62,747 nt of DNA, taken from Modicisalibacter coralii. GTDB taxonomy: Bacteria; Pseudomonadota; Gammaproteobacteria; Pseudomonadales; Halomonadaceae. The notes under the pieces were generated by a model, which searched no databases, was not told where the DNA came from, and worked only from the letters and a program-made list of their open reading frames with translations. The DNA is taken from positions 1 through 62,747 of the forward strand of contig NZ_QWBW01000017.1 in NCBI RefSeq assembly GCF_004117855.1. Reading direction: 5' to 3'. A program made the translations under genes and the position numbers. Positions 1-62,747 of this stretch are shown piece by piece (position 1 is the first letter of the stretch; each line of letters opens with the position of its first letter).

Positions 1-78
1 GCCGCGCGCCTCGAGCAGCTTGAGGGCGTCGCGGGATTTCGAGCAGCGCGGGTTGTGATAGAGCGTCAGAGCGGACAC
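1..78 (-). CDS. arsC: ArsC/Spx-family reductase (arsenate reductase-like), 3' end outside window
   Basis: Only the first 26 codons are present; the gene runs off the left edge. The N-terminus reads MSALTLYHNPRCSKSRDAL. HNPxCxxSR is the active-site signature of glutaredoxin-type arsenate reductases, with the catalytic cysteine at residue 12. The start is GTG at 78, with an AAGGAG ribosome binding site 5 nt upstream. Family knowledge says such proteins reduce arsenate with glutathione/glutaredoxin, but many chromosomal members (YfgD/ArsC-like) have no proven arsenate role. Substrate is therefore inference. Confidence 0.8.
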   Translation of the reverse strand, partial: MSALTLYHNPRCSKSRDALKLLEARG

Positions 79-161
79 GCCGACTCCTTGATTTTCAAGG
101 GTTGATGATGCCGTCCATTCTACGGGGGCGGCCGAAGGGCCACAACGCATGGCCGTCCCGC

Positions 162-590
162 TCAGGATTCAGGGGGCGTCAGCCGGTCGTAAAGCCATAC
201 GCGCCGGCCATCGGCCAGGGTGGTCTGTATCCGACGATAGCGCACGCCCAGGTGTTCATAGCGGTCGAGCTGCGCCAGTTCCTCGGCATCGACCGTGAGC
301 ACCAGGCCGGGCACTCGGGCGCCGGGCTGGGGTTCGACGTCCAGGCCGTCGCGCTGGTGATCGTCGAGCACGCCGGGCTCGGGGTCGCCCCAGCGGCCGT
401 AGACCAGCCAGCGCACCACGCCGTAGCGCAGTGTGCCGTAGACGAAGACGGCATGCTCGCCCGGCGCGATCGGTTCCAGGTCGGCAGGCCGCTGATAGCC
501 ATAAGGGCTGGCGAAGGTGAACCACAGATAGACGATGGCCGCCAGCGGCGCGGCCAGCAGGGCCGTGGGTACCCAGCTCAGTCGTTTCAT
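162..590 (-). CDS. Membrane-anchored gamma-glutamylcyclotransferase-like protein
   Basis: 142 aa from an ATG at 590; the frame stays open upstream but homology starts here. Residues about 5-25 form one hydrophobic segment (PTALLAAPLAAIVYLWF), so the protein is probably anchored in the inner membrane by its N-terminus. The rest matches the GGCT/AIG2-like fold: VFVYGTLRYG near residue 50 is the YGTLR substrate-binding loop, and LDRYEHLGVRY near residue 110 carries the usual acidic catalytic region. The family releases 5-oxoproline from gamma-glutamyl compounds. The membrane anchor is uncommon in the soluble enzymes, so the substrate is open. It lies downstream of, and divergent from, smrA. Confidence 0.7.
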   Translation of the reverse strand: MKRLSWVPTALLAAPLAAIVYLWFTFASPYGYQRPADLEPIAPGEHAVFVYGTLRYGVVRWLVYGRWGDPEPGVLDDHQRDGLDVEPQPGARVPGLVLTVDAEELAQLDRYEHLGVRYRRIQTTLADGRRVWLYDRLTPPES

Positions 591-738
591 CGAAACTCTC
601 GCGTGTCGCAACGAACCCGAGACCTTGCCACAAGCCACGGGTGGCTGCCCAGCGGTGTCAGCCAGGGGACGTTGCGTCTTAAGTCCGGACAGAGAGCTTT
701 GCTACCATCGAGTCATGACCACCACGGAGGGCGTAGCC

Positions 739-1335
739 ATGAATCGTCACCAGGACGCGGATGCCGATTTCGAGGCATTGATGGGAAATCAGGTGCGCCC
801 GCTGACCAAGGGCCGGGACAAGGCCGACGTCGCGCCGACCTCGCGCCCGCCCAACGAGGCGCAACTGGCCCGCCGGGCCAGCGCCGAAGCGCAGGAGGAG
901 GTCGCCAACTTCCTCAGCGAGGAATTCGTCGACCTGATCCCCCACAACGACCCCATCGAATATCGCCGCCCCGGCGTGCAGACCGGGGTCGCCGACCGCT
1001 TGCGACAGGGCGGTTACCCGCCGGAGGCCCGGTTGCACCTGATCAAGCAGCCGGTCCGCGAATGTCGCCGGGAACTCTTTCGCTTCATCCGCGAGGGCAT
1101 CGACCACGACCTGCGCTGCCTGCTGATCGTGCATGGTCGCGGCAAGGCGCTGGACAGCCACGCCAACGTGGTGCGCTCCTACGTCGCCAAGTGGCTCACC
1201 CAGTTCGACGAGGTTCAGGCCTATGTCTCCGCCCAGTCGTTTCACGGCGGGCTGGGCGCGACCTACGTAATGCTGCGCAAGTCGCTGCGTGCCCGGGCAC
1301 TCAACCGCGAACGCCAGCAGAAGCGGCGGGGTTGA
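739..1335 (+). CDS. smrA: Smr-domain DNA endonuclease SmrA
   Basis: 198 aa. The ATG at 739 has GGAGG 8 nt upstream, which favours it over an ATG at 715. The N-terminal half is a charged linker. The C-terminal Smr domain (about residues 95-185) contains LIVHGRGKALDSHANVV, the HGxG signature, followed by FHGGLGATYVMLRKS typical of SmrA. The LDLHG motif of MutS2-type Smr domains is replaced by a LHLIKQPV variant, as I recall for enterobacterial SmrA. Smr domains nick DNA or cleave RNA; the role of stand-alone SmrA is poorly defined. It is followed by a strong convergent hairpin. Confidence 0.82.
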   Translation: MNRHQDADADFEALMGNQVRPLTKGRDKADVAPTSRPPNEAQLARRASAEAQEEVANFLSEEFVDLIPHNDPIEYRRPGVQTGVADRLRQGGYPPEARLHLIKQPVRECRRELFRFIREGIDHDLRCLLIVHGRGKALDSHANVVRSYVAKWLTQFDEVQAYVSAQSFHGGLGATYVMLRKSLRARALNRERQQKRRG

Positions 1336-1338
1336 ATG

Positions 1339-1372
1339 CGACACGGCGCCACCCGAAGGCGGCGCCGTGTCG
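1339..1372. terminator. Convergent stem-loop between smrA and the cysI operon
   Basis: Perfect 12-bp arms CGACACGGCGCC and GGCGCCGTGTCG enclose a 10-nt loop. It lies between the convergent smrA and DUF934 genes, so it could end both transcripts. There is no long T-tract on either side, so strength is uncertain. Confidence 0.55.
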
Positions 1373-1384
1373 ACGGGGCGGGGG

Positions 1385-1879
1385 TCAGGCGGTCTCGCGC
1401 AGGCGCCGCTCGAAGAGCGCCTCCTTGACGTCCACCGCGGGCTGATAGCTGACGCTGAAGGCGCCCAGCGCGCGCAGGGCGTCGTCGAGGCGCTGGTCCT
1501 CGCGCAGCGCCAGGGCGTCGAAGCCGCAACGCGTCATGTAGAACAGCTGGTCGACCAGCACATCGCCGATCGCGCGGATCTCGCCGCTGTACCCATACCG
1601 CTCGCGCAGCAGCCGGGCCAGCGAATAGCCGCGGCCATCGGTGAAGGCGGGGAAGTCGATCGCCACCAGGGGCGCCTGGCGGAGCTGTTCGGCCAGCTCG
1701 GCGTCGAGTTCCGTGTCGCTGGGCAGCCAGGGCGCCAGCTGCGGCTCGTCACGGTGTGCCTGCCACAGCGCCAGGGGCACGATGGTCGGGCGCTCCTCGG
1801 GCAGCGTCTGGTCATCGCGTGACAGCGCCCAGGTGTCCTGCTCGGGTCGGCCGAGCTTGATCAGGCTGGTATCAGGCAT
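1385..1879 (-). CDS. DUF934 family protein, sulfite reductase partner
   Basis: 164 aa. The ATG at 1879 is chosen because AAGGAG lies 7 nt upstream; a GTG at 1885 is too close to it. The start overlaps the end of cysI by 8 nt, implying translational coupling. DUF934 proteins are almost always encoded directly after a CysI-type sulfite reductase in pseudomonads and halomonads, and sometimes beside cysH. Conserved features here are FPAFTDGRGYSLARLLRERYGY and the DQLFYMTRCGFDAL segment. A role in electron supply to, or assembly of, the reductase is inferred from gene context only. Confidence 0.8.
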   Translation of the reverse strand: MPDTSLIKLGRPEQDTWALSRDDQTLPEERPTIVPLALWQAHRDEPQLAPWLPSDTELDAELAEQLRQAPLVAIDFPAFTDGRGYSLARLLRERYGYSGEIRAIGDVLVDQLFYMTRCGFDALALREDQRLDDALRALGAFSVSYQPAVDVKEALFERRLRETA

Positions 1880-3524
1880 AGACACGCTCCTTGAACGGCT
1901 TGATGCCGATGCGACGGTAGGTATCGAGAAAACGCTCGTCCTCGTGGCGCTGGGCGAGGTAGACCTGCAACACCTTGTCGATCACCTCGGGGACGTCCTC
2001 GCGGTAGAAGGAGGGGCCGAGAATCTTGCCCAGCGAGGCATCGTCGCGGGCGTTGCCGCCCAGCGAAATCTGGTAGTACTCCTCGCCCTTCTTGTCGACG
2101 CCGAGGATGCCGATGTTGCCGACGTGATGGTGACCGCAGGCGTTCATGCAGCCGGAGATGTTGAGATCCAGCGGACCCAGGTCGTAGAGAAAGTCGAGGT
2201 CCTCGAAGCGCTCCTGGATCGCCTGGGCGATGGGGATCGACACGGCGTTGGCCAGCGCGCAGTAGTCGCCGCCGGGGCAGCAGATCAGGTCGTTGAGCGT
2301 GCCCACCGTGGGGTTGGCCATGCCCAGTTCCTGGAGGTTGTGCCACAGCGCCTGGATCTCGTCGACCGGCACGTCGGAAAGCACCACGTTCTGCTCGTGG
2401 GTGACGCGCATCTCGCCGAAGCTGAAGGCATCGGCGAGATCGGCGATCGCCTCCATCTGGTCGGCGGTGACGTCCCCCGGGGCGTGCTCGCGGCGCTTGA
2501 GCGACAGCGTCACGGCCTTGTAGCCGGGCACCACGTGGTCGGTCACGTTGTTGGTGACGAAGCGCGCGAAGGCGCGATCGTCACGCCGCAGTTGCTCGTA
2601 GCCGGCGATCGCCGCCTCGTCGACCGGGCGGCGATCCGGCTCGGGGAAATGCGCCCTGGCAGATTCGACCGCGCTCTCGGTCAGCGTCTGCGGGCCGTCC
2701 TTGAGGTGCGCCCACTCGTCCTCGACACGCCGGCGATACTCCTCGATGCCCAGCGCCTTGACCAGGATCTTGATGCGCGCCTTGAACTTGTTGTCGCGGC
2801 GCCCGAACTGGTTGTAGACCCTGACGCAGGCTTCCAGGTAGGTCAGCAGGTGCTGCCAGGGCAGGTCCTCGCGGACCACGTCGCCGATCATCGGCGTGCG
2901 GCCCATGCCGCCACCGGCCAGGACCCGCACACGCAGTTCGCCGGCCTCGTTGCGCCACAGGCGCAGCCCGATGTCGTGGACCTGAATGGCCGCGCGGTCG
3001 TGATCGGCGCCGGTCACCGCGATCTTGAACTTGCGCGGCAGGTAGGCGAATTCCGGGTGCAGGGTCGACCACTGGCGGATCAGCTCGCACCACGGGCGCG
3101 GGTCCTCGATCTCGTCGCCGGCGATCCCCGCGAACTGGTCGCTGGTGGTGTTGCGGATGCAGTTGCCGCTGGTCTGAATGGCGTGCATCTGCACCTTGGC
3201 CAGCTCGCCGAGGATGTCCGGCACGTCCTCGAGCTTCGGCCAGTTCAGCTGCAGGTTCTGCCGCGTGGTGAAGTGGCCGTAGCCGCGGTCGTAGCGGCGG
3301 GTGATGTCGGCCAGGGCGCGCAGCTGCTGGCTGGAGAGCATGCCGTAGGGGATCGCGATGCGCAGCATCGGCGCATGGCGCTGGATGTAGAGCCCGTTCT
3401 GCAAGCGCAGCGGACGGAACTCGTCCTCGCCCAGGCGCCCGGCCAGATAGCGATCCATCTGGTCACGGAACTGGGCGACGCGCTCGTCGACGAGCGTCTG
3501 ATCGTAGGTGTCGTACCGATACAT
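1872..3524 (-). CDS. cysI: Sulfite reductase hemoprotein (siroheme, 4Fe-4S), NirA/CysI type
   Basis: 550 aa, full length for the single-chain class. Two ferredoxin-like half repeats flank the siroheme site. The cluster ligands are visible as C416-x5-C422 (in CCPGGDYCAL) and C459-x3-C463 (in SGCMNACGHHH). It carries out six-electron reduction of sulfite to sulfide for cysteine synthesis in the cytoplasm. No cysJ flavoprotein is nearby, so ferredoxin or another donor is likely. The start is the ATG at 3524. It forms an operon with the overlapping DUF934 gene. An AT-rich inverted repeat lies 70-90 nt upstream and may be a LysR-type (CysB) site. Confidence 0.93.
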   Translation of the reverse strand: MYRYDTYDQTLVDERVAQFRDQMDRYLAGRLGEDEFRPLRLQNGLYIQRHAPMLRIAIPYGMLSSQQLRALADITRRYDRGYGHFTTRQNLQLNWPKLEDVPDILGELAKVQMHAIQTSGNCIRNTTSDQFAGIAGDEIEDPRPWCELIRQWSTLHPEFAYLPRKFKIAVTGADHDRAAIQVHDIGLRLWRNEAGELRVRVLAGGGMGRTPMIGDVVREDLPWQHLLTYLEACVRVYNQFGRRDNKFKARIKILVKALGIEEYRRRVEDEWAHLKDGPQTLTESAVESARAHFPEPDRRPVDEAAIAGYEQLRRDDRAFARFVTNNVTDHVVPGYKAVTLSLKRREHAPGDVTADQMEAIADLADAFSFGEMRVTHEQNVVLSDVPVDEIQALWHNLQELGMANPTVGTLNDLICCPGGDYCALANAVSIPIAQAIQERFEDLDFLYDLGPLDLNISGCMNACGHHHVGNIGILGVDKKGEEYYQISLGGNARDDASLGKILGPSFYREDVPEVIDKVLQVYLAQRHEDERFLDTYRRIGIKPFKERVYA

Positions 3525-3592
3525 ACCGGATATGTCCTGCTAGTCAGGGCGAAATGGGATCCGTGCCGTTGGCACAGACCATACTCCGTTCC

Positions 3593-3615
3593 ATTTATTC
3601 TATGAAAGAATAAAT
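3593..3615 (-). promoter_or_regulatory. Candidate LysR/CysB-type inverted repeat upstream of cysI
   Basis: ATTTATTC-N7-GAATAAAT is a perfect 8-bp inverted repeat that fits the T-N11-A pattern of LysR-type sites. On the minus strand a TATGGT -10-like hexamer follows, with only a weak -35 overlapping the repeat, as expected for an activator-dependent promoter. CysB control is inferred from the adjacent gene. Confidence 0.35.
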
Positions 3616-3641
3616 AGGCATACTTTTTGATTTTGAAGTTA

Positions 3642-3788
3642 TTAAGCTCTGTCTGAAAAGTCGGCGAGCGATGGCCAGACAAGGCAAAAATTGACGAAAA
3701 AGCGCAGTTTACAAGCCGTAAATGAGCATTTTGAGTCAATTTTTAACGCTATATGGGCGAGCGCAGACATTTTTCAGACAAAGCGTAA
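3642..3788. repeat. MITE-like 147-bp imperfect hairpin element
   Basis: The terminal inverted repeats TTAAGCTCTGTCTG (3642-3655) and CAGACAAAGCGTAA (3775-3788) match at 12 of 14 positions. Internal arms are also symmetrical: AAAAATTGA (3686-3694) with TCAATTTTT (3736-3744), and TTTAC (3708-3712) with GTAAA (3718-3722), all centred on 3715. It encodes no protein and is AT-rich compared with its flanks. The right arm recurs at 21851-21896. I recall related sequences (GGGCGAGCGCAGACAT) dispersed in Pseudomonas and Halomonas genomes. No clear target-site duplication is visible. Confidence 0.65.
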
Positions 3789-3811
3789 GGCATTCGAACC
3801 GGCCGCGTCGC

Positions 3812-5140
3812 TCATACCGCCAGGCGCTGCCAGCGTCGACGCTGCCAGACCCGCGCGAAGATCAAGGAATTGAGCCCGCGATAGCCCAGCTGGGCCCACC
3901 AGATGCCGAGCAGGCCGTAGCCCTGGACCACGCCGACCCACCAGGCCAGCGGCAGGAACAGCAGCCATTGCAGGGCCAGCGTCAGCAGCATGACGGTGCG
4001 ATTGGCGCCGGCCCCCAGCAATGCCTGGGCGAGCACGATGGCCGCGGCGTCGAGCACGATCATCAACGCCGTCAATTGTAACGGGACACGCCCCATCTCG
4101 ACCAAGCTGCCGGGCAGGAACAGGCCGAGCACCTCGGCGGGGAACAGCAGCATCGGCAAGGCGAGCAGCGTCAGGCTCAGCCAGGCCAGGCGCACCACGT
4201 CCCAGCCCCAGCGATGGGCGTCGTCCGGCGTCTCCCGGCCCAGCGCCTGACCCACCAGGCTCATGGCGGCCAGCCCCAGACCCACGCCGGGCAGAATCAA
4301 CAGCAACGACAGGTTGACCAGCACGTGTCCCACGGCGACGCTGGCGGTGCCTATGTGGGCGAGAATCCAGAACAGCACGGCGTAACCGCCGGCGAACCAC
4401 AGTTGCTGGAAGGAGTGCGGCGCGGCCAGGCGCAGGGTGGTCGCGAAGACCCGCCGTGGCGGCCAGCGCCGATGCCCGCCGCGACGATCGCCGGGCAGGT
4501 GTCGCCAGGTCTGGGCGGCCCACAGCAGCACCCCCAGGTACACTGCCGCGGCGGAGCCGGCACCGGCGCCGGAGGCGCCCATCGCCGGCAGCCCCGCCAG
4601 ACCGAAGACCAGACCGGCGCTGATCGCCACGTTGAGTGCCTGGGTGATCAGGATGATGCGCAGGTAGACGTGCGCCTGCTGAATACCGTTCCAGTAGCCG
4701 CGAAAGCAGACGATCAGGGCGATCGGCACCAGGGCGGCGACCCGCCAGCGGAAATAGCCCGCGGCGACCTCGTTGACTTCGGGGGCGGGCGTCATCAGGC
4801 CGAGCAGTTGCGGGGCCTGCCAGACACACACGAGACTCAGCGGCAGCGCCACGGCCAGGGCGATGAGCAGCCCCGCCTGCAGCGGCTGGGCGAGCCCGGC
4901 TCCAGCCGACTCGCCGTGACGCCGCGCGGTCTGCGCCTGGACCCCGGACGACAGCCCCAGAACCACGGCGGTGACCAGGAACATGGCGTAGCCACCCAGC
5001 CCCACACCGGCCAGCGGGACCTCGCCCAGGGTACCGACGAAGGCGGCATCCACCAGGTTCATCAGGCTCTGGGAGAGCATGCCGCCGATGATCGGCAGCG
5101 CCAGCCTGAGGATGGCGCGGCTGCGGGCAACGTCGACCAT
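3812..5140 (-). CDS. MATE family multidrug/Na+ antiporter
   Basis: 442 aa with about twelve hydrophobic segments. MSQSLMNLVDAAFVGTLG near the N-terminus is the typical first MATE helix (LPIIGGMLSQSLMNLVD). MATE proteins export cationic drugs or metabolites, driven by Na+ or H+, in the inner membrane. The ATG directly follows the metH stop (TGAATG), so it is probably co-transcribed and translationally coupled with metH, an unusual pairing. Substrate cannot be told from sequence. Confidence 0.88.
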   Translation of the reverse strand: MVDVARSRAILRLALPIIGGMLSQSLMNLVDAAFVGTLGEVPLAGVGLGGYAMFLVTAVVLGLSSGVQAQTARRHGESAGAGLAQPLQAGLLIALAVALPLSLVCVWQAPQLLGLMTPAPEVNEVAAGYFRWRVAALVPIALIVCFRGYWNGIQQAHVYLRIILITQALNVAISAGLVFGLAGLPAMGASGAGAGSAAAVYLGVLLWAAQTWRHLPGDRRGGHRRWPPRRVFATTLRLAAPHSFQQLWFAGGYAVLFWILAHIGTASVAVGHVLVNLSLLLILPGVGLGLAAMSLVGQALGRETPDDAHRWGWDVVRLAWLSLTLLALPMLLFPAEVLGLFLPGSLVEMGRVPLQLTALMIVLDAAAIVLAQALLGAGANRTVMLLTLALQWLLFLPLAWWVGVVQGYGLLGIWWAQLGYRGLNSLIFARVWQRRRWQRLAV

Positions 5141-8890
<3,750 letters not shown>

Positions 8891-9119
8891 GGTCGGCAGG
8901 TGTCTCCAGCGATGTCGTTATGTCGGTGGCCAATGCGGATCGCGGCAAGCGGCGGCCCGCCGCCCGGCAAACACGCCCGACGAGGGTCGAATATGCTACC
9001 AGAAACGCGCCGCTGGCGGGGATCCCGCGACAAAACCCAGTATTTCACTCAGGATTGTGCCGTGGGCGGTTTTTTCTTACCATTGCATAAAACCTGCATT
9101 TCCCTGACGGACCGAAACG

Positions 9120-9710
9120 ATGAGCGAGAGCATCCAGATCACCGACAGCGCACAGGACTACCTGGCCGAGCTGCTGGCCAAGCAGAACGTCGACGGTATC
9201 GCCGTGCGTATCTTCATCACCCAGCCGGGCACGCCCTACGCCGAGACCTGTCTGGCGTATTGCCGCCCCGGCGAGGAAGAGCCCACCGACGAGACGATGA
9301 CGCTCGACAAGATCAAGGTGTTCGTCGATACCCACAGCGTGCCGTTTCTCGAAGAGGCCGTGGTCGACTTCAATGCCGACCGCATGGGCGGTCAGCTGAC
9401 CATCAAGGCGCCCAATGCCAAGATGCCCAAGGTCAACGCCGACAGCCCCCTCGAGGATCGCATCAACTACATCCTCTACAGCGAGATCAACCCCGGCCTG
9501 GCGGCACACGGCGGCGAGGTGCGGCTGATCCAGCTCACCGACGAGAACTTCGCCGTGCTGCAGTTCGGCGGGGGGTGCCAGGGCTGTGCCGCGGTCGACC
9601 TGACCCTCAAGGAGGGCGTCGAGAAGACCCTGGTCGAGCGCATTCCCGAGCTGGCCGGGATCCGCGACGTGACCGACCATACCGACACCACCAACGCCTA
9701 CTATCGCTGA
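9120..9710 (+). CDS. nfuA: Fe/S biogenesis protein NfuA
   Basis: 196 aa. It has an N-terminal degenerate A-type scaffold domain ([16 protein letters not shown]) and a C-terminal Nfu domain with the CxxC cluster ligand motif in [17 protein letters not shown] near residue 150. NfuA receives 4Fe-4S clusters and hands them to client proteins under oxidative or iron stress. The ATG at 9120 has only a weak Shine-Dalgarno (GACGGACCG). It is monocistronic, divergent from metH, and followed by a good hairpin. SufE further along is the only other Fe-S assembly gene here. Confidence 0.94.
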
Positions 9711-9771
9711 CCTCTGAGGCCCGGGCGACGCCTCGGGCGCATTGCGCCGAACACATTGCATCGAACACATG

Positions 9772-9806
9772 AAAAGGGCCGCTCCGGACATCGGGGCGGC
9801 CCTTTA
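9772..9806. terminator. Bidirectional terminator between nfuA and the KfrA-like gene
   Basis: Arms AAAGGGCCGCTCC and GGGGCGGCCCTTT (one mismatch) with a 7-nt loop, A-run on the left and TTTAT on the right. It sits between two convergent genes, so it can serve both. Confidence 0.75.
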
Positions 9807-9838
9807 TCGTGTGAACCCGCTCCCCGCGGGCGGCGCGC

Positions 9839-10804
9839 TCAATAGACGAAGGGCGGCAGGGGCGCTCGTGCCACCCGCGCCTCGAGGTCGCGCTGGCGAT
9901 CGCGGGCCTCGTCCCGCGCGCGTTCGCTGTCGGCCAGTTCCGCCGCCAGCCGTGCCTCCCGGCGTTCGCCGTCCTCCCGGGCCGATTCCGCCTGCTTGAG
10001 TGCCCACTGGGCCTCACGGTGTGTCGCCTGTTCCTCGGCGAGCTCGCCACGTACCGCCTGCAACGTCTGATCGCTCTCGCGTAGCCGCGTTTCGAGCGCT
10101 TCCAGCCGCTGGTTGAACTGCTTCTCGCTGCGCTGGCGTTCCTGACGCGCATCGTCGAGCAGCGTCATCAGGCGTGCCTCGGCGGCTTCGTTGCGCTGCT
10201 CCTCCTGGGTCAGTTGTTGGCGCCATTCCGCCTCCTTCTCCGCCAGCGCGCTCTGATGGGCGTCCACCAGGCGCTCGTTATCGGCCTGCAGGCGGGTCAG
10301 CCGCTCGTGGGCCGCGTCCCGTTGCTGCACGAGCTGAGTCTCACGCTGTTCGGCCCCCTCGAGGGCAGCTTCCAGTCGCGCAAGGCGGGCGCTGGATTCC
10401 TGCAACTGCGCCTGGGTCGCCACCAGATGCTCGTTGAGCGCGGCCTCCCGCTGGCGGGCGTCCTCGGCCTCCCGTCGGGCGCGCTCCGCCTCGGCGCGCG
10501 CCTGTTCGATGGCACGATCCGCTTCCTCGCGATAGTGGGCCAGCCCCTCGACGGCGCTCTGCTGCGCCTGCTCCCAGAGCGCCTGCATCAACGCCTCGAC
10601 GGGCTCGGGGATCGCCCGGGCGGGTGGCTGATCGCGATTCTCCTCGCGCTGCGCGCGCCATTCGCGCAGGTGATCGCTGATGGTGGTGAAACTGCCCGTG
10701 CCCAGCACCTCGCGTACCTTCTGAACGCCCGGCGTTTCGCCACGCTGCAAGAGGGTATCGATGGCCCGTCGAACATCCTCGTACTGCACGCCACTGCGCG
10801 CCAT
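9839..10804 (-). CDS. KfrA-like coiled-coil DNA-binding protein
   Basis: 321 aa. The ATG at 10804 has AAGGAGG 5 nt upstream; the longer open frame is not supported. Residues about 5-115 match the KfrA N-terminal DNA-binding domain (VRRAIDTLLQRGETPGVQKV and GTGSFTTISDHLREW, the latter a likely helix-turn-helix). Residues about 120-310 are a long, nearly unbroken coiled coil rich in E, R, Q and A. KfrA of IncP plasmids autoregulates and aids partitioning. Chromosomal relatives are common but uncharacterised. The gene is divergent from a tyrosine recombinase, with ATTACGTA palindromes between them that are plausible operators. Confidence 0.8.
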   Translation of the reverse strand: MARSGVQYEDVRRAIDTLLQRGETPGVQKVREVLGTGSFTTISDHLREWRAQREENRDQPPARAIPEPVEALMQALWEQAQQSAVEGLAHYREEADRAIEQARAEAERARREAEDARQREAALNEHLVATQAQLQESSARLARLEAALEGAEQRETQLVQQRDAAHERLTRLQADNERLVDAHQSALAEKEAEWRQQLTQEEQRNEAAEARLMTLLDDARQERQRSEKQFNQRLEALETRLRESDQTLQAVRGELAEEQATHREAQWALKQAESAREDGERREARLAAELADSERARDEARDRQRDLEARVARAPLPPFVY

Positions 10805-10883
10805 GACTGCCTCCTTGGTCACCTGGGAGCGCTTGCTCGAGACAGCGATTCTAGCCCAGAAGGGCACGATCGTCAGCTTTTTA

Positions 10884-10914
10884 CATATTACGTAATATGG
10901 ATAATTACGTATTA
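10884..10914. promoter_or_regulatory. Palindromic operator candidate between kfrA-like gene and recombinase
   Basis: CATATTACGTAATATG (10884-10899) is a perfect 16-bp palindrome. A second, related site TAATTACGTATTA lies at 10902-10914; both share ATTACGTA, and a partial ATTACG recurs near 10933. The block is very AT-rich in a GC-rich context and lies in the divergent promoter region, as expected for autoregulation by a KfrA-type dimer. Confidence 0.55.
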
Positions 10915-11012
10915 AGCGGATTAAAAATTCATGATTACGCGGCTTATCTTGATTATTGGCGCCATGCCCGGGACAATCTCCCGCCAGGTGGGATGCCAGC
11001 GAAAGGGGGAGC

Positions 11013-12290
11013 ATGGACAGCCGAGACATCACGGCGGGGTGGAGCGACGGTGACGCGCCCCCGCAAGCACGGGCAGCGCCGGAAGAGGCGGCGCCGGTCC
11101 CGGGCGGCAACCCGCCGCTGGAGGCCGCCACCAGCGCGCCCCTGGTGGCGCTCGATTCAGGTCCCGTCACGGCGCCGGATCACGTCCATATCGCCGCCGA
11201 CAACGACGTGGAAGCGGTGGCCCTGTGGCTCGACGAGTACACCGCCACGCCGCAGACGTGGCGGGCCTATCGCAAGGAGGCCGAACGGCTGCTGCTGTGG
11301 CTGGACGAGCAGGCGCTCACCCTCGGCCAGGTCGATCGCTCGGTACTGCAGCGCTTCGAGGCCTTTCTCACCGATCCGCGGCCGGTCGAACGCTGGATCG
11401 GGCCGCCGCGTCCGCGTGACCACCCCGGGTGGCGGCCGTTCCGCCGGCCGCTGTCGGCCGCGAGCCGCCGCCAGAGCCTGGTGATCCTGCAGGGGCTGTT
11501 CGCCTGGCTGAACGAGGCCGGCTGGGTCGCCCACAACCCGTTCCGGCTGATGCGCGACAAGCGTCGGCGTCTCGACAACCGCCAGCCGGGCATCGAGCGC
11601 TACCTGGAACGCCCGGTCTGGGAGTGGCTGTGGCGCTGGCTGAACCGACCGCCCGACGACCAGGCCACGCCCCGTGAACGGCACCTCTGGCAGCGGCGGC
11701 GGCTGATCTTCGGCTTTGCCTATCTCCTGGCGCCACGCATCGGCGAAATGGCTCAGGCGCGCATGCGGGACTTCACGTATCGCGAGGGAGGCTGGTGGTG
11801 GCGGGTGACGGGGAAGGGCGCCAAGCTCGCGAGCATCCCGGTGCCCGACGACATGATGCGACTGCTCGCTGAATGGCGCCGCAGTCTGGGGCTTGTCGCG
11901 CTACCCGATAGCAGCGAAGCGACGCCGGTGATCCGCGCCCTGGATGGCAGGCGCGGGCTCGGCGACAACCAGCTCTATCGGTTGATCAAGACGACCTTTC
12001 ACGAAGCGGCCCGGGATCTGGCCGACGATCCGGCGGGGCACCAACTGCCGCCACATCTCGTCGAACAGCTCGCCCGGGCCACCCCGCACTGGCTGCGCCA
12101 TACCGCGCTCACCCATCAGGCCCAGGCCGGCGTCGAGCTGCGCTTTCTCGCCCGGACCGCACGCCACTCGCGACTCGACACCACGGCGCGCTATCTTCAC
12201 GCCGAAGCCGAGGAGTGGCAGCAGCAGGTGGCCATCCACCGCCTCGATGGCACGCGGCGGGCGGACGACGAGGGGGGCGAGTCGTTATAA
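11013..12290 (+). CDS. Tyrosine-type site-specific recombinase/integrase
   Basis: 425 aa. The ATG at 11013 is preceded by AGGGGGAGC. An N-terminal proline/alanine-rich extension of about 60 residues is followed by a SAM-like core-binding domain (EAVALWLDEYTATPQTWRAY). The catalytic domain shows the expected residues: R in LAPRIGEM, K in TGKGAK, HxxR in HWLRHTALTH, then ARHSRLDTTARYLH supplying the last His and the nucleophilic Tyr. No phage genes, tRNA or att-like repeats were seen nearby, so it looks like a stand-alone chromosomal recombinase. Its stop overlaps a TATAAT that may be the sufE -10. Confidence 0.85.
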   Translation: MDSRDITAGWSDGDAPPQARAAPEEAAPVPGGNPPLEAATSAPLVALDSGPVTAPDHVHIAADNDVEAVALWLDEYTATPQTWRAYRKEAERLLLWLDEQALTLGQVDRSVLQRFEAFLTDPRPVERWIGPPRPRDHPGWRPFRRPLSAASRRQSLVILQGLFAWLNEAGWVAHNPFRLMRDKRRRLDNRQPGIERYLERPVWEWLWRWLNRPPDDQATPRERHLWQRRRLIFGFAYLLAPRIGEMAQARMRDFTYREGGWWWRVTGKGAKLASIPVPDDMMRLLAEWRRSLGLVALPDSSEATPVIRALDGRRGLGDNQLYRLIKTTFHEAARDLADDPAGHQLPPHLVEQLARATPHWLRHTALTHQAQAGVELRFLARTARHSRLDTTARYLHAEAEEWQQQVAIHRLDGTRRADDEGGESL

Positions 12291-12318
12291 TGCCGACATC
12301 GAGCAACGAGGAGAGACC

Positions 12319-12735
12319 ATGACTGCCCAGCAAGCCCAGGCGGAACTGATCGAGGAATTCGACATCTTCGACAACTGGATGGACCGCTACCAGTACATCA
12401 TCGACATGGGCAAGCAGTTGCCGGCGTTCCCCGAGGCGCTCAAGACGCCGGAGACCAAGATCCACGGTTGCCAGTCCAACGTCTGGATCCATCACCAGCG
12501 TCAGGGCGATACGCTGCATTTCCAGGCGACCTCGGATGCCGCCATCGTCTCCGGTCTGATCGCCGTGCTGATGCGCATCTACAACGATCGCTCGCCGGCG
12601 GAGATCGTCGCCACGCAACCCAGCTTTCTGGAGGAACTGGGCCTCGACAAGCATCTGTCGCCGACCCGTTCCAACGGCCTGCACGCCATGCTCAAGCGCA
12701 TCTATGCCGTCGCCGAGGCGGAAACGGCCGCCTGA
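12319..12735 (+). CDS. sufE: Cysteine desulfuration protein SufE
   Basis: 138 aa from the ATG at 12319 (GAGGAGAG 4 nt upstream). The catalytic cysteine lies in KIHGCQSNVWI near residue 51, as in E. coli SufE. SufE accepts persulfide sulfur from SufS and stimulates Fe-S assembly on SufBCD. No suf operon is present, so the partner desulfurase is elsewhere. A TATAAT at 12286-12291, overlapping the recombinase stop, could be its own -10 box. Confidence 0.92.
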   Translation: MTAQQAQAELIEEFDIFDNWMDRYQYIIDMGKQLPAFPEALKTPETKIHGCQSNVWIHHQRQGDTLHFQATSDAAIVSGLIAVLMRIYNDRSPAEIVATQPSFLEELGLDKHLSPTRSNGLHAMLKRIYAVAEAETAA

Positions 12736-12757
12736 TCGCGGCGCCGTGCGGTCGGGC

Positions 12758-13114
12758 CTATGGCCGACGCGGCGCATTCGACAGCCGTGAAGCCGACGCC
12801 CGGCAACAGGTCTCGTCGAGTTCCGGGTCGTCGCGGCACAGCTGCTCGCTGGGGCCGCCCGGAACCGGGTCGAGGCCGCCGGGCGAAGCGGGATGGCAGC
12901 GCAGAATACGTTTCACGGCCAGCCAGCCACCGCGCCGGAGGCCGTGACAGCGCAGCGCCTCGAGGGCGTAGTGCGAACAACTCGGCCAGAAGCGGCAGCG
13001 CGGGCCAAGCAGGGGGCTGATCAGCAGTTGATAGCCCTTGATCAGCGCGACCAGTGGCGCTATCGCCAGGCGTCGCACCGGTCGTGCAAAGAGACCGTCA
13101 GCGCGATTGGCCAT
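12758..13114 (-). CDS. yidD: Membrane protein insertion efficiency factor YidD
   Basis: 118 aa. The start at 13114 overlaps the end of hisI by 17 nt, suggesting coupling. Core features are [20 protein letters not shown] followed by [11 protein letters not shown] and a late cysteine, the small cysteine-rich YidD pattern. An N-terminal amphipathic stretch favours membrane association. YidD assists YidC-mediated insertion. It normally sits with rnpA, yidC and rpmH; here it is instead downstream of zur-hisI, which is unusual. The C-terminal tail is longer than in E. coli. Confidence 0.88.
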
Positions 13115-13541
13115 ACAGTTCGCCGGGATCGACGAGGGCATCGGCATCGACCTCGCCGCGTTCGGCCCCCAGAGCGATGTAGAAACAGCTACGCCGGCCG
13201 GTGTGGCAGGCTGGCCCCTGCTGATCGACTTTCACCAGCAGGGTATCGCCGTCGCAATCGAAGTGCGCCGATTCCAGCCGCTGCAACTGTCCCGAGGTTT
13301 CGCCCTTGCGCCACAGTTTGCTCCGCGAGCGCGACCAGTAGCAGACCCAGCCAGTGGTCAGGGTTTCCTCGAGGGCCAGGCGGTTCATCCAGGCCATCAT
13401 CAATACCTCGCCGCTGTCGTGCTGCTGGGCGATGACGGGGACCAGGCCATCGTCGTTCCAGCGCACGGCGTCGAGCAGGGCGTTGGTGGAACGGGTCGTG
13501 CCGCGCTCGGCGGACTCGAGGGTCTTGAACAGGGTCGTCAT
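13098..13541 (-). CDS. hisI: Phosphoribosyl-AMP cyclohydrolase
   Basis: 147 aa, a monofunctional HisI without the HisE pyrophosphohydrolase domain. Zinc-binding cysteines are visible in HFDCDGD and in [11 protein letters not shown]. It opens the purine ring of phosphoribosyl-AMP in the third step of histidine synthesis. The product start [14 protein letters not shown] is longer at the N-terminus than many HisI proteins. It is not in a his operon: zur lies upstream and yidD overlaps downstream. This may be a second copy used under zinc limitation, given zur next to it; that is inference. Confidence 0.9.
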
Positions 13542-13583
13542 GGTAACCGGGCTCGTGGAGTCAGTGGGTCGGGAAGGGACGTT

Positions 13584-14042
13584 TCAGGAAGAGGCCACGG
13601 CCGACGTCGCACGGCAGGCGTCGCAGGCGCCGAGCAGCTCGATGGTCTGACGTTCGACCTGAAAGCCCATGTTCGCCGCGCGGGCGCTGAGCTGGGCACT
13701 GACCTCGTCGAGATGCAGCTCCTCGACGCGACCGCAATGGCGGCAGATCAGCAACTGGAAGCCGTGGCGATGCTCGGGGCAGGAGCAGGCAACGTAAGCA
13801 TTCAGCGATTCGATGCGATGCACCAGCCCCTGCTCGATCAGGAAATCCAGCGCCCGATAGACCGTCGGTGGGCGGGCGGCCCCGTGCTCGGCAGCCAGCT
13901 TGTCGAGCAGGTCATAGGCCTTCAGGCCGCCGGGCGCGGCGGCGATCATTTCCAGCACGCGCCGCCGGATCGGCGTGAAGCGCACGCCGCGGCGCTGGCA
14001 CTGGCGTTCGGCCTGCTGGGTGAGGGTCTGCGTATCGGGCAT
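13584..14042 (-). CDS. zur: Fur-family zinc uptake regulator Zur
   Basis: 152 aa. The winged-helix domain (RFTPIRRRVLEMIAAAPGGLKAYDLL, then PPTVYRALDFL) is followed by a metal-binding dimerisation domain with HRHGFQLLICRHCGRVEELH and a second pair in GACDAC. The CxxC pairs supply the structural zinc. Zur represses zinc importers and zinc-independent paralogues when zinc is replete. No znuABC genes are in the window. The start at 14042 lacks a close Shine-Dalgarno. It probably heads a zur-hisI-yidD transcript. Confidence 0.88.
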   Translation of the reverse strand: MPDTQTLTQQAERQCQRRGVRFTPIRRRVLEMIAAAPGGLKAYDLLDKLAAEHGAARPPTVYRALDFLIEQGLVHRIESLNAYVACSCPEHRHGFQLLICRHCGRVEELHLDEVSAQLSARAANMGFQVERQTIELLGACDACRATSAVASS

Positions 14043-14112
14043 GAAGCGGGTATCGATATCCGTGGAGCCTCCATTCTACGCGTCCGGCCGATGGGCGGCC
14101 AGACGCCTGCCG

Positions 14113-16464
14113 TCACGATGCCGCCTGGAGTTCGCCGCGGCGGGCGAAGTGCGTCTGGGCGAAGGCCACGCGTTCGGCGACGCTCTTGCCGTCGGGCTGA
14201 CGCTCGACCAGATCCAGCCGGGGTCGCAACCCCTCGCCGTTGGTCATCTGGATGGCCAGGCCGGGGCGGGCGTTGAGCTCCAGCAACATCGGCCCGTGAT
14301 GACGATCGAGAACCATGTCGGTGCCCAGATAGCCGAGGCCGGTCATTTCGTAGCAGCTGGCCGCCAGGTTCAGCAGGGTGTCCCAGGCGGGCACGCGCAG
14401 GCTGGCCAGGTCATGACCGGTATCGGGATGATCGCTGCGTGGGCGGTCGTGCTGGACGCCGCGCAGCGCCAGGCCCGAGGCGATGTCCAGGCCCACGCCG
14501 ACGGCCCCCTGGTGCAGGTTGGCCTTGCCGTCGGAGGCGGCGGTGGAAAGCCGCATCATGGCCATGACCGGATAGCCCTTGAAGACGATGACCCGGACAT
14601 CCGGCACCCCCTCGTAGGTATAGGCCGACAGCGTCTCGTCGAAGGCGATCAGCGACTCGACCAGGGCCACGTCCGGCGTGCCGCCCAGCGAATACAACCC
14701 CGACAGGATGTTGGACACGTGGCGCTCCAGGTCCTCGCGCTGCAGACGGTGGCCGCTGGGCTTGATGTAGCCGTCGCCATCGTGATGCTCGATCACCAGA
14801 ATGCCCTTGCCGCCGCTGCCCTTGGCCGGCTTGATGACGAAGCCGGGGTGGGCGTCGACCATGGCGGCCACGCGCTTGACATCGAACTGGGTGGTGACGG
14901 TGCCGATCAGCGCCGGGGTGGTGATGCCATGCTGCTGGGCCAGCAGCTTGGTCTTGAGCTTGTCGTCGACCAGCGGATAGCGGCTGCGGTCGTTGTAGCG
15001 GCCGATGTAACGGATGTTGCGGCGGTTCAGGATCAGCGCCATGAGAATCAGCTGCACGCCGAGGAAATTGAAGGTGAGGTGGCGAATCCACGGATTGTTC
15101 ATCGCCAGATAGGCGAGCACCGCGGTCAGCAGGCTGCCGCCACCCTGGATCAGTACCTCCTTGGGGCCTTCTTCCTCCCAGAGGATCGACATCCGTTCGA
15201 TGGTCCAGCTGAGAATGATCATCGGGAAGAAGGTGATGGTCAGCCCGGCATTGAGTCCCAGTCGATAGGCGAGCACCGAGAACAGCGAGATGATCGCGAT
15301 CACCGTGATGATCACTGCCGAGACCCGGGCCACCAGCAATAGATTGAGGTGCGACAGGTAACTGCGGATCACCAGCCCCACGGCCACCACCAGCAGGAAC
15401 CCGATCAGCCCGGTGAACAGGGTGGTCTGGATGAAGGCCAGGGCGATCAGCACCGGCATGAAGGTGCCGGACGTCTTGATGCCGATCAGTACGCGCAACA
15501 GCACCACCACCAGCGCCCCGATGGGAATCAGCAGGATGGTCTTGAACAGCGATTGCTCCTCGAGCGGCAGACTGTGGATCGAGAAGTTGAGCAGCGTATC
15601 CTCGGCGAGCTGATTGCGTACCGCCACCGCCGCGGGCTCGTTGTGGCGGATCATCGAGAACGTCACCTGCGAGCGGCTGCCGCCCTCGACCTCGAGAACC
15701 GACTGTCCGCCGGCGCCCCACAGCAACAGGTTGTCGGGCCGCCCCTGCTCGCCGGTGACCGGATCGATCAGCATCGATCGGTCGTTCTCGAAGACCTGGA
15801 CCCAGGGCGTCAACGACTGTCGCCGTCGGCCATCCTCGAGCATCAGGCCGTTGACCACGCGGGCCGGCACACCGGCCTGATTGAGCAGGCGGACCAGCAA
15901 TTCGGGGCGCGGATACTGGGTCAGCAACAGGCGGGCATTCTCGCCGGCGTCGTCGTCGCTGAAACGGCCGACCAGTTCACGCGCGAAGGTGAACGGATCG
16001 GCGGAACGCTGATGGGAGCGCGCGATGATCGCGCGGGCCGCCGTATCGTAGGGCCGCTCCCAGGCGACGTCCCGGGGGACCTCGGGAGGCACCGCCGGCG
16101 GCGCCTTGGCCCCCGGCGCGACGAGCAACTGTACCGAATAATAGAGGCGTTGCGTGCCCGTCGCCTCACGGATCGCCCACTGCGCGCGCCGCGCCCCCTG
16201 GTCGTCGAGAAACGACAGGCCGTAACCCGACGAGGCGGTGTTCTCGGTCAGCACGCGAAACCCCTGCTGGTGCGTGGGCAGGGCAAGGTCGATCTTGGCC
16301 GGGCCGCCATCGGCGACGAAATTGACCTGGGCCTCGATCTCCCAGACCTGACGCTGTTCACCCGGTGTCCAGGGAACCTCGAAGGCGATGTGGCGGTAGA
16401 GCGTGACGGCGACGCCGGTCACCAGCAATACGCCGACCAGCAGATAGAAGGGCAGACGGGACAT
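14113..16464 (-). CDS. Inactive transglutaminase/7TM protein fused to an ATP-grasp alpha-L-glutamate ligase-like domain
   Basis: 783 aa. Residues 5-22 are a signal anchor. About 30-290 resemble the UUP1/inactive transglutaminase periplasmic domain. About 305-478 hold six or seven membrane helices (LLIPIGALVVVLLRVLIGI; LLTAVLAYLAMNN). From 480 (NRRNIRYIGRYNDRSRYPLVDDK) to the end is a RimK-like ATP-grasp domain with FVIKPAKGSGGKGILVIEHH and MLLELNARPGLAIQ. In Pseudomonas these are, as I recall, two genes beside a retropepsin-like gene; here they are one reading frame with no linker. The preceding lipoprotein gene is 9 nt away. A role in envelope or osmotic-stress signalling is inference. Confidence 0.85.
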   Translation of the reverse strand: MSRLPFYLLVGVLLVTGVAVTLYRHIAFEVPWTPGEQRQVWEIEAQVNFVADGGPAKIDLALPTHQQGFRVLTENTASSGYGLSFLDDQGARRAQWAIREATGTQRLYYSVQLLVAPGAKAPPAVPPEVPRDVAWERPYDTAARAIIARSHQRSADPFTFARELVGRFSDDDAGENARLLLTQYPRPELLVRLLNQAGVPARVVNGLMLEDGRRRQSLTPWVQVFENDRSMLIDPVTGEQGRPDNLLLWGAGGQSVLEVEGGSRSQVTFSMIRHNEPAAVAVRNQLAEDTLLNFSIHSLPLEEQSLFKTILLIPIGALVVVLLRVLIGIKTSGTFMPVLIALAFIQTTLFTGLIGFLLVVAVGLVIRSYLSHLNLLLVARVSAVIITVIAIISLFSVLAYRLGLNAGLTITFFPMIILSWTIERMSILWEEEGPKEVLIQGGGSLLTAVLAYLAMNNPWIRHLTFNFLGVQLILMALILNRRNIRYIGRYNDRSRYPLVDDKLKTKLLAQQHGITTPALIGTVTTQFDVKRVAAMVDAHPGFVIKPAKGSGGKGILVIEHHDGDGYIKPSGHRLQREDLERHVSNILSGLYSLGGTPDVALVESLIAFDETLSAYTYEGVPDVRVIVFKGYPVMAMMRLSTAASDGKANLHQGAVGVGLDIASGLALRGVQHDRPRSDHPDTGHDLASLRVPAWDTLLNLAASCYEMTGLGYLGTDMVLDRHHGPMLLELNARPGLAIQMTNGEGLRPRLDLVERQPDGKSVAERVAFAQTHFARRGELQAAS

Positions 16465-16473
16465 GCGCGTTCC

Positions 16474-17313
16474 TTATTCGTCGTCGTCGTTATCGGTGGC
16501 CTCGTCCCTGGCGGCCGCGGAGGCGGGGGCCCCACCGGGGTATTCGGGACGGTCGTAGAGATAGTGCCGGGCAACGTCGACGACGACGATGTCCCGCATG
16601 AAGCGCCGCCCCAGGAGTACCGGATAGGTGAGGTGGGTACGGTCGTTGAGGGTGAACTCGACGTTCTGCTTGATCGGACCCAGGCGCATCAGCAGGCTGA
16701 TCACCGGTCGGCTTTCCTCGCCGGAGGCCTGGATGATCCGCACCCGGCGCGTGATCTCCGCCTCGATCCATCGATCGCGGACGCTGTCGACGACGACGGC
16801 GTCGTCCTCGAGCGCCAGCTTGAAGCGCACCCAGTCCTCGCCGTCGCGCTCGAACTCGGTGATGTCGCGGGCCGACAGCGAGCCGGTATTGGCCCCGGTG
16901 TCCAGGCGCGCCTTGAGGTAGGTGCCGAGGGTCGGGAAGCCGACCCATTCACTGCGCCCCACGACTTCCATGTTCTCGAGGGACGGATCCACGCTGGTCG
17001 GGCAGTCGGGGACCTTGATGGCGGGCTCGCTATCGCGTTGCTGGAGATCGCCGCGCAGTGCCTTGAGCTGCAAGGTCGCCGCCCGGACATCGCCCTGCAG
17101 GACGGCCAGACGCTGTCCCGTGTCGTCGCGACGGGCGGCGTCGACCGCACACTGCGCGGCCAGGGTGTTCTCGAGTTCGGCGATGCGGTCATCGAAGCGC
17201 GACGTGGTCAGCAGCGTGTCGAGGCGCGGATCCTGGGAAGCCGGCAGGGCGCAGCCCCCCAGTAGCAAGAGCAGGCCGGCGGCGATCGCCGGCCTCGAGT
17301 GTCGAATCGGCAT
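16474..17313 (-). CDS. Retropepsin-like (RimB/putative ATP-dependent zinc protease) lipoprotein
   Basis: 279 aa. The ATG at 17313 has AAGGA 8 nt upstream. The N-terminus is a lipoprotein signal ending LLLLLGGCALPA (lipobox cysteine near residue 21), so the mature protein is tethered in the periplasm. A short coiled coil (about 35-75) precedes a retropepsin-like domain with the DTGANTGSL active-site motif (GTYLKARLDTGANTGSLSA) and the later YPVLLGRRFMRDIVVVD segment. The family is annotated as ATP-dependent zinc protease, but the DTGA motif indicates an aspartic protease fold. It is in an operon with the transglutaminase/ATP-grasp fusion. The C-terminal tail is acidic. Confidence 0.85.
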   Translation of the reverse strand: MPIRHSRPAIAAGLLLLLGGCALPASQDPRLDTLLTTSRFDDRIAELENTLAAQCAVDAARRDDTGQRLAVLQGDVRAATLQLKALRGDLQQRDSEPAIKVPDCPTSVDPSLENMEVVGRSEWVGFPTLGTYLKARLDTGANTGSLSARDITEFERDGEDWVRFKLALEDDAVVVDSVRDRWIEAEITRRVRIIQASGEESRPVISLLMRLGPIKQNVEFTLNDRTHLTYPVLLGRRFMRDIVVVDVARHYLYDRPEYPGGAPASAAARDEATDNDDDE

Positions 17314-17341
17314 GACGGGGATCCTTGTCGACCGTGTCGGG

Positions 17342-17367
17342 GCCGTCGGTCGCTGGCGACCGACGGC
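17342..17367 (-). terminator. Stem-loop separating the RND and retropepsin operons
   Basis: Perfect arms GCCGTCGGTCGC and GCGACCGACGGC separated by TG form a very stable hairpin after the RND gene. No T-tract follows on the minus strand, so it may act as a Rho-dependent stop or as mRNA 3' end protection. Confidence 0.45.
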
Positions 17368-17425
17368 ACGGGGTCTCAAAATGCCGAACGATGATAAGGA
17401 GCGCCATCGCCCCTGTCCACGCCGG

Positions 17426-20400
17426 TCAGCCGTGACCCGCGCTGGAACCCTCGGGATCGGCGGCTCCGGCGTCCCGTGCGGCGTTGTGATCGCGGGCCAG
17501 CAGCAGATAGAAGGCCGGCAGCACGAACAGCGTGAACAGCGTGCCAATGCCCAGCCCCGCGGCGATGGTCAGGCCGATGTCGAAGCGGCTGACCGCCCCG
17601 GCGCCGGTGGCGATCAACAGCGGGAACATGGCGACGATCAGTGCCACCGAGGTCATGATGATCGGTCGCAGACGAATCGAGGCCGCTTCGATGACCGCCT
17701 CACGCTTGTTCAGGCCACGGTCGTGTTGCAGCGTGTTGGCGAACTCGACGATCAGGATGCCATTCTTGGCCACCACGCCGATCAGCGTGATCAGCCCGAC
17801 CTGGGTGTAGATGTTGACCGTCGACACCCCGAGCGTGATGAAGGCCATCGCCCCGGCGATCGACATGGGCACCGAGACCAGAATGATCAGCGGGTCGCGC
17901 CAGCTCTCGAACTGCGCCGCCAGCACCAGATAGATCACCAGCAGCGAGAGGAAGAAGGTCACCATCAGCGCGCTGCCCTGGTTCATCAACTGCCGCGAGG
18001 AACCGGTGTAGTCGATCGAATACTCGGCGGGCAGGGTCTCGCTGGCCGCCTGGTTGAGCCAGTCGAGAGCGTCGCCGAGCGCCACGCCGGGGCGCGGCAC
18101 GCCTTCCAGGGTGATCGCATTGAGTTGCTGGAACTGGGTGCGCTTGGAGGGTTCGACACCACGCTCGAAGCTCACCACGCTCGACAAGGGCACCTGAGCG
18201 CCGGAATCGGCCTCGATGTAGTAGTTGTCGATCATCGAGCTATCCAGACGGTAGGCCTGCTCGACCTGGGGGATCACCTTGTAGCTGCGGCCTTCCATGC
18301 TGAAGCGGTTGACGAAGCCTTCGCCGAGCAGCGTCGCCAGCGCCTGGCCGACATCCGCCATCGACAGCCCCAGGTCGGCGACCCGGTCGCGGTCGACCTG
18401 GATATGAGTGACCGGCCGGTCGAGATCGATCGACTTGCGCAGGAAGGCGAAATTGCCGCTGGCCATGGCCTTGCCGAGCAGCTGGTCGGCGGCGGCGCTG
18501 AGATCCTCGAAGCTGTTGCCGGTGGTGATCACGAACTGCACCGGCAGGCCGCCGCTGGAACCGGGCAGGGAAGGGCGCGGGAAGGCGGCGGTCTGCAGGC
18601 CGGTGACCTGGGACAGCGCCGCCTGGACGTTGGGCAGCACGCTCATCTGCGAGACGTCGCGCTGGCTCCAGGGCTTCATCTTGAACCCGCCGAATACCGT
18701 GTCGGCGCTGGTGCCGCCGAGGATCATGAAGGTCTCGTCGTAGCCATCGATGGTCTCGACGCCCTGCTGGATCTGCGTGGCATAGCGCTTGAGGTAATCC
18801 AGCGTGGCGGTCTGCGGCGCCGTACCCTGGAAGAAGATGATGCCCTGGTCCTCGGTGGGGGCCAGCTCGTTCTGGCTGGTGATGAACATGAAATAGATCG
18901 ACACCAGCACCACGGCGGCGAAGACCACGATCACCGAGACCGTCTGCAGGGCCCGTGAGAGCAGGGCACGGTAGCCGTTGGCCAGGCCGTTGAAGGTACG
19001 CTCGACCAGCCCCTCGAACCGCGACGGATCGCCGTGGGGCTTGAGCACCTTGCCGGCGAGCATCGGCGACAGCGTCAGCGCGATGATGCCGGAGACGATC
19101 ACGGCGCCGGCCAGGGTGAAGGCGAACTCGGTGAACAGCGAGCCGACCAGGCCACCCATGAAGCCGATGGGGGCATAGACCGCCACCAGGGTGGTGGTCA
19201 TGGCGATGATCGGCGTGGCCATCTCGCGGGCGCCATTGAGGGCGGCCTGGAAACGGGTTTCGCCGGCCTCGATATGGCGATGGACGTTCTCGACGATGAT
19301 GATCGCGTCGTCCACCACCAGGCCGATCGCCAGCACCATCGACAACAGCGTCAGCAGGTTGAGCGAGAAGCCCAGCACCAGCATGACGAAGGCGCCGCCG
19401 ATCAGCGACAGCGGCACGGCCACCGCGGGGACCAGGGCGGCGCGAAACGAGCCCAGCGACAAGAAGATCACCACCAGCACGATGATCAGTGCCTCGGCGA
19501 GGGTCTTGATCACCTCGTCGATCGAGTCCTCGATGAATTCCGAGGCATCGTAGGGCAGTACCACGTCGAGCCCGGTGGGCAACTGGCTGCGGATTTCCGG
19601 CAGCGCCTCGCGAACGGCGCGGGCCACGTCCAGCGGATTGGCGCCGGGCGCCTGTTCGATGGCCATGAAGGTCGAGGGCGTACCGCTGTACCAGGCGACG
19701 CTGTCGTAGCTTTCGGCGCCGAGGTCGGTGCGCGCGATGTCGCGCAGACGGATCAGGTTGCCGTCATCGTTGCGAACCACCATGTCGGCGAACTGTTCGG
19801 GATCGGTGACGTCGGTGCTCGCGGTGAGGTTGATCGCCACGAACTCGCTGCGGGTCTTGCCGACGCCGGCCTGATAGTTGTTGTTGCGCAGGACGTCGAC
19901 GACGTCCTGCGGGCTGACGCCGAGCGCGGCCATGCGCTGCGGGTCGAGCCAGATGCGCATGGCGAAGCTCTGGCCGTAGAGTCGCGCCTTGGCGACCCCG
20001 GGCAACGCCTGGAGCTTGGGCTGGACTACCCGCGTGAGATAGTCGGTGATCTGCGGTACCGGCATCTCGTTGGAGTAGAAGGCTAGGTACATCAGGGCGG
20101 TGGAATCGCCGGTCGTCGACTCGATCACCGGACTTTCGGCAGAGGCGGGGAGTACGCTGCGCTGACTCGCGACCTTGGCCTGGATCTCGGCCAGGGCGGC
20201 GTTGGCATCGTAGTTGAGCATCATGTGCACCTCGATCGTCGAGGAACCCTGGATACTGCTCGAATCGATGTAGTCGATGCCGTCGGCCTCGGCGATCGCC
20301 TGCTGCAACGGCGTGGTCACGAAGCCCTGGACCAGTTCGGAACTCGCACCGGGATAGCTGGTGGTGACCGTGATCACGGTGCTCTCGAGTTCGGGGTACT

Positions 20401-20509
20401 GGCGGACCTCCATGTCGAGCGTGGAGCGCAGGCCCATCAGCAGGATCAGCAGGCTGATGACGGTGGCCAGGACCGGCCGGTGGATGAACAGGTCGGTAAA
20501 TGACTTCAT
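17426..20509 (-). CDS. RND-family efflux permease (HAE1 type)
   Basis: 1027 aa, the usual size for AcrB/MexF-type pumps. It starts MKSFTDLFIHRPVLATVIS, with the first helix and two large periplasmic loops. Helix 4 carries the proton-relay aspartates in GLVVDDAIIIVENVHR; a second six-helix repeat follows after residue 540. It forms a trimer that exports drugs, lipids or metabolites with a membrane-fusion protein and an outer-membrane channel. Its ATG overlaps the stop of the fusion-protein gene (TGATG). No outer-membrane factor or TetR regulator is adjacent. Confidence 0.93.
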   Translation of the reverse strand: MKSFTDLFIHRPVLATVISLLILLMGLRSTLDMEVRQYPELESTVITVTTSYPGASSELVQGFVTTPLQQAIAEADGIDYIDSSSIQGSSTIEVHMMLNYDANAALAEIQAKVASQRSVLPASAESPVIESTTGDSTALMYLAFYSNEMPVPQITDYLTRVVQPKLQALPGVAKARLYGQSFAMRIWLDPQRMAALGVSPQDVVDVLRNNNYQAGVGKTRSEFVAINLTASTDVTDPEQFADMVVRNDDGNLIRLRDIARTDLGAESYDSVAWYSGTPSTFMAIEQAPGANPLDVARAVREALPEIRSQLPTGLDVVLPYDASEFIEDSIDEVIKTLAEALIIVLVVIFLSLGSFRAALVPAVAVPLSLIGGAFVMLVLGFSLNLLTLLSMVLAIGLVVDDAIIIVENVHRHIEAGETRFQAALNGAREMATPIIAMTTTLVAVYAPIGFMGGLVGSLFTEFAFTLAGAVIVSGIIALTLSPMLAGKVLKPHGDPSRFEGLVERTFNGLANGYRALLSRALQTVSVIVVFAAVVLVSIYFMFITSQNELAPTEDQGIIFFQGTAPQTATLDYLKRYATQIQQGVETIDGYDETFMILGGTSADTVFGGFKMKPWSQRDVSQMSVLPNVQAALSQVTGLQTAAFPRPSLPGSSGGLPVQFVITTGNSFEDLSAAADQLLGKAMASGNFAFLRKSIDLDRPVTHIQVDRDRVADLGLSMADVGQALATLLGEGFVNRFSMEGRSYKVIPQVEQAYRLDSSMIDNYYIEADSGAQVPLSSVVSFERGVEPSKRTQFQQLNAITLEGVPRPGVALGDALDWLNQAASETLPAEYSIDYTGSSRQLMNQGSALMVTFFLSLLVIYLVLAAQFESWRDPLIILVSVPMSIAGAMAFITLGVSTVNIYTQVGLITLIGVVAKNGILIVEFANTLQHDRGLNKREAVIEAASIRLRPIIMTSVALIVAMFPLLIATGAGAVSRFDIGLTIAAGLGIGTLFTLFVLPAFYLLLARDHNAARDAGAADPEGSSAGHG

Positions 20510-21678
20510 CAGCCCTGCGCCTCCGGCGTCGTCTCGCTGGACGCTGCCTCGCCGGATGAATCACCGCCGGGCTGGGCTGCCGTCGCGCTCTTGCCGTCAC
20601 CGTCCTGGTCAACAGGCTTGATCGCCTGACCGTCGCGCAGGCGCAACTGGCCGGCGGCCACCACGCGGGCACCGACCTCGAGGCCCTTGACGATCTCCAC
20701 CTGGTCACCGCGGACACGCCCGGCGGTCACCTGGGTGCGCTGGGCCACGGTCTGTCCCTGATCGTTTTCCACCACGCGGAAGACGTAGTCGCCGTAGGTG
20801 TTGAAGGCCAGCGCCGTGCGCGGCAGGGTCAGCACGCGCTGGGTATCCGGGGCGAGGGTGCGCACGTCGGCGAACATGCCGGGCCTGAGCCGATTCTCGG
20901 GGTTGTCCAGTGTGGCGCGCACGGCCAGTGTCCGACTGCTTTCATTCACCGCCGGGGCCACGGCTTCGATCTTGCCGGTGAAGGCGCGATCCGGGAACGC
21001 CGCCACGTGCACCTCGACCTCACGGCTGGCCTGGACGCGGTCGAGCTGCTTCTCGGGGACGCTGTAGTCGACGTAGATGGGGTCGAGCATGTTGAGATCG
21101 ACGATCGGCGTGCCCACGGCGATGTACTCGCCGATGTCCACCTGACGCAGCCCGACCACGCCATCGAAGGGCGCGCGAATGGTCTTCTTGTTCAACTGGG
21201 CCTGCTGCTGGGCGACATCGGCGCGGGCCGCCTGATAGTTGGCTCGCGCCTCGTCGTACTGTGACTGCGAGATCGCCTTGCGCGGCAACAGGTCGGAATA
21301 GCGCCGGAACGTTTCGTTGGCCAGACGGGCCTGGGCCTGGAGCGCCGCCAGCGCCGCCTGGTCGACGCTGTCCTCGAGCTGGATCAGCACGTCACCCCGC
21401 GAGACGCGCTGCCCGGACTCGAAGGCGATCTTGCTGACCACACCGGCCACCTCGTTGGAAACCGCCACGCCGTTGATGGCCCGCAGCGAGCCCACCGATT
21501 TCAACGCCGGTCGCCAGGGTTGGGCTTCGAGCTCGACGACCTCGACCGGCGCCGGCGGCTGGGCCTGAGCCATCTGCTGGCCCATCTGCTGCATCTGCCA
21601 GTATTTCCAGCCGAAAATGCCCCCCAGAACGATGGCCAGCAGGACGATCACGACGATCATGCGTAGGGTGGTCTTCAT
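20509..21678 (-). CDS. RND efflux membrane-fusion (periplasmic adaptor) protein
   Basis: 389 aa. The start at 21678 has AGGAAG 7 nt upstream. Residues about 5-25 are a membrane anchor (MIVVIVLLAIVLGGIFGW). A biotinyl-lipoyl-like motif is split by an alpha-hairpin (ALAALQAQARLANETFRRYSDLL to QQAQLNKKTIRAPFDGVVG), followed by beta-barrel and membrane-proximal domains. It links the RND permease to an outer-membrane channel. The C-terminal 45 residues are acidic and low in complexity (DQDGDGKS, then E/S/T-rich), fitting a halophile periplasm. Confidence 0.93.
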   Translation of the reverse strand: MKTTLRMIVVIVLLAIVLGGIFGWKYWQMQQMGQQMAQAQPPAPVEVVELEAQPWRPALKSVGSLRAINGVAVSNEVAGVVSKIAFESGQRVSRGDVLIQLEDSVDQAALAALQAQARLANETFRRYSDLLPRKAISQSQYDEARANYQAARADVAQQQAQLNKKTIRAPFDGVVGLRQVDIGEYIAVGTPIVDLNMLDPIYVDYSVPEKQLDRVQASREVEVHVAAFPDRAFTGKIEAVAPAVNESSRTLAVRATLDNPENRLRPGMFADVRTLAPDTQRVLTLPRTALAFNTYGDYVFRVVENDQGQTVAQRTQVTAGRVRGDQVEIVKGLEVGARVVAAGQLRLRDGQAIKPVDQDGDGKSATAAQPGGDSSGEAASSETTPEAQG

Positions 21679-22174
21679 GGGGGAACTTCCTGAATGAATG
21701 CGTTTTTCTTGGTGTGCGGACGTCGGCGGCGCGACCGATGACACAAACGCCACATCATGCGATGTTCATGCAGCAAAGACCAGTCCCGTCTCGCCAACGT
21801 CGATCAACGCCGAGGACACGGTCGGCGATGGCTGGTGACCCAGTCAGCTGTTAACGCCGTGTGGGCGGGCGCAGACATGTTCAAACAAAGCGTAAGCGCC
21901 GGGTGTGACAGTGCGAAGACGGCAAGGATCCAGGCAATGACGCGACCGCGTATGTCTCGCCAAATGCATTATTTAACATAATATAGATTATGCGAACCAA
22001 AGGATCGGCAAGGTCAGTCGGTTCTCGACCGGTTCTCGGTAATTCGATCGCGACACGCGCCCACGGCGTATCCGTTCGCATTGGGACCCGGCTGACAGGC
22101 AATGCCGGCCACGTGATCGTCACTCGCCACATGGCCGGAAGACGGCGTGCGCCAATCCCATTCAGCCCGTTCGG
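21679..22174. other. 496-bp intergenic region between the RND operon and lpdA
   Basis: No convincing gene on either strand. It holds a decayed copy of the MITE-like repeat (21851-21896) and an inverted repeat CATAAT-ATAG-ATTATG at 21977-21992 in an AT-rich patch, which could be a promoter or regulator site for the RND operon. The rest looks like unconstrained spacer. Confidence 0.6.
21851..21896. repeat. Partial copy of the MITE-like repeat (right arm)
   Basis: Closely resembles 3743-3789: TTAACGC, GTGGGCGGGCGCAGACAT and ACAAAGCGTAAG are shared, with a few substitutions and one indel. The left arm is missing or too diverged; GTCGGCGATGGC at about 21821-21832 may be a trace of it. Confidence 0.6.
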
Positions 22175-23602
22175 TCAGCCGTAATGCGTCGAGCCGCCGA
22201 GGAACAGCTCGCCGGCCTCGCCGAGCGTTTCGGTCAGCGTCGGATGCGGATGCACGGTCAACGCCAGGTCCTCGGCGACGGCGCCCATCTCGATGGCCAG
22301 CACGGCCTCGCCGATCAGCGACTCCGCCTGGGGCCCGACGATCCCGGCACCCAGCAACCGGCCACTGCCAGGCTCGACGATCAGCTTGGTCAGGCCGTCA
22401 TCGGCCTGCAGCGTCAAGGCGCGCCCGGCAGCCTGCCAGGGAAACTTGAGCACCTGGATCTCGCGGCCCTCGTCGCGGGCCTGGGTCTCGGTCAGGCCGC
22501 ACCAGGCGATCTGCGGCACGGTATACACCACGGCCGGCACCGCGCGGGCGTCGAAGGCCGCCGCTTCGCCGGCTGCGGCGCGTGCCGCCACCTTGCCCTG
22601 GTGCATGGCTTCATGGGCCAGCAGCATGCCGCCGGTGACGTCGCCGATCGCATGGATATGCGATACGTTGGTGCGACATTGCGCATCGACCTCGATGAAG
22701 CCGGCGTCATCACAGTGCACGCCGGCCTTGTCGAGATCCAGCCCATCGCTGTTGGGACGCCGGCCCACCGCGACCAGCACCCGGCTGAAGCGGTGATCGC
22801 GCGAGCCATCCGCGTCCTCCAGCGTGACCCTTACCTGGCGCTGCGTTTCATGCAGCCCGGAGACCTGGGTCTCGAGGTGCACGGCCTTGAAACGCGACGC
22901 CAGTGTCCTGGCGAGCGGCTCGACCAGATCCGCGTCGGCATTGGGCATCAGGCGCTCGGCCATTTCCACCACGGTCACCTGACTGCCCAGCGACTGATAG
23001 ACCATGCCCATTTCCAGACCGACGTAGCCGCCGCCGATGACCAGCAACGAGTCGGGAATCTCCTCGAGTTCCAGGGCATCGGTGGAATCCATGATCCGCC
23101 GGCTCGCGGCGATATCCACGTCGGGCAGCGCGACCGGTCGCGAGCCGCTGGCGATGATCGCCTGCTCGAAGCGCAACGTGCCCGAGACGTCGTTACCTTC
23201 GACGGTCAGGTTCTGCTCGTCGGCAAGGCGCGCGCTGGCCCTGACCAGTCGCACACCGCGCTGCCGACACAGCCCTTCCAGCCCGTCGGTGAGCGTCTTC
23301 ACCACCTTCTGCTTCCACTGACGGAGCGCATCGGCATCGATCTCGGGCCTGGCGAAGCGCAGGCCCATGGTCTCTGCGGATTCGCTGGCGTGGATCAACT
23401 CGGAGACCTCGAGCAGGGTCTTCGAAGGAATGCAGCCACGCAGCAGGCAGACGCCGCCGACCGGTGTCTCGTCGTTGATCAGCGTCACGTCCAGGCCCAG
23501 CTTGACCGCCTCGAAGGCCGCGGCATAGCCGCCCGGCCCGCCGCCGATCACGGCCAACTGCGTGCTGTCGGGCAGCTTGGAAGATGTGTGCTTTCTTGCC
23601 AT
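22175..23602 (-). CDS. lpdA: Dihydrolipoyl dehydrogenase (E3)
   Basis: 475 aa. FAD-binding GGGPGGYAAAFEAVKLG near residue 20, redox-active disulfide in CLLRGCIPSK near 53-58, NAD-binding GGGYVGLEMGMVY near 195, and the C-terminal HPHPTLTE with the catalytic His-Glu pair. It reoxidises the lipoyl groups of E2 with NAD+. It is the last gene of the pdhA-pdhB-pdhC-lpd operon, 28 nt after pdhC. The start at 23602 is 12 nt from GGAGG, a longer gap than usual. Confidence 0.94.
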   Translation of the reverse strand: MARKHTSSKLPDSTQLAVIGGGPGGYAAAFEAVKLGLDVTLINDETPVGGVCLLRGCIPSKTLLEVSELIHASESAETMGLRFARPEIDADALRQWKQKVVKTLTDGLEGLCRQRGVRLVRASARLADEQNLTVEGNDVSGTLRFEQAIIASGSRPVALPDVDIAASRRIMDSTDALELEEIPDSLLVIGGGYVGLEMGMVYQSLGSQVTVVEMAERLMPNADADLVEPLARTLASRFKAVHLETQVSGLHETQRQVRVTLEDADGSRDHRFSRVLVAVGRRPNSDGLDLDKAGVHCDDAGFIEVDAQCRTNVSHIHAIGDVTGGMLLAHEAMHQGKVAARAAAGEAAAFDARAVPAVVYTVPQIAWCGLTETQARDEGREIQVLKFPWQAAGRALTLQADDGLTKLIVEPGSGRLLGAGIVGPQAESLIGEAVLAIEMGAVAEDLALTVHPHPTLTETLGEAGELFLGGSTHYG

Positions 23603-23630
23603 GGTCGTCCATTACCTCCGGCAACGTGGC

Positions 23631-25028
23631 TCAGATCTTGAGCAGCAGCGAATGTGGGTCCTCGAGGGCGCCGATCAGCGTGGTCACGAAGCTGGCGGCA
23701 TCCGCGCCATCGTTGGCGCGGTGATCGAAGCCGAGCGACAACGGCAGCATCAGCCGCGGCTTGATCTCGTAGTCATCGAGGTCGCCGTGCACCACGGGTT
23801 CGAGTCTGGCCTGCCCCATGCCCAGGATGGCGACTTCGGGCGGGTTGATCAGCGGCGACAACGAGGTCCCGCCCATCGGCCCGGGGTTGGTGAGGGTCAT
23901 GCAGCCGCCCTCCATGTCCTCACGTGCCAGCTCCCCCGCCTTGGCCTTGTCGATGATCGCTTTCAGCTCGGCGGTCAGCTCGATCATGTTCTTGCGATCG
24001 ACGTCACGAATCACCGGCACCAGCAGGCCCTGGTCGGTGGCCACGGCCACGCCGATATGGAAATAGCGCTTGAGGACGAGTTCCTCGTTCTCGGCATCCA
24101 GGCTGGCGTTGAAGCGGGGAAACTGCTTCAAGGCGTAGACCATCGCCTTGAGCATCAGCACGGTCATGGTGAACTTGCCGCCGTTGCTCTCGGCGCTGGG
24201 TTCGTAATCGCGACGAAACCGTTCGAGGGCCGTAATGTCGGCCACGTCCTGATGATAGACGTGAGGGATCTCCTGCCAGGACCGGGACATCCGCTGGGCG
24301 GTGGCGCGGCGGATCGAGCGCATCGCTTCGCGCTCGGTCTCGCCCCAGCGCGAGAAGTCCGGCAGCCCGCTGGATTCTTGCCGGGATGGCTGTTCGGCCG
24401 ACAGCGTCTCCCGGGCGGCTGCGCCCTGCTCTCCCTGTGCCGCGGCCTCGACATCGTCCGCGGTCACCCGGCCCTGCGGGCCGCTGGGCTCGACATCGTG
24501 CAGGTCGACGCCCATCTCGCGGGCGATGCGCCGTGTGCTGGGCGCTGCGGGGACCGGCTGGCGGCGATCGGTATGCTTGCCGTTGGAACGCGTTTCGCCC
24601 TCCTGTCGAGAGCCCGTGTCTTCCTGGGCACTCTCGTCCTGAGCGCTCTCCGCGTCATCTTTCTTCGACGCCTCGCTATCGGCTTCCTGCGTCTCGTCTT
24701 CGCTCTCGCGAGAAGACGTATCCTCCTCCTGGTCCTGCGTCGCTTGTTCGTCCTGTGACTCGTCGGCAGTGGCTTCCTCTTCCTTCTCGCCGTCGGGTTG
24801 GTAGGTGATCAGCGCGTCATCGACCCGGACGCGATCGCCGGTGCCGGGATGCACGGTCTCGACGGTACCGGTGAACGGCGCGGGGATATCCGTGGCGGCC
24901 TTGTCGGTCTCCACCGTGAGCACGGTGTCGCCGTCGTTGACGTGATCGCCCTCGCCGACATGAATCTCGAGAACTTCCGCTTCCTCGAGCCCCTCGCCAG
25001 GGTCGGAAAATCTGAACGTTTCGCTCAT
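23631..25028 (-). CDS. pdhC: Dihydrolipoamide acetyltransferase (E2) of pyruvate dehydrogenase
   Basis: 465 aa. One lipoyl domain (residues 1-78, lipoyl lysine in ETDKAATD), then a strongly acidic linker of about 80 residues (QDEQATQDQEEDTSSRESED), a peripheral-subunit-binding domain (about 165-200; PSTRRIAREMGVDL) and the catalytic acyltransferase domain. The active-site motif reads DHRANDGADAA, keeping His and Asp. The acidic linker replaces the usual Ala/Pro-rich linker and fits a salt-adapted cytoplasm. It could instead serve branched-chain keto acids, but the partner E1 looks like PDH. Confidence 0.9.
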   Translation of the reverse strand: MSETFRFSDPGEGLEEAEVLEIHVGEGDHVNDGDTVLTVETDKAATDIPAPFTGTVETVHPGTGDRVRVDDALITYQPDGEKEEEATADESQDEQATQDQEEDTSSRESEDETQEADSEASKKDDAESAQDESAQEDTGSRQEGETRSNGKHTDRRQPVPAAPSTRRIAREMGVDLHDVEPSGPQGRVTADDVEAAAQGEQGAAARETLSAEQPSRQESSGLPDFSRWGETEREAMRSIRRATAQRMSRSWQEIPHVYHQDVADITALERFRRDYEPSAESNGGKFTMTVLMLKAMVYALKQFPRFNASLDAENEELVLKRYFHIGVAVATDQGLLVPVIRDVDRKNMIELTAELKAIIDKAKAGELAREDMEGGCMTLTNPGPMGGTSLSPLINPPEVAILGMGQARLEPVVHGDLDDYEIKPRLMLPLSLGFDHRANDGADAASFVTTLIGALEDPHSLLLKI

Positions 25029-25041
25029 GGTCCCTTGGTCC

Positions 25042-26022
25042 TCAATCGTTCAACACGCCGCGGGCGGCTGCCAGGATGCGTTGCTGATCCGGCAGATAAT
25101 CCTGCTCCCGGGCGAACAACGGTACGATGGTGTCGAAGCCGGTCACGCGGCGCACGGGGGCCTCGAGATAATAGAAGGCGTCCTCGATCAGCCGGGCCAT
25201 GATTTCGCCCGCCGGGCCATAGGTGCGATGCGCTTCGTGGACGATGACCACCCGCCCGGTGCGGCGTGCGGATTCGGCGAATCGCGAGTGATCGAGCGGC
25301 GACAGGCTCAGCAGGTCGATCACCTCGGCCTCGATGCCGTCCTCCTCGGCCAGGGTATCGGCGGCCTGAAGGGTCCGATGGAGCATCGCGCCGTAGCTGA
25401 TCAGGGTCAGGTCATCGCCTTCGCGGGCAGTCCGCGACTCGCCCAGCGGCAGGGTCTCCTCCGCGTCGGGCACTTCCTCGCGAAAGGCCCGATAGACGGC
25501 CTTGGGCTCGAAGAACACTACCGGGTCCGGGTCGCGAATGGCACTGACCAGCAGCGCACGGGCGTTGCGCGGCGTCGAGGGGACGACCATCTTCAGACCC
25601 GGGGTATGGGCATAGAAGACCTCCTTGCTCTCGGAGTGGTGCTCGAGGGCATGCACCCCGGCGCCATAGGGCATGCGCAGCACCATCGGCACGCTGTGCC
25701 CGCCGCGACTCCGCCAGCGCATGCGCGCGGCGTGGGCTTCCATCTGGTGAAAGCCCTGGTAGCTGAAGCCCGAGAACTGCATTTCGCAGACCGGCTTTAG
25801 ACCATTGATCGCCATGCCCACCGAGATGCCCGTCAGCGCGGTCTCGGCCACCGGCGAATCGATCACCCGCCGTTCGCCGTAACGCGCCAGCAAGCCGTCG
25901 GTGATACGAAAGACCCCACCGTCGACACCGACATCCTCGCCGAGCACGACCACGGACTCGTCGTTGTCCATTTCCTGGCTCAGCGCCAGATTGAGCGCAT
26001 CCGCCATGTTCAGTTCGGCCAT
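25042..26022 (-). CDS. pdhB: Pyruvate dehydrogenase E1 component, beta subunit
   Basis: 326 aa, full length. VVVLGEDVGVDGGVFRITDGL and DSPVAETALTGISVGMAING carry the conserved thiamine-pyrophosphate-contacting glutamates. RMPYGAGVHALEHHSES is the phosphorylation-loop-facing region. With the alpha subunit it decarboxylates pyruvate and acetylates the lipoyl group of E2. It starts 3 nt after pdhA ends and is preceded by AAGGAGAG, so it is in the same operon. Confidence 0.93.
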   Translation of the reverse strand: MAELNMADALNLALSQEMDNDESVVVLGEDVGVDGGVFRITDGLLARYGERRVIDSPVAETALTGISVGMAINGLKPVCEMQFSGFSYQGFHQMEAHAARMRWRSRGGHSVPMVLRMPYGAGVHALEHHSESKEVFYAHTPGLKMVVPSTPRNARALLVSAIRDPDPVVFFEPKAVYRAFREEVPDAEETLPLGESRTAREGDDLTLISYGAMLHRTLQAADTLAEEDGIEAEVIDLLSLSPLDHSRFAESARRTGRVVIVHEAHRTYGPAGEIMARLIEDAFYYLEAPVRRVTGFDTIVPLFAREQDYLPDQQRILAAARGVLND

Positions 26023-26025
26023 CGG

Positions 26026-27114
26026 TCACTCTCCTTCCTTGAGTCGATCGGCGAACGATTGCCGTTGCGATTCGAGATACTCGGGGGTGTCTGCATGGAT
26101 GTGATCGAAGATCACCTGCGGATCGTTCAGCGATTCGATGCGTTCGTGGGCCGCCTTCCAGGCCTCGTCGACCTGCTCCTCGATCGTCTTCTCGAGCTTG
26201 TCGATCTGCTTGTCGCTGAGCCAGCGCTTCTTCTTGAGATAGCTCTGCAGACGGGCGATCGGCTCACGCCCCTGCCACTTCTCGACCTCTTCCTCGTCGC
26301 GATACTTGCCGGGATCGTCCGCGGTGGTATGTACCGTCAGCCGATAGGTGACGCATTCGATGAGGGTCGGACCCTCACCGTCCCGGGCACGCTTGGCGGC
26401 CTCCTGGACGGCGGCATACACGGCCAGCACGTCGTTGCCGTCGACCTGCAGCGAGGGGATCGCGTAGGCCAGCCCCTTCTGGGCCAGGGTCTTGGACTCG
26501 CTCTGGCGCCCGCGCGGCATCGAGATCGCCCAGTGGTTGTTCTGGCACAGGAAGATCACCGGGGTCTTGAACACGCTGGCGACGTTCAGCGCCTCGTGGA
26601 AGTCACCCTCGGACGTGGCGCCGTCGCCGAAGAAGGTGATGGTGACTTCATCGAGCTCGCGCAGACCGGAGGCGTAGCCGATCCCCACCGCATGGGGGAT
26701 CTGGGAGGCCACGGGGATGGAGATGGGCAGATCGTGGCTGCCCTGCTCGATGGCGCCGCCTTCGCTGTAGCCGGCGTTGTAGAGCAGCAGGTTTTCCGGC
26801 GGAACGCCACGCCAGAGCATGGCCGACGTTTCCCGGAAGGCCGGAACGAACCAGTCATCGTCGCCGAGTGCCGCCATGGCCGGGACCTGGGACGCCTCCT
26901 GGCCCTTGGCCGGGGCGAAGGTGCCGATCCGCCCCTGGCGCTGCAGGGTGAGCATCCGTTCGTCGAGGCGTCGGCTGAGCAGCATCGTGCGATGGATGTC
27001 GAGCAAGGTGTCCTTGCCGATGTCCGGCTCGAGCTTTTCATCGACCCGGCCCTTCTCGTCGAGTATCGAGAGATACTCGACGGCGTGTTCCAGTCTGACT
27101 CGCTTCCTCGGCAT
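26026..27114 (-). CDS. pdhA: Pyruvate dehydrogenase E1 component, alpha subunit
   Basis: 362 aa. The thiamine pyrophosphate motif GDGATSEGDFHEALN runs to the closing NN (CQNNHWAIS) near residue 195. SESKTLAQKGLAYAIP resembles Bacillus PdhA more than branched-chain E1-alpha. It is the first gene of the operon; GGAGGG lies 5 nt before the ATG. This E1-alpha/beta PDH type differs from the homodimeric AceE usual in gammaproteobacteria. Whether an aceEF pair also exists elsewhere is not visible. Confidence 0.92.
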   Translation of the reverse strand: MPRKRVRLEHAVEYLSILDEKGRVDEKLEPDIGKDTLLDIHRTMLLSRRLDERMLTLQRQGRIGTFAPAKGQEASQVPAMAALGDDDWFVPAFRETSAMLWRGVPPENLLLYNAGYSEGGAIEQGSHDLPISIPVASQIPHAVGIGYASGLRELDEVTITFFGDGATSEGDFHEALNVASVFKTPVIFLCQNNHWAISMPRGRQSESKTLAQKGLAYAIPSLQVDGNDVLAVYAAVQEAAKRARDGEGPTLIECVTYRLTVHTTADDPGKYRDEEEVEKWQGREPIARLQSYLKKKRWLSDKQIDKLEKTIEEQVDEAWKAAHERIESLNDPQVIFDHIHADTPEYLESQRQSFADRLKEGE

Positions 27115-27184
27115 GACGTCCCTCCGCGGATTCAGTGAGTTCCCTGTCCCGGCCGCGCTCCGTGCGACCTTGCGACGACTACTG

Positions 27185-27214
27185 ACTGTAGAAACCCTGC
27201 CGAGGTATTGCCAA
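27185..27214 (-). promoter_or_regulatory. Candidate sigma70 promoter of the pdh operon
   Basis: On the minus strand TTGGCA (27214-27209) and TACAGT (27190-27185) are separated by 18 nt, about 70 nt upstream of the pdhA start. Both hexamers match consensus at four or five of six positions. Confidence 0.35.
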
Positions 27215-27269
27215 TCATTACCGGGCTACCGATCTACGCCGGCCGGTCGATGCCGAGCACACAACGCAA

Positions 27270-27304
27270 GACGCCCCCGCCATGGGCGGGGGCGTCGTTT
27301 TTTT
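27270..27304 (+). terminator. Strong intrinsic terminator between pdhA and ectC
   Basis: Perfect 12-bp GC-rich arms (GACGCCCCCGCC / GGCGGGGGCGTC) with loop ATG and then seven T residues on the plus strand. Both neighbouring genes are on the minus strand, where the hairpin has an A-run before it and only TTGCGTT after it. It may still end ectABC transcription, but the canonical orientation faces the other way. Confidence 0.7.
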
Positions 27305-27328
27305 GCGCGGTCTTGCGTCGGCGAGCGC

Positions 27329-27724
27329 TTAGAGCTCTTCGGCGGGCGCGTAGGAACCATCGGGACGATGGTCTTCCTTGCCGGTCAGACCCGGCGTGAA
27401 GACACAGGCCAGCACCAGGGTCTCGGAGGCACGCAGCATGTGGTCGTCATGCTGGTCGAGGATGTAGATGTCGCCCGGGCCGATGGGCCAGATCTTGCCA
27501 TCGGCCAGGGTTTCCACCTCGCCCTTGCCTTCGATGCAGTAGACCGCCTCGAAGTGGTGCTTGTAATGGATGTGCGTTTCGGTACCGCCGAAGATACGCG
27601 TGATGTGGAACGAGCAGTTGCCGCCATCGTCGGCCAGCGAGAGGCGGGTGCTGTCCCAGTTGCCATTCGCGGCCGTGACCAGACGGTCGGTCTGGCGAGC
27701 TTCTTCGAGATTGCGAACGATCAT
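27329..27724 (-). CDS. ectC: L-ectoine synthase
   Basis: 131 aa cupin. The start has AAGGA 8 nt upstream. Conserved features include [24 protein letters not shown] with the metal-binding histidine and glutamate, and [16 protein letters not shown]. It cyclises N-gamma-acetyl-diaminobutyrate to ectoine, the main compatible solute of halomonads. It is third in ectABC, separated from ectB by 80 nt. A sequence with the GG-N10-GC spacing of sigma54 promoters lies 35-48 nt before the start; a separate sigma54 promoter for ectC has been reported in H. elongata. No ectD is present here. Confidence 0.96.
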
Positions 27725-27804
27725 AGCCGTTTTCCTTTTCTAGTTCGTGAAGGAGCGCGCCATCCTCGATCCGGGCACGCTCCACCGGGCTTTGCCGGCC
27801 TCGG

Positions 27805-29103
<1,299 letters not shown>

Positions 29104-29138
29104 TTAAAAGCGTGTGACGATGATGACGCGTTGCGCGG

Positions 29139-29717
29139 TCAGATGCGTTCGGGATCGAACGGGCCGATCCGCACCAAGTTTTCGGGATCGTGCTCCCCGC
29201 CCAACTGGTCGGTGGAGAAGTATTCGCGACTGTTCAGCGGGGCCTGCCAGCGGTCGGCGAGGCGCTTGAACAACCCCCAGGACGCCTGATTGTCCGGCGT
29301 GATGGTAGTTTCCAGATGACGAACGTGGGCCAGTTCGGGGCGCCGCATGACGGCCTCGACCAGACGCCGGGCGAGCCCGGTGCCACGTGCCTTGTCGCCC
29401 ACGGCGACCTGCCAGAGGAAGTAGGTTTCCGGGGAGTTGCGCTTGGGGTAACCGGACACGAAGCCGACGATGTCCCCCTCCTCGTCCGTGGCGACGGCAC
29501 AGCTGTCACGGAACTGCGTGGCCAGGAGCAGATAGGCGTAGGCGGAATTGACGTCGAGCGGCGGGCAGGACTTGACGAGTTCGTAGATGCCCCAACCGTC
29601 ATCGGTGGTCGGCTTGCGAATGAACAACGGGGCGTGCTGACGCCCGACCACGGCATCCGCGACGCTGGGCTTGGCCAGTTCCGCCGACGGAGTGAAGGAT
29701 TGCGTTGTCATGGTCAT
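29139..29717 (-). CDS. ectA: L-2,4-diaminobutyrate N-gamma-acetyltransferase
   Basis: 192 aa GNAT-fold enzyme, the same length as I recall for H. elongata EctA. The acetyl-CoA loop is visible in KARGTGLARRLVEAV; the C-terminus STDQLGGEHDPENLVRIGPF is diagnostic. The ATG at 29717 (MTMTTQSFTPSAEL) is chosen because it reproduces the family N-terminus; a second ATG at 29711 and a longer frame to 29750 exist, and none has a good Shine-Dalgarno. It acetylates diaminobutyrate and heads ectABC. Osmotic induction is expected from the family. Confidence 0.95.
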   Translation of the reverse strand: MTMTTQSFTPSAELAKPSVADAVVGRQHAPLFIRKPTTDDGWGIYELVKSCPPLDVNSAYAYLLLATQFRDSCAVATDEEGDIVGFVSGYPKRNSPETYFLWQVAVGDKARGTGLARRLVEAVMRRPELAHVRHLETTITPDNQASWGLFKRLADRWQAPLNSREYFSTDQLGGEHDPENLVRIGPFDPERI

Positions 29718-30063
29718 GGGATCGATTCGCCATTGCGAGTTTGAATTCAACCTTAACAGGCGCTTAGCGATAAATCAAAAATATGGTTATGCCGGGAGGC
29801 AATGTCCATAAAGGCGGGTTATGTAAGCCGCAAGACGCCTACCGTCGATGACACTGGCAGAAGCTCACCGCCCTTTTATGCACGGCGACTGTGTCGAGCC
29901 CGTGACACGGCCATACCGATCGCCGACCGGTGCGCTCCGGGCCCGGGTCGTCAATCAGTCTAGGCAAGGCTGGCGGTCACGGCGAGGCCGGAGATCGAGA
30001 AGCGGAGATTCCGCGAGAACGAGCGGATGCCGCGGGGAGGCGGGCGACACGCCCGGAAACGAT
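29718..30063 (-). promoter_or_regulatory. Upstream region of ectABC
   Basis: No gene. The 100 bp next to ectA are AT-rich. A possible sigma70-type pair on the minus strand is TTGCGG and TATGGA spaced by 17 nt, covering about 29793-29821. Known ectA promoters in halomonads combine sigma70 and sigma38 elements, but I cannot assign the latter with confidence. The distal half shows nothing recognisable. Confidence 0.35.
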
Positions 30064-30085
30064 GAGGCCGCCCGGAGGCGGCCTC
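30064..30085 (-). terminator. Stem-loop downstream of gor
   Basis: Arms GAGGCCGCC and GGCGGCCTC (9 bp, perfect) with a 4-nt loop, 14 nt after the gor stop. Only a short ATCGTTT follows on the minus strand. Confidence 0.55.
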
Positions 30086-30098
30086 GTGAGACGGGGTA

Positions 30099-31460
30099 TC
30101 AGCGACGCGTCGGCGTGCGCATGGTGACGAATTCCTCGGCCCCGGTGGGGTGGATGCCCACGGTGGCATCGAAGTCGCTCTTGGTCAGACCGGCACGCAC
30201 GGCGATGGCGATGCCCTGGATCACCTCGCCGGCTTCCTCGCCGACCATGTGGGCGCCGAGCACCCGATCGCTCGCCTCGTCCACCACCAGCTTCATCAGA
30301 CAGCGTTCGTCGCTGCCCGACAGGGTATGTTTCATGGGCCGGAAGTCCGCGGTATAGATGCTCACGGCCTCGTATTCGGCGCGCGCCGCCTCCTCGGAGA
30401 GCCCCACGGTACCGATGTTGGGGTGACAGAACACCGCGGTGGCGATGTTGCGATAGTCCAGCGGCCCCGGCGGGTTGGCGGTGAAGTGATGCTGGACCAT
30501 GTGCATGGCCTCGGCCAGGGCCACCGGGGTCAGTTCGGGGCCGCCGGTCACGTCACCGAGCGCCAGGATCGAGGGAACCGACGTCTCGTAGCGGTCGTTG
30601 ACCTTGATGGTGCCGTCGGGATTGAGCGCGATGTCGAGCTGGTCCAGCCCCAGGCCACGGAGGTTGGGCCGGCGCCCGGTGGCGGCCAGGACCGTATCGA
30701 CGACCAGCGTCTCGCCGTTGGTCAGGGTGACCGCGAGGCCGTCGTCACGCTTCTCGATGCCCTCGATGGTGGTCTCGAAATGCAGATTGACGCCCTTCTT
30801 GGCCATCTCGTCGCGGGTGAACTCGCGCACCTCGTGATCGAAGCCGCGCAGGAACAGCTCGCCGCGGTAGACGAGATGGGCATCGCTGCCCAGGCCGTTG
30901 AAGATGCTGGCGAACTCGACGGCGATGTAGCCGCCGCCCAGCACCAGGAAGCGCTTGGGGAATTCGTCGAGATCGAAGACGCGGTTGGAGTCGAGCACGT
31001 GCTCCCGACCCGGAAAGTCGGGCACCCAGGGCCAGCCGCCCACGGCGACGAGGATCTTCTCGGCGCTGATCGATTCGCCGTCGACCTCGACGGTGTGGGC
31101 GTCGACGACCCGGGCCCGGCCGTTGATCAGGCGCACGTCGGCATTGTCGAGCAGGCGCCCGTAGATGCCGTTGAGTCGCTTGATCTCGGCAATCTTGTTG
31201 TCACGCAGCGTCGCCCAGTCGAAGCGCGGCGCCTCGGCAAGCTGCCAACCGAATCCGGCACTGTCCTCGAAGGCTTCATGAAAATGTGCCGCGTAGGAAT
31301 ACAGCTTCTTGGGCACGCATCCGACGTTGACGCAGGTGCCACCCAGGTAGCGATCCTCGGCGATGGCGACGCGAGCCCCGGTCGCCGCCGCGGTACGTGC
31401 GGCACGCACGCCACCGGAGCCGGCGCCGATGACGAACAGATCGTAATCGAACTCAGCCAC
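30099..31460 (-). CDS. gorA: Glutathione-disulfide reductase
   Basis: 453 aa. FAD motif [18 protein letters not shown], redox disulfide in [13 protein letters not shown] near residues 42-47, NADPH domain [17 protein letters not shown], and the C-terminal [13 protein letters not shown] with the catalytic His-Glu. GCVPKK and HPTGAEE place it with glutathione reductase rather than lipoamide dehydrogenase. It keeps glutathione reduced for peroxide defence. It is divergent from the carbonic anhydrase gene across 140 bp. Confidence 0.94.
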
Positions 31461-31600
31461 GTTGCTCTCTCCTGTCTACTGTTGGCGGCGATGATAACAG
31501 CCGTGCCGTCCGCCCGGGAGGCCCGGGCCATTGACCCTCTCTATACCGTTGATAAAGAATGCAAGCCGCCGCGCGGCCCGACCACAAGGAGTCCTTTTCC

Positions 31601-32257
31601 ATGAAAAAAGAAATGCAGCGTCTGCTGGAACGCAACCGTGACTGGGCCGAGAGCGTCCGTCGGCAGGACCCGGATTTCTTCGCCCGCCTGTCGCAACAGC
31701 AGAATCCGGACTATTTGTGGATCGGCTGCTCCGACAGTCGCGTGCCCGCCAACCAGATCGTCGACCTGCCCCCCGGCGAGGTCTTCGTCCACCGCAACGT
31801 CGGCAACATCCTCAATCACAGCGACATGAACGCCCTGTCGGTGGTGCAGTTCGCCGTCGACGTGCTCAAGGTCAAGCACATCATGATCGTCGGCCACTAC
31901 GGGTGTGGCGGGGTCAAGGCGGCGATCACCGGCGGCGAGTTCGGCATCGTCGACTACTGGCTGCACTCGATTCGCGAGCAGTACAGCCGCCATCGCCAGG
32001 ACCTGCAGCAGCTGCCGCTCGAGGAGCAGGTCGACCGCATGTGCGAACTCAACGTCAAGGCCCAGGTCGCCAATCTCTGCCAGACCAAGATCATCCAGCG
32101 CGCCTGGCTGCGCAAGCAGCCGCTGGCCGTTCACGGCTGGGTCTACGGGCTCAATGACGGTCGCGTCAACGACCTCGACTGCTCGGTCGAGGGGCTCGAA
32201 CAGGTCTCGCAGCTCTATCGCGTCGACCGCGTCGAGCCGATTCCCGGCGACGATTGA
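31601..32257 (+). CDS. can: Beta-class carbonic anhydrase
   Basis: 218 aa. The ATG at 31601 follows AAGGAG by 9 nt. Zinc ligands are in CSDSR (Cys42) and HYGCGG (His and Cys near 98-101), with the Asp-Arg dyad in the first motif. MKKEMQRLLERNRDWAESV and the PDFFARLSQQQNPDYLWIGC layout match E. coli Can. It interconverts CO2 and bicarbonate for carboxylases. It is monocistronic, divergent from gorA. Confidence 0.95.
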   Translation: MKKEMQRLLERNRDWAESVRRQDPDFFARLSQQQNPDYLWIGCSDSRVPANQIVDLPPGEVFVHRNVGNILNHSDMNALSVVQFAVDVLKVKHIMIVGHYGCGGVKAAITGGEFGIVDYWLHSIREQYSRHRQDLQQLPLEEQVDRMCELNVKAQVANLCQTKIIQRAWLRKQPLAVHGWVYGLNDGRVNDLDCSVEGLEQVSQLYRVDRVEPIPGDD

Positions 32258-32265
32258 CCGCCGGC

Positions 32266-32294
32266 GGCGTCATGGCCATCGCGGCGATGACGCC
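32266..32294 (+). terminator. Weak stem-loop after can
   Basis: GGCGTCAT and ATGACGCC (8 bp) around a 13-nt loop, starting 8 nt after the stop. No T-tract follows. Confidence 0.3.
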
Positions 32295-32403
32295 ACTCCC
32301 CGCACTTTTGCGACGTTTTCCCGCTGCCCTTCCGAAGGCTCGCCGGACACCGCCCCACCAGCCGGCCGATACGCCGGGCGCATGACCCCAGTCAGTTTTT
32401 CGA

Positions 32404-32432
32404 TTGTCCGCCTGTCGGGGGCTCACTATGGT
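32404..32432 (+). promoter_or_regulatory. Candidate promoter of the peptide ABC operon
   Basis: TTGTCC and TATGGT are spaced by 17 nt, ending about 50 nt before the substrate-binding protein start. Both hexamers match the sigma70 consensus at four of six positions. Confidence 0.35.
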
Positions 32433-32484
32433 GGTCATGGGACCCAAGGGTCATACAACGAACAATCAACCTTCAGGTTATGAC

Positions 32485-34074
32485 ATGACATTCAAGAAAA
32501 CGCTGCTGGCCTCTCTGGTAGGCGCTTCACTCTGTCTGCCGATGGCGGCCCTCGCCCAGGACGTCAACGGTGACGGTAAAGACGTCATCCTGCGCGTCGC
32601 CTATGACGCCGATCCGGTGTCCCTGGACATCCACGAGCAGCTGTCCGGCGGCATGCTGCAGCTCTCTCACCTGACCTTCGACCCCCTGGTACGCTGGACG
32701 CAGGACCTGACCTTCGAACCACGCCTGGCGACGGACTGGGAACAGGTCGACGACACCACCATGCGCATGCATCTGCGTGAAGGCGTCACCTTCCACAGCG
32801 GCAACCCCTTCACCGCCAAGGACGTCGTCTGGACCGTCGAGCGTCTCAAGCGCAGCCCCGACTTCAAGGCGATCTTCGACCCCATCGCCAGCATCACCGC
32901 CGTCGACGACCACACGGTGGAGTTCAAGACCAAGAAGCCCTATCCGCTGCTGCTCAACCTCGCCACCTACATCTTCCCGATGGACAGCGAGTTCTATTCC
33001 GGTACCGATGCCAACGGCAAGCCCAAGGACGCCATCGTCAAGAACGGCAACTCCTTCGCCTCGCGCAACATCTCCGGCACCGGGCCATACCGGGTCACCG
33101 AGCGTCAGCAGGGTGTCAAGGTCGAGTTCGAACGCAACGAGAACTACTGGGACAAGGATTCCCCGGGCAACGTCGATCACATCGTGCTGACGCCGATCAG
33201 CGAGAACGCCACCCGCGTGGCGGCACTGCTCTCCGGCGACGTCGACTTCATCGCCCCGGTCCCGCCCAACGACCTGCAGCGCGTCAAGGCCGACAAGAAC
33301 GTCAAGCTGGTGACCATGTCCGGCACCCGCATCATCACCCTGCAGATGAACCAAAAGCGCGTCGACGCCTTCAAGGATGCCCGCGTGCGCCAGGCGTTCA
33401 ACTACGCCATCAATCAGGAAGCCATCGCCGATCGCCTGATGAAGGGCTTCGCGACACCGGCCGCGCAGCTCTCGCCCAAGGGCTACGCCGGTCATGACCC
33501 GGATCTCGAGCCGCGCTACGACCTCGAGAAAGCCAAGCAGCTGATGAAGGAGGCCGGTTACGCCGACGGCTTCAGCATCACCATGCTGGCACCCAACAAC
33601 CGCTACGTGAATGATGCCCAGATCGCCCAGGCGGTGGCCGCCATGCTGGCGCGCATCAACGTCACGGTGGATCTCAAGACGCTGCCCAAGGCCCAGTACT
33701 GGGGCGAATTCGACGACCGTGCGGCCGACGTGATGATGATCGGCTGGCACGCCGACACCGAGGATTCGGCGAACTTCTTCCAGTACCTGACCGAATGCCC
33801 CGACCCGGACACCGGTGCCGGCCAGTACAACAGCGGCAACTACTGCAACCCGGAACTCGACGAGCTGGTCGCCAAGGCCAACCTGGAGACCGACCGGGAC
33901 AAGCGCGCGAAGATGCTGCAGGCGGTGGAAAAGGGCCTCTACGATGACGCGGCCTTCATTCCGCTGCACTGGCAGGATCTTGCCTGGGCGGCGAAGAACG
34001 AGGTGCAGATCGAGCCGGTGCTCAACGTCATGAACTTCCCCTACCTGGGAGACGTGGTCGTCGAGCAGGACTGA
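32485..34074 (+). CDS. Peptide ABC transporter substrate-binding protein (SBP_bac_5, DppA-like)
   Basis: 529 aa from the ATG at 32485. Residues 1-24 are a Sec signal peptide (LLASLVGASLCLPMAALA-Q). The mature protein shows family-5 landmarks: DPVSLDIHEQ near 45, LVRWTQDLTFEPRLATDW, and NISGTGPYRVTERQ. It binds di- or oligopeptides in the periplasm and delivers them to the permease. It is followed by two permeases and two ATPases in the usual dpp/opp order. A 12-bp hairpin after it probably keeps its message more abundant than the rest. Exact ligand (dipeptide, heme, amino sugar) is not evident. Confidence 0.92.
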   Translation: MTFKKTLLASLVGASLCLPMAALAQDVNGDGKDVILRVAYDADPVSLDIHEQLSGGMLQLSHLTFDPLVRWTQDLTFEPRLATDWEQVDDTTMRMHLREGVTFHSGNPFTAKDVVWTVERLKRSPDFKAIFDPIASITAVDDHTVEFKTKKPYPLLLNLATYIFPMDSEFYSGTDANGKPKDAIVKNGNSFASRNISGTGPYRVTERQQGVKVEFERNENYWDKDSPGNVDHIVLTPISENATRVAALLSGDVDFIAPVPPNDLQRVKADKNVKLVTMSGTRIITLQMNQKRVDAFKDARVRQAFNYAINQEAIADRLMKGFATPAAQLSPKGYAGHDPDLEPRYDLEKAKQLMKEAGYADGFSITMLAPNNRYVNDAQIAQAVAAMLARINVTVDLKTLPKAQYWGEFDDRAADVMMIGWHADTEDSANFFQYLTECPDPDTGAGQYNSGNYCNPELDELVAKANLETDRDKRAKMLQAVEKGLYDDAAFIPLHWQDLAWAAKNEVQIEPVLNVMNFPYLGDVVVEQD

Positions 34075-34084
34075 CGTCGCCACG

Positions 34085-34113
34085 GCCGTTCGCCGGTGTT
34101 TCCGGCGAACGGC
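34085..34113 (+). promoter_or_regulatory. Intercistronic stem-loop after the binding-protein gene
   Basis: Perfect 12-bp arms GCCGTTCGCCGG / CCGGCGAACGGC with loop TGTTT, 10 nt after the stop and about 95 nt before the permease. There is no T-tract, so it is more likely an mRNA-stabilising or partial-attenuation hairpin of the malE-malF kind than a full terminator. Confidence 0.6.
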
Positions 34114-34206
34114 ATCACGCCAGAGACCTCAAGCCAAGGAAAGCGCTTCGATGCCTCGCAAGGGGTGTCGCCGGCGTCTTTCGTTTCCAGACAGGACCTG
34201 CAATCC

Positions 34207-35253
34207 ATGATTGCCTTTCTGATCAAGCGCCTGTTTCACGCCTTCCTGGTGATGTTCGTCATCAGCGTGATCAGCTTCGCGATCCAGGACAACCTCGGCG
34301 ACCCCATCCAGCAGATGGTCGGTCAGTCGGTCCCCGAAAGCCAGCGTGCCGAGTTGCGCGAGGAACTGGGTCTCAACGACCCCTTCCTGGTCCAGTACCT
34401 GCGCTTCGCCAAGAACGCCCTGCACTTCGACTTCGGCTACTCCTATTTCTACAACGAGCCGACCACCGATGTGGTATTGCGCCACCTGCCCGCCACCCTG
34501 GAGCTGGTTTTCGCGACCACCGTGCTGATCATCCTGCTGTCGGTGCCGATCGGCGTGTACAGCGCCATCCGCCCCCGTTCGCCGCTCTCCCGACTGTTCA
34601 TGGGGGTGTCGATCGTCGGCATCTCGATCCCGGTGTTCCTCACCGCCATCGTGCTCATTCAGATCTTCGCCATCGGCGTGCATGTCTCGCTGTTCCCCGC
34701 CGATACCGGCTGGGGCGCCTGGCTCAACGACCTGCTTTCGACCGACGGCGGCATGCCGGCCTACGGCCGCGGTGACGTGACCCATGTCATCGGCACCTGG
34801 AGCACCAACTTCGCCTCCCTCGAGGGACTCACCTACCTGGTGCTGCCGGCGATCTCCCTGGCCTCGATCATGCTGCCGCTGTTCATCCGCCTGATACGCG
34901 CCGAAATGATGGAAGTCCTGCAGTCCGAGTACGTCAAGTTCGCCAAGGCCAAGGGCATCAGCATGCGCCGCATCTACTTCCTGCATGCCCTGAAGAACAC
35001 CATGCTGCCGGTGATCACCGTCGGCGGGGTACAGATCGGCACCCTGGTCGCCTACACCATTCTCACCGAGACGGTGTTCCAGTGGCCCGGCGTGGGGCTG
35101 ATGTTCCTGGATGCCATCCAACGCTCCGACATTCCGCTGATCATCACCTACCTGATGGTGGTCGGCCTGATCTTCGTGATCACCAATACGCTGGTCGACC
35201 TGATCTACGGACTGGTCAACCCCACCGTGAAGCTCACAGGTAAGCCCGCATGA
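34207..35253 (+). CDS. Peptide ABC transporter permease (DppB-like)
   Basis: 348 aa from the ATG at 34207 (MIAFLIKRLFHAFLVMF); an open frame extends upstream without homology. It has the six-helix binding-protein-dependent transport fold. The EAA loop that docks the ATPase is in VKFAKAKGISMRRIYFLHALKN. It starts about 130 nt after the binding-protein gene and overlaps the next permease by 4 nt (ATGA). Confidence 0.92.
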   Translation: MIAFLIKRLFHAFLVMFVISVISFAIQDNLGDPIQQMVGQSVPESQRAELREELGLNDPFLVQYLRFAKNALHFDFGYSYFYNEPTTDVVLRHLPATLELVFATTVLIILLSVPIGVYSAIRPRSPLSRLFMGVSIVGISIPVFLTAIVLIQIFAIGVHVSLFPADTGWGAWLNDLLSTDGGMPAYGRGDVTHVIGTWSTNFASLEGLTYLVLPAISLASIMLPLFIRLIRAEMMEVLQSEYVKFAKAKGISMRRIYFLHALKNTMLPVITVGGVQIGTLVAYTILTETVFQWPGVGLMFLDAIQRSDIPLIITYLMVVGLIFVITNTLVDLIYGLVNPTVKLTGKPA

Positions 35254-36197
35254 CGACCCCGACCCAAGCTGCTTCGGTCCCCTCGCGCTGGGCCCGCTTC
35301 CGCCATTCCTATCTGGTCTACAGCTTCAAGCGCGACTGGATCGCCCAGGTCTGTCTACTGGTGTTCGTCGCCATGGTCGCCGCCGCCGTGCTGGCGCCCT
35401 GGTTGTCACCGATGAACCCCTACGACCTGGCGCAGATCGACATCCTCAGCTCCGAGCTGCCGCCCTTCTGGATCGACGGCAGCGACCCGCAGTACGTGCT
35501 GGGCACCGATGCCCAGGGCCGCGACCTGCTGTCGACGATCCTCTATGGCGCCCGCGTGTCGCTGATCATCGGCTTCGGCGCGGTGATCCTCCAGGCCCTG
35601 CTGGGCGTCACCTTCGGCCTGCTCGCCGGCTACCTGGGCGGGCGCGTGGATGCCTTCCTGATGCGTCTGGCCGACATCCAGCTGTCGTTCTCCACGCTGA
35701 TGGTGGCGATCATCGTCGGTGCGGTGATCAAGGCCACCTTCGGCGGCGCCATCTACAGCGAGTACGCGGTGATCATCCTGGTGCTGATCATCGGCCTCGC
35801 CGAATGGCCGCAGTACGCGCGCACCGTGCGCGCCTCGGTGCTCGCCGAACGCAGCAAGGAGTACGTCGATGCCGCCCGGGTGATGGGCTTTCGCGCCAAG
35901 CGGATCATGTTCCGTCACATCCTGCCCAACACCCTGTCGCCGATCTTCGTGATCTCCACCGTGCAGATCGCCAACGCCATCATCTCCGAGGCCGCGCTGT
36001 CGTTCCTCGGCCTGGGCATGCCCGAGACCCAGCCGTCGCTGGGCTCGCTGATCAAGTCGGGCTTCGACTACCTGCAGTCGGGTTCCTGGTGGATCACCCT
36101 GATCCCCGGCGCCGTGCTGGTCGTGCTGGTGCTGGTCATCAACCTGCTCGGCGACTGGCTGCGCGACGTGATGAATCCGCGACTCTACAAGGGCTGA
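35250..36197 (+). CDS. Peptide ABC transporter permease (DppC-like)
   Basis: 315 aa. The N-terminal OppC_N segment (FKRDWIAQVCLLVFVAMVAAAV) is followed by the periplasmic stretch with LGTDAQGRDLLSTILYGARVSL, the DppC hallmark, and by the EAA loop (VDAARVMGFRAKRIMFRHILPN). It is translationally coupled to the DppB-like gene by ATGA overlap and pairs with it in the membrane. Confidence 0.92.
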   Translation: MTTPTQAASVPSRWARFRHSYLVYSFKRDWIAQVCLLVFVAMVAAAVLAPWLSPMNPYDLAQIDILSSELPPFWIDGSDPQYVLGTDAQGRDLLSTILYGARVSLIIGFGAVILQALLGVTFGLLAGYLGGRVDAFLMRLADIQLSFSTLMVAIIVGAVIKATFGGAIYSEYAVIILVLIIGLAEWPQYARTVRASVLAERSKEYVDAARVMGFRAKRIMFRHILPNTLSPIFVISTVQIANAIISEAALSFLGLGMPETQPSLGSLIKSGFDYLQSGSWWITLIPGAVLVVLVLVINLLGDWLRDVMNPRLYKG

Positions 36198-36201
36198 CGT
36201 C

Positions 36202-37236
36202 ATGGCATTACTCGAAGTCTCCAATCTGGACGTGCGCTTCGCCCTGCGTCAGGGCGAGGTCAAGGCGCTGCGCGACGTCAGTTTCACCCTGGATCGCGGC
36301 GAGCGGCTGGGCATTGTCGGCGAGTCCGGCGCCGGCAAGTCGGTGGCCGCCTTCACCATCCTCAACCTGATCGCCAAGCCCGGGTACATCGCCGGCGGCA
36401 GCATCCGCTTCGACGATCGCGAACTGACCGGGATGAAGCCGCGCCAGTTGCAGCAGATCCGCGGCAACAAGATCTCGATGATCTTCCAGGACCCGATGAT
36501 GACGCTCAATCCGGTGCTCACCATCGGCGAGCAGATGGTCGAGTGTCTCAAGGCGCACCGGCGCATCCGCACCCGGGCGGCCCGCGAGATCGCCCTCAAC
36601 AAGCTGCGCCAGGTCCACATCCCCTCGCCGGAGAAGCGCCTCGACCAGTACCCGCACGAACTCTCCGGCGGCATGCGTCAGCGCATCATCATCGCCATCG
36701 CGCTGTTGCTCGACCCGGACATCATCGTCGCCGACGAGCCGACCACCGCGCTGGACGTGACCATCCAGGCGGAGATCATGTCGCTGCTGCTCGAACTGTG
36801 CGAAAAGCACAACGTGGCGCTGATCCTGATCACCCACGACCTGGGGGTGGTCAGCCAGGTCACCCAGCGCACCCTGGTGATGTATGCCGGCCGGGTGATC
36901 GAACAGGGCCCGACCCGCGAGATCATCAACGACGCCCAGCACCCCTACACCCAGGGGCTGATCAACGCCCTGCCGCAGATGGCCACGCCGGGCAGTCGGC
37001 TCAACCAGATCCCCGGGGCGATGCCCACGCTGGCCAAGATTCCGCCGGGCTGTGCCTTCCACCCCCGCTGCAGCTTCGCGTTCAACGACGACGGCTCGCC
37101 GCGTCGCGATTGCCGGGAAGTGATTCCGGGCTTCGTGCGCTCGGGCAACTGCGATGTCGCCTGTCACATGGTCCGCGACCTGGTCGACAGCGACGCGAAC
37201 GCCGGCGACCCCGTCAAATTCCAGGAGGCCCCATGA
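36202..37236 (+). CDS. Peptide ABC transporter ATP-binding protein (DppD-like)
   Basis: 344 aa. Walker A GESGAGKS near residue 38, signature LSGGMRQR, Walker B IIVADEPTTALD and switch histidine in LITHDLG are intact. The C-terminal extension has the oligopeptide-transporter cysteine pattern (PPGCAFHPRCSF and CREVIPG) known to hold a 4Fe-4S or zinc site in some members. It starts 4 nt after the DppC-like gene and overlaps the next ATPase by ATGA. Confidence 0.93.
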   Translation: MALLEVSNLDVRFALRQGEVKALRDVSFTLDRGERLGIVGESGAGKSVAAFTILNLIAKPGYIAGGSIRFDDRELTGMKPRQLQQIRGNKISMIFQDPMMTLNPVLTIGEQMVECLKAHRRIRTRAAREIALNKLRQVHIPSPEKRLDQYPHELSGGMRQRIIIAIALLLDPDIIVADEPTTALDVTIQAEIMSLLLELCEKHNVALILITHDLGVVSQVTQRTLVMYAGRVIEQGPTREIINDAQHPYTQGLINALPQMATPGSRLNQIPGAMPTLAKIPPGCAFHPRCSFAFNDDGSPRRDCREVIPGFVRSGNCDVACHMVRDLVDSDANAGDPVKFQEAP

Positions 37237-38288
37237 CCCAGGTGATGGCCCAGAACGCGTCGCCGGCCACCACGGCGCAGGCGGGCGACACACTCGTCGA
37301 GATCCGTAACCTCGAGAAACACTTCCCGCTGTCCGGGGACTTCCTCGAGCAACTGCGCTTCAAGGGTGGCAAGCTGGTGCGCCGCCAGGAGTTCGTCCAC
37401 GCCATCAACGGCGTCGACATCGACGTCAGACGCGGCGAATCGCTGTGCGTGGTGGGCGAGTCCGGCTGCGGCAAGTCGACCGTGGCACGCATGGTGATGG
37501 GGCTTCTGCACCCCACCGGCGGCGAGATCCGCTACGACGGCGAACGTATCGACAACCTCTCGCCGCGTCAGCTCTTGCCCTACCGGCGGCGCATGCAGAT
37601 GATCTTCCAGAATCCGTATGCCTCGCTGAATCCGCGCATGACCATCCAGCAGACCCTCGAGGAACCGCTGCGCTTCCATCATCCGGACTGGAAGGCGCCG
37701 CAGATTCGCGACAAGGTCGCTGAAGTCATGGATTCGGTGGGTATCGATCCCGAATGGGGCAAGCGCTTCGGCCACGAATTCTCCGGGGGCCAGCGCCAAC
37801 GCATCGCCATCGCCCGCGCCCTGGCCGTCGATCCCGAGTTCATCGTCGCCGACGAGCCGATCTCGGCACTCGACGTATCGATCCAGGCGCAGGTGCTCAA
37901 CCTGTTGATGGACGCCCAGGAAACCCACCATCTCACCTACCTGTTCATCACCCACGATCTGTCGGTGGTCGAACACTTCGGCACCCGGGTGGTGGTGATG
38001 TACCTGGGTCGGGTCTGCGAGGTCGCCGAAACCCGCGCGCTGTTCGCGACGCCCCGCCACCCCTATACCCAGGCCCTGCTCTCGGCGATTCCGCGCCTCG
38101 AGGACGACCGTCCCGACTACATCCGGCTGTCCGGTGAAGTACCGACGCCGGTCAACCTGCCATCGGGCTGCGTCTTCCACGGCCGCTGTCCCCACGCCAA
38201 CGAACGCTGCCGACGCGAAGTACCGCAACTGATCGATGCCCAGGGCACCCAGGTTGCCTGCCATGCCGTCGAGGAGGGGCGGATCTAG
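37233..38288 (+). CDS. Peptide ABC transporter ATP-binding protein (DppF-like)
   Basis: 351 aa from the ATG at 37233, with AGGAGG 4 nt upstream and a 4-nt overlap with the previous gene. Walker A GESGCGKS, signature FSGGQRQR, Walker [13 protein letters not shown] and [10 protein letters not shown] are present. The C-terminal cysteine region reads [17 protein letters not shown]. It forms the heterodimeric motor with the DppD-like protein and completes the five-gene importer. Confidence 0.93.
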
Positions 38289-38339
38289 GCAATCCTCGCT
38301 ATAGGCCGATCGCAGTGTCATGTCACAATGTCCCGCCGG

Positions 38340-38359
38340 CCCCGGAATGGTTTCCGGGG
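38340..38359 (+). terminator. Stem-loop after the peptide ABC operon
   Basis: CCCCGGAA-TGGT-TTCCGGGG, a perfect 8-bp hairpin 51 nt after the last ATPase gene. No T-tract, so partial termination only is likely; lysR begins 73 nt later. Confidence 0.4.
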
Positions 38360-38432
38360 TCCGCCAGCGCCGTGAACACGACACACGCCCGCTCTTGTCT
38401 TTCGTCAGGCGTCGCCGCAAACGAGGTATCCG

Positions 38433-39350
38433 ATGGAGATTCGCTGGCTGGAAGACTTCATCACGCTGGCGCGGACACGCCATTTCTCGCGTGCCGCCGA
38501 AGCGCAGAACGTCACACAGCCGACCTTTTCACGCCGTATCAAGCTCCTCGAGGAGGAGATGGGCACCACGCTCGTCAATCGTCAGACCCTGCCGCTGTCG
38601 CTGACGCCGGCCGGCGAGGAATTCCTGCGCCTGTGCGAACAGATCACCGAACGCGTGCGTCTGACCCGTGAGCGTATCCGACAGCTCGACAACGATCAGG
38701 CCCGGCGGATCGTGGTGGCGGCGCCGCAGAGCGTGCTTTCCTATCTGCTGCCCGACTGGCTGGCCCGCCACCAGCTCACCCACCAGGTGGAGCCCTATCT
38801 GCGCGCCACCAGCTGGTTGCTCGCCGACTACTTCGAGGCCCTGGATCGCGACGAGTGCGACCTCGCCTTCTGCTACTGGCCGCGTCAGCATGTCGCCCTG
38901 GAGCTCGACACCAGCGGTTACGACCACCTCCTGGTCGACGAGGACACCCTGATCCCGGTGAGCGCCCCCGACGACGCCGGCAAGCCGCGCTTTCGCCTGC
39001 CGGGTCACCGCCGTCACCCCCTGCCCTTCATCGCCTACCACCCGCAGGGGCTGATCAAGAGCGTGATCGAGGCGCACCTGATGAGGCTGTCGCAGCCGGC
39101 GCATCTGATCACGCTCAACGAGAACGTCCAGACCGCCAACATCAAGGAGCTGGTGAGCCAGGGTTACGGCCTCGGCTGGCTGCCGCTGCGCACCATCCGC
39201 CGCGCTCTGGAAAGCGGCGAACTGGTCCGTGCCGGCGCCCATCAGTGGGACATCCCGCTGGAGATCCGGCTCTATCGCAGCCGACACAACCGCCACCCCG
39301 GCCTCGATGCCCTCTGGCGACAGCTACAGGAGACACAGGATGACTCATGA
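38433..39350 (+). CDS. LysR-family transcriptional regulator
   Basis: 305 aa. N-terminal helix-turn-helix (FITLARTRHFSRAAEAQNVTQPTFSRRIKLLEEEM) spans residues 8-43; the remainder is a type-2 periplasmic-binding-like effector domain. It lies between the peptide importer and the dipeptidase gene, which it overlaps by 11 nt, so it probably regulates one or both. Effector unknown. The gene is co-directional with its likely targets, unlike the usual divergent LysR arrangement. Confidence 0.88.
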   Translation: MEIRWLEDFITLARTRHFSRAAEAQNVTQPTFSRRIKLLEEEMGTTLVNRQTLPLSLTPAGEEFLRLCEQITERVRLTRERIRQLDNDQARRIVVAAPQSVLSYLLPDWLARHQLTHQVEPYLRATSWLLADYFEALDRDECDLAFCYWPRQHVALELDTSGYDHLLVDEDTLIPVSAPDDAGKPRFRLPGHRRHPLPFIAYHPQGLIKSVIEAHLMRLSQPAHLITLNENVQTANIKELVSQGYGLGWLPLRTIRRALESGELVRAGAHQWDIPLEIRLYRSRHNRHPGLDALWRQLQETQDDS

Positions 39351-40659
39351 CGCCCTCGAGGCCGCCCATGCCACGCATCTCGACGCCCTCGAGACCGCCT
39401 ACGCCGCGCTGCTGGAAGCCCACGGCTACGACGGCGTGCTGCTCTACAGCGGTCATCCCCACACCCATTTCGCCGACGACCAGCAGGCCAGCTTCGCGAC
39501 CTTCGCGCATTTCCTGCACTGGGTGCCCCTGCCCGGGACCCAGCACAGCTGGCTACTGGTCCGTCCCGGCCGCACGCCGCTGCTGCGCTTCCACGCCCCC
39601 GCCGATTTCTGGCACCTGACGCCGCGCCTGCCCGATGCCGCCTGGGCACGGCGCTTCACGATCGAAGCCACCGACGAAGCCACGCCGCCACATCCCGGCG
39701 GCGGACGCATCGCCCTGATCGGCGAGATCGACCCGACGCTGGCCCAGGCGATCGGCGGCGAGCTCAATCCGCCGGCCCTGCTCGCGGCCCTCGACGAGCT
39801 GCGCGTGCGCAAGAGCGACTACGAGATCGAGCGGCTGCGCGAGGCCAACCACTTGGCGCTGGCCGGCCATCACGCCGCGCGCGAGGCGTTCGAGGCCGGC
39901 GCCGCCGAGCTCGATATCCAGCTCGCCTACCTGGGGGCCAGCCGCCAGCGCGAATCGGACGTGCCCTACCAGAACATCGTCGGCCTCAACGGCCATGCCG
40001 GGGTCCTGCACTACCAGCACTACGATCTCGAGGCACCGGTTCACCGGCGCAGCCTGCTGGTCGACGCCGGGCGCCGCGTGGCCGGCTACTGCGCGGACAT
40101 CACCCGTACCTGGGCCGGCCGCGACGCCGACGCCCGCTTCGCGGCGCTGATCGACGGCGTCGAGCGCTTCCAGCAGGCGCTGATCGCCGATATCGCCGCC
40201 GGGGTCGATTTCGTCGCGCTGCACGAGCGCATGCACCAGGCGCTTGGCGAACTGCTCCAGGCACAGGGCGTGATCCACTGCGATCCCGCCTCGGCCGTGG
40301 AGCGAGGCATCACCCGGGCCTTCTGCCCGCACGGGCTCGGCCATCTGCTGGGATTGCAGGTGCACGACGTGGCCGGGCGGCAGGACGATCGGGGGCGGCC
40401 GTTGCCCCCGCCGGCCGACGATCCAGCGCTGCGCCTGACCCGTCGCCTCGACGCCGGGATGGTGGTGACCATCGAGCCGGGACTCTACGTCATCCCCCTG
40501 CTGCTCGATCCGCTTCGCGAGACGCCGGCCGGCCGGGACATCGACTGGCCGGTCGTCGAACGCCTGGCGCCGCACGGCGGTATCCGCATCGAGGACAACG
40601 TGGTCGTCACCGTTCAGGGTGCCGACAACTTGACCCGGGGCATGGCGTCGCCACGCTGA
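39340..40659 (+). CDS. pepQ: Xaa-Pro dipeptidase (M24B, PepQ-like)
   Basis: 439 aa from the ATG at 39340 (AGGAG 7 nt upstream). The creatinase-like N-domain (about 1-160) precedes a pita-bread catalytic domain. The five metal ligands can be placed: two Asp in LLVDAGRRVAGYCADITRTW, His in HGLGHLLGLQVHD, Glu in TIEPGLYV and Glu in GIRIEDNVVV. It hydrolyses X-Pro dipeptides in the cytoplasm with Mn2+ or Co2+. Its position next to a peptide importer suggests it processes imported peptides, releasing proline, itself an osmolyte; that link is inference. Confidence 0.9.
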   Translation: MTHDALEAAHATHLDALETAYAALLEAHGYDGVLLYSGHPHTHFADDQQASFATFAHFLHWVPLPGTQHSWLLVRPGRTPLLRFHAPADFWHLTPRLPDAAWARRFTIEATDEATPPHPGGGRIALIGEIDPTLAQAIGGELNPPALLAALDELRVRKSDYEIERLREANHLALAGHHAAREAFEAGAAELDIQLAYLGASRQRESDVPYQNIVGLNGHAGVLHYQHYDLEAPVHRRSLLVDAGRRVAGYCADITRTWAGRDADARFAALIDGVERFQQALIADIAAGVDFVALHERMHQALGELLQAQGVIHCDPASAVERGITRAFCPHGLGHLLGLQVHDVAGRQDDRGRPLPPPADDPALRLTRRLDAGMVVTIEPGLYVIPLLLDPLRETPAGRDIDWPVVERLAPHGGIRIEDNVVVTVQGADNLTRGMASPR

Positions 40660-40725
40660 CCGACGTCGCGCTTGCCAGATGGCGGCTGCGGGATATGCTG
40701 GAAGAGAACCGAGACCGAGGCCGTC

Positions 40726-41751
40726 ATGTCACGCACCATCGTTCCCGCCGATTTCGTGGCCGCACCGGGGCTGGGCAATCGCCACGTCCAGACCCTGCTG
40801 CCACTCATGCGGGCCCTGCGCCCCCTGGAACGCGACACCGAGATTCTCAATCTGCCGGACGGGGACTTCGTCGAACTGGCCTGGGTCCGACCGGCGCCGT
40901 TGTCGGACGAGGCGCCGATCTTCCTGCTGTTCCACGGTCTCGAGGGGTCGTTCGACTCGCCGTATGCCCGCGAGCTGCTGGCCACGGCCAGTCGGCTCGG
41001 CTGGCGCGCCGTGCTGATGCACTTCCGGGGCTGCGGTCAGGGGCCCAATCGCCTGGCACGCGCCTATCACAGCGGTGACACGGCCGACGCCTACTGGCTG
41101 ATCGGCCAGCTGGCTAGACGCTATCCGCGGGCCTTGAAGGTCGCTGCCGGCGTATCGCTGGGCGGCAACATGCTGGTCAAGCTGGTGGCCGAACAGGGTG
41201 GCGACGGCCTCGACCTGGCCGGGGCCATCGCCATCGGCGCCCCGCTCGACCTAGCGGCCAGCGCCGATGCGCTCAACCGGGGTTTCGCCAGGGTCTACCA
41301 GCGTCATCTGCTGAAGTCGCTGAAACGCAAGATCGCCCACAAGCTGGAAAGCCACCGCTCCCTGCCGATCGACCTGTCGGCCCACCAGTTGGCGCAACTG
41401 GATACCTTCTGGGCCTACGACAACGCGGTGACCGCCCCGCTGCATGGTTTCAGCTCGGCCAGCGACTATTACCGTCGTGCCTCGGCGGGCCGGTTGCTTC
41501 GCGACATCGAGTTGCCGATGCTGGTTCTGCACGCCGCCGACGACCCTTTCATGCCGGCGGAACTGTTCGAGCGGCTGCCGGCACCCGGTGACGCGGTCCG
41601 CCTCGAGATTGCCCCACGCGGTGGGCACGTGGGGTTCGTCGAGTCACGACACGGGCGCCTCGGCTCCTGGCTGGCCAGGCGTGTGGCGCGTCAGCTCGGC
41701 GACTGGATGACCGTCACACGCCCCCTGAGTGCCACGGCGCAAGGCGACTGA
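40726..41751 (+). CDS. YheT-family alpha/beta hydrolase
   Basis: 341 aa from the ATG at 40726 (CGAGG 6 nt upstream). N-terminal PGLGNRHVQTLLP is typical of the YheT/ABHD1 family. The catalytic triad is visible as Ser in AGVSLGGN near 145, Asp in HAADDPFMP and His in RGGHVGFVE. Physiological substrate of the family is unsettled (ester or lipid hydrolysis). It is convergent with msrA; only 33 nt separate them. Confidence 0.88.
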   Translation: MSRTIVPADFVAAPGLGNRHVQTLLPLMRALRPLERDTEILNLPDGDFVELAWVRPAPLSDEAPIFLLFHGLEGSFDSPYARELLATASRLGWRAVLMHFRGCGQGPNRLARAYHSGDTADAYWLIGQLARRYPRALKVAAGVSLGGNMLVKLVAEQGGDGLDLAGAIAIGAPLDLAASADALNRGFARVYQRHLLKSLKRKIAHKLESHRSLPIDLSAHQLAQLDTFWAYDNAVTAPLHGFSSASDYYRRASAGRLLRDIELPMLVLHAADDPFMPAELFERLPAPGDAVRLEIAPRGGHVGFVESRHGRLGSWLARRVARQLGDWMTVTRPLSATAQGD

Positions 41752-41784
41752 CCGCCCTGCCGGGCGATCGACACCTTCCGCGTC

Positions 41785-42420
41785 TCAGCCGATCGGGCAA
41801 CTGACCCCCGTGCCCTTGAGGCCACAGTAGCCGCCCGGGTTCTTGGCCAGATACTGCTGATGATATTCCTCGGCGTAATAAAAGGCCTCGAGCGGCGCGA
41901 TTTCCGTGGTCACCGCCCCCATGTGTGCCGTTTCCAATGCCTGCTGATAGCAATTTCGGCTCTGTTCGGCCTTTTTTTGTTGTTCGGAGGTAACGGTATA
42001 AATGGCGGAGCGATACTGGCTGCCGATATCGTTGCCCTGGCGCATCCCCTGTGTCGGATCGTGGGCTTCCCAGAACACCTGCAGCAGCTCCGGCAAGCCG
42101 ATCTCGGCGGGATCGAACACCACGCGCACCACCTCGGCGTGTCCGGTGAGGCCGGTGCAGGTCTCCTCGTAGGTGGGATTGGGGGTATAACCACCGGCAT
42201 AGCCCACCGCCGTGACGTAGACGCCCGGGAGCTCCCAGAACAACTGTTCCGCGCCCCAGAAACAGCCCAGCCCGAGTACGATCTCCTCGTGACCCGCCGG
42301 GAACGGCGGTAGCATCGAGCGGCGGTTGACGGCGTGAATGCCGCTGATCGACATTGGCTCATCGCGCCCCGGCAGGGCCTGCTCGGGCGTGGGCATGCGC
42401 TGTTTGTCTCTGATCCACAT
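41785..42420 (-). CDS. msrA: Peptide methionine-S-sulfoxide reductase MsrA
   Basis: 211 aa. The active site is [11 protein letters not shown] (catalytic Cys near residue 53); a resolving cysteine is available in [16 protein letters not shown] at the C-terminus. Residues 1-45 are the longer N-terminal arm seen in E. coli-type MsrA. It repairs the S-epimer of methionine sulfoxide using thioredoxin. The start at 42420 lies only 14 nt from the proposed start of the divergent YchJ-like gene, so the two promoters must overlap the opposite coding sequence. Confidence 0.94.
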
Positions 42421-42434
42421 GGGGTGTCTCTCTC

Positions 42435-42917
42435 TTGAAGTCGACTATCGAATTGTCTGCCGCCTGTCCCTGCGGCAGCCAGCGAACGTTCGCCGGCTGC
42501 TGCGCGCCGGTCCTGCAGGACCTTCGCCGGGCGCACACGCCCGAGGCCCTGATGCGGGCCCGTTACTCGGCCTTCGTCATCCAGGACACGGCCTTCCTGC
42601 AGGCCAGTTGGGACCCGGCGACACGGCCGCCAATGGCCGACCTGGAAGCCTCCGCCCCACGCTGGTGCCGGCTGACGGTCATCGACAGCGAGGACGCCGG
42701 CGACGGCACGGGACGCGTTCGCTTCACGGCGGTCGGTCGCGAGTCCGGCGGCTTCTTCGTGCTCACGGAAAGCAGCCGGTTTCGCTTCGACAGCCAGGCC
42801 GATCACTGGCGCTACGTCGATGGCGATGCCGACTGGCGCCGCCTCGACGTGGGGCGCAATGCCCCCTGCCCCTGCGCCAGCGGGCTCAAGGCGAAGCGCT
42901 GCTGCGCCCGAGACTGA
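42435..42917 (+). CDS. YchJ-family SEC-C motif protein
   Basis: 160 aa. It begins with a cysteine cluster ([13 protein letters not shown]) and ends with a second SEC-C motif ([17 protein letters not shown]), both zinc ligands of the SecA C-terminal type. The middle holds a NTF2-like domain ([22 protein letters not shown]). The layout matches E. coli YchJ. The start is uncertain: a TTG at 42435 with no clear ribosome binding site, or a TTG at 42453. Its 3' end overlaps tamB on the other strand by 32 nt. Function of the family is unknown. Confidence 0.83.
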
Positions 42918-45900
42918 AACTGTAGATGAGGTCGACGGCCTGGGCGGCTCCGGTCACGGCCTCGACATACAGATTCTGCATCAGCTTGTAACGCAGCGTC
43001 AGTTCGGCGATCGGCGAAAAGATGCCCACGCCGTAGCTGACCTGCAGGTCATCGAACAGCTGGCCGCTGACCACCACCTGGCTGTCCTCGCCACTGCCCG
43101 CGGTGTCGAGGCTCAGATCCTGGACGCCGAAGGCCTGTCCGAGCTGGCCGATCGCCCCGCCGGTGCGTGACAGTGACAGGCCGATCAATGCCGAGGTCAT
43201 GGCCCCGTCGGAACCGGTGTCGTCGGGCGCCCGCCCGCGCAGCAGGTAGGACAGCGCGCGACTCTCGGCCATCGCCGGCTCGGAAAACACCTCGAGCCGG
43301 GGCTGGGAGGCCGGCCCGGTGACCCGCAGGCCGGCGATCACGTCGTCCTCGGTGGCATCCGGATTGCGGATCGCCTCGAACTGCAGCCGCGGCTGGGAAG
43401 CCGGGCCGCTGAACAGCACCTGCCCCTGGCGGATCAGCAGATCCTGACCGAAGGCCTCGTAGCGCCCCCCGACCAGATTGACGTCCCCGAACAGCTGAAC
43501 CGGACCATTGCCCTGGCGCACCTGCAGGCTACCCTGCAACGCGGCCTGCAGGCCGTAGGCCTCGAGCTGCACATCGGGACCGATATGCAGGTCGATCTGG
43601 ACGTCGAGCTGCATGCCCGCCTCGGAGAGCGTCTGGGCGGTGGCCTCGTCCGCCCCCTGCGAGGCCTGTTCGGCCGCCTGGCGCGCCTTGCGGTCGGCGT
43701 CGGCCTGATCCTCGCGGGTGATGATCACTTCGTCGCTGCTCGGCGAGACCGCCGACGGCGGGATCTGGCCGACCTCGAGCCGTGCCCAGGGCACATCGAC
43801 ATCGCCGCGTACCTGCAGCCGCTGCGGCGTCGCCTGGATGGCGAGATCCGGTGCGACGTGCAGTCGGCCGAATTCCGGCATCGCCACCAGCAATGGATCC
43901 TGGGTGGCGTCGAGCGAGATATCGGCCTGCCATTGCGGGAGCTCGTCCCAGCGCGCCTGACCGGATAGCAGCAGGCGCCCTTCCTCGCCGGCCACGTAGC
44001 CGTCCAGGTCGGCCCGGTGGCCGGACAGCGCCATCGCGACCCGGCCATCGGCGACGCTCAGCGGCAGGTCACGGCCACTGGCTTTCAGCCCATCGAGCAC
44101 CAGCCTGCCATTCAGCTCGGGGTTGGTCAGTGCCCCGGCCAGGGTCAGATCGCCGTCGAGCGTCCCCTCGAGACTCTGCAGGCCGGTTGCCAACGACCGA
44201 TAGGGGGCGAGGCGCAGGGCCTCGAGGCGCAGGCGACCTTCGAGCCCGGCCTCCCCCGTGGGCTCGACGACGCGGGCGTTCAGGGTCACGTCGCCGGCGT
44301 CGGCCAGCGAGACACTGGCCTTGACGTCGGCTGCCGCCGGCGAGGCGTCGAGGCTCAGTCCGAGCCGGGTCTCGGGCAGCGACCAGGGCTTGCCATAGGC
44401 ATCCTGGCCCTGCAGGCCCAGACGGCCGTCGAGGTCGCCCCGAGCCCGCCAGCGTTGCCCGCCCGCCGACCAGTCGAGGCTCACGGTGCCGCCGGCCTGG
44501 CCCTCGGCAAGCCAGCCCTCGGGCAACAGCGGATCGACCAGATCCAGCGGCAGCGCCTCGAGGGACAGGGCGGCCTGGCCCTGCTCGGCGGACGCCGCCA
44601 GTTGACGGGTGGCGCAGAGTCGCCCGCCCTGACGGCGGCTCAGGCAGAACGGCTGAAGAGTGAAGCGGCTCGCCGTTAGATCGATGGCAAAGGCCGTGGG
44701 ATCCCCGAGACGCAGGTCGCCCCGGTCGCTGTCGAGCGACAGCCGGGTCAAGCGGCCGCGATACCGCGTGCGTGCGGCATCGAGCCCGCCCTCGACGGCC
44801 AGGGCGGCCCGCGTCAGTGGCGTGTCGTCGGCGGCATCGACATCCAGTGTCAGGCGGTGATCGGAGAGCTTGCCGACCAGATCCAGCGCGACCCGCGTCA
44901 GACGGCGGTCGGCGGCCTCGAGGTCGGCCGCGTCCAGCGTCACGTCCAGCGTCGGATCGTCGATCCCCTGCACATCGGCGTCGAGCGACACTCGCGCGAC
45001 ACGCTGGTCCGCATAACGCAGATCGCGGCCCTCGAGGGTGGCGCGTACCTGGGGGGCGTCGAGCGTTCCGGCCAGCGAAAAGTCGCCCTTCGCGCTGCCG
45101 CCGAGCGCCGGCAACAGGCTATCCAGGGCCGGGGCATCAAGCCGGCCCTGCATGTCGAGCCTGTCGGCGATGTGACCCTGAGCGGTCAGCCGGTTGCGCC
45201 CCTGGCGCAGATCCAGGGTATCGATCTGCCAGTGCATGTCGCTGCCGCCGTTCAGCTTGGCCTCGAGCGACAAGGCGCGCTCCTGCAACGTCCCGTCGAT
45301 GGTCAGTTGCGGGACATCCAGCTGCCAGCCCGCGTCGCGCATGGCGAAATGAGCCCGGACATCGCCATCCAGCGTCCCGCTGACCGCCTGGGTGACGGCA
45401 TCCAGCGAGAAGCGCTGAAGGTTCACGCTGGCCGTGACATCCAGCGAGGGCGCCCAGCGGGCCTCGCCGTGGCTGATCAGCGCCCCGTCGGCCGAGGCCA
45501 GCGACAGCGGCTGCCAGACGAAATGCTCGAGATCGCCGTTGCCGGTCAGACCGACCCGAACCGTCTGCGGAATCGCGCTCCCCGAGACCTGCCCCTGCAA
45601 TGCCACCCGGTAGTCTTGCAAATTGCCGTGCGCCTTGAGCTGCAGGTCCCGAACCCGATAGCGAGGCTCATCGGCGGTGTCGGGGGGCGACGCCGGGGCG
45701 GTATCCACGGCGTCCTTCTCGCCGACCTCCGGCGGTTCGGCCATGCCGGGCAACGGCCAGACGAGCGACGTCGACTGCAGCACGACGTCGAAGGGAATCC
45801 GCGCGGCGAGAACGTCGGCGGTGGCCTCGAGACGGGCCGTGACGGGCCCCTCGGCCGCCAGATCGACGCCCAGGTCCGCCAGCGAACCGGAGACGTCGAG

Positions 45901-46947
45901 AGTGACTCGCTGCCCGGCAAGCGGGGCCCGATGCACGACACCCTCCAGGTGCGCGCTCAGCGGGTAGTCGTCCTGCAGAGTGACCCGCGCCGCCAGGCGG
46001 GCATCGGCCTCGGGCGAGGTCACCGCCAGGCTGTGCAGACGCACATCGTGCCCTTCGCCATCGAGGCGCAGCGCCAGGCGCTCGATGCGACGCGGGTCGG
46101 GCCCGTCGAGACGAAAGTCGTCGATGACCAGGCTGGGCACATGCACCGCCAGGGGCAAGCGGATATCGGGTAGCTCCAGGCCCGGCGCAGGCTCGCTGGA
46201 CGTTTCCCCCGGCTCGCTCGCGGCAGGCCCATCGGGGGCCTCGGTGGTGGCGACGCCCGCCCCGGCAGCCGGTTCGTGCAGGGCCACGCTGGCATCGATC
46301 GCCGCGCTCGAAAGCCCGACGTCACCTGCCCCGGACGATGGCGCGAGCGTCTGCCCGGCCGTGCCGGACAGCGCGAGGCGAGCGCCATCGAGACGCGTGG
46401 GCAGCAGCGTCAGTTCACTGCCGGAAAGCCGCGCACCGCTGGTGAAGCGCCGCCAGTTCAGTCGAGTCCCGTCGGCGAGCTGCACGTCGACGTCGCGCAA
46501 CGACACGCCGCGCAGCTCGATGGGAAACGGCACCACGATCGGCGGCAGACCGCCGGAGGATGCCGGCTTTTCGGGAGGTGGCTCGTCGTCGCCGGCCACC
46601 AGACGCACGTCGGCGCCTTCCACCTGCAGGGCATCGAGGCACAGCTTGCCGTCGAACAGGCAGTCGTCGGCCCAGGCCAGATGCAGGCGATCGATACGCA
46701 CGTGAGCCGACCCCGCCGTCAGGACCAGTCCGGTCACGGTGAACTCGTCGAGCGGCGCCCCCGAGACGCTGTCGACCGACAGCCAGCCGCGCTGTTCGCC
46801 CTGCCCGACCAGCCAGGCCGTCCCCCAGGGCGACAGCGCCAGGCCCAGCAACAGCAGCACCAGGCCGATCAGCCAGAGGGGAAACCACAGCAGGAGACGC
46901 AGTGACGGAATCAGAATTCGGGCCCTATGGCGAAGTGCAGACGCCAC
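42886..46947 (-). CDS. tamB: Translocation and assembly module inner-membrane protein TamB
   Basis: 1353 aa. I place the start at a GTG at 46947: GAGGAGG lies 4-5 nt upstream and the start falls inside tamA (37-nt overlap). Residues about 15-37 are the signal anchor (LLLWFPLWLIGLVLLLLGLAL); then comes a very long beta-helical AsmA/DUF490-like repeat region in the periplasm. The C-terminal DUF490 domain contains GLRVTGPASQPRLEVFSEP and ends in YSFSLGRSS. TamB bridges to TamA for autotransporter assembly and lipid transport to the outer membrane. Length matches the family. Confidence 0.93.
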   Translation of the reverse strand: MASALRHRARILIPSLRLLLWFPLWLIGLVLLLLGLALSPWGTAWLVGQGEQRGWLSVDSVSGAPLDEFTVTGLVLTAGSAHVRIDRLHLAWADDCLFDGKLCLDALQVEGADVRLVAGDDEPPPEKPASSGGLPPIVVPFPIELRGVSLRDVDVQLADGTRLNWRRFTSGARLSGSELTLLPTRLDGARLALSGTAGQTLAPSSGAGDVGLSSAAIDASVALHEPAAGAGVATTEAPDGPAASEPGETSSEPAPGLELPDIRLPLAVHVPSLVIDDFRLDGPDPRRIERLALRLDGEGHDVRLHSLAVTSPEADARLAARVTLQDDYPLSAHLEGVVHRAPLAGQRVTLDVSGSLADLGVDLAAEGPVTARLEATADVLAARIPFDVVLQSTSLVWPLPGMAEPPEVGEKDAVDTAPASPPDTADEPRYRVRDLQLKAHGNLQDYRVALQGQVSGSAIPQTVRVGLTGNGDLEHFVWQPLSLASADGALISHGEARWAPSLDVTASVNLQRFSLDAVTQAVSGTLDGDVRAHFAMRDAGWQLDVPQLTIDGTLQERALSLEAKLNGGSDMHWQIDTLDLRQGRNRLTAQGHIADRLDMQGRLDAPALDSLLPALGGSAKGDFSLAGTLDAPQVRATLEGRDLRYADQRVARVSLDADVQGIDDPTLDVTLDAADLEAADRRLTRVALDLVGKLSDHRLTLDVDAADDTPLTRAALAVEGGLDAARTRYRGRLTRLSLDSDRGDLRLGDPTAFAIDLTASRFTLQPFCLSRRQGGRLCATRQLAASAEQGQAALSLEALPLDLVDPLLPEGWLAEGQAGGTVSLDWSAGGQRWRARGDLDGRLGLQGQDAYGKPWSLPETRLGLSLDASPAAADVKASVSLADAGDVTLNARVVEPTGEAGLEGRLRLEALRLAPYRSLATGLQSLEGTLDGDLTLAGALTNPELNGRLVLDGLKASGRDLPLSVADGRVAMALSGHRADLDGYVAGEEGRLLLSGQARWDELPQWQADISLDATQDPLLVAMPEFGRLHVAPDLAIQATPQRLQVRGDVDVPWARLEVGQIPPSAVSPSSDEVIITREDQADADRKARQAAEQASQGADEATAQTLSEAGMQLDVQIDLHIGPDVQLEAYGLQAALQGSLQVRQGNGPVQLFGDVNLVGGRYEAFGQDLLIRQGQVLFSGPASQPRLQFEAIRNPDATEDDVIAGLRVTGPASQPRLEVFSEPAMAESRALSYLLRGRAPDDTGSDGAMTSALIGLSLSRTGGAIGQLGQAFGVQDLSLDTAGSGEDSQVVVSGQLFDDLQVSYGVGIFSPIAELTLRYKLMQNLYVEAVTGAAQAVDLIYSFSLGRSSASP

Positions 46948-48767
46948 GAGTCCTCCTCGTTGTCGAAGGGATGAGCGATGTCGAGCCGGATCGGCCCCAC
47001 CGGCGAGACCCAGCGCACCCCGAGCCCCGCCCCGGTGGCCAGTTCCTGCGGCCACCAGTCGTTGAAGGCGTTGCCGGTATCGACGAAGGCCGCGCCCCAC
47101 CAGTCACCGGTCAGCCGGCGCTGCGCCTCGAGGCTCGCCACCAGCAATTGTTGCCCACCAAGCAGCTCGCCATCGTCGTTTTCCGGGGCCAGGCTCTCGT
47201 AGCCGTAGCCACGCACACTGCGATCCCCCCCGGCGAAGAAGCGCAGCGACGGCGGAATCTTGTCGAAGTCGCCGGTGCTCATGGCACCGACGCTGGTGCG
47301 ACCGATGAACCGCCAGTCGCTGCCCAGCGAGCGGATCCACTGGGAATCCAGCGTACCGCGCACGAAGCGGGCGTCCGACCCCCAGGCGGTGTCCGACACG
47401 GCCAGCGACAGACGCTGGCTGTCACCCCAGGTGGGGAAGCGCGGGTTGCGCGTGCGCGTCCGGCTCCAGGTGACCCCGGGATAGTAGAGCAGGACCCGTT
47501 CATCCTCGTCGGCCTGCTTGAAGTCCTCGTAGGTCGAGCGCGCGAAGATCCGCTGCGTCCAGCCGTTGTCGAAGGTCCAGAGCCGGGCGATTTCCACCGA
47601 GGCCTCGAGACTCTGGGTATCCTCGTTGTCGAGATTCTTCAGGCCGTACTGCAGCTCGTAGCTGTCCTTGAGCGGATTCTCGAGCGGCAGGGTGTAGGTA
47701 CCGCTGAAGGTCTGCTCGGGGCCCGAGAGATACAAGGAATGATCGAGGCTGTCGCCGTCGTCGTTGAGCCAGGGCTGCTTCCAGGAAAACTGCAGCCGCG
47801 GCCCGACATCGGTGGCATAGCCCACGCCGACCTCGAACTGATGGCGGTCGGCGGGGATCAGGCTGATGTCGACCGGCACCCGTGGCGGGCCCGGCGTGGC
47901 CAGGTCGCGGGCCGCCGTCACGGCGCCGGGCTGCAGGAGCACGTCGGCGGCGTCCGCCGGCGAGCCGGACGCGGACTCGCGCACCGTGGCCTCCCACCAG
48001 TTGCGCTGGGCCTGGGCCACCGGCGCCGGCCGTTCGATCCGCGGTCGCACCCCGATACTGCGAAACCAGTTGGTCTGACCGAGACGCTGGTTGTACTCGG
48101 CGAGCTTGCCCGCCGCGTAGGGGTCGCCCGCCGCGAACGGCGACATGTTGCGCAGGCGCTCGAGCGCGATCTGGCTGCCCTCGAAGCGGATGTCGCCGAA
48201 ACGGTAGCGCGGACCGCTGGCCATCGTCAGGTAGATGCGCGCGCTCTGCTCCCAGGGCCGCACCTCGATGCGATGCCGGGTGAAGTCGGCGTCGAAGTAG
48301 CCACGTTCGAGCGCCAGGGTCGACAAGCGGTTGCGCAGGTTCTCGTAGGGGGCATGCAGGAGCGGCTCGCCCTCTTTCAGGGGCAGGTCTTTCAGGGCCT
48401 GGCGGAACGCCTTGTCATCGCTGCCCTCGCCGGTGACCTCGATGTCGAGTTCGCGAATGATCACCCGTTGTCCCGGGTCGACCGCGACCCGGGCGCCGTC
48501 GATCGTGGCGTCACCGCCGCGCAGTGTCACCGACACCGTCGGGCTGTAGTAACCGTAGGCCTTGAGTGCCTTGCGTGTGCGCTGCTCGATTTCGGCGACC
48601 AGGCGCTGGCGCCCGTAGTCCGCGGCAGTCAGGGCGTCGAGATAGTGGCGAACGTTGTCCGCCGGCGGACCGGAGACACCCGTGACATCGGCATCGAGCG
48701 CCAGGGCCGGGGCGCTGAACAGCAAACCGGCGGCAAGGCACGCAGGCGTGAACCGGGGGTGGCGCAT
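46911..48767 (-). CDS. tamA: Translocation and assembly module outer-membrane protein TamA
   Basis: 618 aa. Residues 1-23 are a signal peptide (FTPACLAAGLLFSAPALA). Three POTRA domains (about 25-265) precede a 16-strand Omp85 barrel. The barrel contains the conserved FFAGGDRSVRGYGYESLAP loop, matching the VRGY/F motif of Omp85 proteins, and ends with a C-terminal phenylalanine (IGPEF) that serves as the BAM recognition signal. It works with TamB, whose gene starts inside its 3' end. Confidence 0.94.
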   Translation of the reverse strand: MRHPRFTPACLAAGLLFSAPALALDADVTGVSGPPADNVRHYLDALTAADYGRQRLVAEIEQRTRKALKAYGYYSPTVSVTLRGGDATIDGARVAVDPGQRVIIRELDIEVTGEGSDDKAFRQALKDLPLKEGEPLLHAPYENLRNRLSTLALERGYFDADFTRHRIEVRPWEQSARIYLTMASGPRYRFGDIRFEGSQIALERLRNMSPFAAGDPYAAGKLAEYNQRLGQTNWFRSIGVRPRIERPAPVAQAQRNWWEATVRESASGSPADAADVLLQPGAVTAARDLATPGPPRVPVDISLIPADRHQFEVGVGYATDVGPRLQFSWKQPWLNDDGDSLDHSLYLSGPEQTFSGTYTLPLENPLKDSYELQYGLKNLDNEDTQSLEASVEIARLWTFDNGWTQRIFARSTYEDFKQADEDERVLLYYPGVTWSRTRTRNPRFPTWGDSQRLSLAVSDTAWGSDARFVRGTLDSQWIRSLGSDWRFIGRTSVGAMSTGDFDKIPPSLRFFAGGDRSVRGYGYESLAPENDDGELLGGQQLLVASLEAQRRLTGDWWGAAFVDTGNAFNDWWPQELATGAGLGVRWVSPVGPIRLDIAHPFDNEEDSWRLHFAIGPEF

Positions 48768-48918
48768 CGTTCAGCGTCCCGGGCCGAGGCGCACGGCGAC
48801 TGACGGCGCCGCGAAATGACCGCGTCCCGCGGACGTCTGGCGGTGGCGGGTGACCGATGCTGGCATGCGCTCCTCGATTCCTTGAGTGGCTGGCGTGTCG
48901 TTATCCCGGGCGAGGCCG

Positions 48919-49752
48919 TCAGCGGTTGCCGAGGCTCTCGAGCGTGGCGTTGATCGCCACTTGATTCTGGCGCAATTCGGTGATCGCCGCGCGCAGTTCG
49001 CTGACGCTCGAATCGAGTGTCTGCCACTGTGCCTGACGCGAGTCGGCACCGTCACTCAGGGCCGCCACCCGGCCGGCCAGATCGCCGAGTCGCGAATCGA
49101 GGTCATCGAGCGTCTTGCCCATGGCCTCGACCCGCGTCGTCAGCGTCTGCGAGGCGTCCTCGAACGACGCGATACGCTCACGGAGCTCGTCCCGCGAGGC
49201 TTCCAGCGTATCGAGCCGGGTCGCCAGCGCCTGACGGCCTTCATCGCTCTTCTGCTCGAGGGCATTCATCGAGCGCTGGGTGGCCGACAGCGTGGCGGTG
49301 AGACTGTCGCGTTGCTGGCGGGCAGCGTCGAGCCGCTGCTCGAGAGCGGCGAGCGCCGAATTGTCCGCCGCTTGCTGATCTAGACTCTCAACGCTGCCCG
49401 CAAGTTCACTGATTCTGTGATCGAGCGCTTGTTGTTCATCGCTCAGCTGACCGATGCGCTCCTCGAAGGTGGAGGCGGAAACGCCCCGGCCGTCGTCGAG
49501 CCCGTCGAGCCGGGCGTGCATGTTGGAGATCTGACCCGCCAGCTCGCGCTGCGTCTCGTGCCACGACTGACGATCGACCCAGTACCAGCCGGACAGCACG
49601 CACAAACCGGCGAGCAACAGCAGGCAGACCAGCCAGAGTGGCCCGGTACGCCCCCCGCGGCTGGCCGCCCCCGCACGGTGATGTTGCGTCAATTCGTCCT
49701 CCGGCCCCGGTACGATGGGGTTCAGGCGTGGTTCGTGATCACGATCCGCCAT
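48919..49752 (-). CDS. Membrane-anchored periplasmic coiled-coil protein of unknown function
   Basis: 277 aa, not recognised as a named family. Residues 1-35 are a cytoplasmic tail; about 38-58 are one membrane helix (PLWLVCLLLLAGLCVLSGWYW). The remainder (about 65-275) is a near-continuous coiled coil rich in Asp, Glu, Gln and Leu (LDTLEASRDELRERIASFED). By topology the coil should be periplasmic. It precedes tamA by 151 nt on the same strand, so it could be co-expressed with TamAB and span the periplasm; this is inference. No catalytic motif was seen. Confidence 0.7.
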   Translation of the reverse strand: MADRDHEPRLNPIVPGPEDELTQHHRAGAASRGGRTGPLWLVCLLLLAGLCVLSGWYWVDRQSWHETQRELAGQISNMHARLDGLDDGRGVSASTFEERIGQLSDEQQALDHRISELAGSVESLDQQAADNSALAALEQRLDAARQQRDSLTATLSATQRSMNALEQKSDEGRQALATRLDTLEASRDELRERIASFEDASQTLTTRVEAMGKTLDDLDSRLGDLAGRVAALSDGADSRQAQWQTLDSSVSELRAAITELRQNQVAINATLESLGNR

Positions 49753-49946
49753 GGGGTCTCCTCGTCGGCATATGGTCGCAAGTGCGTGGCGAGCCCGGCA
49801 TCGATCGATTCCCGGCGATGCTAACGGAATTGGCGAGCATACCCCAGACTGCTAACATACCGCGACGCCACTAACGCAGATGCTTGGTATTGTAAGGTTT
49901 TTTATCAGGTTCTGTATTCCACGGCGATCAATAAAAGGAGATAACC

Positions 49947-50525
<579 letters not shown>

Positions 50526-50562
50526 TCGCTTTCGGGCCCAGCCCGAGCGTCACTGAAACGAG

Positions 50563-50591
50563 AAGCGCCTCGCAATCCGCGAGGCGCTTTT
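50563..50591 (+). terminator. Intrinsic terminator of sodB
   Basis: AGCGCCTCGC and GCGAGGCGCT form a perfect 10-bp stem with loop AATCC, followed by TTTTG, 38 nt after the stop. Confidence 0.8.
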
Positions 50592-50677
50592 GCATGACCG
50601 GGTGCCCCGTGGCTGGACCGGGCCTGAAAGACTGGTACCAGGTTGGTATTTCGGTCGTCTTTACCGGGAAGAAACAC

Positions 50678-51217
50678 CTAGAGCGCCTCTGCCACGACCG
50701 CCTCGAAGGCTCGCGAATCCTGGTCACTGAAGAAGCATAGCGTCACGTCCAGCGAGTGGCACGGCAATGCCTCACCCAGCGCATCGAGCACCACCCGGGC
50801 GGCCGCGTCGAACGGGTAGCCGTAGACACCGGTGGAGATCGCCGGAAAGGCGATGCTGCGGCAGTCGTGCGCGTCGGCCAGCGCCAGGGCGTTGCGATAA
50901 CAGTTGGCGAGCAGATGCGACTTGTCCTTGGTCTTGGCGTAGACCGGGCCGACGGTGTGAATCACGTAGCGCGCCGGCAGCTCGAAGCCGTCGGTCAACG
51001 CAACCTCGCCGTCCGGCAGGCCGTCGGGCCAGTCAGTCTCGCGCAGACGCTGGCAGGCCTGCTTGAGTTCGGGGCCGGCGGCGCGATGAATGGCACCGTC
51101 CACACCGCCGCCGCCCATCAGCGAATGGTTGGCGGCGTTGACGATAGCATCCACCTCCAGCCGGGTGATGTCGCCGGTGATCACGCTGACCCGACGGTCG
51201 AACCACGCCTTGTCCAT
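50678..51217 (-). CDS. Macrodomain O-acetyl-ADP-ribose deacetylase
   Basis: 179 aa. The ATG at 51217 has GGAGG 4 nt upstream. MacroD-type features are IVNAANHSLMGGGGVDGAIH and AFPAISTGVYGYP, which bind ADP-ribose. These enzymes hydrolyse O-acetyl-ADP-ribose or mono-ADP-ribosylated proteins. The gene follows trxC on the same strand with a gap of 54 nt and may be co-transcribed with it. It equals YmdB in layout, but I do not assign that symbol. Confidence 0.9.
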   Translation of the reverse strand: MDKAWFDRRVSVITGDITRLEVDAIVNAANHSLMGGGGVDGAIHRAAGPELKQACQRLRETDWPDGLPDGEVALTDGFELPARYVIHTVGPVYAKTKDKSHLLANCYRNALALADAHDCRSIAFPAISTGVYGYPFDAAARVVLDALGEALPCHSLDVTLCFFSDQDSRAFEAVVAEAL

Positions 51218-51271
51218 ATTGCCTCCACTGTTGCCTGACACTGGATTCGTTCCTGAGCGTAGCAGTGAGGC

Positions 51272-51706
51272 TCAGACCAGGCTCTCGAGCCACTGCTTGA
51301 GCTGCGGCCCCTGCATGGCACCGGACCGGCGGGCGATCTCGCGCCCCTCACGGAAGACGATCAAGGTGGGAATGCTGCGGATGCCGAAGCGTCCGGCCAA
51401 CGCCGTCTGCGCCTCGGTGTCGAGCTTGGCGAAACGCAGGCGTGGCTCGAGCTCGCCGGCGGTGCGCGCGAAGACCGGCGCCATCATCTTGCAGGGCCCG
51501 CACCAGCTGGCCCAGAAATCCACCACCACCGGCAGCTCGCTGCGCATCACCAGCGCCTCGAAGTTGTCGGCGGTCAGGTCCAGCGGCGCCCCGGTGAACA
51601 GGGCGTTCCGGCACTTGCCGCAACGCGGCGCGTGCCCGAGCCGTTCGTCGAGCACACGGTTCATGGCCAGGCAGTGCGGGCAGGCCAGCTTCAGGGAATC
51701 AGCCAT
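51272..51706 (-). CDS. trxC: Thioredoxin 2 with N-terminal zinc finger
   Basis: 144 aa from the ATG at 51706 (GGAGG 5 nt upstream). Two CxxC pairs at the N-terminus (ACPHC and RCGKC) form the TrxC zinc site. The thioredoxin domain has the WASWCGPCKMM active site near residue 70 and cis-proline in RSIPTLIVF. It reduces disulfides under oxidative stress, often under OxyR control. It can also supply electrons to MsrA, encoded 9 kb away. Confidence 0.93.
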   Translation of the reverse strand: MADSLKLACPHCLAMNRVLDERLGHAPRCGKCRNALFTGAPLDLTADNFEALVMRSELPVVVDFWASWCGPCKMMAPVFARTAGELEPRLRFAKLDTEAQTALAGRFGIRSIPTLIVFREGREIARRSGAMQGPQLKQWLESLV

Positions 51707-51879
51707 CTCGGCCTCCGGAATGGGTGTCACCGAGACCGAATATGGTGGCTACGCTGAGGGCGATCAAGCTTTCGTCGAATCGCGCCGCCGGCAGGCTCCG
51801 GCCGGCATCCAAGAACCGCGGGCGCGGCTATGCTGCGATGACGGACACTCAGGGTCCGGTCCTGCGAGGATTCCCGGCG

Positions 51880-52365
51880 ATGAAAGTTCTCGACTATCGG
51901 CGTCTCGGGTGGGGCGCCATGGGGCTGTGTCTGTGCATCAGCAGCGTACTGGCGGGCGAGGTGGATCAGGCGCTGATCGATCGCGGTCGCTACGTGGCCG
52001 CGGTCAGTGGCTGCAACGACTGCCACACGCCCGGCTACGCCCAAAATGACGGGCAGACCCCAGAGGCACAATGGCTGACCGGGGACCGGCTGGGCTGGTA
52101 CGGCCCCTGGGGCACCACCTACCCGAGCAACCTCCGCCTGCTCGCCGCTCAGCTCGACGAGTCACAATGGATTGCAATGGCACGCAACCTGAAATCGCTC
52201 CCACCGATGCCCTGGTTCAACCTCAATCGCATGAGTGCCGAGGATTCGCGAGCGCTATACCACTATCTGCGCTTCCTGGGGCCGGCCGGCGAACCGGCGC
52301 CCGCCTACCAGCCGCCGGGGGTCGAACCACAGTCGCCCCATGTCACCTTCCCGGCCGGTCCCTGA
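51880..52365 (+). CDS. Periplasmic mono-heme c-type cytochrome
   Basis: 161 aa if started at the ATG at 51880, which gives a clean signal peptide (MGLCLCISSVLAGEV). One heme site, SGCNDCHTPGYA, is followed by a plausible distal methionine region (LKSLPPMPWFNLNRMS, LRFLGP), resembling the small cytochrome subunits of alcohol or aldehyde dehydrogenases. No partner dehydrogenase lies nearby, so the donor is unknown. The start is uncertain: the frame is open to 51724. Confidence 0.8.
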   Translation: MKVLDYRRLGWGAMGLCLCISSVLAGEVDQALIDRGRYVAAVSGCNDCHTPGYAQNDGQTPEAQWLTGDRLGWYGPWGTTYPSNLRLLAAQLDESQWIAMARNLKSLPPMPWFNLNRMSAEDSRALYHYLRFLGPAGEPAPAYQPPGVEPQSPHVTFPAGP

Positions 52366-52450
52366 GAGGCCCCTGTGCCATTCGGACTCATGCAGGCCAA
52401 CCACGACCCTGTTATCGTGCAGGGTCGTCACTGACCGTTCGAGCCCGCTG

Positions 52451-54208
52451 ATGCCCTCCCGTTCCCGGCCCCGCATCCTGCTGCGTCTGTTGCCTCTGCT
52501 GCGCCCCTATCGCTGGCGCGCCTGCCTCGCCGGGCTGGCCCTGCTCGTCGCCTCGTCGAGCGTACTCCTGCTCGGGCAGGGGCTGCGCACGGTGATCGAT
52601 CGGGGCTTCCTCGATGCCGACGTCGCCCGGCTCAACCGCACCCTGGCGGTCATGCTCGCCGTGGTGGCCTTGCTCGCCGCGGCCTCGGCGCTGCGCTACT
52701 ACCTGGTGACCTGGATCGGCGAACGGCTCGCCGCCGACCTGCGCCGCGACGTCTTCGGTCACCTGCTGACCCTGGAGCCGGCCTTCTTCGAACGGAACGG
52801 TGCTGGCGAGATCCAGTCGCGGCTCACCGCCGATACCAGTGTGCTGCAGAGCCTGTTCGGTTCGTCGCTGTCGGTGGCCCTGCGCAATCTGGTGATGCTG
52901 TTCGGCGCGGTGGCGCTGATGCTGGTGACCCAGCCCTGGCTCAGCGCCCTGGTGCTGCTGGGCATCCCGCTCACCGTGCTGCCGATTCTCGCCTTCGGAC
53001 GCCGCGTGCGCCGCCTGTCGCGGCACAGCCAGGACCAGATCGCCGAACTCGGGCGCTACGCCGGAGAGGCACTGAACGGCATCCGCACCCTGCAGGCCTT
53101 CGACCACGAGACGATCGCTCGCCACGACTACAACCGCACGGTGGAGGCGGCCTTCCAGGTCGCGGTGTTCCGTACCCGCCAGCGCGCCTGGCTGACCGGG
53201 ATCGCCATGCTGGTGATCTTTGCCGCGGTTGGCGTCATGCTCTGGCAGGGGGGCCATGCGGTACTCGCCGGCACGATGAGCGCCGGCGAACTCTCGGCCT
53301 TCGTCTTCTACGCGGTACTCGCCGCCGGCGCCGTCGCCGCGCTGGCCGAAGTCGCCGGCGACGTGCAGCGAGCGGCCGGGGCCGCCGAACGGCTATTCGA
53401 ACTGCTCGACGCCCGCCCGCGCATTCAGGCGCCGCCGGTGCCCCGCCACCTGCCCTCGCCGGTGCGCGGCGAGATCCGGATCAGCGCTCTGCGCTTCGCC
53501 TACCCCGGGCGCCAGGCAACACCGGCGCTGGATGGGCTCGACCTGCACATCCGCCCCGGCGAGCGGATCGCCCTGGTAGGGCCGTCCGGCGCCGGCAAGA
53601 GCACCCTGCTGCAACTGCTGCTGCGCTTCTACGACCCCGACGCCGGCCGGCTGACGCTGGACGGCGTCGATCTGCGCGACCTCGACCCAGGAGAGCTGCG
53701 CGGCGCCCTGGGCATGGTCGCCCAGGAGCCGGTACTGTTCACCGGCAGCGCCGCCGACAACATCCGCTACGGTCGACCGGGCGCCGACGACGAGGCGGTA
53801 CGCGCCGCCGCCCGCGACGCCCATGCCCTGGCGTTTCTCGAGGCGCTGCCCGCGGGGCTTGACACCCATATCGGGCCCGGCGGCGTCCAGCTTTCGGGCG
53901 GTCAGCGCCAGCGTCTGGCGATCGCCCGCGCACTGCTGCGCGACCCGGCGGTACTGCTGCTCGACGAGGCGACCAGCGCGCTGGACGCGGAAAGCGAACG
54001 GCTGGTCCAGGCCGCGCTGGACCGGTTGATGCGCGGCCGCACCAGCCTGGTCGTCGCCCATCGCCTGGCCACGGTGATCGCCGCCGACCGTCTGCTGGTC
54101 TTCGACCGCGGTCGCCTGATCGGCTCGGGGACCCACGACGAACTGCTCGCGAGCACCCCTCTCTATCGGCATCTGGCGAGCCTGCAGTTCGCCCTGGATG
54201 TGTCGTGA
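52451..54208 (+). CDS. ABC exporter half-transporter (MsbA/LagD-like, TMD-NBD fusion)
   Basis: 585 aa. Six membrane helices (residues about 20-300) precede a nucleotide-binding domain with Walker A GPSGAGKST near 380, Q-loop VAQEPVLF, signature LSGGQRQR, Walker B VLLLDEATSALD and switch His in VVAHRLA. It should act as a homodimer exporting a hydrophobic compound or lipid. FFERNGAGEIQSRLTADT is the typical coupling region. The start at 52451 has a poor Shine-Dalgarno; it follows the cytochrome gene by 85 nt. Substrate unknown. Confidence 0.9.
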   Translation: MPSRSRPRILLRLLPLLRPYRWRACLAGLALLVASSSVLLLGQGLRTVIDRGFLDADVARLNRTLAVMLAVVALLAAASALRYYLVTWIGERLAADLRRDVFGHLLTLEPAFFERNGAGEIQSRLTADTSVLQSLFGSSLSVALRNLVMLFGAVALMLVTQPWLSALVLLGIPLTVLPILAFGRRVRRLSRHSQDQIAELGRYAGEALNGIRTLQAFDHETIARHDYNRTVEAAFQVAVFRTRQRAWLTGIAMLVIFAAVGVMLWQGGHAVLAGTMSAGELSAFVFYAVLAAGAVAALAEVAGDVQRAAGAAERLFELLDARPRIQAPPVPRHLPSPVRGEIRISALRFAYPGRQATPALDGLDLHIRPGERIALVGPSGAGKSTLLQLLLRFYDPDAGRLTLDGVDLRDLDPGELRGALGMVAQEPVLFTGSAADNIRYGRPGADDEAVRAAARDAHALAFLEALPAGLDTHIGPGGVQLSGGQRQRLAIARALLRDPAVLLLDEATSALDAESERLVQAALDRLMRGRTSLVVAHRLATVIAADRLLVFDRGRLIGSGTHDELLASTPLYRHLASLQFALDVS

Positions 54209-54303
54209 GCCCGCGCGACTCGCTCACGACGAACGTTCGATCGTGACAGCGGTTCCATGGTAAATAGTTCCCCCGGACATATGCCCGCCCTGGAGGACAC
54301 GAC

Positions 54304-55191
54304 ATGCCCCAGCTCCGCCTGGGATTCATTGGTATCGGCCTGATGGGCGCACCGATGACCCGCCGCCTGCTCGACGCCGGCTTTCCGGTCACCGTGTGGA
54401 ACCGCAGCCCGGAGAAGACCGGCGACGTCGTGGCCGCCGGCGCCCGGGTCGCCGGCTCGATCGGCGAGCTCGTCGCCGATGTGGATGTGATCATGTTGTG
54501 CCTGGCGAATACCCAGGTGGTCGAGTCGACGGTCTTCGGCGACGACGGCGTCGCGGCACACGCCCGTGGCGATCAGTGGCTGGTCGATTTCTCCAGCAGC
54601 GACCCGCAGGCGACTCGCACCTTCGCCCGGCGGCTCAGCGAGTCCTGCGCCACCCCCTGGGTCGATGCGCCGGTCTCGGGCGGCGTGGCCGGCGCCGAGA
54701 GCGGCAGCCTGGCCATCATGTGCGGTGGCGAGGCCGAGCACATGACCGCCCTTCAGGCAGTCTTCGCGCCCCTGGCGGCCCGCGTCACGCACATGGGCCC
54801 GGTGGGTAGCGGGCAGGTCGCCAAGCTCTGCAACCAGATGATCGTCGGCTGCAATGCGCTGGTGATCGCCGAGATGATCGCCCTGGCCGAAGCCAGCGGC
54901 GTGGACGCCGGGCGCCTGCCTGAGGCCCTGGCCGGCGGCTTTGCCGACTCCAAGCCGCTGCAGTTGCTTGCCCCGCGCATGGCCGCCGACGATTTCGACG
55001 CTCCGCCCTGGCATCTGCGCACCCTGCTCAAGGATCTGGACATGGCCCTCGCCCAGAGCCAGCGGGTGACCAGCGCGGCCCCCATGACCGGCCTCGCCGG
55101 GCAACTGATGCGCCAGCACGCCGCGCAGGGCCACGCCGAGGACGACCCGGCGACGCTGGTGCTGCGCTACCGACCGAACGAAAATCGTTGA
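54304..55191 (+). CDS. NAD(P)-dependent beta-hydroxyacid dehydrogenase
   Basis: 295 aa. GGAGG lies 7 nt before the ATG. Rossmann motif GFIGIGLMGAPMTRRLLDAG; substrate loop DAPVSGGVAGAESGSL; catalytic lysine in GSGQVAKLCNQMI near 178. It belongs to the 3-hydroxyisobutyrate/tartronate semialdehyde reductase family. The specific substrate (2-hydroxy-3-oxopropionate, succinic semialdehyde, 3-hydroxyisobutyrate) cannot be fixed here. It stands alone. Confidence 0.9.
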   Translation: MPQLRLGFIGIGLMGAPMTRRLLDAGFPVTVWNRSPEKTGDVVAAGARVAGSIGELVADVDVIMLCLANTQVVESTVFGDDGVAAHARGDQWLVDFSSSDPQATRTFARRLSESCATPWVDAPVSGGVAGAESGSLAIMCGGEAEHMTALQAVFAPLAARVTHMGPVGSGQVAKLCNQMIVGCNALVIAEMIALAEASGVDAGRLPEALAGGFADSKPLQLLAPRMAADDFDAPPWHLRTLLKDLDMALAQSQRVTSAAPMTGLAGQLMRQHAAQGHAEDDPATLVLRYRPNENR

Positions 55192-55448
55192 GGCCGGTCC
55201 CAGCATGGCATTCGGCGCGATCGGACGTTTTGGGCACATAGCCTTCAAGGATCGTCGGCAACGGCCGATAGGTCGATATGTCATTAACGTTTTCCCAGCG
55301 AACGACGTTTTCCAAGCCAATCTGGCAGCGTTGTCGTCGGTTCGGGCCGGACTTGCCCGAGCCATTTGGCGATCGACCAAGGCCGACCATGTCATGCGGG
55401 GAGCGGCGGACCGGGATGGACCGCCACCCCACCCGGACAAGTGAGCTG

Positions 55449-56378
55449 ATGCCCCTTCCAAGCCCTAGCATGCTGTTTCGTGTCCTCCCCGCGTTGTGTA
55501 CGCTCTTCCTGCTGGCCGCCTCGGCGCTCTGGCTGCTGGCCCGCGCCGACGATATGCCGTGGATTTCCGACGTGGTCACCGGCCATCGGCTGGCGTTCCT
55601 GACGCTTCTGCTGGCCGGCTTCGTCACGGCGATCTGGCTGGTGGTCCGCCAGCTGTTCACCCGACCGATCCACGAACTCGTGGACTACGTCAGGAGCCAG
55701 CACGAGGGGGTCCCCGAAGCCGCGCCCTCCCATCTGCTGAGCCGACACGACGATATCGCCTACCTGACCCGCGAGATCGAGCATCTGCTCGAGACCCTGC
55801 GCTCCAAGAACGAGCAACTGCTCGCCGAGACCCTCAACGACCCGCTCACCGGACTCGGCAACCGGCGACTGCTGGAGCAGCGTCTCGAGATCGCCCTGCC
55901 CCTCAGCCGACGTCGCATGACGCCGCTGTCGGCGCTGATGATCGATGTCGATCACTTCAAGCAGTACAACGACCATTACGGGCACCCGGCCGGCGACGAA
56001 TGCCTGAAGGAGATCGCCAACGTCCTGCGCGATATCTTCCGCCGCGAGACCGACATCGTGGTGCGTCTGGGCGGCGAGGAGTTCCTGGTGGTGCTGCTCG
56101 ACAACGAACTCGATGATGCCACCCGGCTGGCCGAAGCGATGCGCAGCATGCTTCAGGCGGTGGGCATTCCTCACGAGCACTCGCCGACCGCCGAGGTGGT
56201 CACCGTCAGCATCGGCGTCGCCACCGCCCCGCCGGGCACCCCGATCGATCTGGACAGTCTGCTGGCCTGTGCCGATTCCGCGCTCTACCGCTGCAAGGCA
56301 ACGGGCCGCAACTGCACGGTCAGTCACACCGTGGGGGTATCGCCGGTGCCCGTTGAGGCGTTACGCCAATCCTCGTGA
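55449..56378 (+). CDS. Membrane-bound diguanylate cyclase (GGDEF domain)
   Basis: 309 aa from the ATG at 55449; the longer frame upstream lacks homology. Two membrane helices (about 12-32 and 46-66) flank a very short periplasmic loop and lead into a HAMP-like/coiled linker (LTREIEHLLETLRSKNEQLLAET). The GGDEF domain starts with DPLTGLGNRRLL and has an active-site GGEEF near residue 210, so cyclic-di-GMP synthesis is likely. No EAL domain. A sensory domain is essentially absent, so signals may be sensed in the membrane. Confidence 0.91.
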   Translation: MPLPSPSMLFRVLPALCTLFLLAASALWLLARADDMPWISDVVTGHRLAFLTLLLAGFVTAIWLVVRQLFTRPIHELVDYVRSQHEGVPEAAPSHLLSRHDDIAYLTREIEHLLETLRSKNEQLLAETLNDPLTGLGNRRLLEQRLEIALPLSRRRMTPLSALMIDVDHFKQYNDHYGHPAGDECLKEIANVLRDIFRRETDIVVRLGGEEFLVVLLDNELDDATRLAEAMRSMLQAVGIPHEHSPTAEVVTVSIGVATAPPGTPIDLDSLLACADSALYRCKATGRNCTVSHTVGVSPVPVEALRQSS

Positions 56379-56425
56379 TCCCGTCTCGGGCTTACAAAAC
56401 GCTACCCGCCGCGCCTGACTTGGCG

Positions 56426-56461
56426 TTGGGCCGCGCCAGAATACTGTATATAATTACAGTA
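56426..56461 (+). promoter_or_regulatory. Sigma70 promoter overlapping a LexA (SOS) box, upstream of satD
   Basis: TTGGGC (56426-56431) and a perfect TATAAT (56449-56454) are spaced by 17 nt. Over the -10 lies TACTGTATATAATTACAGTA (56442-56461). It keeps the CTGT-N8-ACAG core and differs from the E. coli LexA consensus at only 2 of 20 positions, both central. The only downstream genes on this strand before a convergent gene are satD and the DUF3307 gene. SOS control is therefore strongly suggested. Confidence 0.75.
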
Positions 56462-56481
56462 ATCACAAGGATATCGATACC

Positions 56482-56572
56482 GCTATAGCGCTATATTTCC
56501 GATAAATAGCTCCATAGGGCTATTTCCCAATAGCCCTTATTGGCTATTTTTTCGGAAATGCGCGAATATAGC
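56482..56572 (+). repeat. 91-nt imperfect palindrome / structured leader before satD
   Basis: One long hairpin centred at 56526-56527. Arms from the loop outward: GGGCTATT (56517-56524) with AATAGCCC (56529-56536); AAATAGC (56504-56510) with GCTATTT (56543-56549); ATTTCCGA (56495-56502) with TCGGAAAT (56552-56559); GCTATA (56482-56487) with TATAGC (56567-56572). An alternative hairpin AATAGCC/GGCTATT (56529-56548) runs into a stretch of six Ts, like an intrinsic terminator. It lies between the promoter and satD, so it would be transcribed. Confidence 0.7.
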
Positions 56573-56599
56573 TATTGGTGGCAGCCACGGAGTCTTGTC

Positions 56600-57241
56600 A
56601 TGCCCATCCTCGGCGTCCTGACCGGCGATGTCGTCGGCTCGCAGCAGATTCCCGACAAGGAACGGCTGCGCGATGTGCTGGAAAGCGCCCTGGCGCTCAT
56701 CGAATCGCGCTTCCAGGCGCGCAGCGATCGCTATCGGGGGGACGGCTTCCAGGTTGCGCTGCCCACTCCCGCGCAGGCAATGACGGCCGCCGTGCTGATC
56801 CGCAGTGCCCTGATCCAGGAATCGGCGTCGCGGCAGACGACCTGGGATGCGCGCATCGCCGTCGCCGCTGGCGAGGGCACGCTGCCCGCCGAAGGCGCCC
56901 TGACCGATGCCCAAGGCCCGGCGTTCGTGCTCTCCGGGCATTGCCTGGATGCCCTCGCCGATACCGACCGGCGCCTGGCCGTGGCGTTGCCCGACGCCTT
57001 CGCGGACCCGGCGCTCACGCTACTCACCCGCTTCGCCGACGACATCATCGGCGGCTGGTCGCGCTACTCGGCCGAAGTGGCCTACCATAGCCTGCTTCAC
57101 GAGGAGTCCCAGCAGTCACTGGCTCGGCGGCTGGGGCGCGCCCAACCCACCATCAACCGCCGGCTGGCGGCGGCACGCTGGCCCTTGATCCGCGACTACA
57201 TCGCCTTCATCGATCAGCGCCTGAGCGAGGTCGAGCCATGA
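56600..57241 (+). CDS. SatD family protein
   Basis: 213 aa from the ATG at 56600 (GGAG 7 nt upstream; an earlier ATG at 56558 lies in the palindrome). The N-terminus PILGVLTGDVVGSQQI matches the SatD start (xxGDVVxS). DRYRGDGFQVALP resembles a nucleotidyl-cyclase-like fold. The C-terminus LARRLGRAQPTINRRLAAARW looks like a sigma-region-4-type helix-turn-helix. No biochemical function is established for the family. It overlaps the DUF3307 gene by 4 nt (ATGA) and is preceded by a LexA box, so it is likely SOS-induced. Confidence 0.78.
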   Translation: MPILGVLTGDVVGSQQIPDKERLRDVLESALALIESRFQARSDRYRGDGFQVALPTPAQAMTAAVLIRSALIQESASRQTTWDARIAVAAGEGTLPAEGALTDAQGPAFVLSGHCLDALADTDRRLAVALPDAFADPALTLLTRFADDIIGGWSRYSAEVAYHSLLHEESQQSLARRLGRAQPTINRRLAAARWPLIRDYIAFIDQRLSEVEP

Positions 57242-57978
57242 ACGTGGCCGCCCTGTCGTCGCTGTTGCTGCTGCTGATGGCCCATCTGGCCGGGGATTTC
57301 CTGTTCCAGGGCCGCGCCTGGGTACACAGCAAGCAGACGCATCACCATCGCTCCCGCGCCGTCTATCTGCATGCCGGCGTGCATACCGGCCTGGCCCTCG
57401 CCGCCTTGTGGCTCGGCGGCTGGACGAGCGCAGCGGCCCTGATCGCGGCCGTGGTGATCGGCGCCACCCATCTGGCGATCGACATCCTGAAGAGCTACAG
57501 CCCGGCGCGGGTGCGCTACTTCCTGCTCGATCAGGCGCTGCATATCGCCGTGCTGACGGGCGTCTGGCTGTGGCTGAAGGCCGAGCCGGGCTGGCTGGCA
57601 ACGCTGGCCCACTGGCTGCTGGCCCCCGGAACGCTGCTGGTGGCGCTGAGCTATCTGGTGATCCTGCAACCGCTGTCGATCCTCATCGCCCAGGTGATGC
57701 GCCGCTGGAGCGATCAGGTCGACAACCGCGGCATGCTGGCCGACGCCGGCGCGCGCATCGGCATGCTCGAGCGCTTCCTGGTACTGACCTTCGTGCTCGC
57801 CGACCAGATGATGCCGATCGGCTTCCTGCTCGCCGCCAAGTCGGTGCTGCGCTTCGGCGAGTTGCGCGAGGACCGCGACCGCCGGCTCACCGAATACGTG
57901 CTGCTGGGCACCATGCTCAGCTTCGCGCTGACCCTCAGCCTTGGCCTCCTGGTGCGCCACGCCCTGACCATGCTGTGA
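57238..57978 (+). CDS. DUF3307 integral membrane protein
   Basis: 246 aa with about six hydrophobic segments. The conserved start is LLLLLMAHLAGDFLFQ; histidines and acids recur in the first half (HLAGDF, SKQTHHHR, YLHAGVHTG, GATHLAIDILK), suggesting a metal-binding or enzymatic membrane site. It is translationally coupled to satD (ATGA). SatD and DUF3307 genes are commonly adjacent, so they probably act together, but the activity is unknown. It is convergent with the XRE-cupin gene (6-nt gap). Confidence 0.78.
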   Translation: MNVAALSSLLLLLMAHLAGDFLFQGRAWVHSKQTHHHRSRAVYLHAGVHTGLALAALWLGGWTSAAALIAAVVIGATHLAIDILKSYSPARVRYFLLDQALHIAVLTGVWLWLKAEPGWLATLAHWLLAPGTLLVALSYLVILQPLSILIAQVMRRWSDQVDNRGMLADAGARIGMLERFLVLTFVLADQMMPIGFLLAAKSVLRFGELREDRDRRLTEYVLLGTMLSFALTLSLGLLVRHALTML

Positions 57979-57984
57979 GCTTTC

Positions 57985-58524
57985 TCAGCGCGGGTAGTGC
58001 ACCAGGTTGTGAAAGCGCGCCACGCGTTCGCCGTCGTTGCGGTAGCCGTGCGGCCGATCGGCCTGCAGCCGGGCCACGTCACCCGCGGCGAGATGCCGCC
58101 ACCGTCCCGCTTCCGCCACCGCCATGACGCCGTCGACGACGATCACGTGCTCGACGACACCGCTGCCGTGGGCGCTCGACTCACTGCACGCCCCCGGCGC
58201 GAGTTCGACGGCGAACATCTCCAGGCCCAGTTGCGCGTCGAAGGGCACCAGCACGCTCACCTGCATGCCGACGCTGTCTCGCAGCGGCGGCGGGGCCGAG
58301 GTGGCGGGCGGCGATTCGCCGACCAGGAAGGCGGAAAGCGATACCCCGAAACCGCCCGCGATCTTCCACAGCGTCGCCACGGTCGGGCTCGACTCGCCCC
58401 GTTCGATCTGGCCCAGCATCGCCTTGCTGACGCCCGTGGCCTGTGCGCAGCGGGTCAGGCTCCAGCCACGGCCCTGGCGCAGGGCCTTCAATGTCGCCGC
58501 AATGTGGGGGGTCGGGTCGGACAC
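57985..58524 (-). CDS. XRE-family regulator with cupin sensor domain
   Basis: 179 aa. The start is GTG at 58524 with GAGGAG 6 nt upstream. Helix-turn-helix in residues about 8-63 (RCAQATGVSKAMLGQIERGE); C-terminal cupin (about 95-175; PGACSESSAHGSGVVEHVIV and PHGYRNDG) that should bind a small ligand. It is divergent from benE, with a perfect palindrome between them, so it probably controls that transporter and itself. Confidence 0.88.
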   Translation of the reverse strand: MSDPTPHIAATLKALRQGRGWSLTRCAQATGVSKAMLGQIERGESSPTVATLWKIAGGFGVSLSAFLVGESPPATSAPPPLRDSVGMQVSVLVPFDAQLGLEMFAVELAPGACSESSAHGSGVVEHVIVVDGVMAVAEAGRWRHLAAGDVARLQADRPHGYRNDGERVARFHNLVHYPR

Positions 58525-58613
58525 GTCACACTCCTCGTCGCTGCCCAGGGCACGGGCGTTCGGGATCGGCCGCCATTGTACGCGATGACGCACGGTGCTA
58601 TGGTCGCCTCGAT

Positions 58614-58629
58614 GTGCGTTATAACGCAC
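58614..58629. promoter_or_regulatory. Operator candidate for the XRE-cupin regulator
   Basis: GTGCGTTATAACGCAC is a perfect 16-bp palindrome 25 nt before benE and about 90 nt before the regulator start. Its TTATAA centre could also be a -10. A related half-site, GACGCAC, lies at 58587-58593. Confidence 0.6.
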
Positions 58630-58653
58630 GATCCTCGCAACCCGGAGCCTCCC

Positions 58654-59892
58654 ATGCCCGCGTCGTCCCTTCTGCGCGATCTCTCCCCGTCGGCGCTCGT
58701 CGCCGGTTTCGTGGCGGTACTGGTGGGCTACACCAGTTCGGCGGTGATCATCTTCCAGGCCGCGGAGGCCGCCGGCGCCGGCCCGGCACAGATCGGCGCC
58801 TGGCTGAGCATGCTGGGGCTGGGCATGGGGCTCACCTCGCTGGGCCTGTCGCTGTACTACCGCGAGCCGATCCTCACCGCCTGGTCGACGCCCGGCGCGG
58901 CCCTGCTCGCCACCAGCCTGCCCGGCTACAGCCTGCCCGAGGCGATCGGCGTCTTTCTGTTCTCGGCGGCGCTGGTGCTGCTCTGCGGAGTCACGGGGCT
59001 GTTCGCACGCCTCATGCAACGCATCCCGCCGTCGATCGCCGCGGCCATGCTGGCCGGCGTACTGCTGCGTTTCGGTATCGACGCTTTCGCCGCCCTGCGC
59101 GTGGACTTCCCGCTCGTCGGGGCGATGTGCGCCGCCTATCTGATCGGCAAGCGCTGGCTGCCGCGCTACACCATTCTGCTGGTGCTGGCGACCGGCCTGG
59201 CGGTGGCCTGGGCCACCGGTGATATCGAGACACAGCGCAGCGCGCTGCGCTTCGCCGAGCCGGCGTTCATCATGCCCGCCTTCTCGCCGTCGGCGCTGAT
59301 CGGCGTGGGGATCCCGCTGTTCGTGGTCAGCATGGCTTCGCAGAACGCCCCGGGAGTGGCGACCCTGCGCGCGGCCGGCTATACCGCGCCGGTCTCGCCG
59401 TTGATGATCTGGACCGGTCTCGCCACCTTGGTATTGGCGCCCTTCGGCGGGTTCTCGGTATGCCTGGCGGCGATCACCGCGGCGATCTGCATGGGGCCGG
59501 AAGCACATCCCGACCCGGCACGGCGCTACACGGCCGCCGCCGCCGCGGGGGGCTTCTACCTGCTGGCCGGGGCGTTCGGCGGCTCGATCGGCACGCTGTT
59601 CGACGCCCTGCCCCAGCCGCTGATCGCCGCCGTCGCCGGTCTCGCCCTGCTGTCGACGATCGCCAACAGTCTGCACCAGGCGCTCGACGACGCGAGCGAG
59701 CGCGAAGCGGCGGTCGTGACCTTCCTGGTCACCGCCTCCGGCGTCACGCTGCTGGGCGTGGGCGCGGCATTCTGGGGGCTGCTGGGCGGCCTGGCGGTAC
59801 TCGCCCTGCGGCGGCGGCCCCGAGCAGCGGGTCGAGAGGCGATCAGCAGCGATGCGGAACCCACCGCAGATGGCGCCACTCAGCGCGGCTAG
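58654..59892 (+). CDS. Benzoate/H+ symporter family transporter (BenE)
   Basis: 412 aa with about twelve membrane segments. The start at 58654 has CGGAG 7 nt upstream. AGFVAVLVGYTSSAVIIFQAA, STPGAALLA and QNAPGVATLRAAGY are BenE-family landmarks. The family is named for aromatic-acid uptake, but no benzoate catabolism genes are in the window, so another substrate is possible. Probably regulated by the divergent XRE-cupin protein. Confidence 0.85.
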   Translation: MPASSLLRDLSPSALVAGFVAVLVGYTSSAVIIFQAAEAAGAGPAQIGAWLSMLGLGMGLTSLGLSLYYREPILTAWSTPGAALLATSLPGYSLPEAIGVFLFSAALVLLCGVTGLFARLMQRIPPSIAAAMLAGVLLRFGIDAFAALRVDFPLVGAMCAAYLIGKRWLPRYTILLVLATGLAVAWATGDIETQRSALRFAEPAFIMPAFSPSALIGVGIPLFVVSMASQNAPGVATLRAAGYTAPVSPLMIWTGLATLVLAPFGGFSVCLAAITAAICMGPEAHPDPARRYTAAAAAGGFYLLAGAFGGSIGTLFDALPQPLIAAVAGLALLSTIANSLHQALDDASEREAAVVTFLVTASGVTLLGVGAAFWGLLGGLAVLALRRRPRAAGREAISSDAEPTADGATQRG

Positions 59893-59930
59893 ACGATCGC
59901 CTGAAGCGCTTGCCGTCGATCTGCAACCGC

Positions 59931-60827
59931 TCAGGCCGAGCGACGCGAGGCGGCATCATCGGGAATCACATCGACCGCCACGTCGAGTGTATGCTCGCCG
60001 CCGCCGCTCATCACCCCGTTGAGCGGCGGCACATCGGCGTAATCGCGCCCCCAGCCGATGACGATGTGCTGTTCGCCGGGCAGGCTGCCGTTGGTCGGAT
60101 CGAGCTCCAGCCAGCCCCAGCCCGGCAGGAACACCGCCAGCCAGGCGTGCGACGCGTCGGCGCCCACCAGCTTGGCCTGCCCGGGCGGCGGCAGCGTCTC
60201 CAGGTAGCCACTGACATAGCGCGCCGCCAGGCCCTGCGACCGCAGGCAGCCGATCGCCAGATGGGCGAAGTCCTGGCAGACCCCGCGGCGCTCGTCGAGC
60301 ACGTCCATGAGCGGTGTCGCCAGCGTGGTGAAGCCGGGATCGTAGGTGAACTCCTCGTGGATCCGGCGATTGAGATCGATCACCGCGTCGAGCAGCGAGC
60401 GACCGGCCGGGAAGCTCGGCGCGGCGTAGGCCGCCAGACGGGGGTGGCAGCGGATGAACGGCGAATCGAGACGGAACTGCCGGGCCTGCAGGCAGCGCCG
60501 CTCGGCGGCCCGGGCCAGAATGTCGCGACAGTCCTGCCAGTCGCCGGCCGGCGCGCCCGGCAACGGCGGTCGCGGCAGGGTCTCGAGCCGGGTGCGCACG
60601 GTGACCTCCAGGCTCGAATGGATATCCTGGATCGCGAAGTACATCACCCGGTTGCCGAAGAAGTCGCTGCGTTCGCTGCGCACCGCCGGACGCGGCGTGA
60701 TGCTCACCTGCGAGGCCTCGCAGCGCTGCCAGGGCAGCTCGCGCGGCAGCATGCGCGCCTCGTTGTGACACAGCGTCACCGGCGCGCTGTAGGTGTAGCG
60801 GGTGGTGTGACGCAACTGGTAGATCAC
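59931..60827 (-). CDS. Transglutaminase-like protein
   Basis: 298 aa. The start is GTG at 60827, overlapping the stop of the upstream ATP-grasp gene by 4 nt (GTGA). The N-terminal bacterial transglutaminase-like domain (YQLRHTTRYTYSAPV) precedes the catalytic core with Cys in RRGVCQDFAHLAIG, His in DASHAWLAV and Asp in LELDPTNG, so the triad is intact. Such proteins occur with circularly permuted ATP-grasp/alpha-E proteins in a conserved peptide-ligase-type cluster whose product is not known. Confidence 0.88.
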   Translation of the reverse strand: MIYQLRHTTRYTYSAPVTLCHNEARMLPRELPWQRCEASQVSITPRPAVRSERSDFFGNRVMYFAIQDIHSSLEVTVRTRLETLPRPPLPGAPAGDWQDCRDILARAAERRCLQARQFRLDSPFIRCHPRLAAYAAPSFPAGRSLLDAVIDLNRRIHEEFTYDPGFTTLATPLMDVLDERRGVCQDFAHLAIGCLRSQGLAARYVSGYLETLPPPGQAKLVGADASHAWLAVFLPGWGWLELDPTNGSLPGEQHIVIGWGRDYADVPPLNGVMSGGGEHTLDVAVDVIPDDAASRRSA

Positions 60828-62747
60828 GGCTGCACCTGCATCTTGATCAGCTGGCGCGGCGCCTCGACGTGGCTGAAGTGGCTGTGAGCGACGGCGTCGG
60901 AGAGTTTCCCCAGCGGCTCGAGCAGCGCCTCGAACAGCGCCGCCAGGGCCTCGCGGGCCGCCGCCGAATCATGAACGTGGGAAAGCACCTCGATATCGGC
61001 GAGCTGCAGCGTGCTCATGGCCTGGAGAATCAGCCGCTGCTCCTGACGCCGATACGGGGTGCTCGAGTCGGCGGTCTGTGGCAGGCGTTCGATCTGCCGA
61101 CACAGCCGCTTGAGCATGTAGCCCACCGAACGCGGATTGCCCTCGTCGAACAGCAGCAGGTCGAGAATCGCGGTGGGATGCAGTTCGCTGCGGTAGCGCC
61201 GCCGGTAAGCGGTGACGTTATCGGTGGTGGCGAGCACCACCTCCCACAGCGCCACGCCCGGCTCGCGGGCTCCGATCAGCGCCAGCTGCAACAACTCCAG
61301 GCTGTGCAGTACGCGCTCGATGAAGCGCCCGATGTCCATGAAGCGCCAGCCGAAATGATGCGGCATGGTCTCGTTGCACAGACCGTAGAAGGCCGACAGC
61401 TGAGTGACGATCTCCTCGCAGGCCCGTCGTCCGGCACTCGCCGAGGGCACCTGCGGCAAGGCGTTGATCTGACGACGCAGGTGGTTGAGCACCCGCCAGG
61501 CATCGTCGCCCAAGTGATCGCGCACCGCGCGGCAGTTGCGCAGTACCTGCTGAAAACAGGCCGGCAGTCCCCCCGGCTGAGCGTCCTCGAAGAGCGTCAG
61601 CAGACACGTGCGCAGGTCGCCGAAGCGTCGCTCGGCGGCCGCCGCTTCGGGCCACTTCAGGGACAAGGCCTCGAACAGATCGGCGAGGATGATGTCGGCG
61701 TATTCCTGCTGATCCTGTTCGAGCAGACGCAGCAGCGCCTCGCGCAACAGCCGCGAGCGCACGTCGAGCCGCTCGCCGTAGCGCCCCAGCCAGAACAGGC
61801 TGTCGGCGACCCGGCTCGGTAGATCGACACCGTCGCGGGTCACCACGATCGGCCCCGAGGCCTGGCGCAGCAGGCTGACATGCGGCTGCGGCTTCTCGGC
61901 CAGTACCCAGACGTCCTTGACCACCTCGCTGGCCAGCGACGGCGTGCCCGGGCTACCGACCCAGGCGAGCCCGCCCGGCATGGCGCGGTAATCCCGGTCG
62001 CCGTCGCGCTCGCCCGGCTCGCGGGTGACGAAGGTGCGCAGATTGAACGGTGCGGGCTGCAGGCGACGCGCGGCATCGTCATAGACCGGCGCGGTGGCCG
62101 GCGCGATCGGCCGCTGGGCGACATAGCGGTTGGGCCGGGCGATCACCGCCTTGCGCAAGGCCTGCGCCTCACCCCGGCTCAGGTCCGCCACCTCGACCAG
62201 CCGGGCACCCGGTTCGATGCCACGGATCACCAGGGTGTCGAACTCGGCGAGCACCGTCTCCAGCGCGGCTGGATCGCCGCACCACCAGCTCTCCGGCGCC
62301 GCCAGCGCTAGCGGCTCGCCGAGCAGGCGCTGACAGAGCGCGGGCAGGTACGGCGCGAGCCCGGGGTGTTCGAGCACGCTCACCCCCAGCGGGTTGGACA
62401 GCACCACACAACCACTGCGCGCCGCCTGGACCAGGCCGGGCACGCCGATCAGCGAATCGCCACGCAGCTCCAGCGGATCGCACCAGGCATCCTCGAGCCG
62501 GCGCAGGATCACGTCCACCGGCTTGAGCCCGCCCAGGGTACGCATCCACACGCGCTCGTCGCGCACCACCAGGTCGAGGCTCTCGACCAGCGAGAGATTC
62601 ATGTAGTTGGCCAGATACGCGTGCTCGAAGTAGCTGTCGCTGTCCGGTCCCGGGGTCAACAGCACCACGTTGGGCTGGTCGCGATGCAGGGTCGACAGCG
62701 ACGCCAGGCCGCGATGCTCGGCCTCGAGAAAGCCCGCCAGGCGCCGC
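60824..62747 (-). CDS. Circularly permuted ATP-grasp plus alpha-E (DUF403) protein, 5' end outside window
   Basis: 641 codons are visible; the frame is open to the right edge (RRLAGFLEAEHRG before the GTG at 62668), so that GTG is not the start. The N-terminal part matches CP_ATPgrasp_2 (DUF404/407; LANYMNLSLVESLDLVVRD and RNYVAQRP-like NRYVAQRPIAP). From about residue 280 of the visible frame the all-helical alpha-E domain begins (SRVADSLFWLGRYGERL). The family is predicted to form peptide or amide bonds. It is in an operon with the transglutaminase-like gene. Confidence 0.87.
   Translation of the reverse strand, partial: RRLAGFLEAEHRGLASLSTLHRDQPNVVLLTPGPDSDSYFEHAYLANYMNLSLVESLDLVVRDERVWMRTLGGLKPVDVILRRLEDAWCDPLELRGDSLIGVPGLVQAARSGCVVLSNPLGVSVLEHPGLAPYLPALCQRLLGEPLALAAPESWWCGDPAALETVLAEFDTLVIRGIEPGARLVEVADLSRGEAQALRKAVIARPNRYVAQRPIAPATAPVYDDAARRLQPAPFNLRTFVTREPGERDGDRDYRAMPGGLAWVGSPGTPSLASEVVKDVWVLAEKPQPHVSLLRQASGPIVVTRDGVDLPSRVADSLFWLGRYGERLDVRSRLLREALLRLLEQDQQEYADIILADLFEALSLKWPEAAAAERRFGDLRTCLLTLFEDAQPGGLPACFQQVLRNCRAVRDHLGDDAWRVLNHLRRQINALPQVPSASAGRRACEEIVTQLSAFYGLCNETMPHHFGWRFMDIGRFIERVLHSLELLQLALIGAREPGVALWEVVLATTDNVTAYRRRYRSELHPTAILDLLLFDEGNPRSVGYMLKRLCRQIERLPQTADSSTPYRRQEQRLILQAMSTLQLADIEVLSHVHDSAAAREALAALFEALLEPLGKLSDAVAHSHFSHVEAPRQLIKMQVQP

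Follow-up and report, generated by a model that had tools for sequence, protein, structure and literature searches.

A LexA-like box upstream of a satD-like-DUF3307 gene pair suggests lineage-specific SOS control in Halomonadaceae, and an array of palindromes suggests probable self-control

The stretch of Modicisalibacter coralii DNA analyzed here (contig NZ_QWBW01000017.1, 62,747 nucleotides, referred to as the window) contains a gene for a SatD-like protein followed by a gene for a DUF3307 protein, with a LexA-like box, the elements of a putative promoter (P1), and an array of palindromes in front of them (Table 1). The ATG of the DUF3307 gene overlaps the stop codon of satD. Directly upstream, on the same strand, lies a GGDEF diguanylate cyclase gene (55278-56378). 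The initial annotation had named the downstream pair satD and DUF3307. The second name was secure, at 87 bits against a cut-off of 23, whereas the first was weaker. The window protein scored 11.6 bits against PF16264 (SatD), under the curated cut-off of 29, and it is therefore called SatD-like here.

Table 1. Features of the satD-DUF3307 locus (positions are those of the window)
Feature	Position	Strand	Basis
P1 -35, TTGGGC (weak, 3/6)	56426..56431	+	sequence; 17 nt before the -10
LexA box, TACTGTATATAATTACAGTA	56442..56461	.	consensus match, uniqueness in the genome, LexA-like boxes at family satD loci
P1 -10, TATAAT	56449..56454	+	sequence; within the LexA box
Degenerate array member (9/12 half-site letters by eye)	56477..56494	.	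sequence, repeat search; 29 bp before the next
Candidate SatD operator, ATAGCT-CCATAG-GGCTAT	56506..56523	.	repeat and pattern searches
Candidate SatD operator, ATAGCC-CTTATT-GGCTAT	56530..56547	.	repeat and pattern searches; 24 bp from the previous operator
SatD-like protein, 213 aa	56600..57241	+	class III cyclase/GGDEF-like domain (~residues 1-150) and C-terminal helix-turn-helix
DUF3307 protein, 246 aa	57238..57978	+	PF11750; almost wholly helical prediction

PF16264, the family of SatD of Streptococcus mutans, was matched at E ≤ 1 by 19 of 26 aligned sequences (best E value, 9.4e-6). The profile of these 26 sequences matched the mycobacterial adenylyl cyclase Ma1120 (E value, 1.2e-5; profile positions 19-102) and, at the C-terminus, helix-turn-helix (HTH) domains (best E value, 0.0015). 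In the AlphaFold2 model of the SatD-like protein (pLDDT 91.8), residues 1 to 150 matched class III cyclases, and GGDEF domains about equally well. Class III cyclases are defined by a catalytic Asn/Arg pair. The fold of the cyclase homology domain was present, but the catalytic pair, judged by sequence, was not: no Asn is invariant or nearly invariant in the 26 aligned sequences. The GG(D/E)EF signature was not found either, all 26 sequences having RGDGF and three Vibrionaceae plasmid copies having RGDEF. Residue D10 and the stretch R46-G47-D48-G49-F50 are invariant in the 26 sequences, and R68 and R85 are nearly so. Because two Asp residues and the RGDGF loop are kept while no Asn is invariant, the SatD-like protein is more likely a nucleotide-binding sensor than an active cyclase.

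The second gene of the pair was followed among 28 relatives of the SatD-like protein from named species, 19 of them from Halomonadaceae (loci L021-L039) and nine from elsewhere. A DUF3307 gene comes after satD in 26 of the 28 loci. Of the two exceptions, one (L031, Chromohalobacter nigrandesensis) retains no more of DUF3307 than a C-terminal remnant, and the other (L048) has no match; at a further locus (L036) a gap of ∼1.4 kb divides the match into two. The model of the DUF3307 protein (pTM 0.59) gave no PDB fold match at E ≤ 0.001, and a phage family, phrog_2470, resembles DUF3307 with an E value of 5.6e-15.

The box upstream of satD, TACTGTATATAATTACAGTA, differs from the Escherichia coli LexA consensus, TACTGTATATATATACAGTA, at positions 12 and 13 and nowhere else, which agrees with its initial description as a near-consensus LexA box with two central differences. 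The perfect -10 hexamer that the box was said to cover, and TTGGGC at a distance of 17 nt, were likewise found in place. TTGGGC agrees with TTGACA at three of six positions, making for a weak -35, and a promoter scan of the window, in which P1 fell below the threshold, reported no site.

Could such a box have arisen by chance? In the window, TACTGTATATAATTACAGTA is the sole site at three mismatches or fewer, and none was seen in 100 shuffles (the shuffles of our own scripts were first-order resamplings, not exact shuffles). The loose pattern CTGT-N8-ACAG would be compatible with a chance origin, as it is no more common in the genome (19 places) than its reversed control (25 places) and is for that reason uninformative by itself. 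Its A/T-only form, CTGTWWWWWWWWACAG (CTGT-W8-ACAG), however, occurs once in the genome (4,438,786 bases, 99.99% complete), at the satD box, and the reversed pattern does not occur at all. This uniqueness, together with the conservation described below, which already refutes chance, rules out a chance match; its probability is practically nil.

Sixteen of the 19 loose sites (the remaining three had no locus) were scored with an approximate LexA matrix composed of 18 E. coli boxes, and the scores in bits should be read accordingly; simple counts of matching letters support the conclusion as well. The scores fell into two groups, eight of at least 21.6 bits and eight of 12.5 bits or less. The satD box ranked second at 28.2 bits, level with the box of a umuD-type gene (28.5 bits). 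Below these came a second umuD-type gene (26.1 bits), a PA0069-family radical SAM gene (24.2 bits), a third umuD-type gene (23.2 bits), recN (23.0 bits), a site with no gene assigned (21.8 bits), and recA (21.6 bits). Five of the eight high-scoring sites thus stand at recA, recN, or one of the three umuD-type genes, so the motif is a mark of SOS genes here. A lexA gene is present (228 bits) and is preceded by degenerate LexA-like boxes only (L016:1400-1500).

Some of these sites are observations in their own right. First, a single genome contains three umuD-type genes (L004, L005, and L018), each with a LexA-type box upstream. Second, the box of the PA0069-family radical SAM gene lies upstream of it at L014:1501-1516 (G000:C43:8505-8520); no paper on PA0069 was found in the open-licence literature. 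Third, the box without an assigned gene is at L011:1501-1516 (G000:C30:26075-26090). Finally, a second protein exceeds the NCBIfam lexA cut-off (L017, G000:C15:2608-2973; 114.8 bits), matching profile positions 79-202 only.

The initial annotation had proposed a scan of related genomes for the box in front of satD orthologues. Two overlapping sets of species, which are not independent of each other, were used. Among the 19 Halomonadaceae loci of the named-species scan, 18 have 15 to 19 of the 20 consensus letters upstream of satD; L038 has no match, and the right half of the box is broken in L037 and L030. The nine other loci, from Pseudomonas, Glaciecola, and one Pseudomonadales metagenome-assembled genome, have no box (best, 12 of 20 letters). 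In the survey of the family, a satD gene was present in 130 of 275 genomes, and the upstream DNA of 129 was read, G096 being left out because of stops. The LexA matrix scored at least 17.3 bits at 52 of these 129 loci and 9.7 bits or less at the other 77, and the best score in 387 resampled (randomized) upstream sequences was 12.2 bits. The box was present at all 12 loci of the window's genus (g1; 2 of its 14 genomes have no satD match), all 10 of g5, all 13 of g20, and the single loci of g13, g18, and g21. It was found at 14 of 73 loci in g8 and at none of 18 in g2, g3, g7, g12, and g16 together. Absence of the box from close relatives, which the initial annotation had named as a refutation, is therefore not the case, and the box itself is confirmed as a real observation. 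The exact 16-mer CTGTATATAATTACAG was found 20 times in the 275 genomes, in 18 cases upstream of satD; for CTGTATATAAWTACAG, 20 of the 43 places are upstream of satD. The two CTGTATATAATTACAG places with no link to satD are at G145:C13:78493 and G225:C1:2483268.

The way in which the box varies bears on another explanation, namely, that it owes its conservation to a strong promoter, or to some regulator other than LexA, with no binding by LexA. The same TATAAT is kept in 19 of 22 g1 and g5 loci, as would be expected of a conserved promoter, and binding of LexA is a prediction. However, the letters of the -10 are variable in g20 and g8, whereas the dyad keeps its ends in most cases. In g20, the center of the box varies and the ends are kept, by per-position information contents that are somewhat too high, having been computed at the site with the best score, and this combination fits a dyad-binding repressor. 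Some boxes do have a broken right half, as in G010 and in the ACAT and ACAC forms in g8. Because the ends of the dyad outlast changes in the -10 letters, conservation of the -10 alone is held to be unlikely. As the same motif is also found at recA, recN, and the umuD-type genes of this genome, a site that LexA does not bind appears improbable.

Outside the family, no box was found at the loci read. Fifteen further loci from outside the family have no box; the best score, 12.4 bits, came from a locus (L202) that matched over profile positions 8-76 only and is probably not SatD, and the others scored 6.8 bits or less. Seven satD-like loci on plasmids (of eight matches) have no LexA box either (best, 10.4 bits). 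Since no box was found at 77 of the 129 family loci or at the loci read from outside the family, SOS control is not general to satD-DUF3307. On a quick SatD tree (129 rows, with long-branch warnings), the state of the box changed at least four times, gain and loss not being separable.

Between the LexA box and satD, the G+C content falls to 37%, and an array of 18-bp palindromes spans 56477-56576. This array, and with it the probable autoregulation by SatD, was overlooked in the initial annotation. The sequence AATAGC-N8-GCTATT occurs twice (56505-56524 and 56529-56548), with weaker copies around. The shorter ATAGC-N8-GCTAT is found at two places in the genome, both upstream of satD here; because the reversed control also has two matches, it is the position and not the count that is telling. 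Perfect inverted repeats made of two 6-bp arms around a 6-bp gap numbered 128 across the 129 family loci, compared to 8.6 in resampled sequence. The 129 loci also yielded the consensus ATAGCC-N6-GGCTAT, and when they were searched with it at 10 or more matching letters out of 12, 268 sites were found in 114 of them, with at least two sites in 100 loci. The controls gave 0.009 sites per locus in resampled sequence and one site in total in 600 bp of satD coding sequence per locus. Of 154 pairs of neighboring sites across the family, 144 had a spacing of 29 bp.

The letters of the array differ among lineages. For instance, none of the 10 g5 loci has an ATAGCC-type site, such sites are lacking in 5 of the 13 g20 loci and present in the other 8, and some Chromohalobacter loci have ATCG...CGAT palindromes instead. 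Five Pseudomonas loci have GTAACC-N6-GGTTAC, mostly 28 bp apart, keeping the 18-bp frame with other letters, and one Glaciecola locus has GCAATC-N6-GATTGC. Among the seven plasmid loci, a perfect array was found only on the Vibrio lentus plasmid (TTAGCC-N6-GGCTAA three times, 28 bp apart), and in four of the seven not a single perfect 18-mer was seen. By eye, the SatD helix and the operator letters co-vary, with few independent changes and with the helix motif missed in 31 of 129 rows. Since a protein with a cyclase/GGDEF-like fold and an HTH is encoded beside the palindrome array, the SatD-like protein is probably an autorepressor that binds these candidate operators.

The loci without a LexA box suggest where such a repressor might act. 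Where the LexA box is absent (77 loci), the last palindrome is surrounded by the consensus TTGA.A-N16-TAT..T, a putative sigma-70-type promoter, here called P2. When the best array site per locus was taken and the threshold set at 8 of 12 letters, a P2-like match was seen at 57 of 59 box-less and 14 of 14 box-bearing g8 loci and at 17 of 18 box-less loci of g2, g3, g7, g12, and g16. A single random anchor reached 8 of 12 letters in 12% of cases, and as the loci had several anchors each, this contrast is somewhat flattered. Only 7 of 12 g1 loci reached the threshold, and the window scored 7 of 12 letters; it has a weak P2-like -10, TATTTT (56545-56550), which is overlapped by the end of the second candidate operator. 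In the window, P1 is probably the main promoter and P2 probably a weak one.

SOS control of satD-DUF3307 is well supported by these sequence comparisons, and we consider it likely that in certain lineages the pair belongs to the LexA (SOS) regulon, with self-control as a second layer. Because the -10 of P1 sits inside the LexA box, a LexA dimer on the box would block RNA polymerase at P1. Following DNA damage, active RecA would lead to self-cleavage of LexA and P1 would fire, as inferred from the known mechanism of LexA. SatD made from P1, as a dimer or oligomer, would then bind the 18-bp palindromes (arms and gap of 6-6-6, usual period 29 bp) and keep the response short, except where a ligand frees it. 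The output would be the DUF3307 membrane protein. At most related loci, a palindrome lies across the -10 of P2 (TTGA.A-16-TAT..T), so SatD would repress its own transcription there. Since P2 reaches only 7 of 12 letters in the window, control by SatD would there require a roadblock placed downstream of P1. Most simply, P1 may be a LexA-controlled promoter that was added, or kept, upstream of P2 in some lineages.

The second layer could also be explained differently. LexA may bind the box while the array is not the operator of SatD, the palindromes acting as RNA hairpins or as the site of an unlinked regulator. The palindromes do lie within the leader transcribed from P1 and could form hairpins, and P2 is weak in the window. 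Against this, the 29-bp spacing is highly regular, the 18-bp frame is constant while its letters depend on the lineage, and the array stands beside a satD with its own HTH; in addition, a promoter-like sequence surrounds the last palindrome at box-less loci. We regard such a role of the array as unlikely and favor its binding by SatD.

The gene pair is also found on plasmids. A DUF3307 gene is annotated beside the satD-like gene in six of seven plasmid records, from two Salinivibrio plasmids, Vibrio lentus, Pseudomonas fragi, Sphingomonas, and Segatella; the seventh, from Pseudoalteromonas, has no annotation there. On the Sphingomonas insulae plasmid (L211), the two genes adjoin a Pycsar-effector-family gene and an E2-domain-associated gene. 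Because of the plasmid copies, the Pycsar-effector neighbor, and the likeness to a phage family, a mobile stress or defense module is conceivable. Speculatively, SatD-DUF3307 might be a mobile module that acts against stress or phages and limits itself: on sensing a nucleotide signal, a repressor with a cyclase fold would set free an effector in the membrane. Several Halomonadaceae lineages would then have linked this module to the SOS response, with a LexA-controlled promoter placed ahead of the self-controlled one, although we hold the whole reading to be rather doubtful.

The initial annotation had regarded an SOS-regulated SatD/DUF3307 operon as not described, and none appeared, by title, among the matches listed in the open-licence literature, where no link of LexA to SatD or to DUF3307 was seen. 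Nor did the matches listed for Halomonas and Chromohalobacter terms include, by title, an SOS-regulon paper on this family. Bacterial SatD was the subject of no title among the best 25 of 319 matches listed; "satD" in titles was mostly the beginning of satDNA or unrelated, with uses such as "SatD family" and "satCDE" as well. DUF3307 was found in this literature in a jumbo phage paper only.

If the proposed control holds, a conserved membrane operon outside DNA repair is added to the predicted SOS response of the Halomonadaceae, and SatD-like proteins are suggested to be one-component regulators with a sensor of the nucleotide-cyclase type. The candidate operator, an 18-bp palindrome with a 29-bp period, makes the roles of SatD and DUF3307 directly testable. 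Furthermore, some Halomonadaceae lineages would have the LexA switch and others lack it, so the family itself provides the material for comparing the two.

The locus can be compared with several known systems. First, it shares with the LexA/SOS regulon of gammaproteobacteria (recA, recN, and umuDC) the CTGT-N8-ACAG motif overlapping a promoter. It differs in that neither gene of the pair codes for a protein known from repair or cell division and in that only some Halomonadaceae lineages have the box. Second, E. coli ydjM is a LexA-controlled gene for a membrane protein. The DUF3307 gene would resemble it as a membrane protein gene under SOS control with an unclear role, but kinship was rejected, as no YdjM-named family was among the 9 Pfam families matched (19 members, E ≤ 1). 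Third, the resemblance to SatD of S. mutans is weak, though it extends over the whole length. Fourth, residues 1 to 150 share the fold of class III cyclases and GGDEF domains, from which the SatD-like protein differs by RGDGF, by the lack of an invariant Asn, and by its C-terminal HTH. Fifth, the Pycsar anti-phage system consists of a small cyclase-type protein and a membrane protein. Known defense systems, Pycsar included, were rejected as an identity for the pair, none of the PADLOC models matching the SatD-like or the DUF3307 protein at E ≤ 1. The Panoptes anti-phage system (PMC12657218) is similar in pairing a small protein of the cyclase type with a membrane protein. Unlike in Pycsar and Panoptes, the HTH and the operator array of the present locus point to a regulator.
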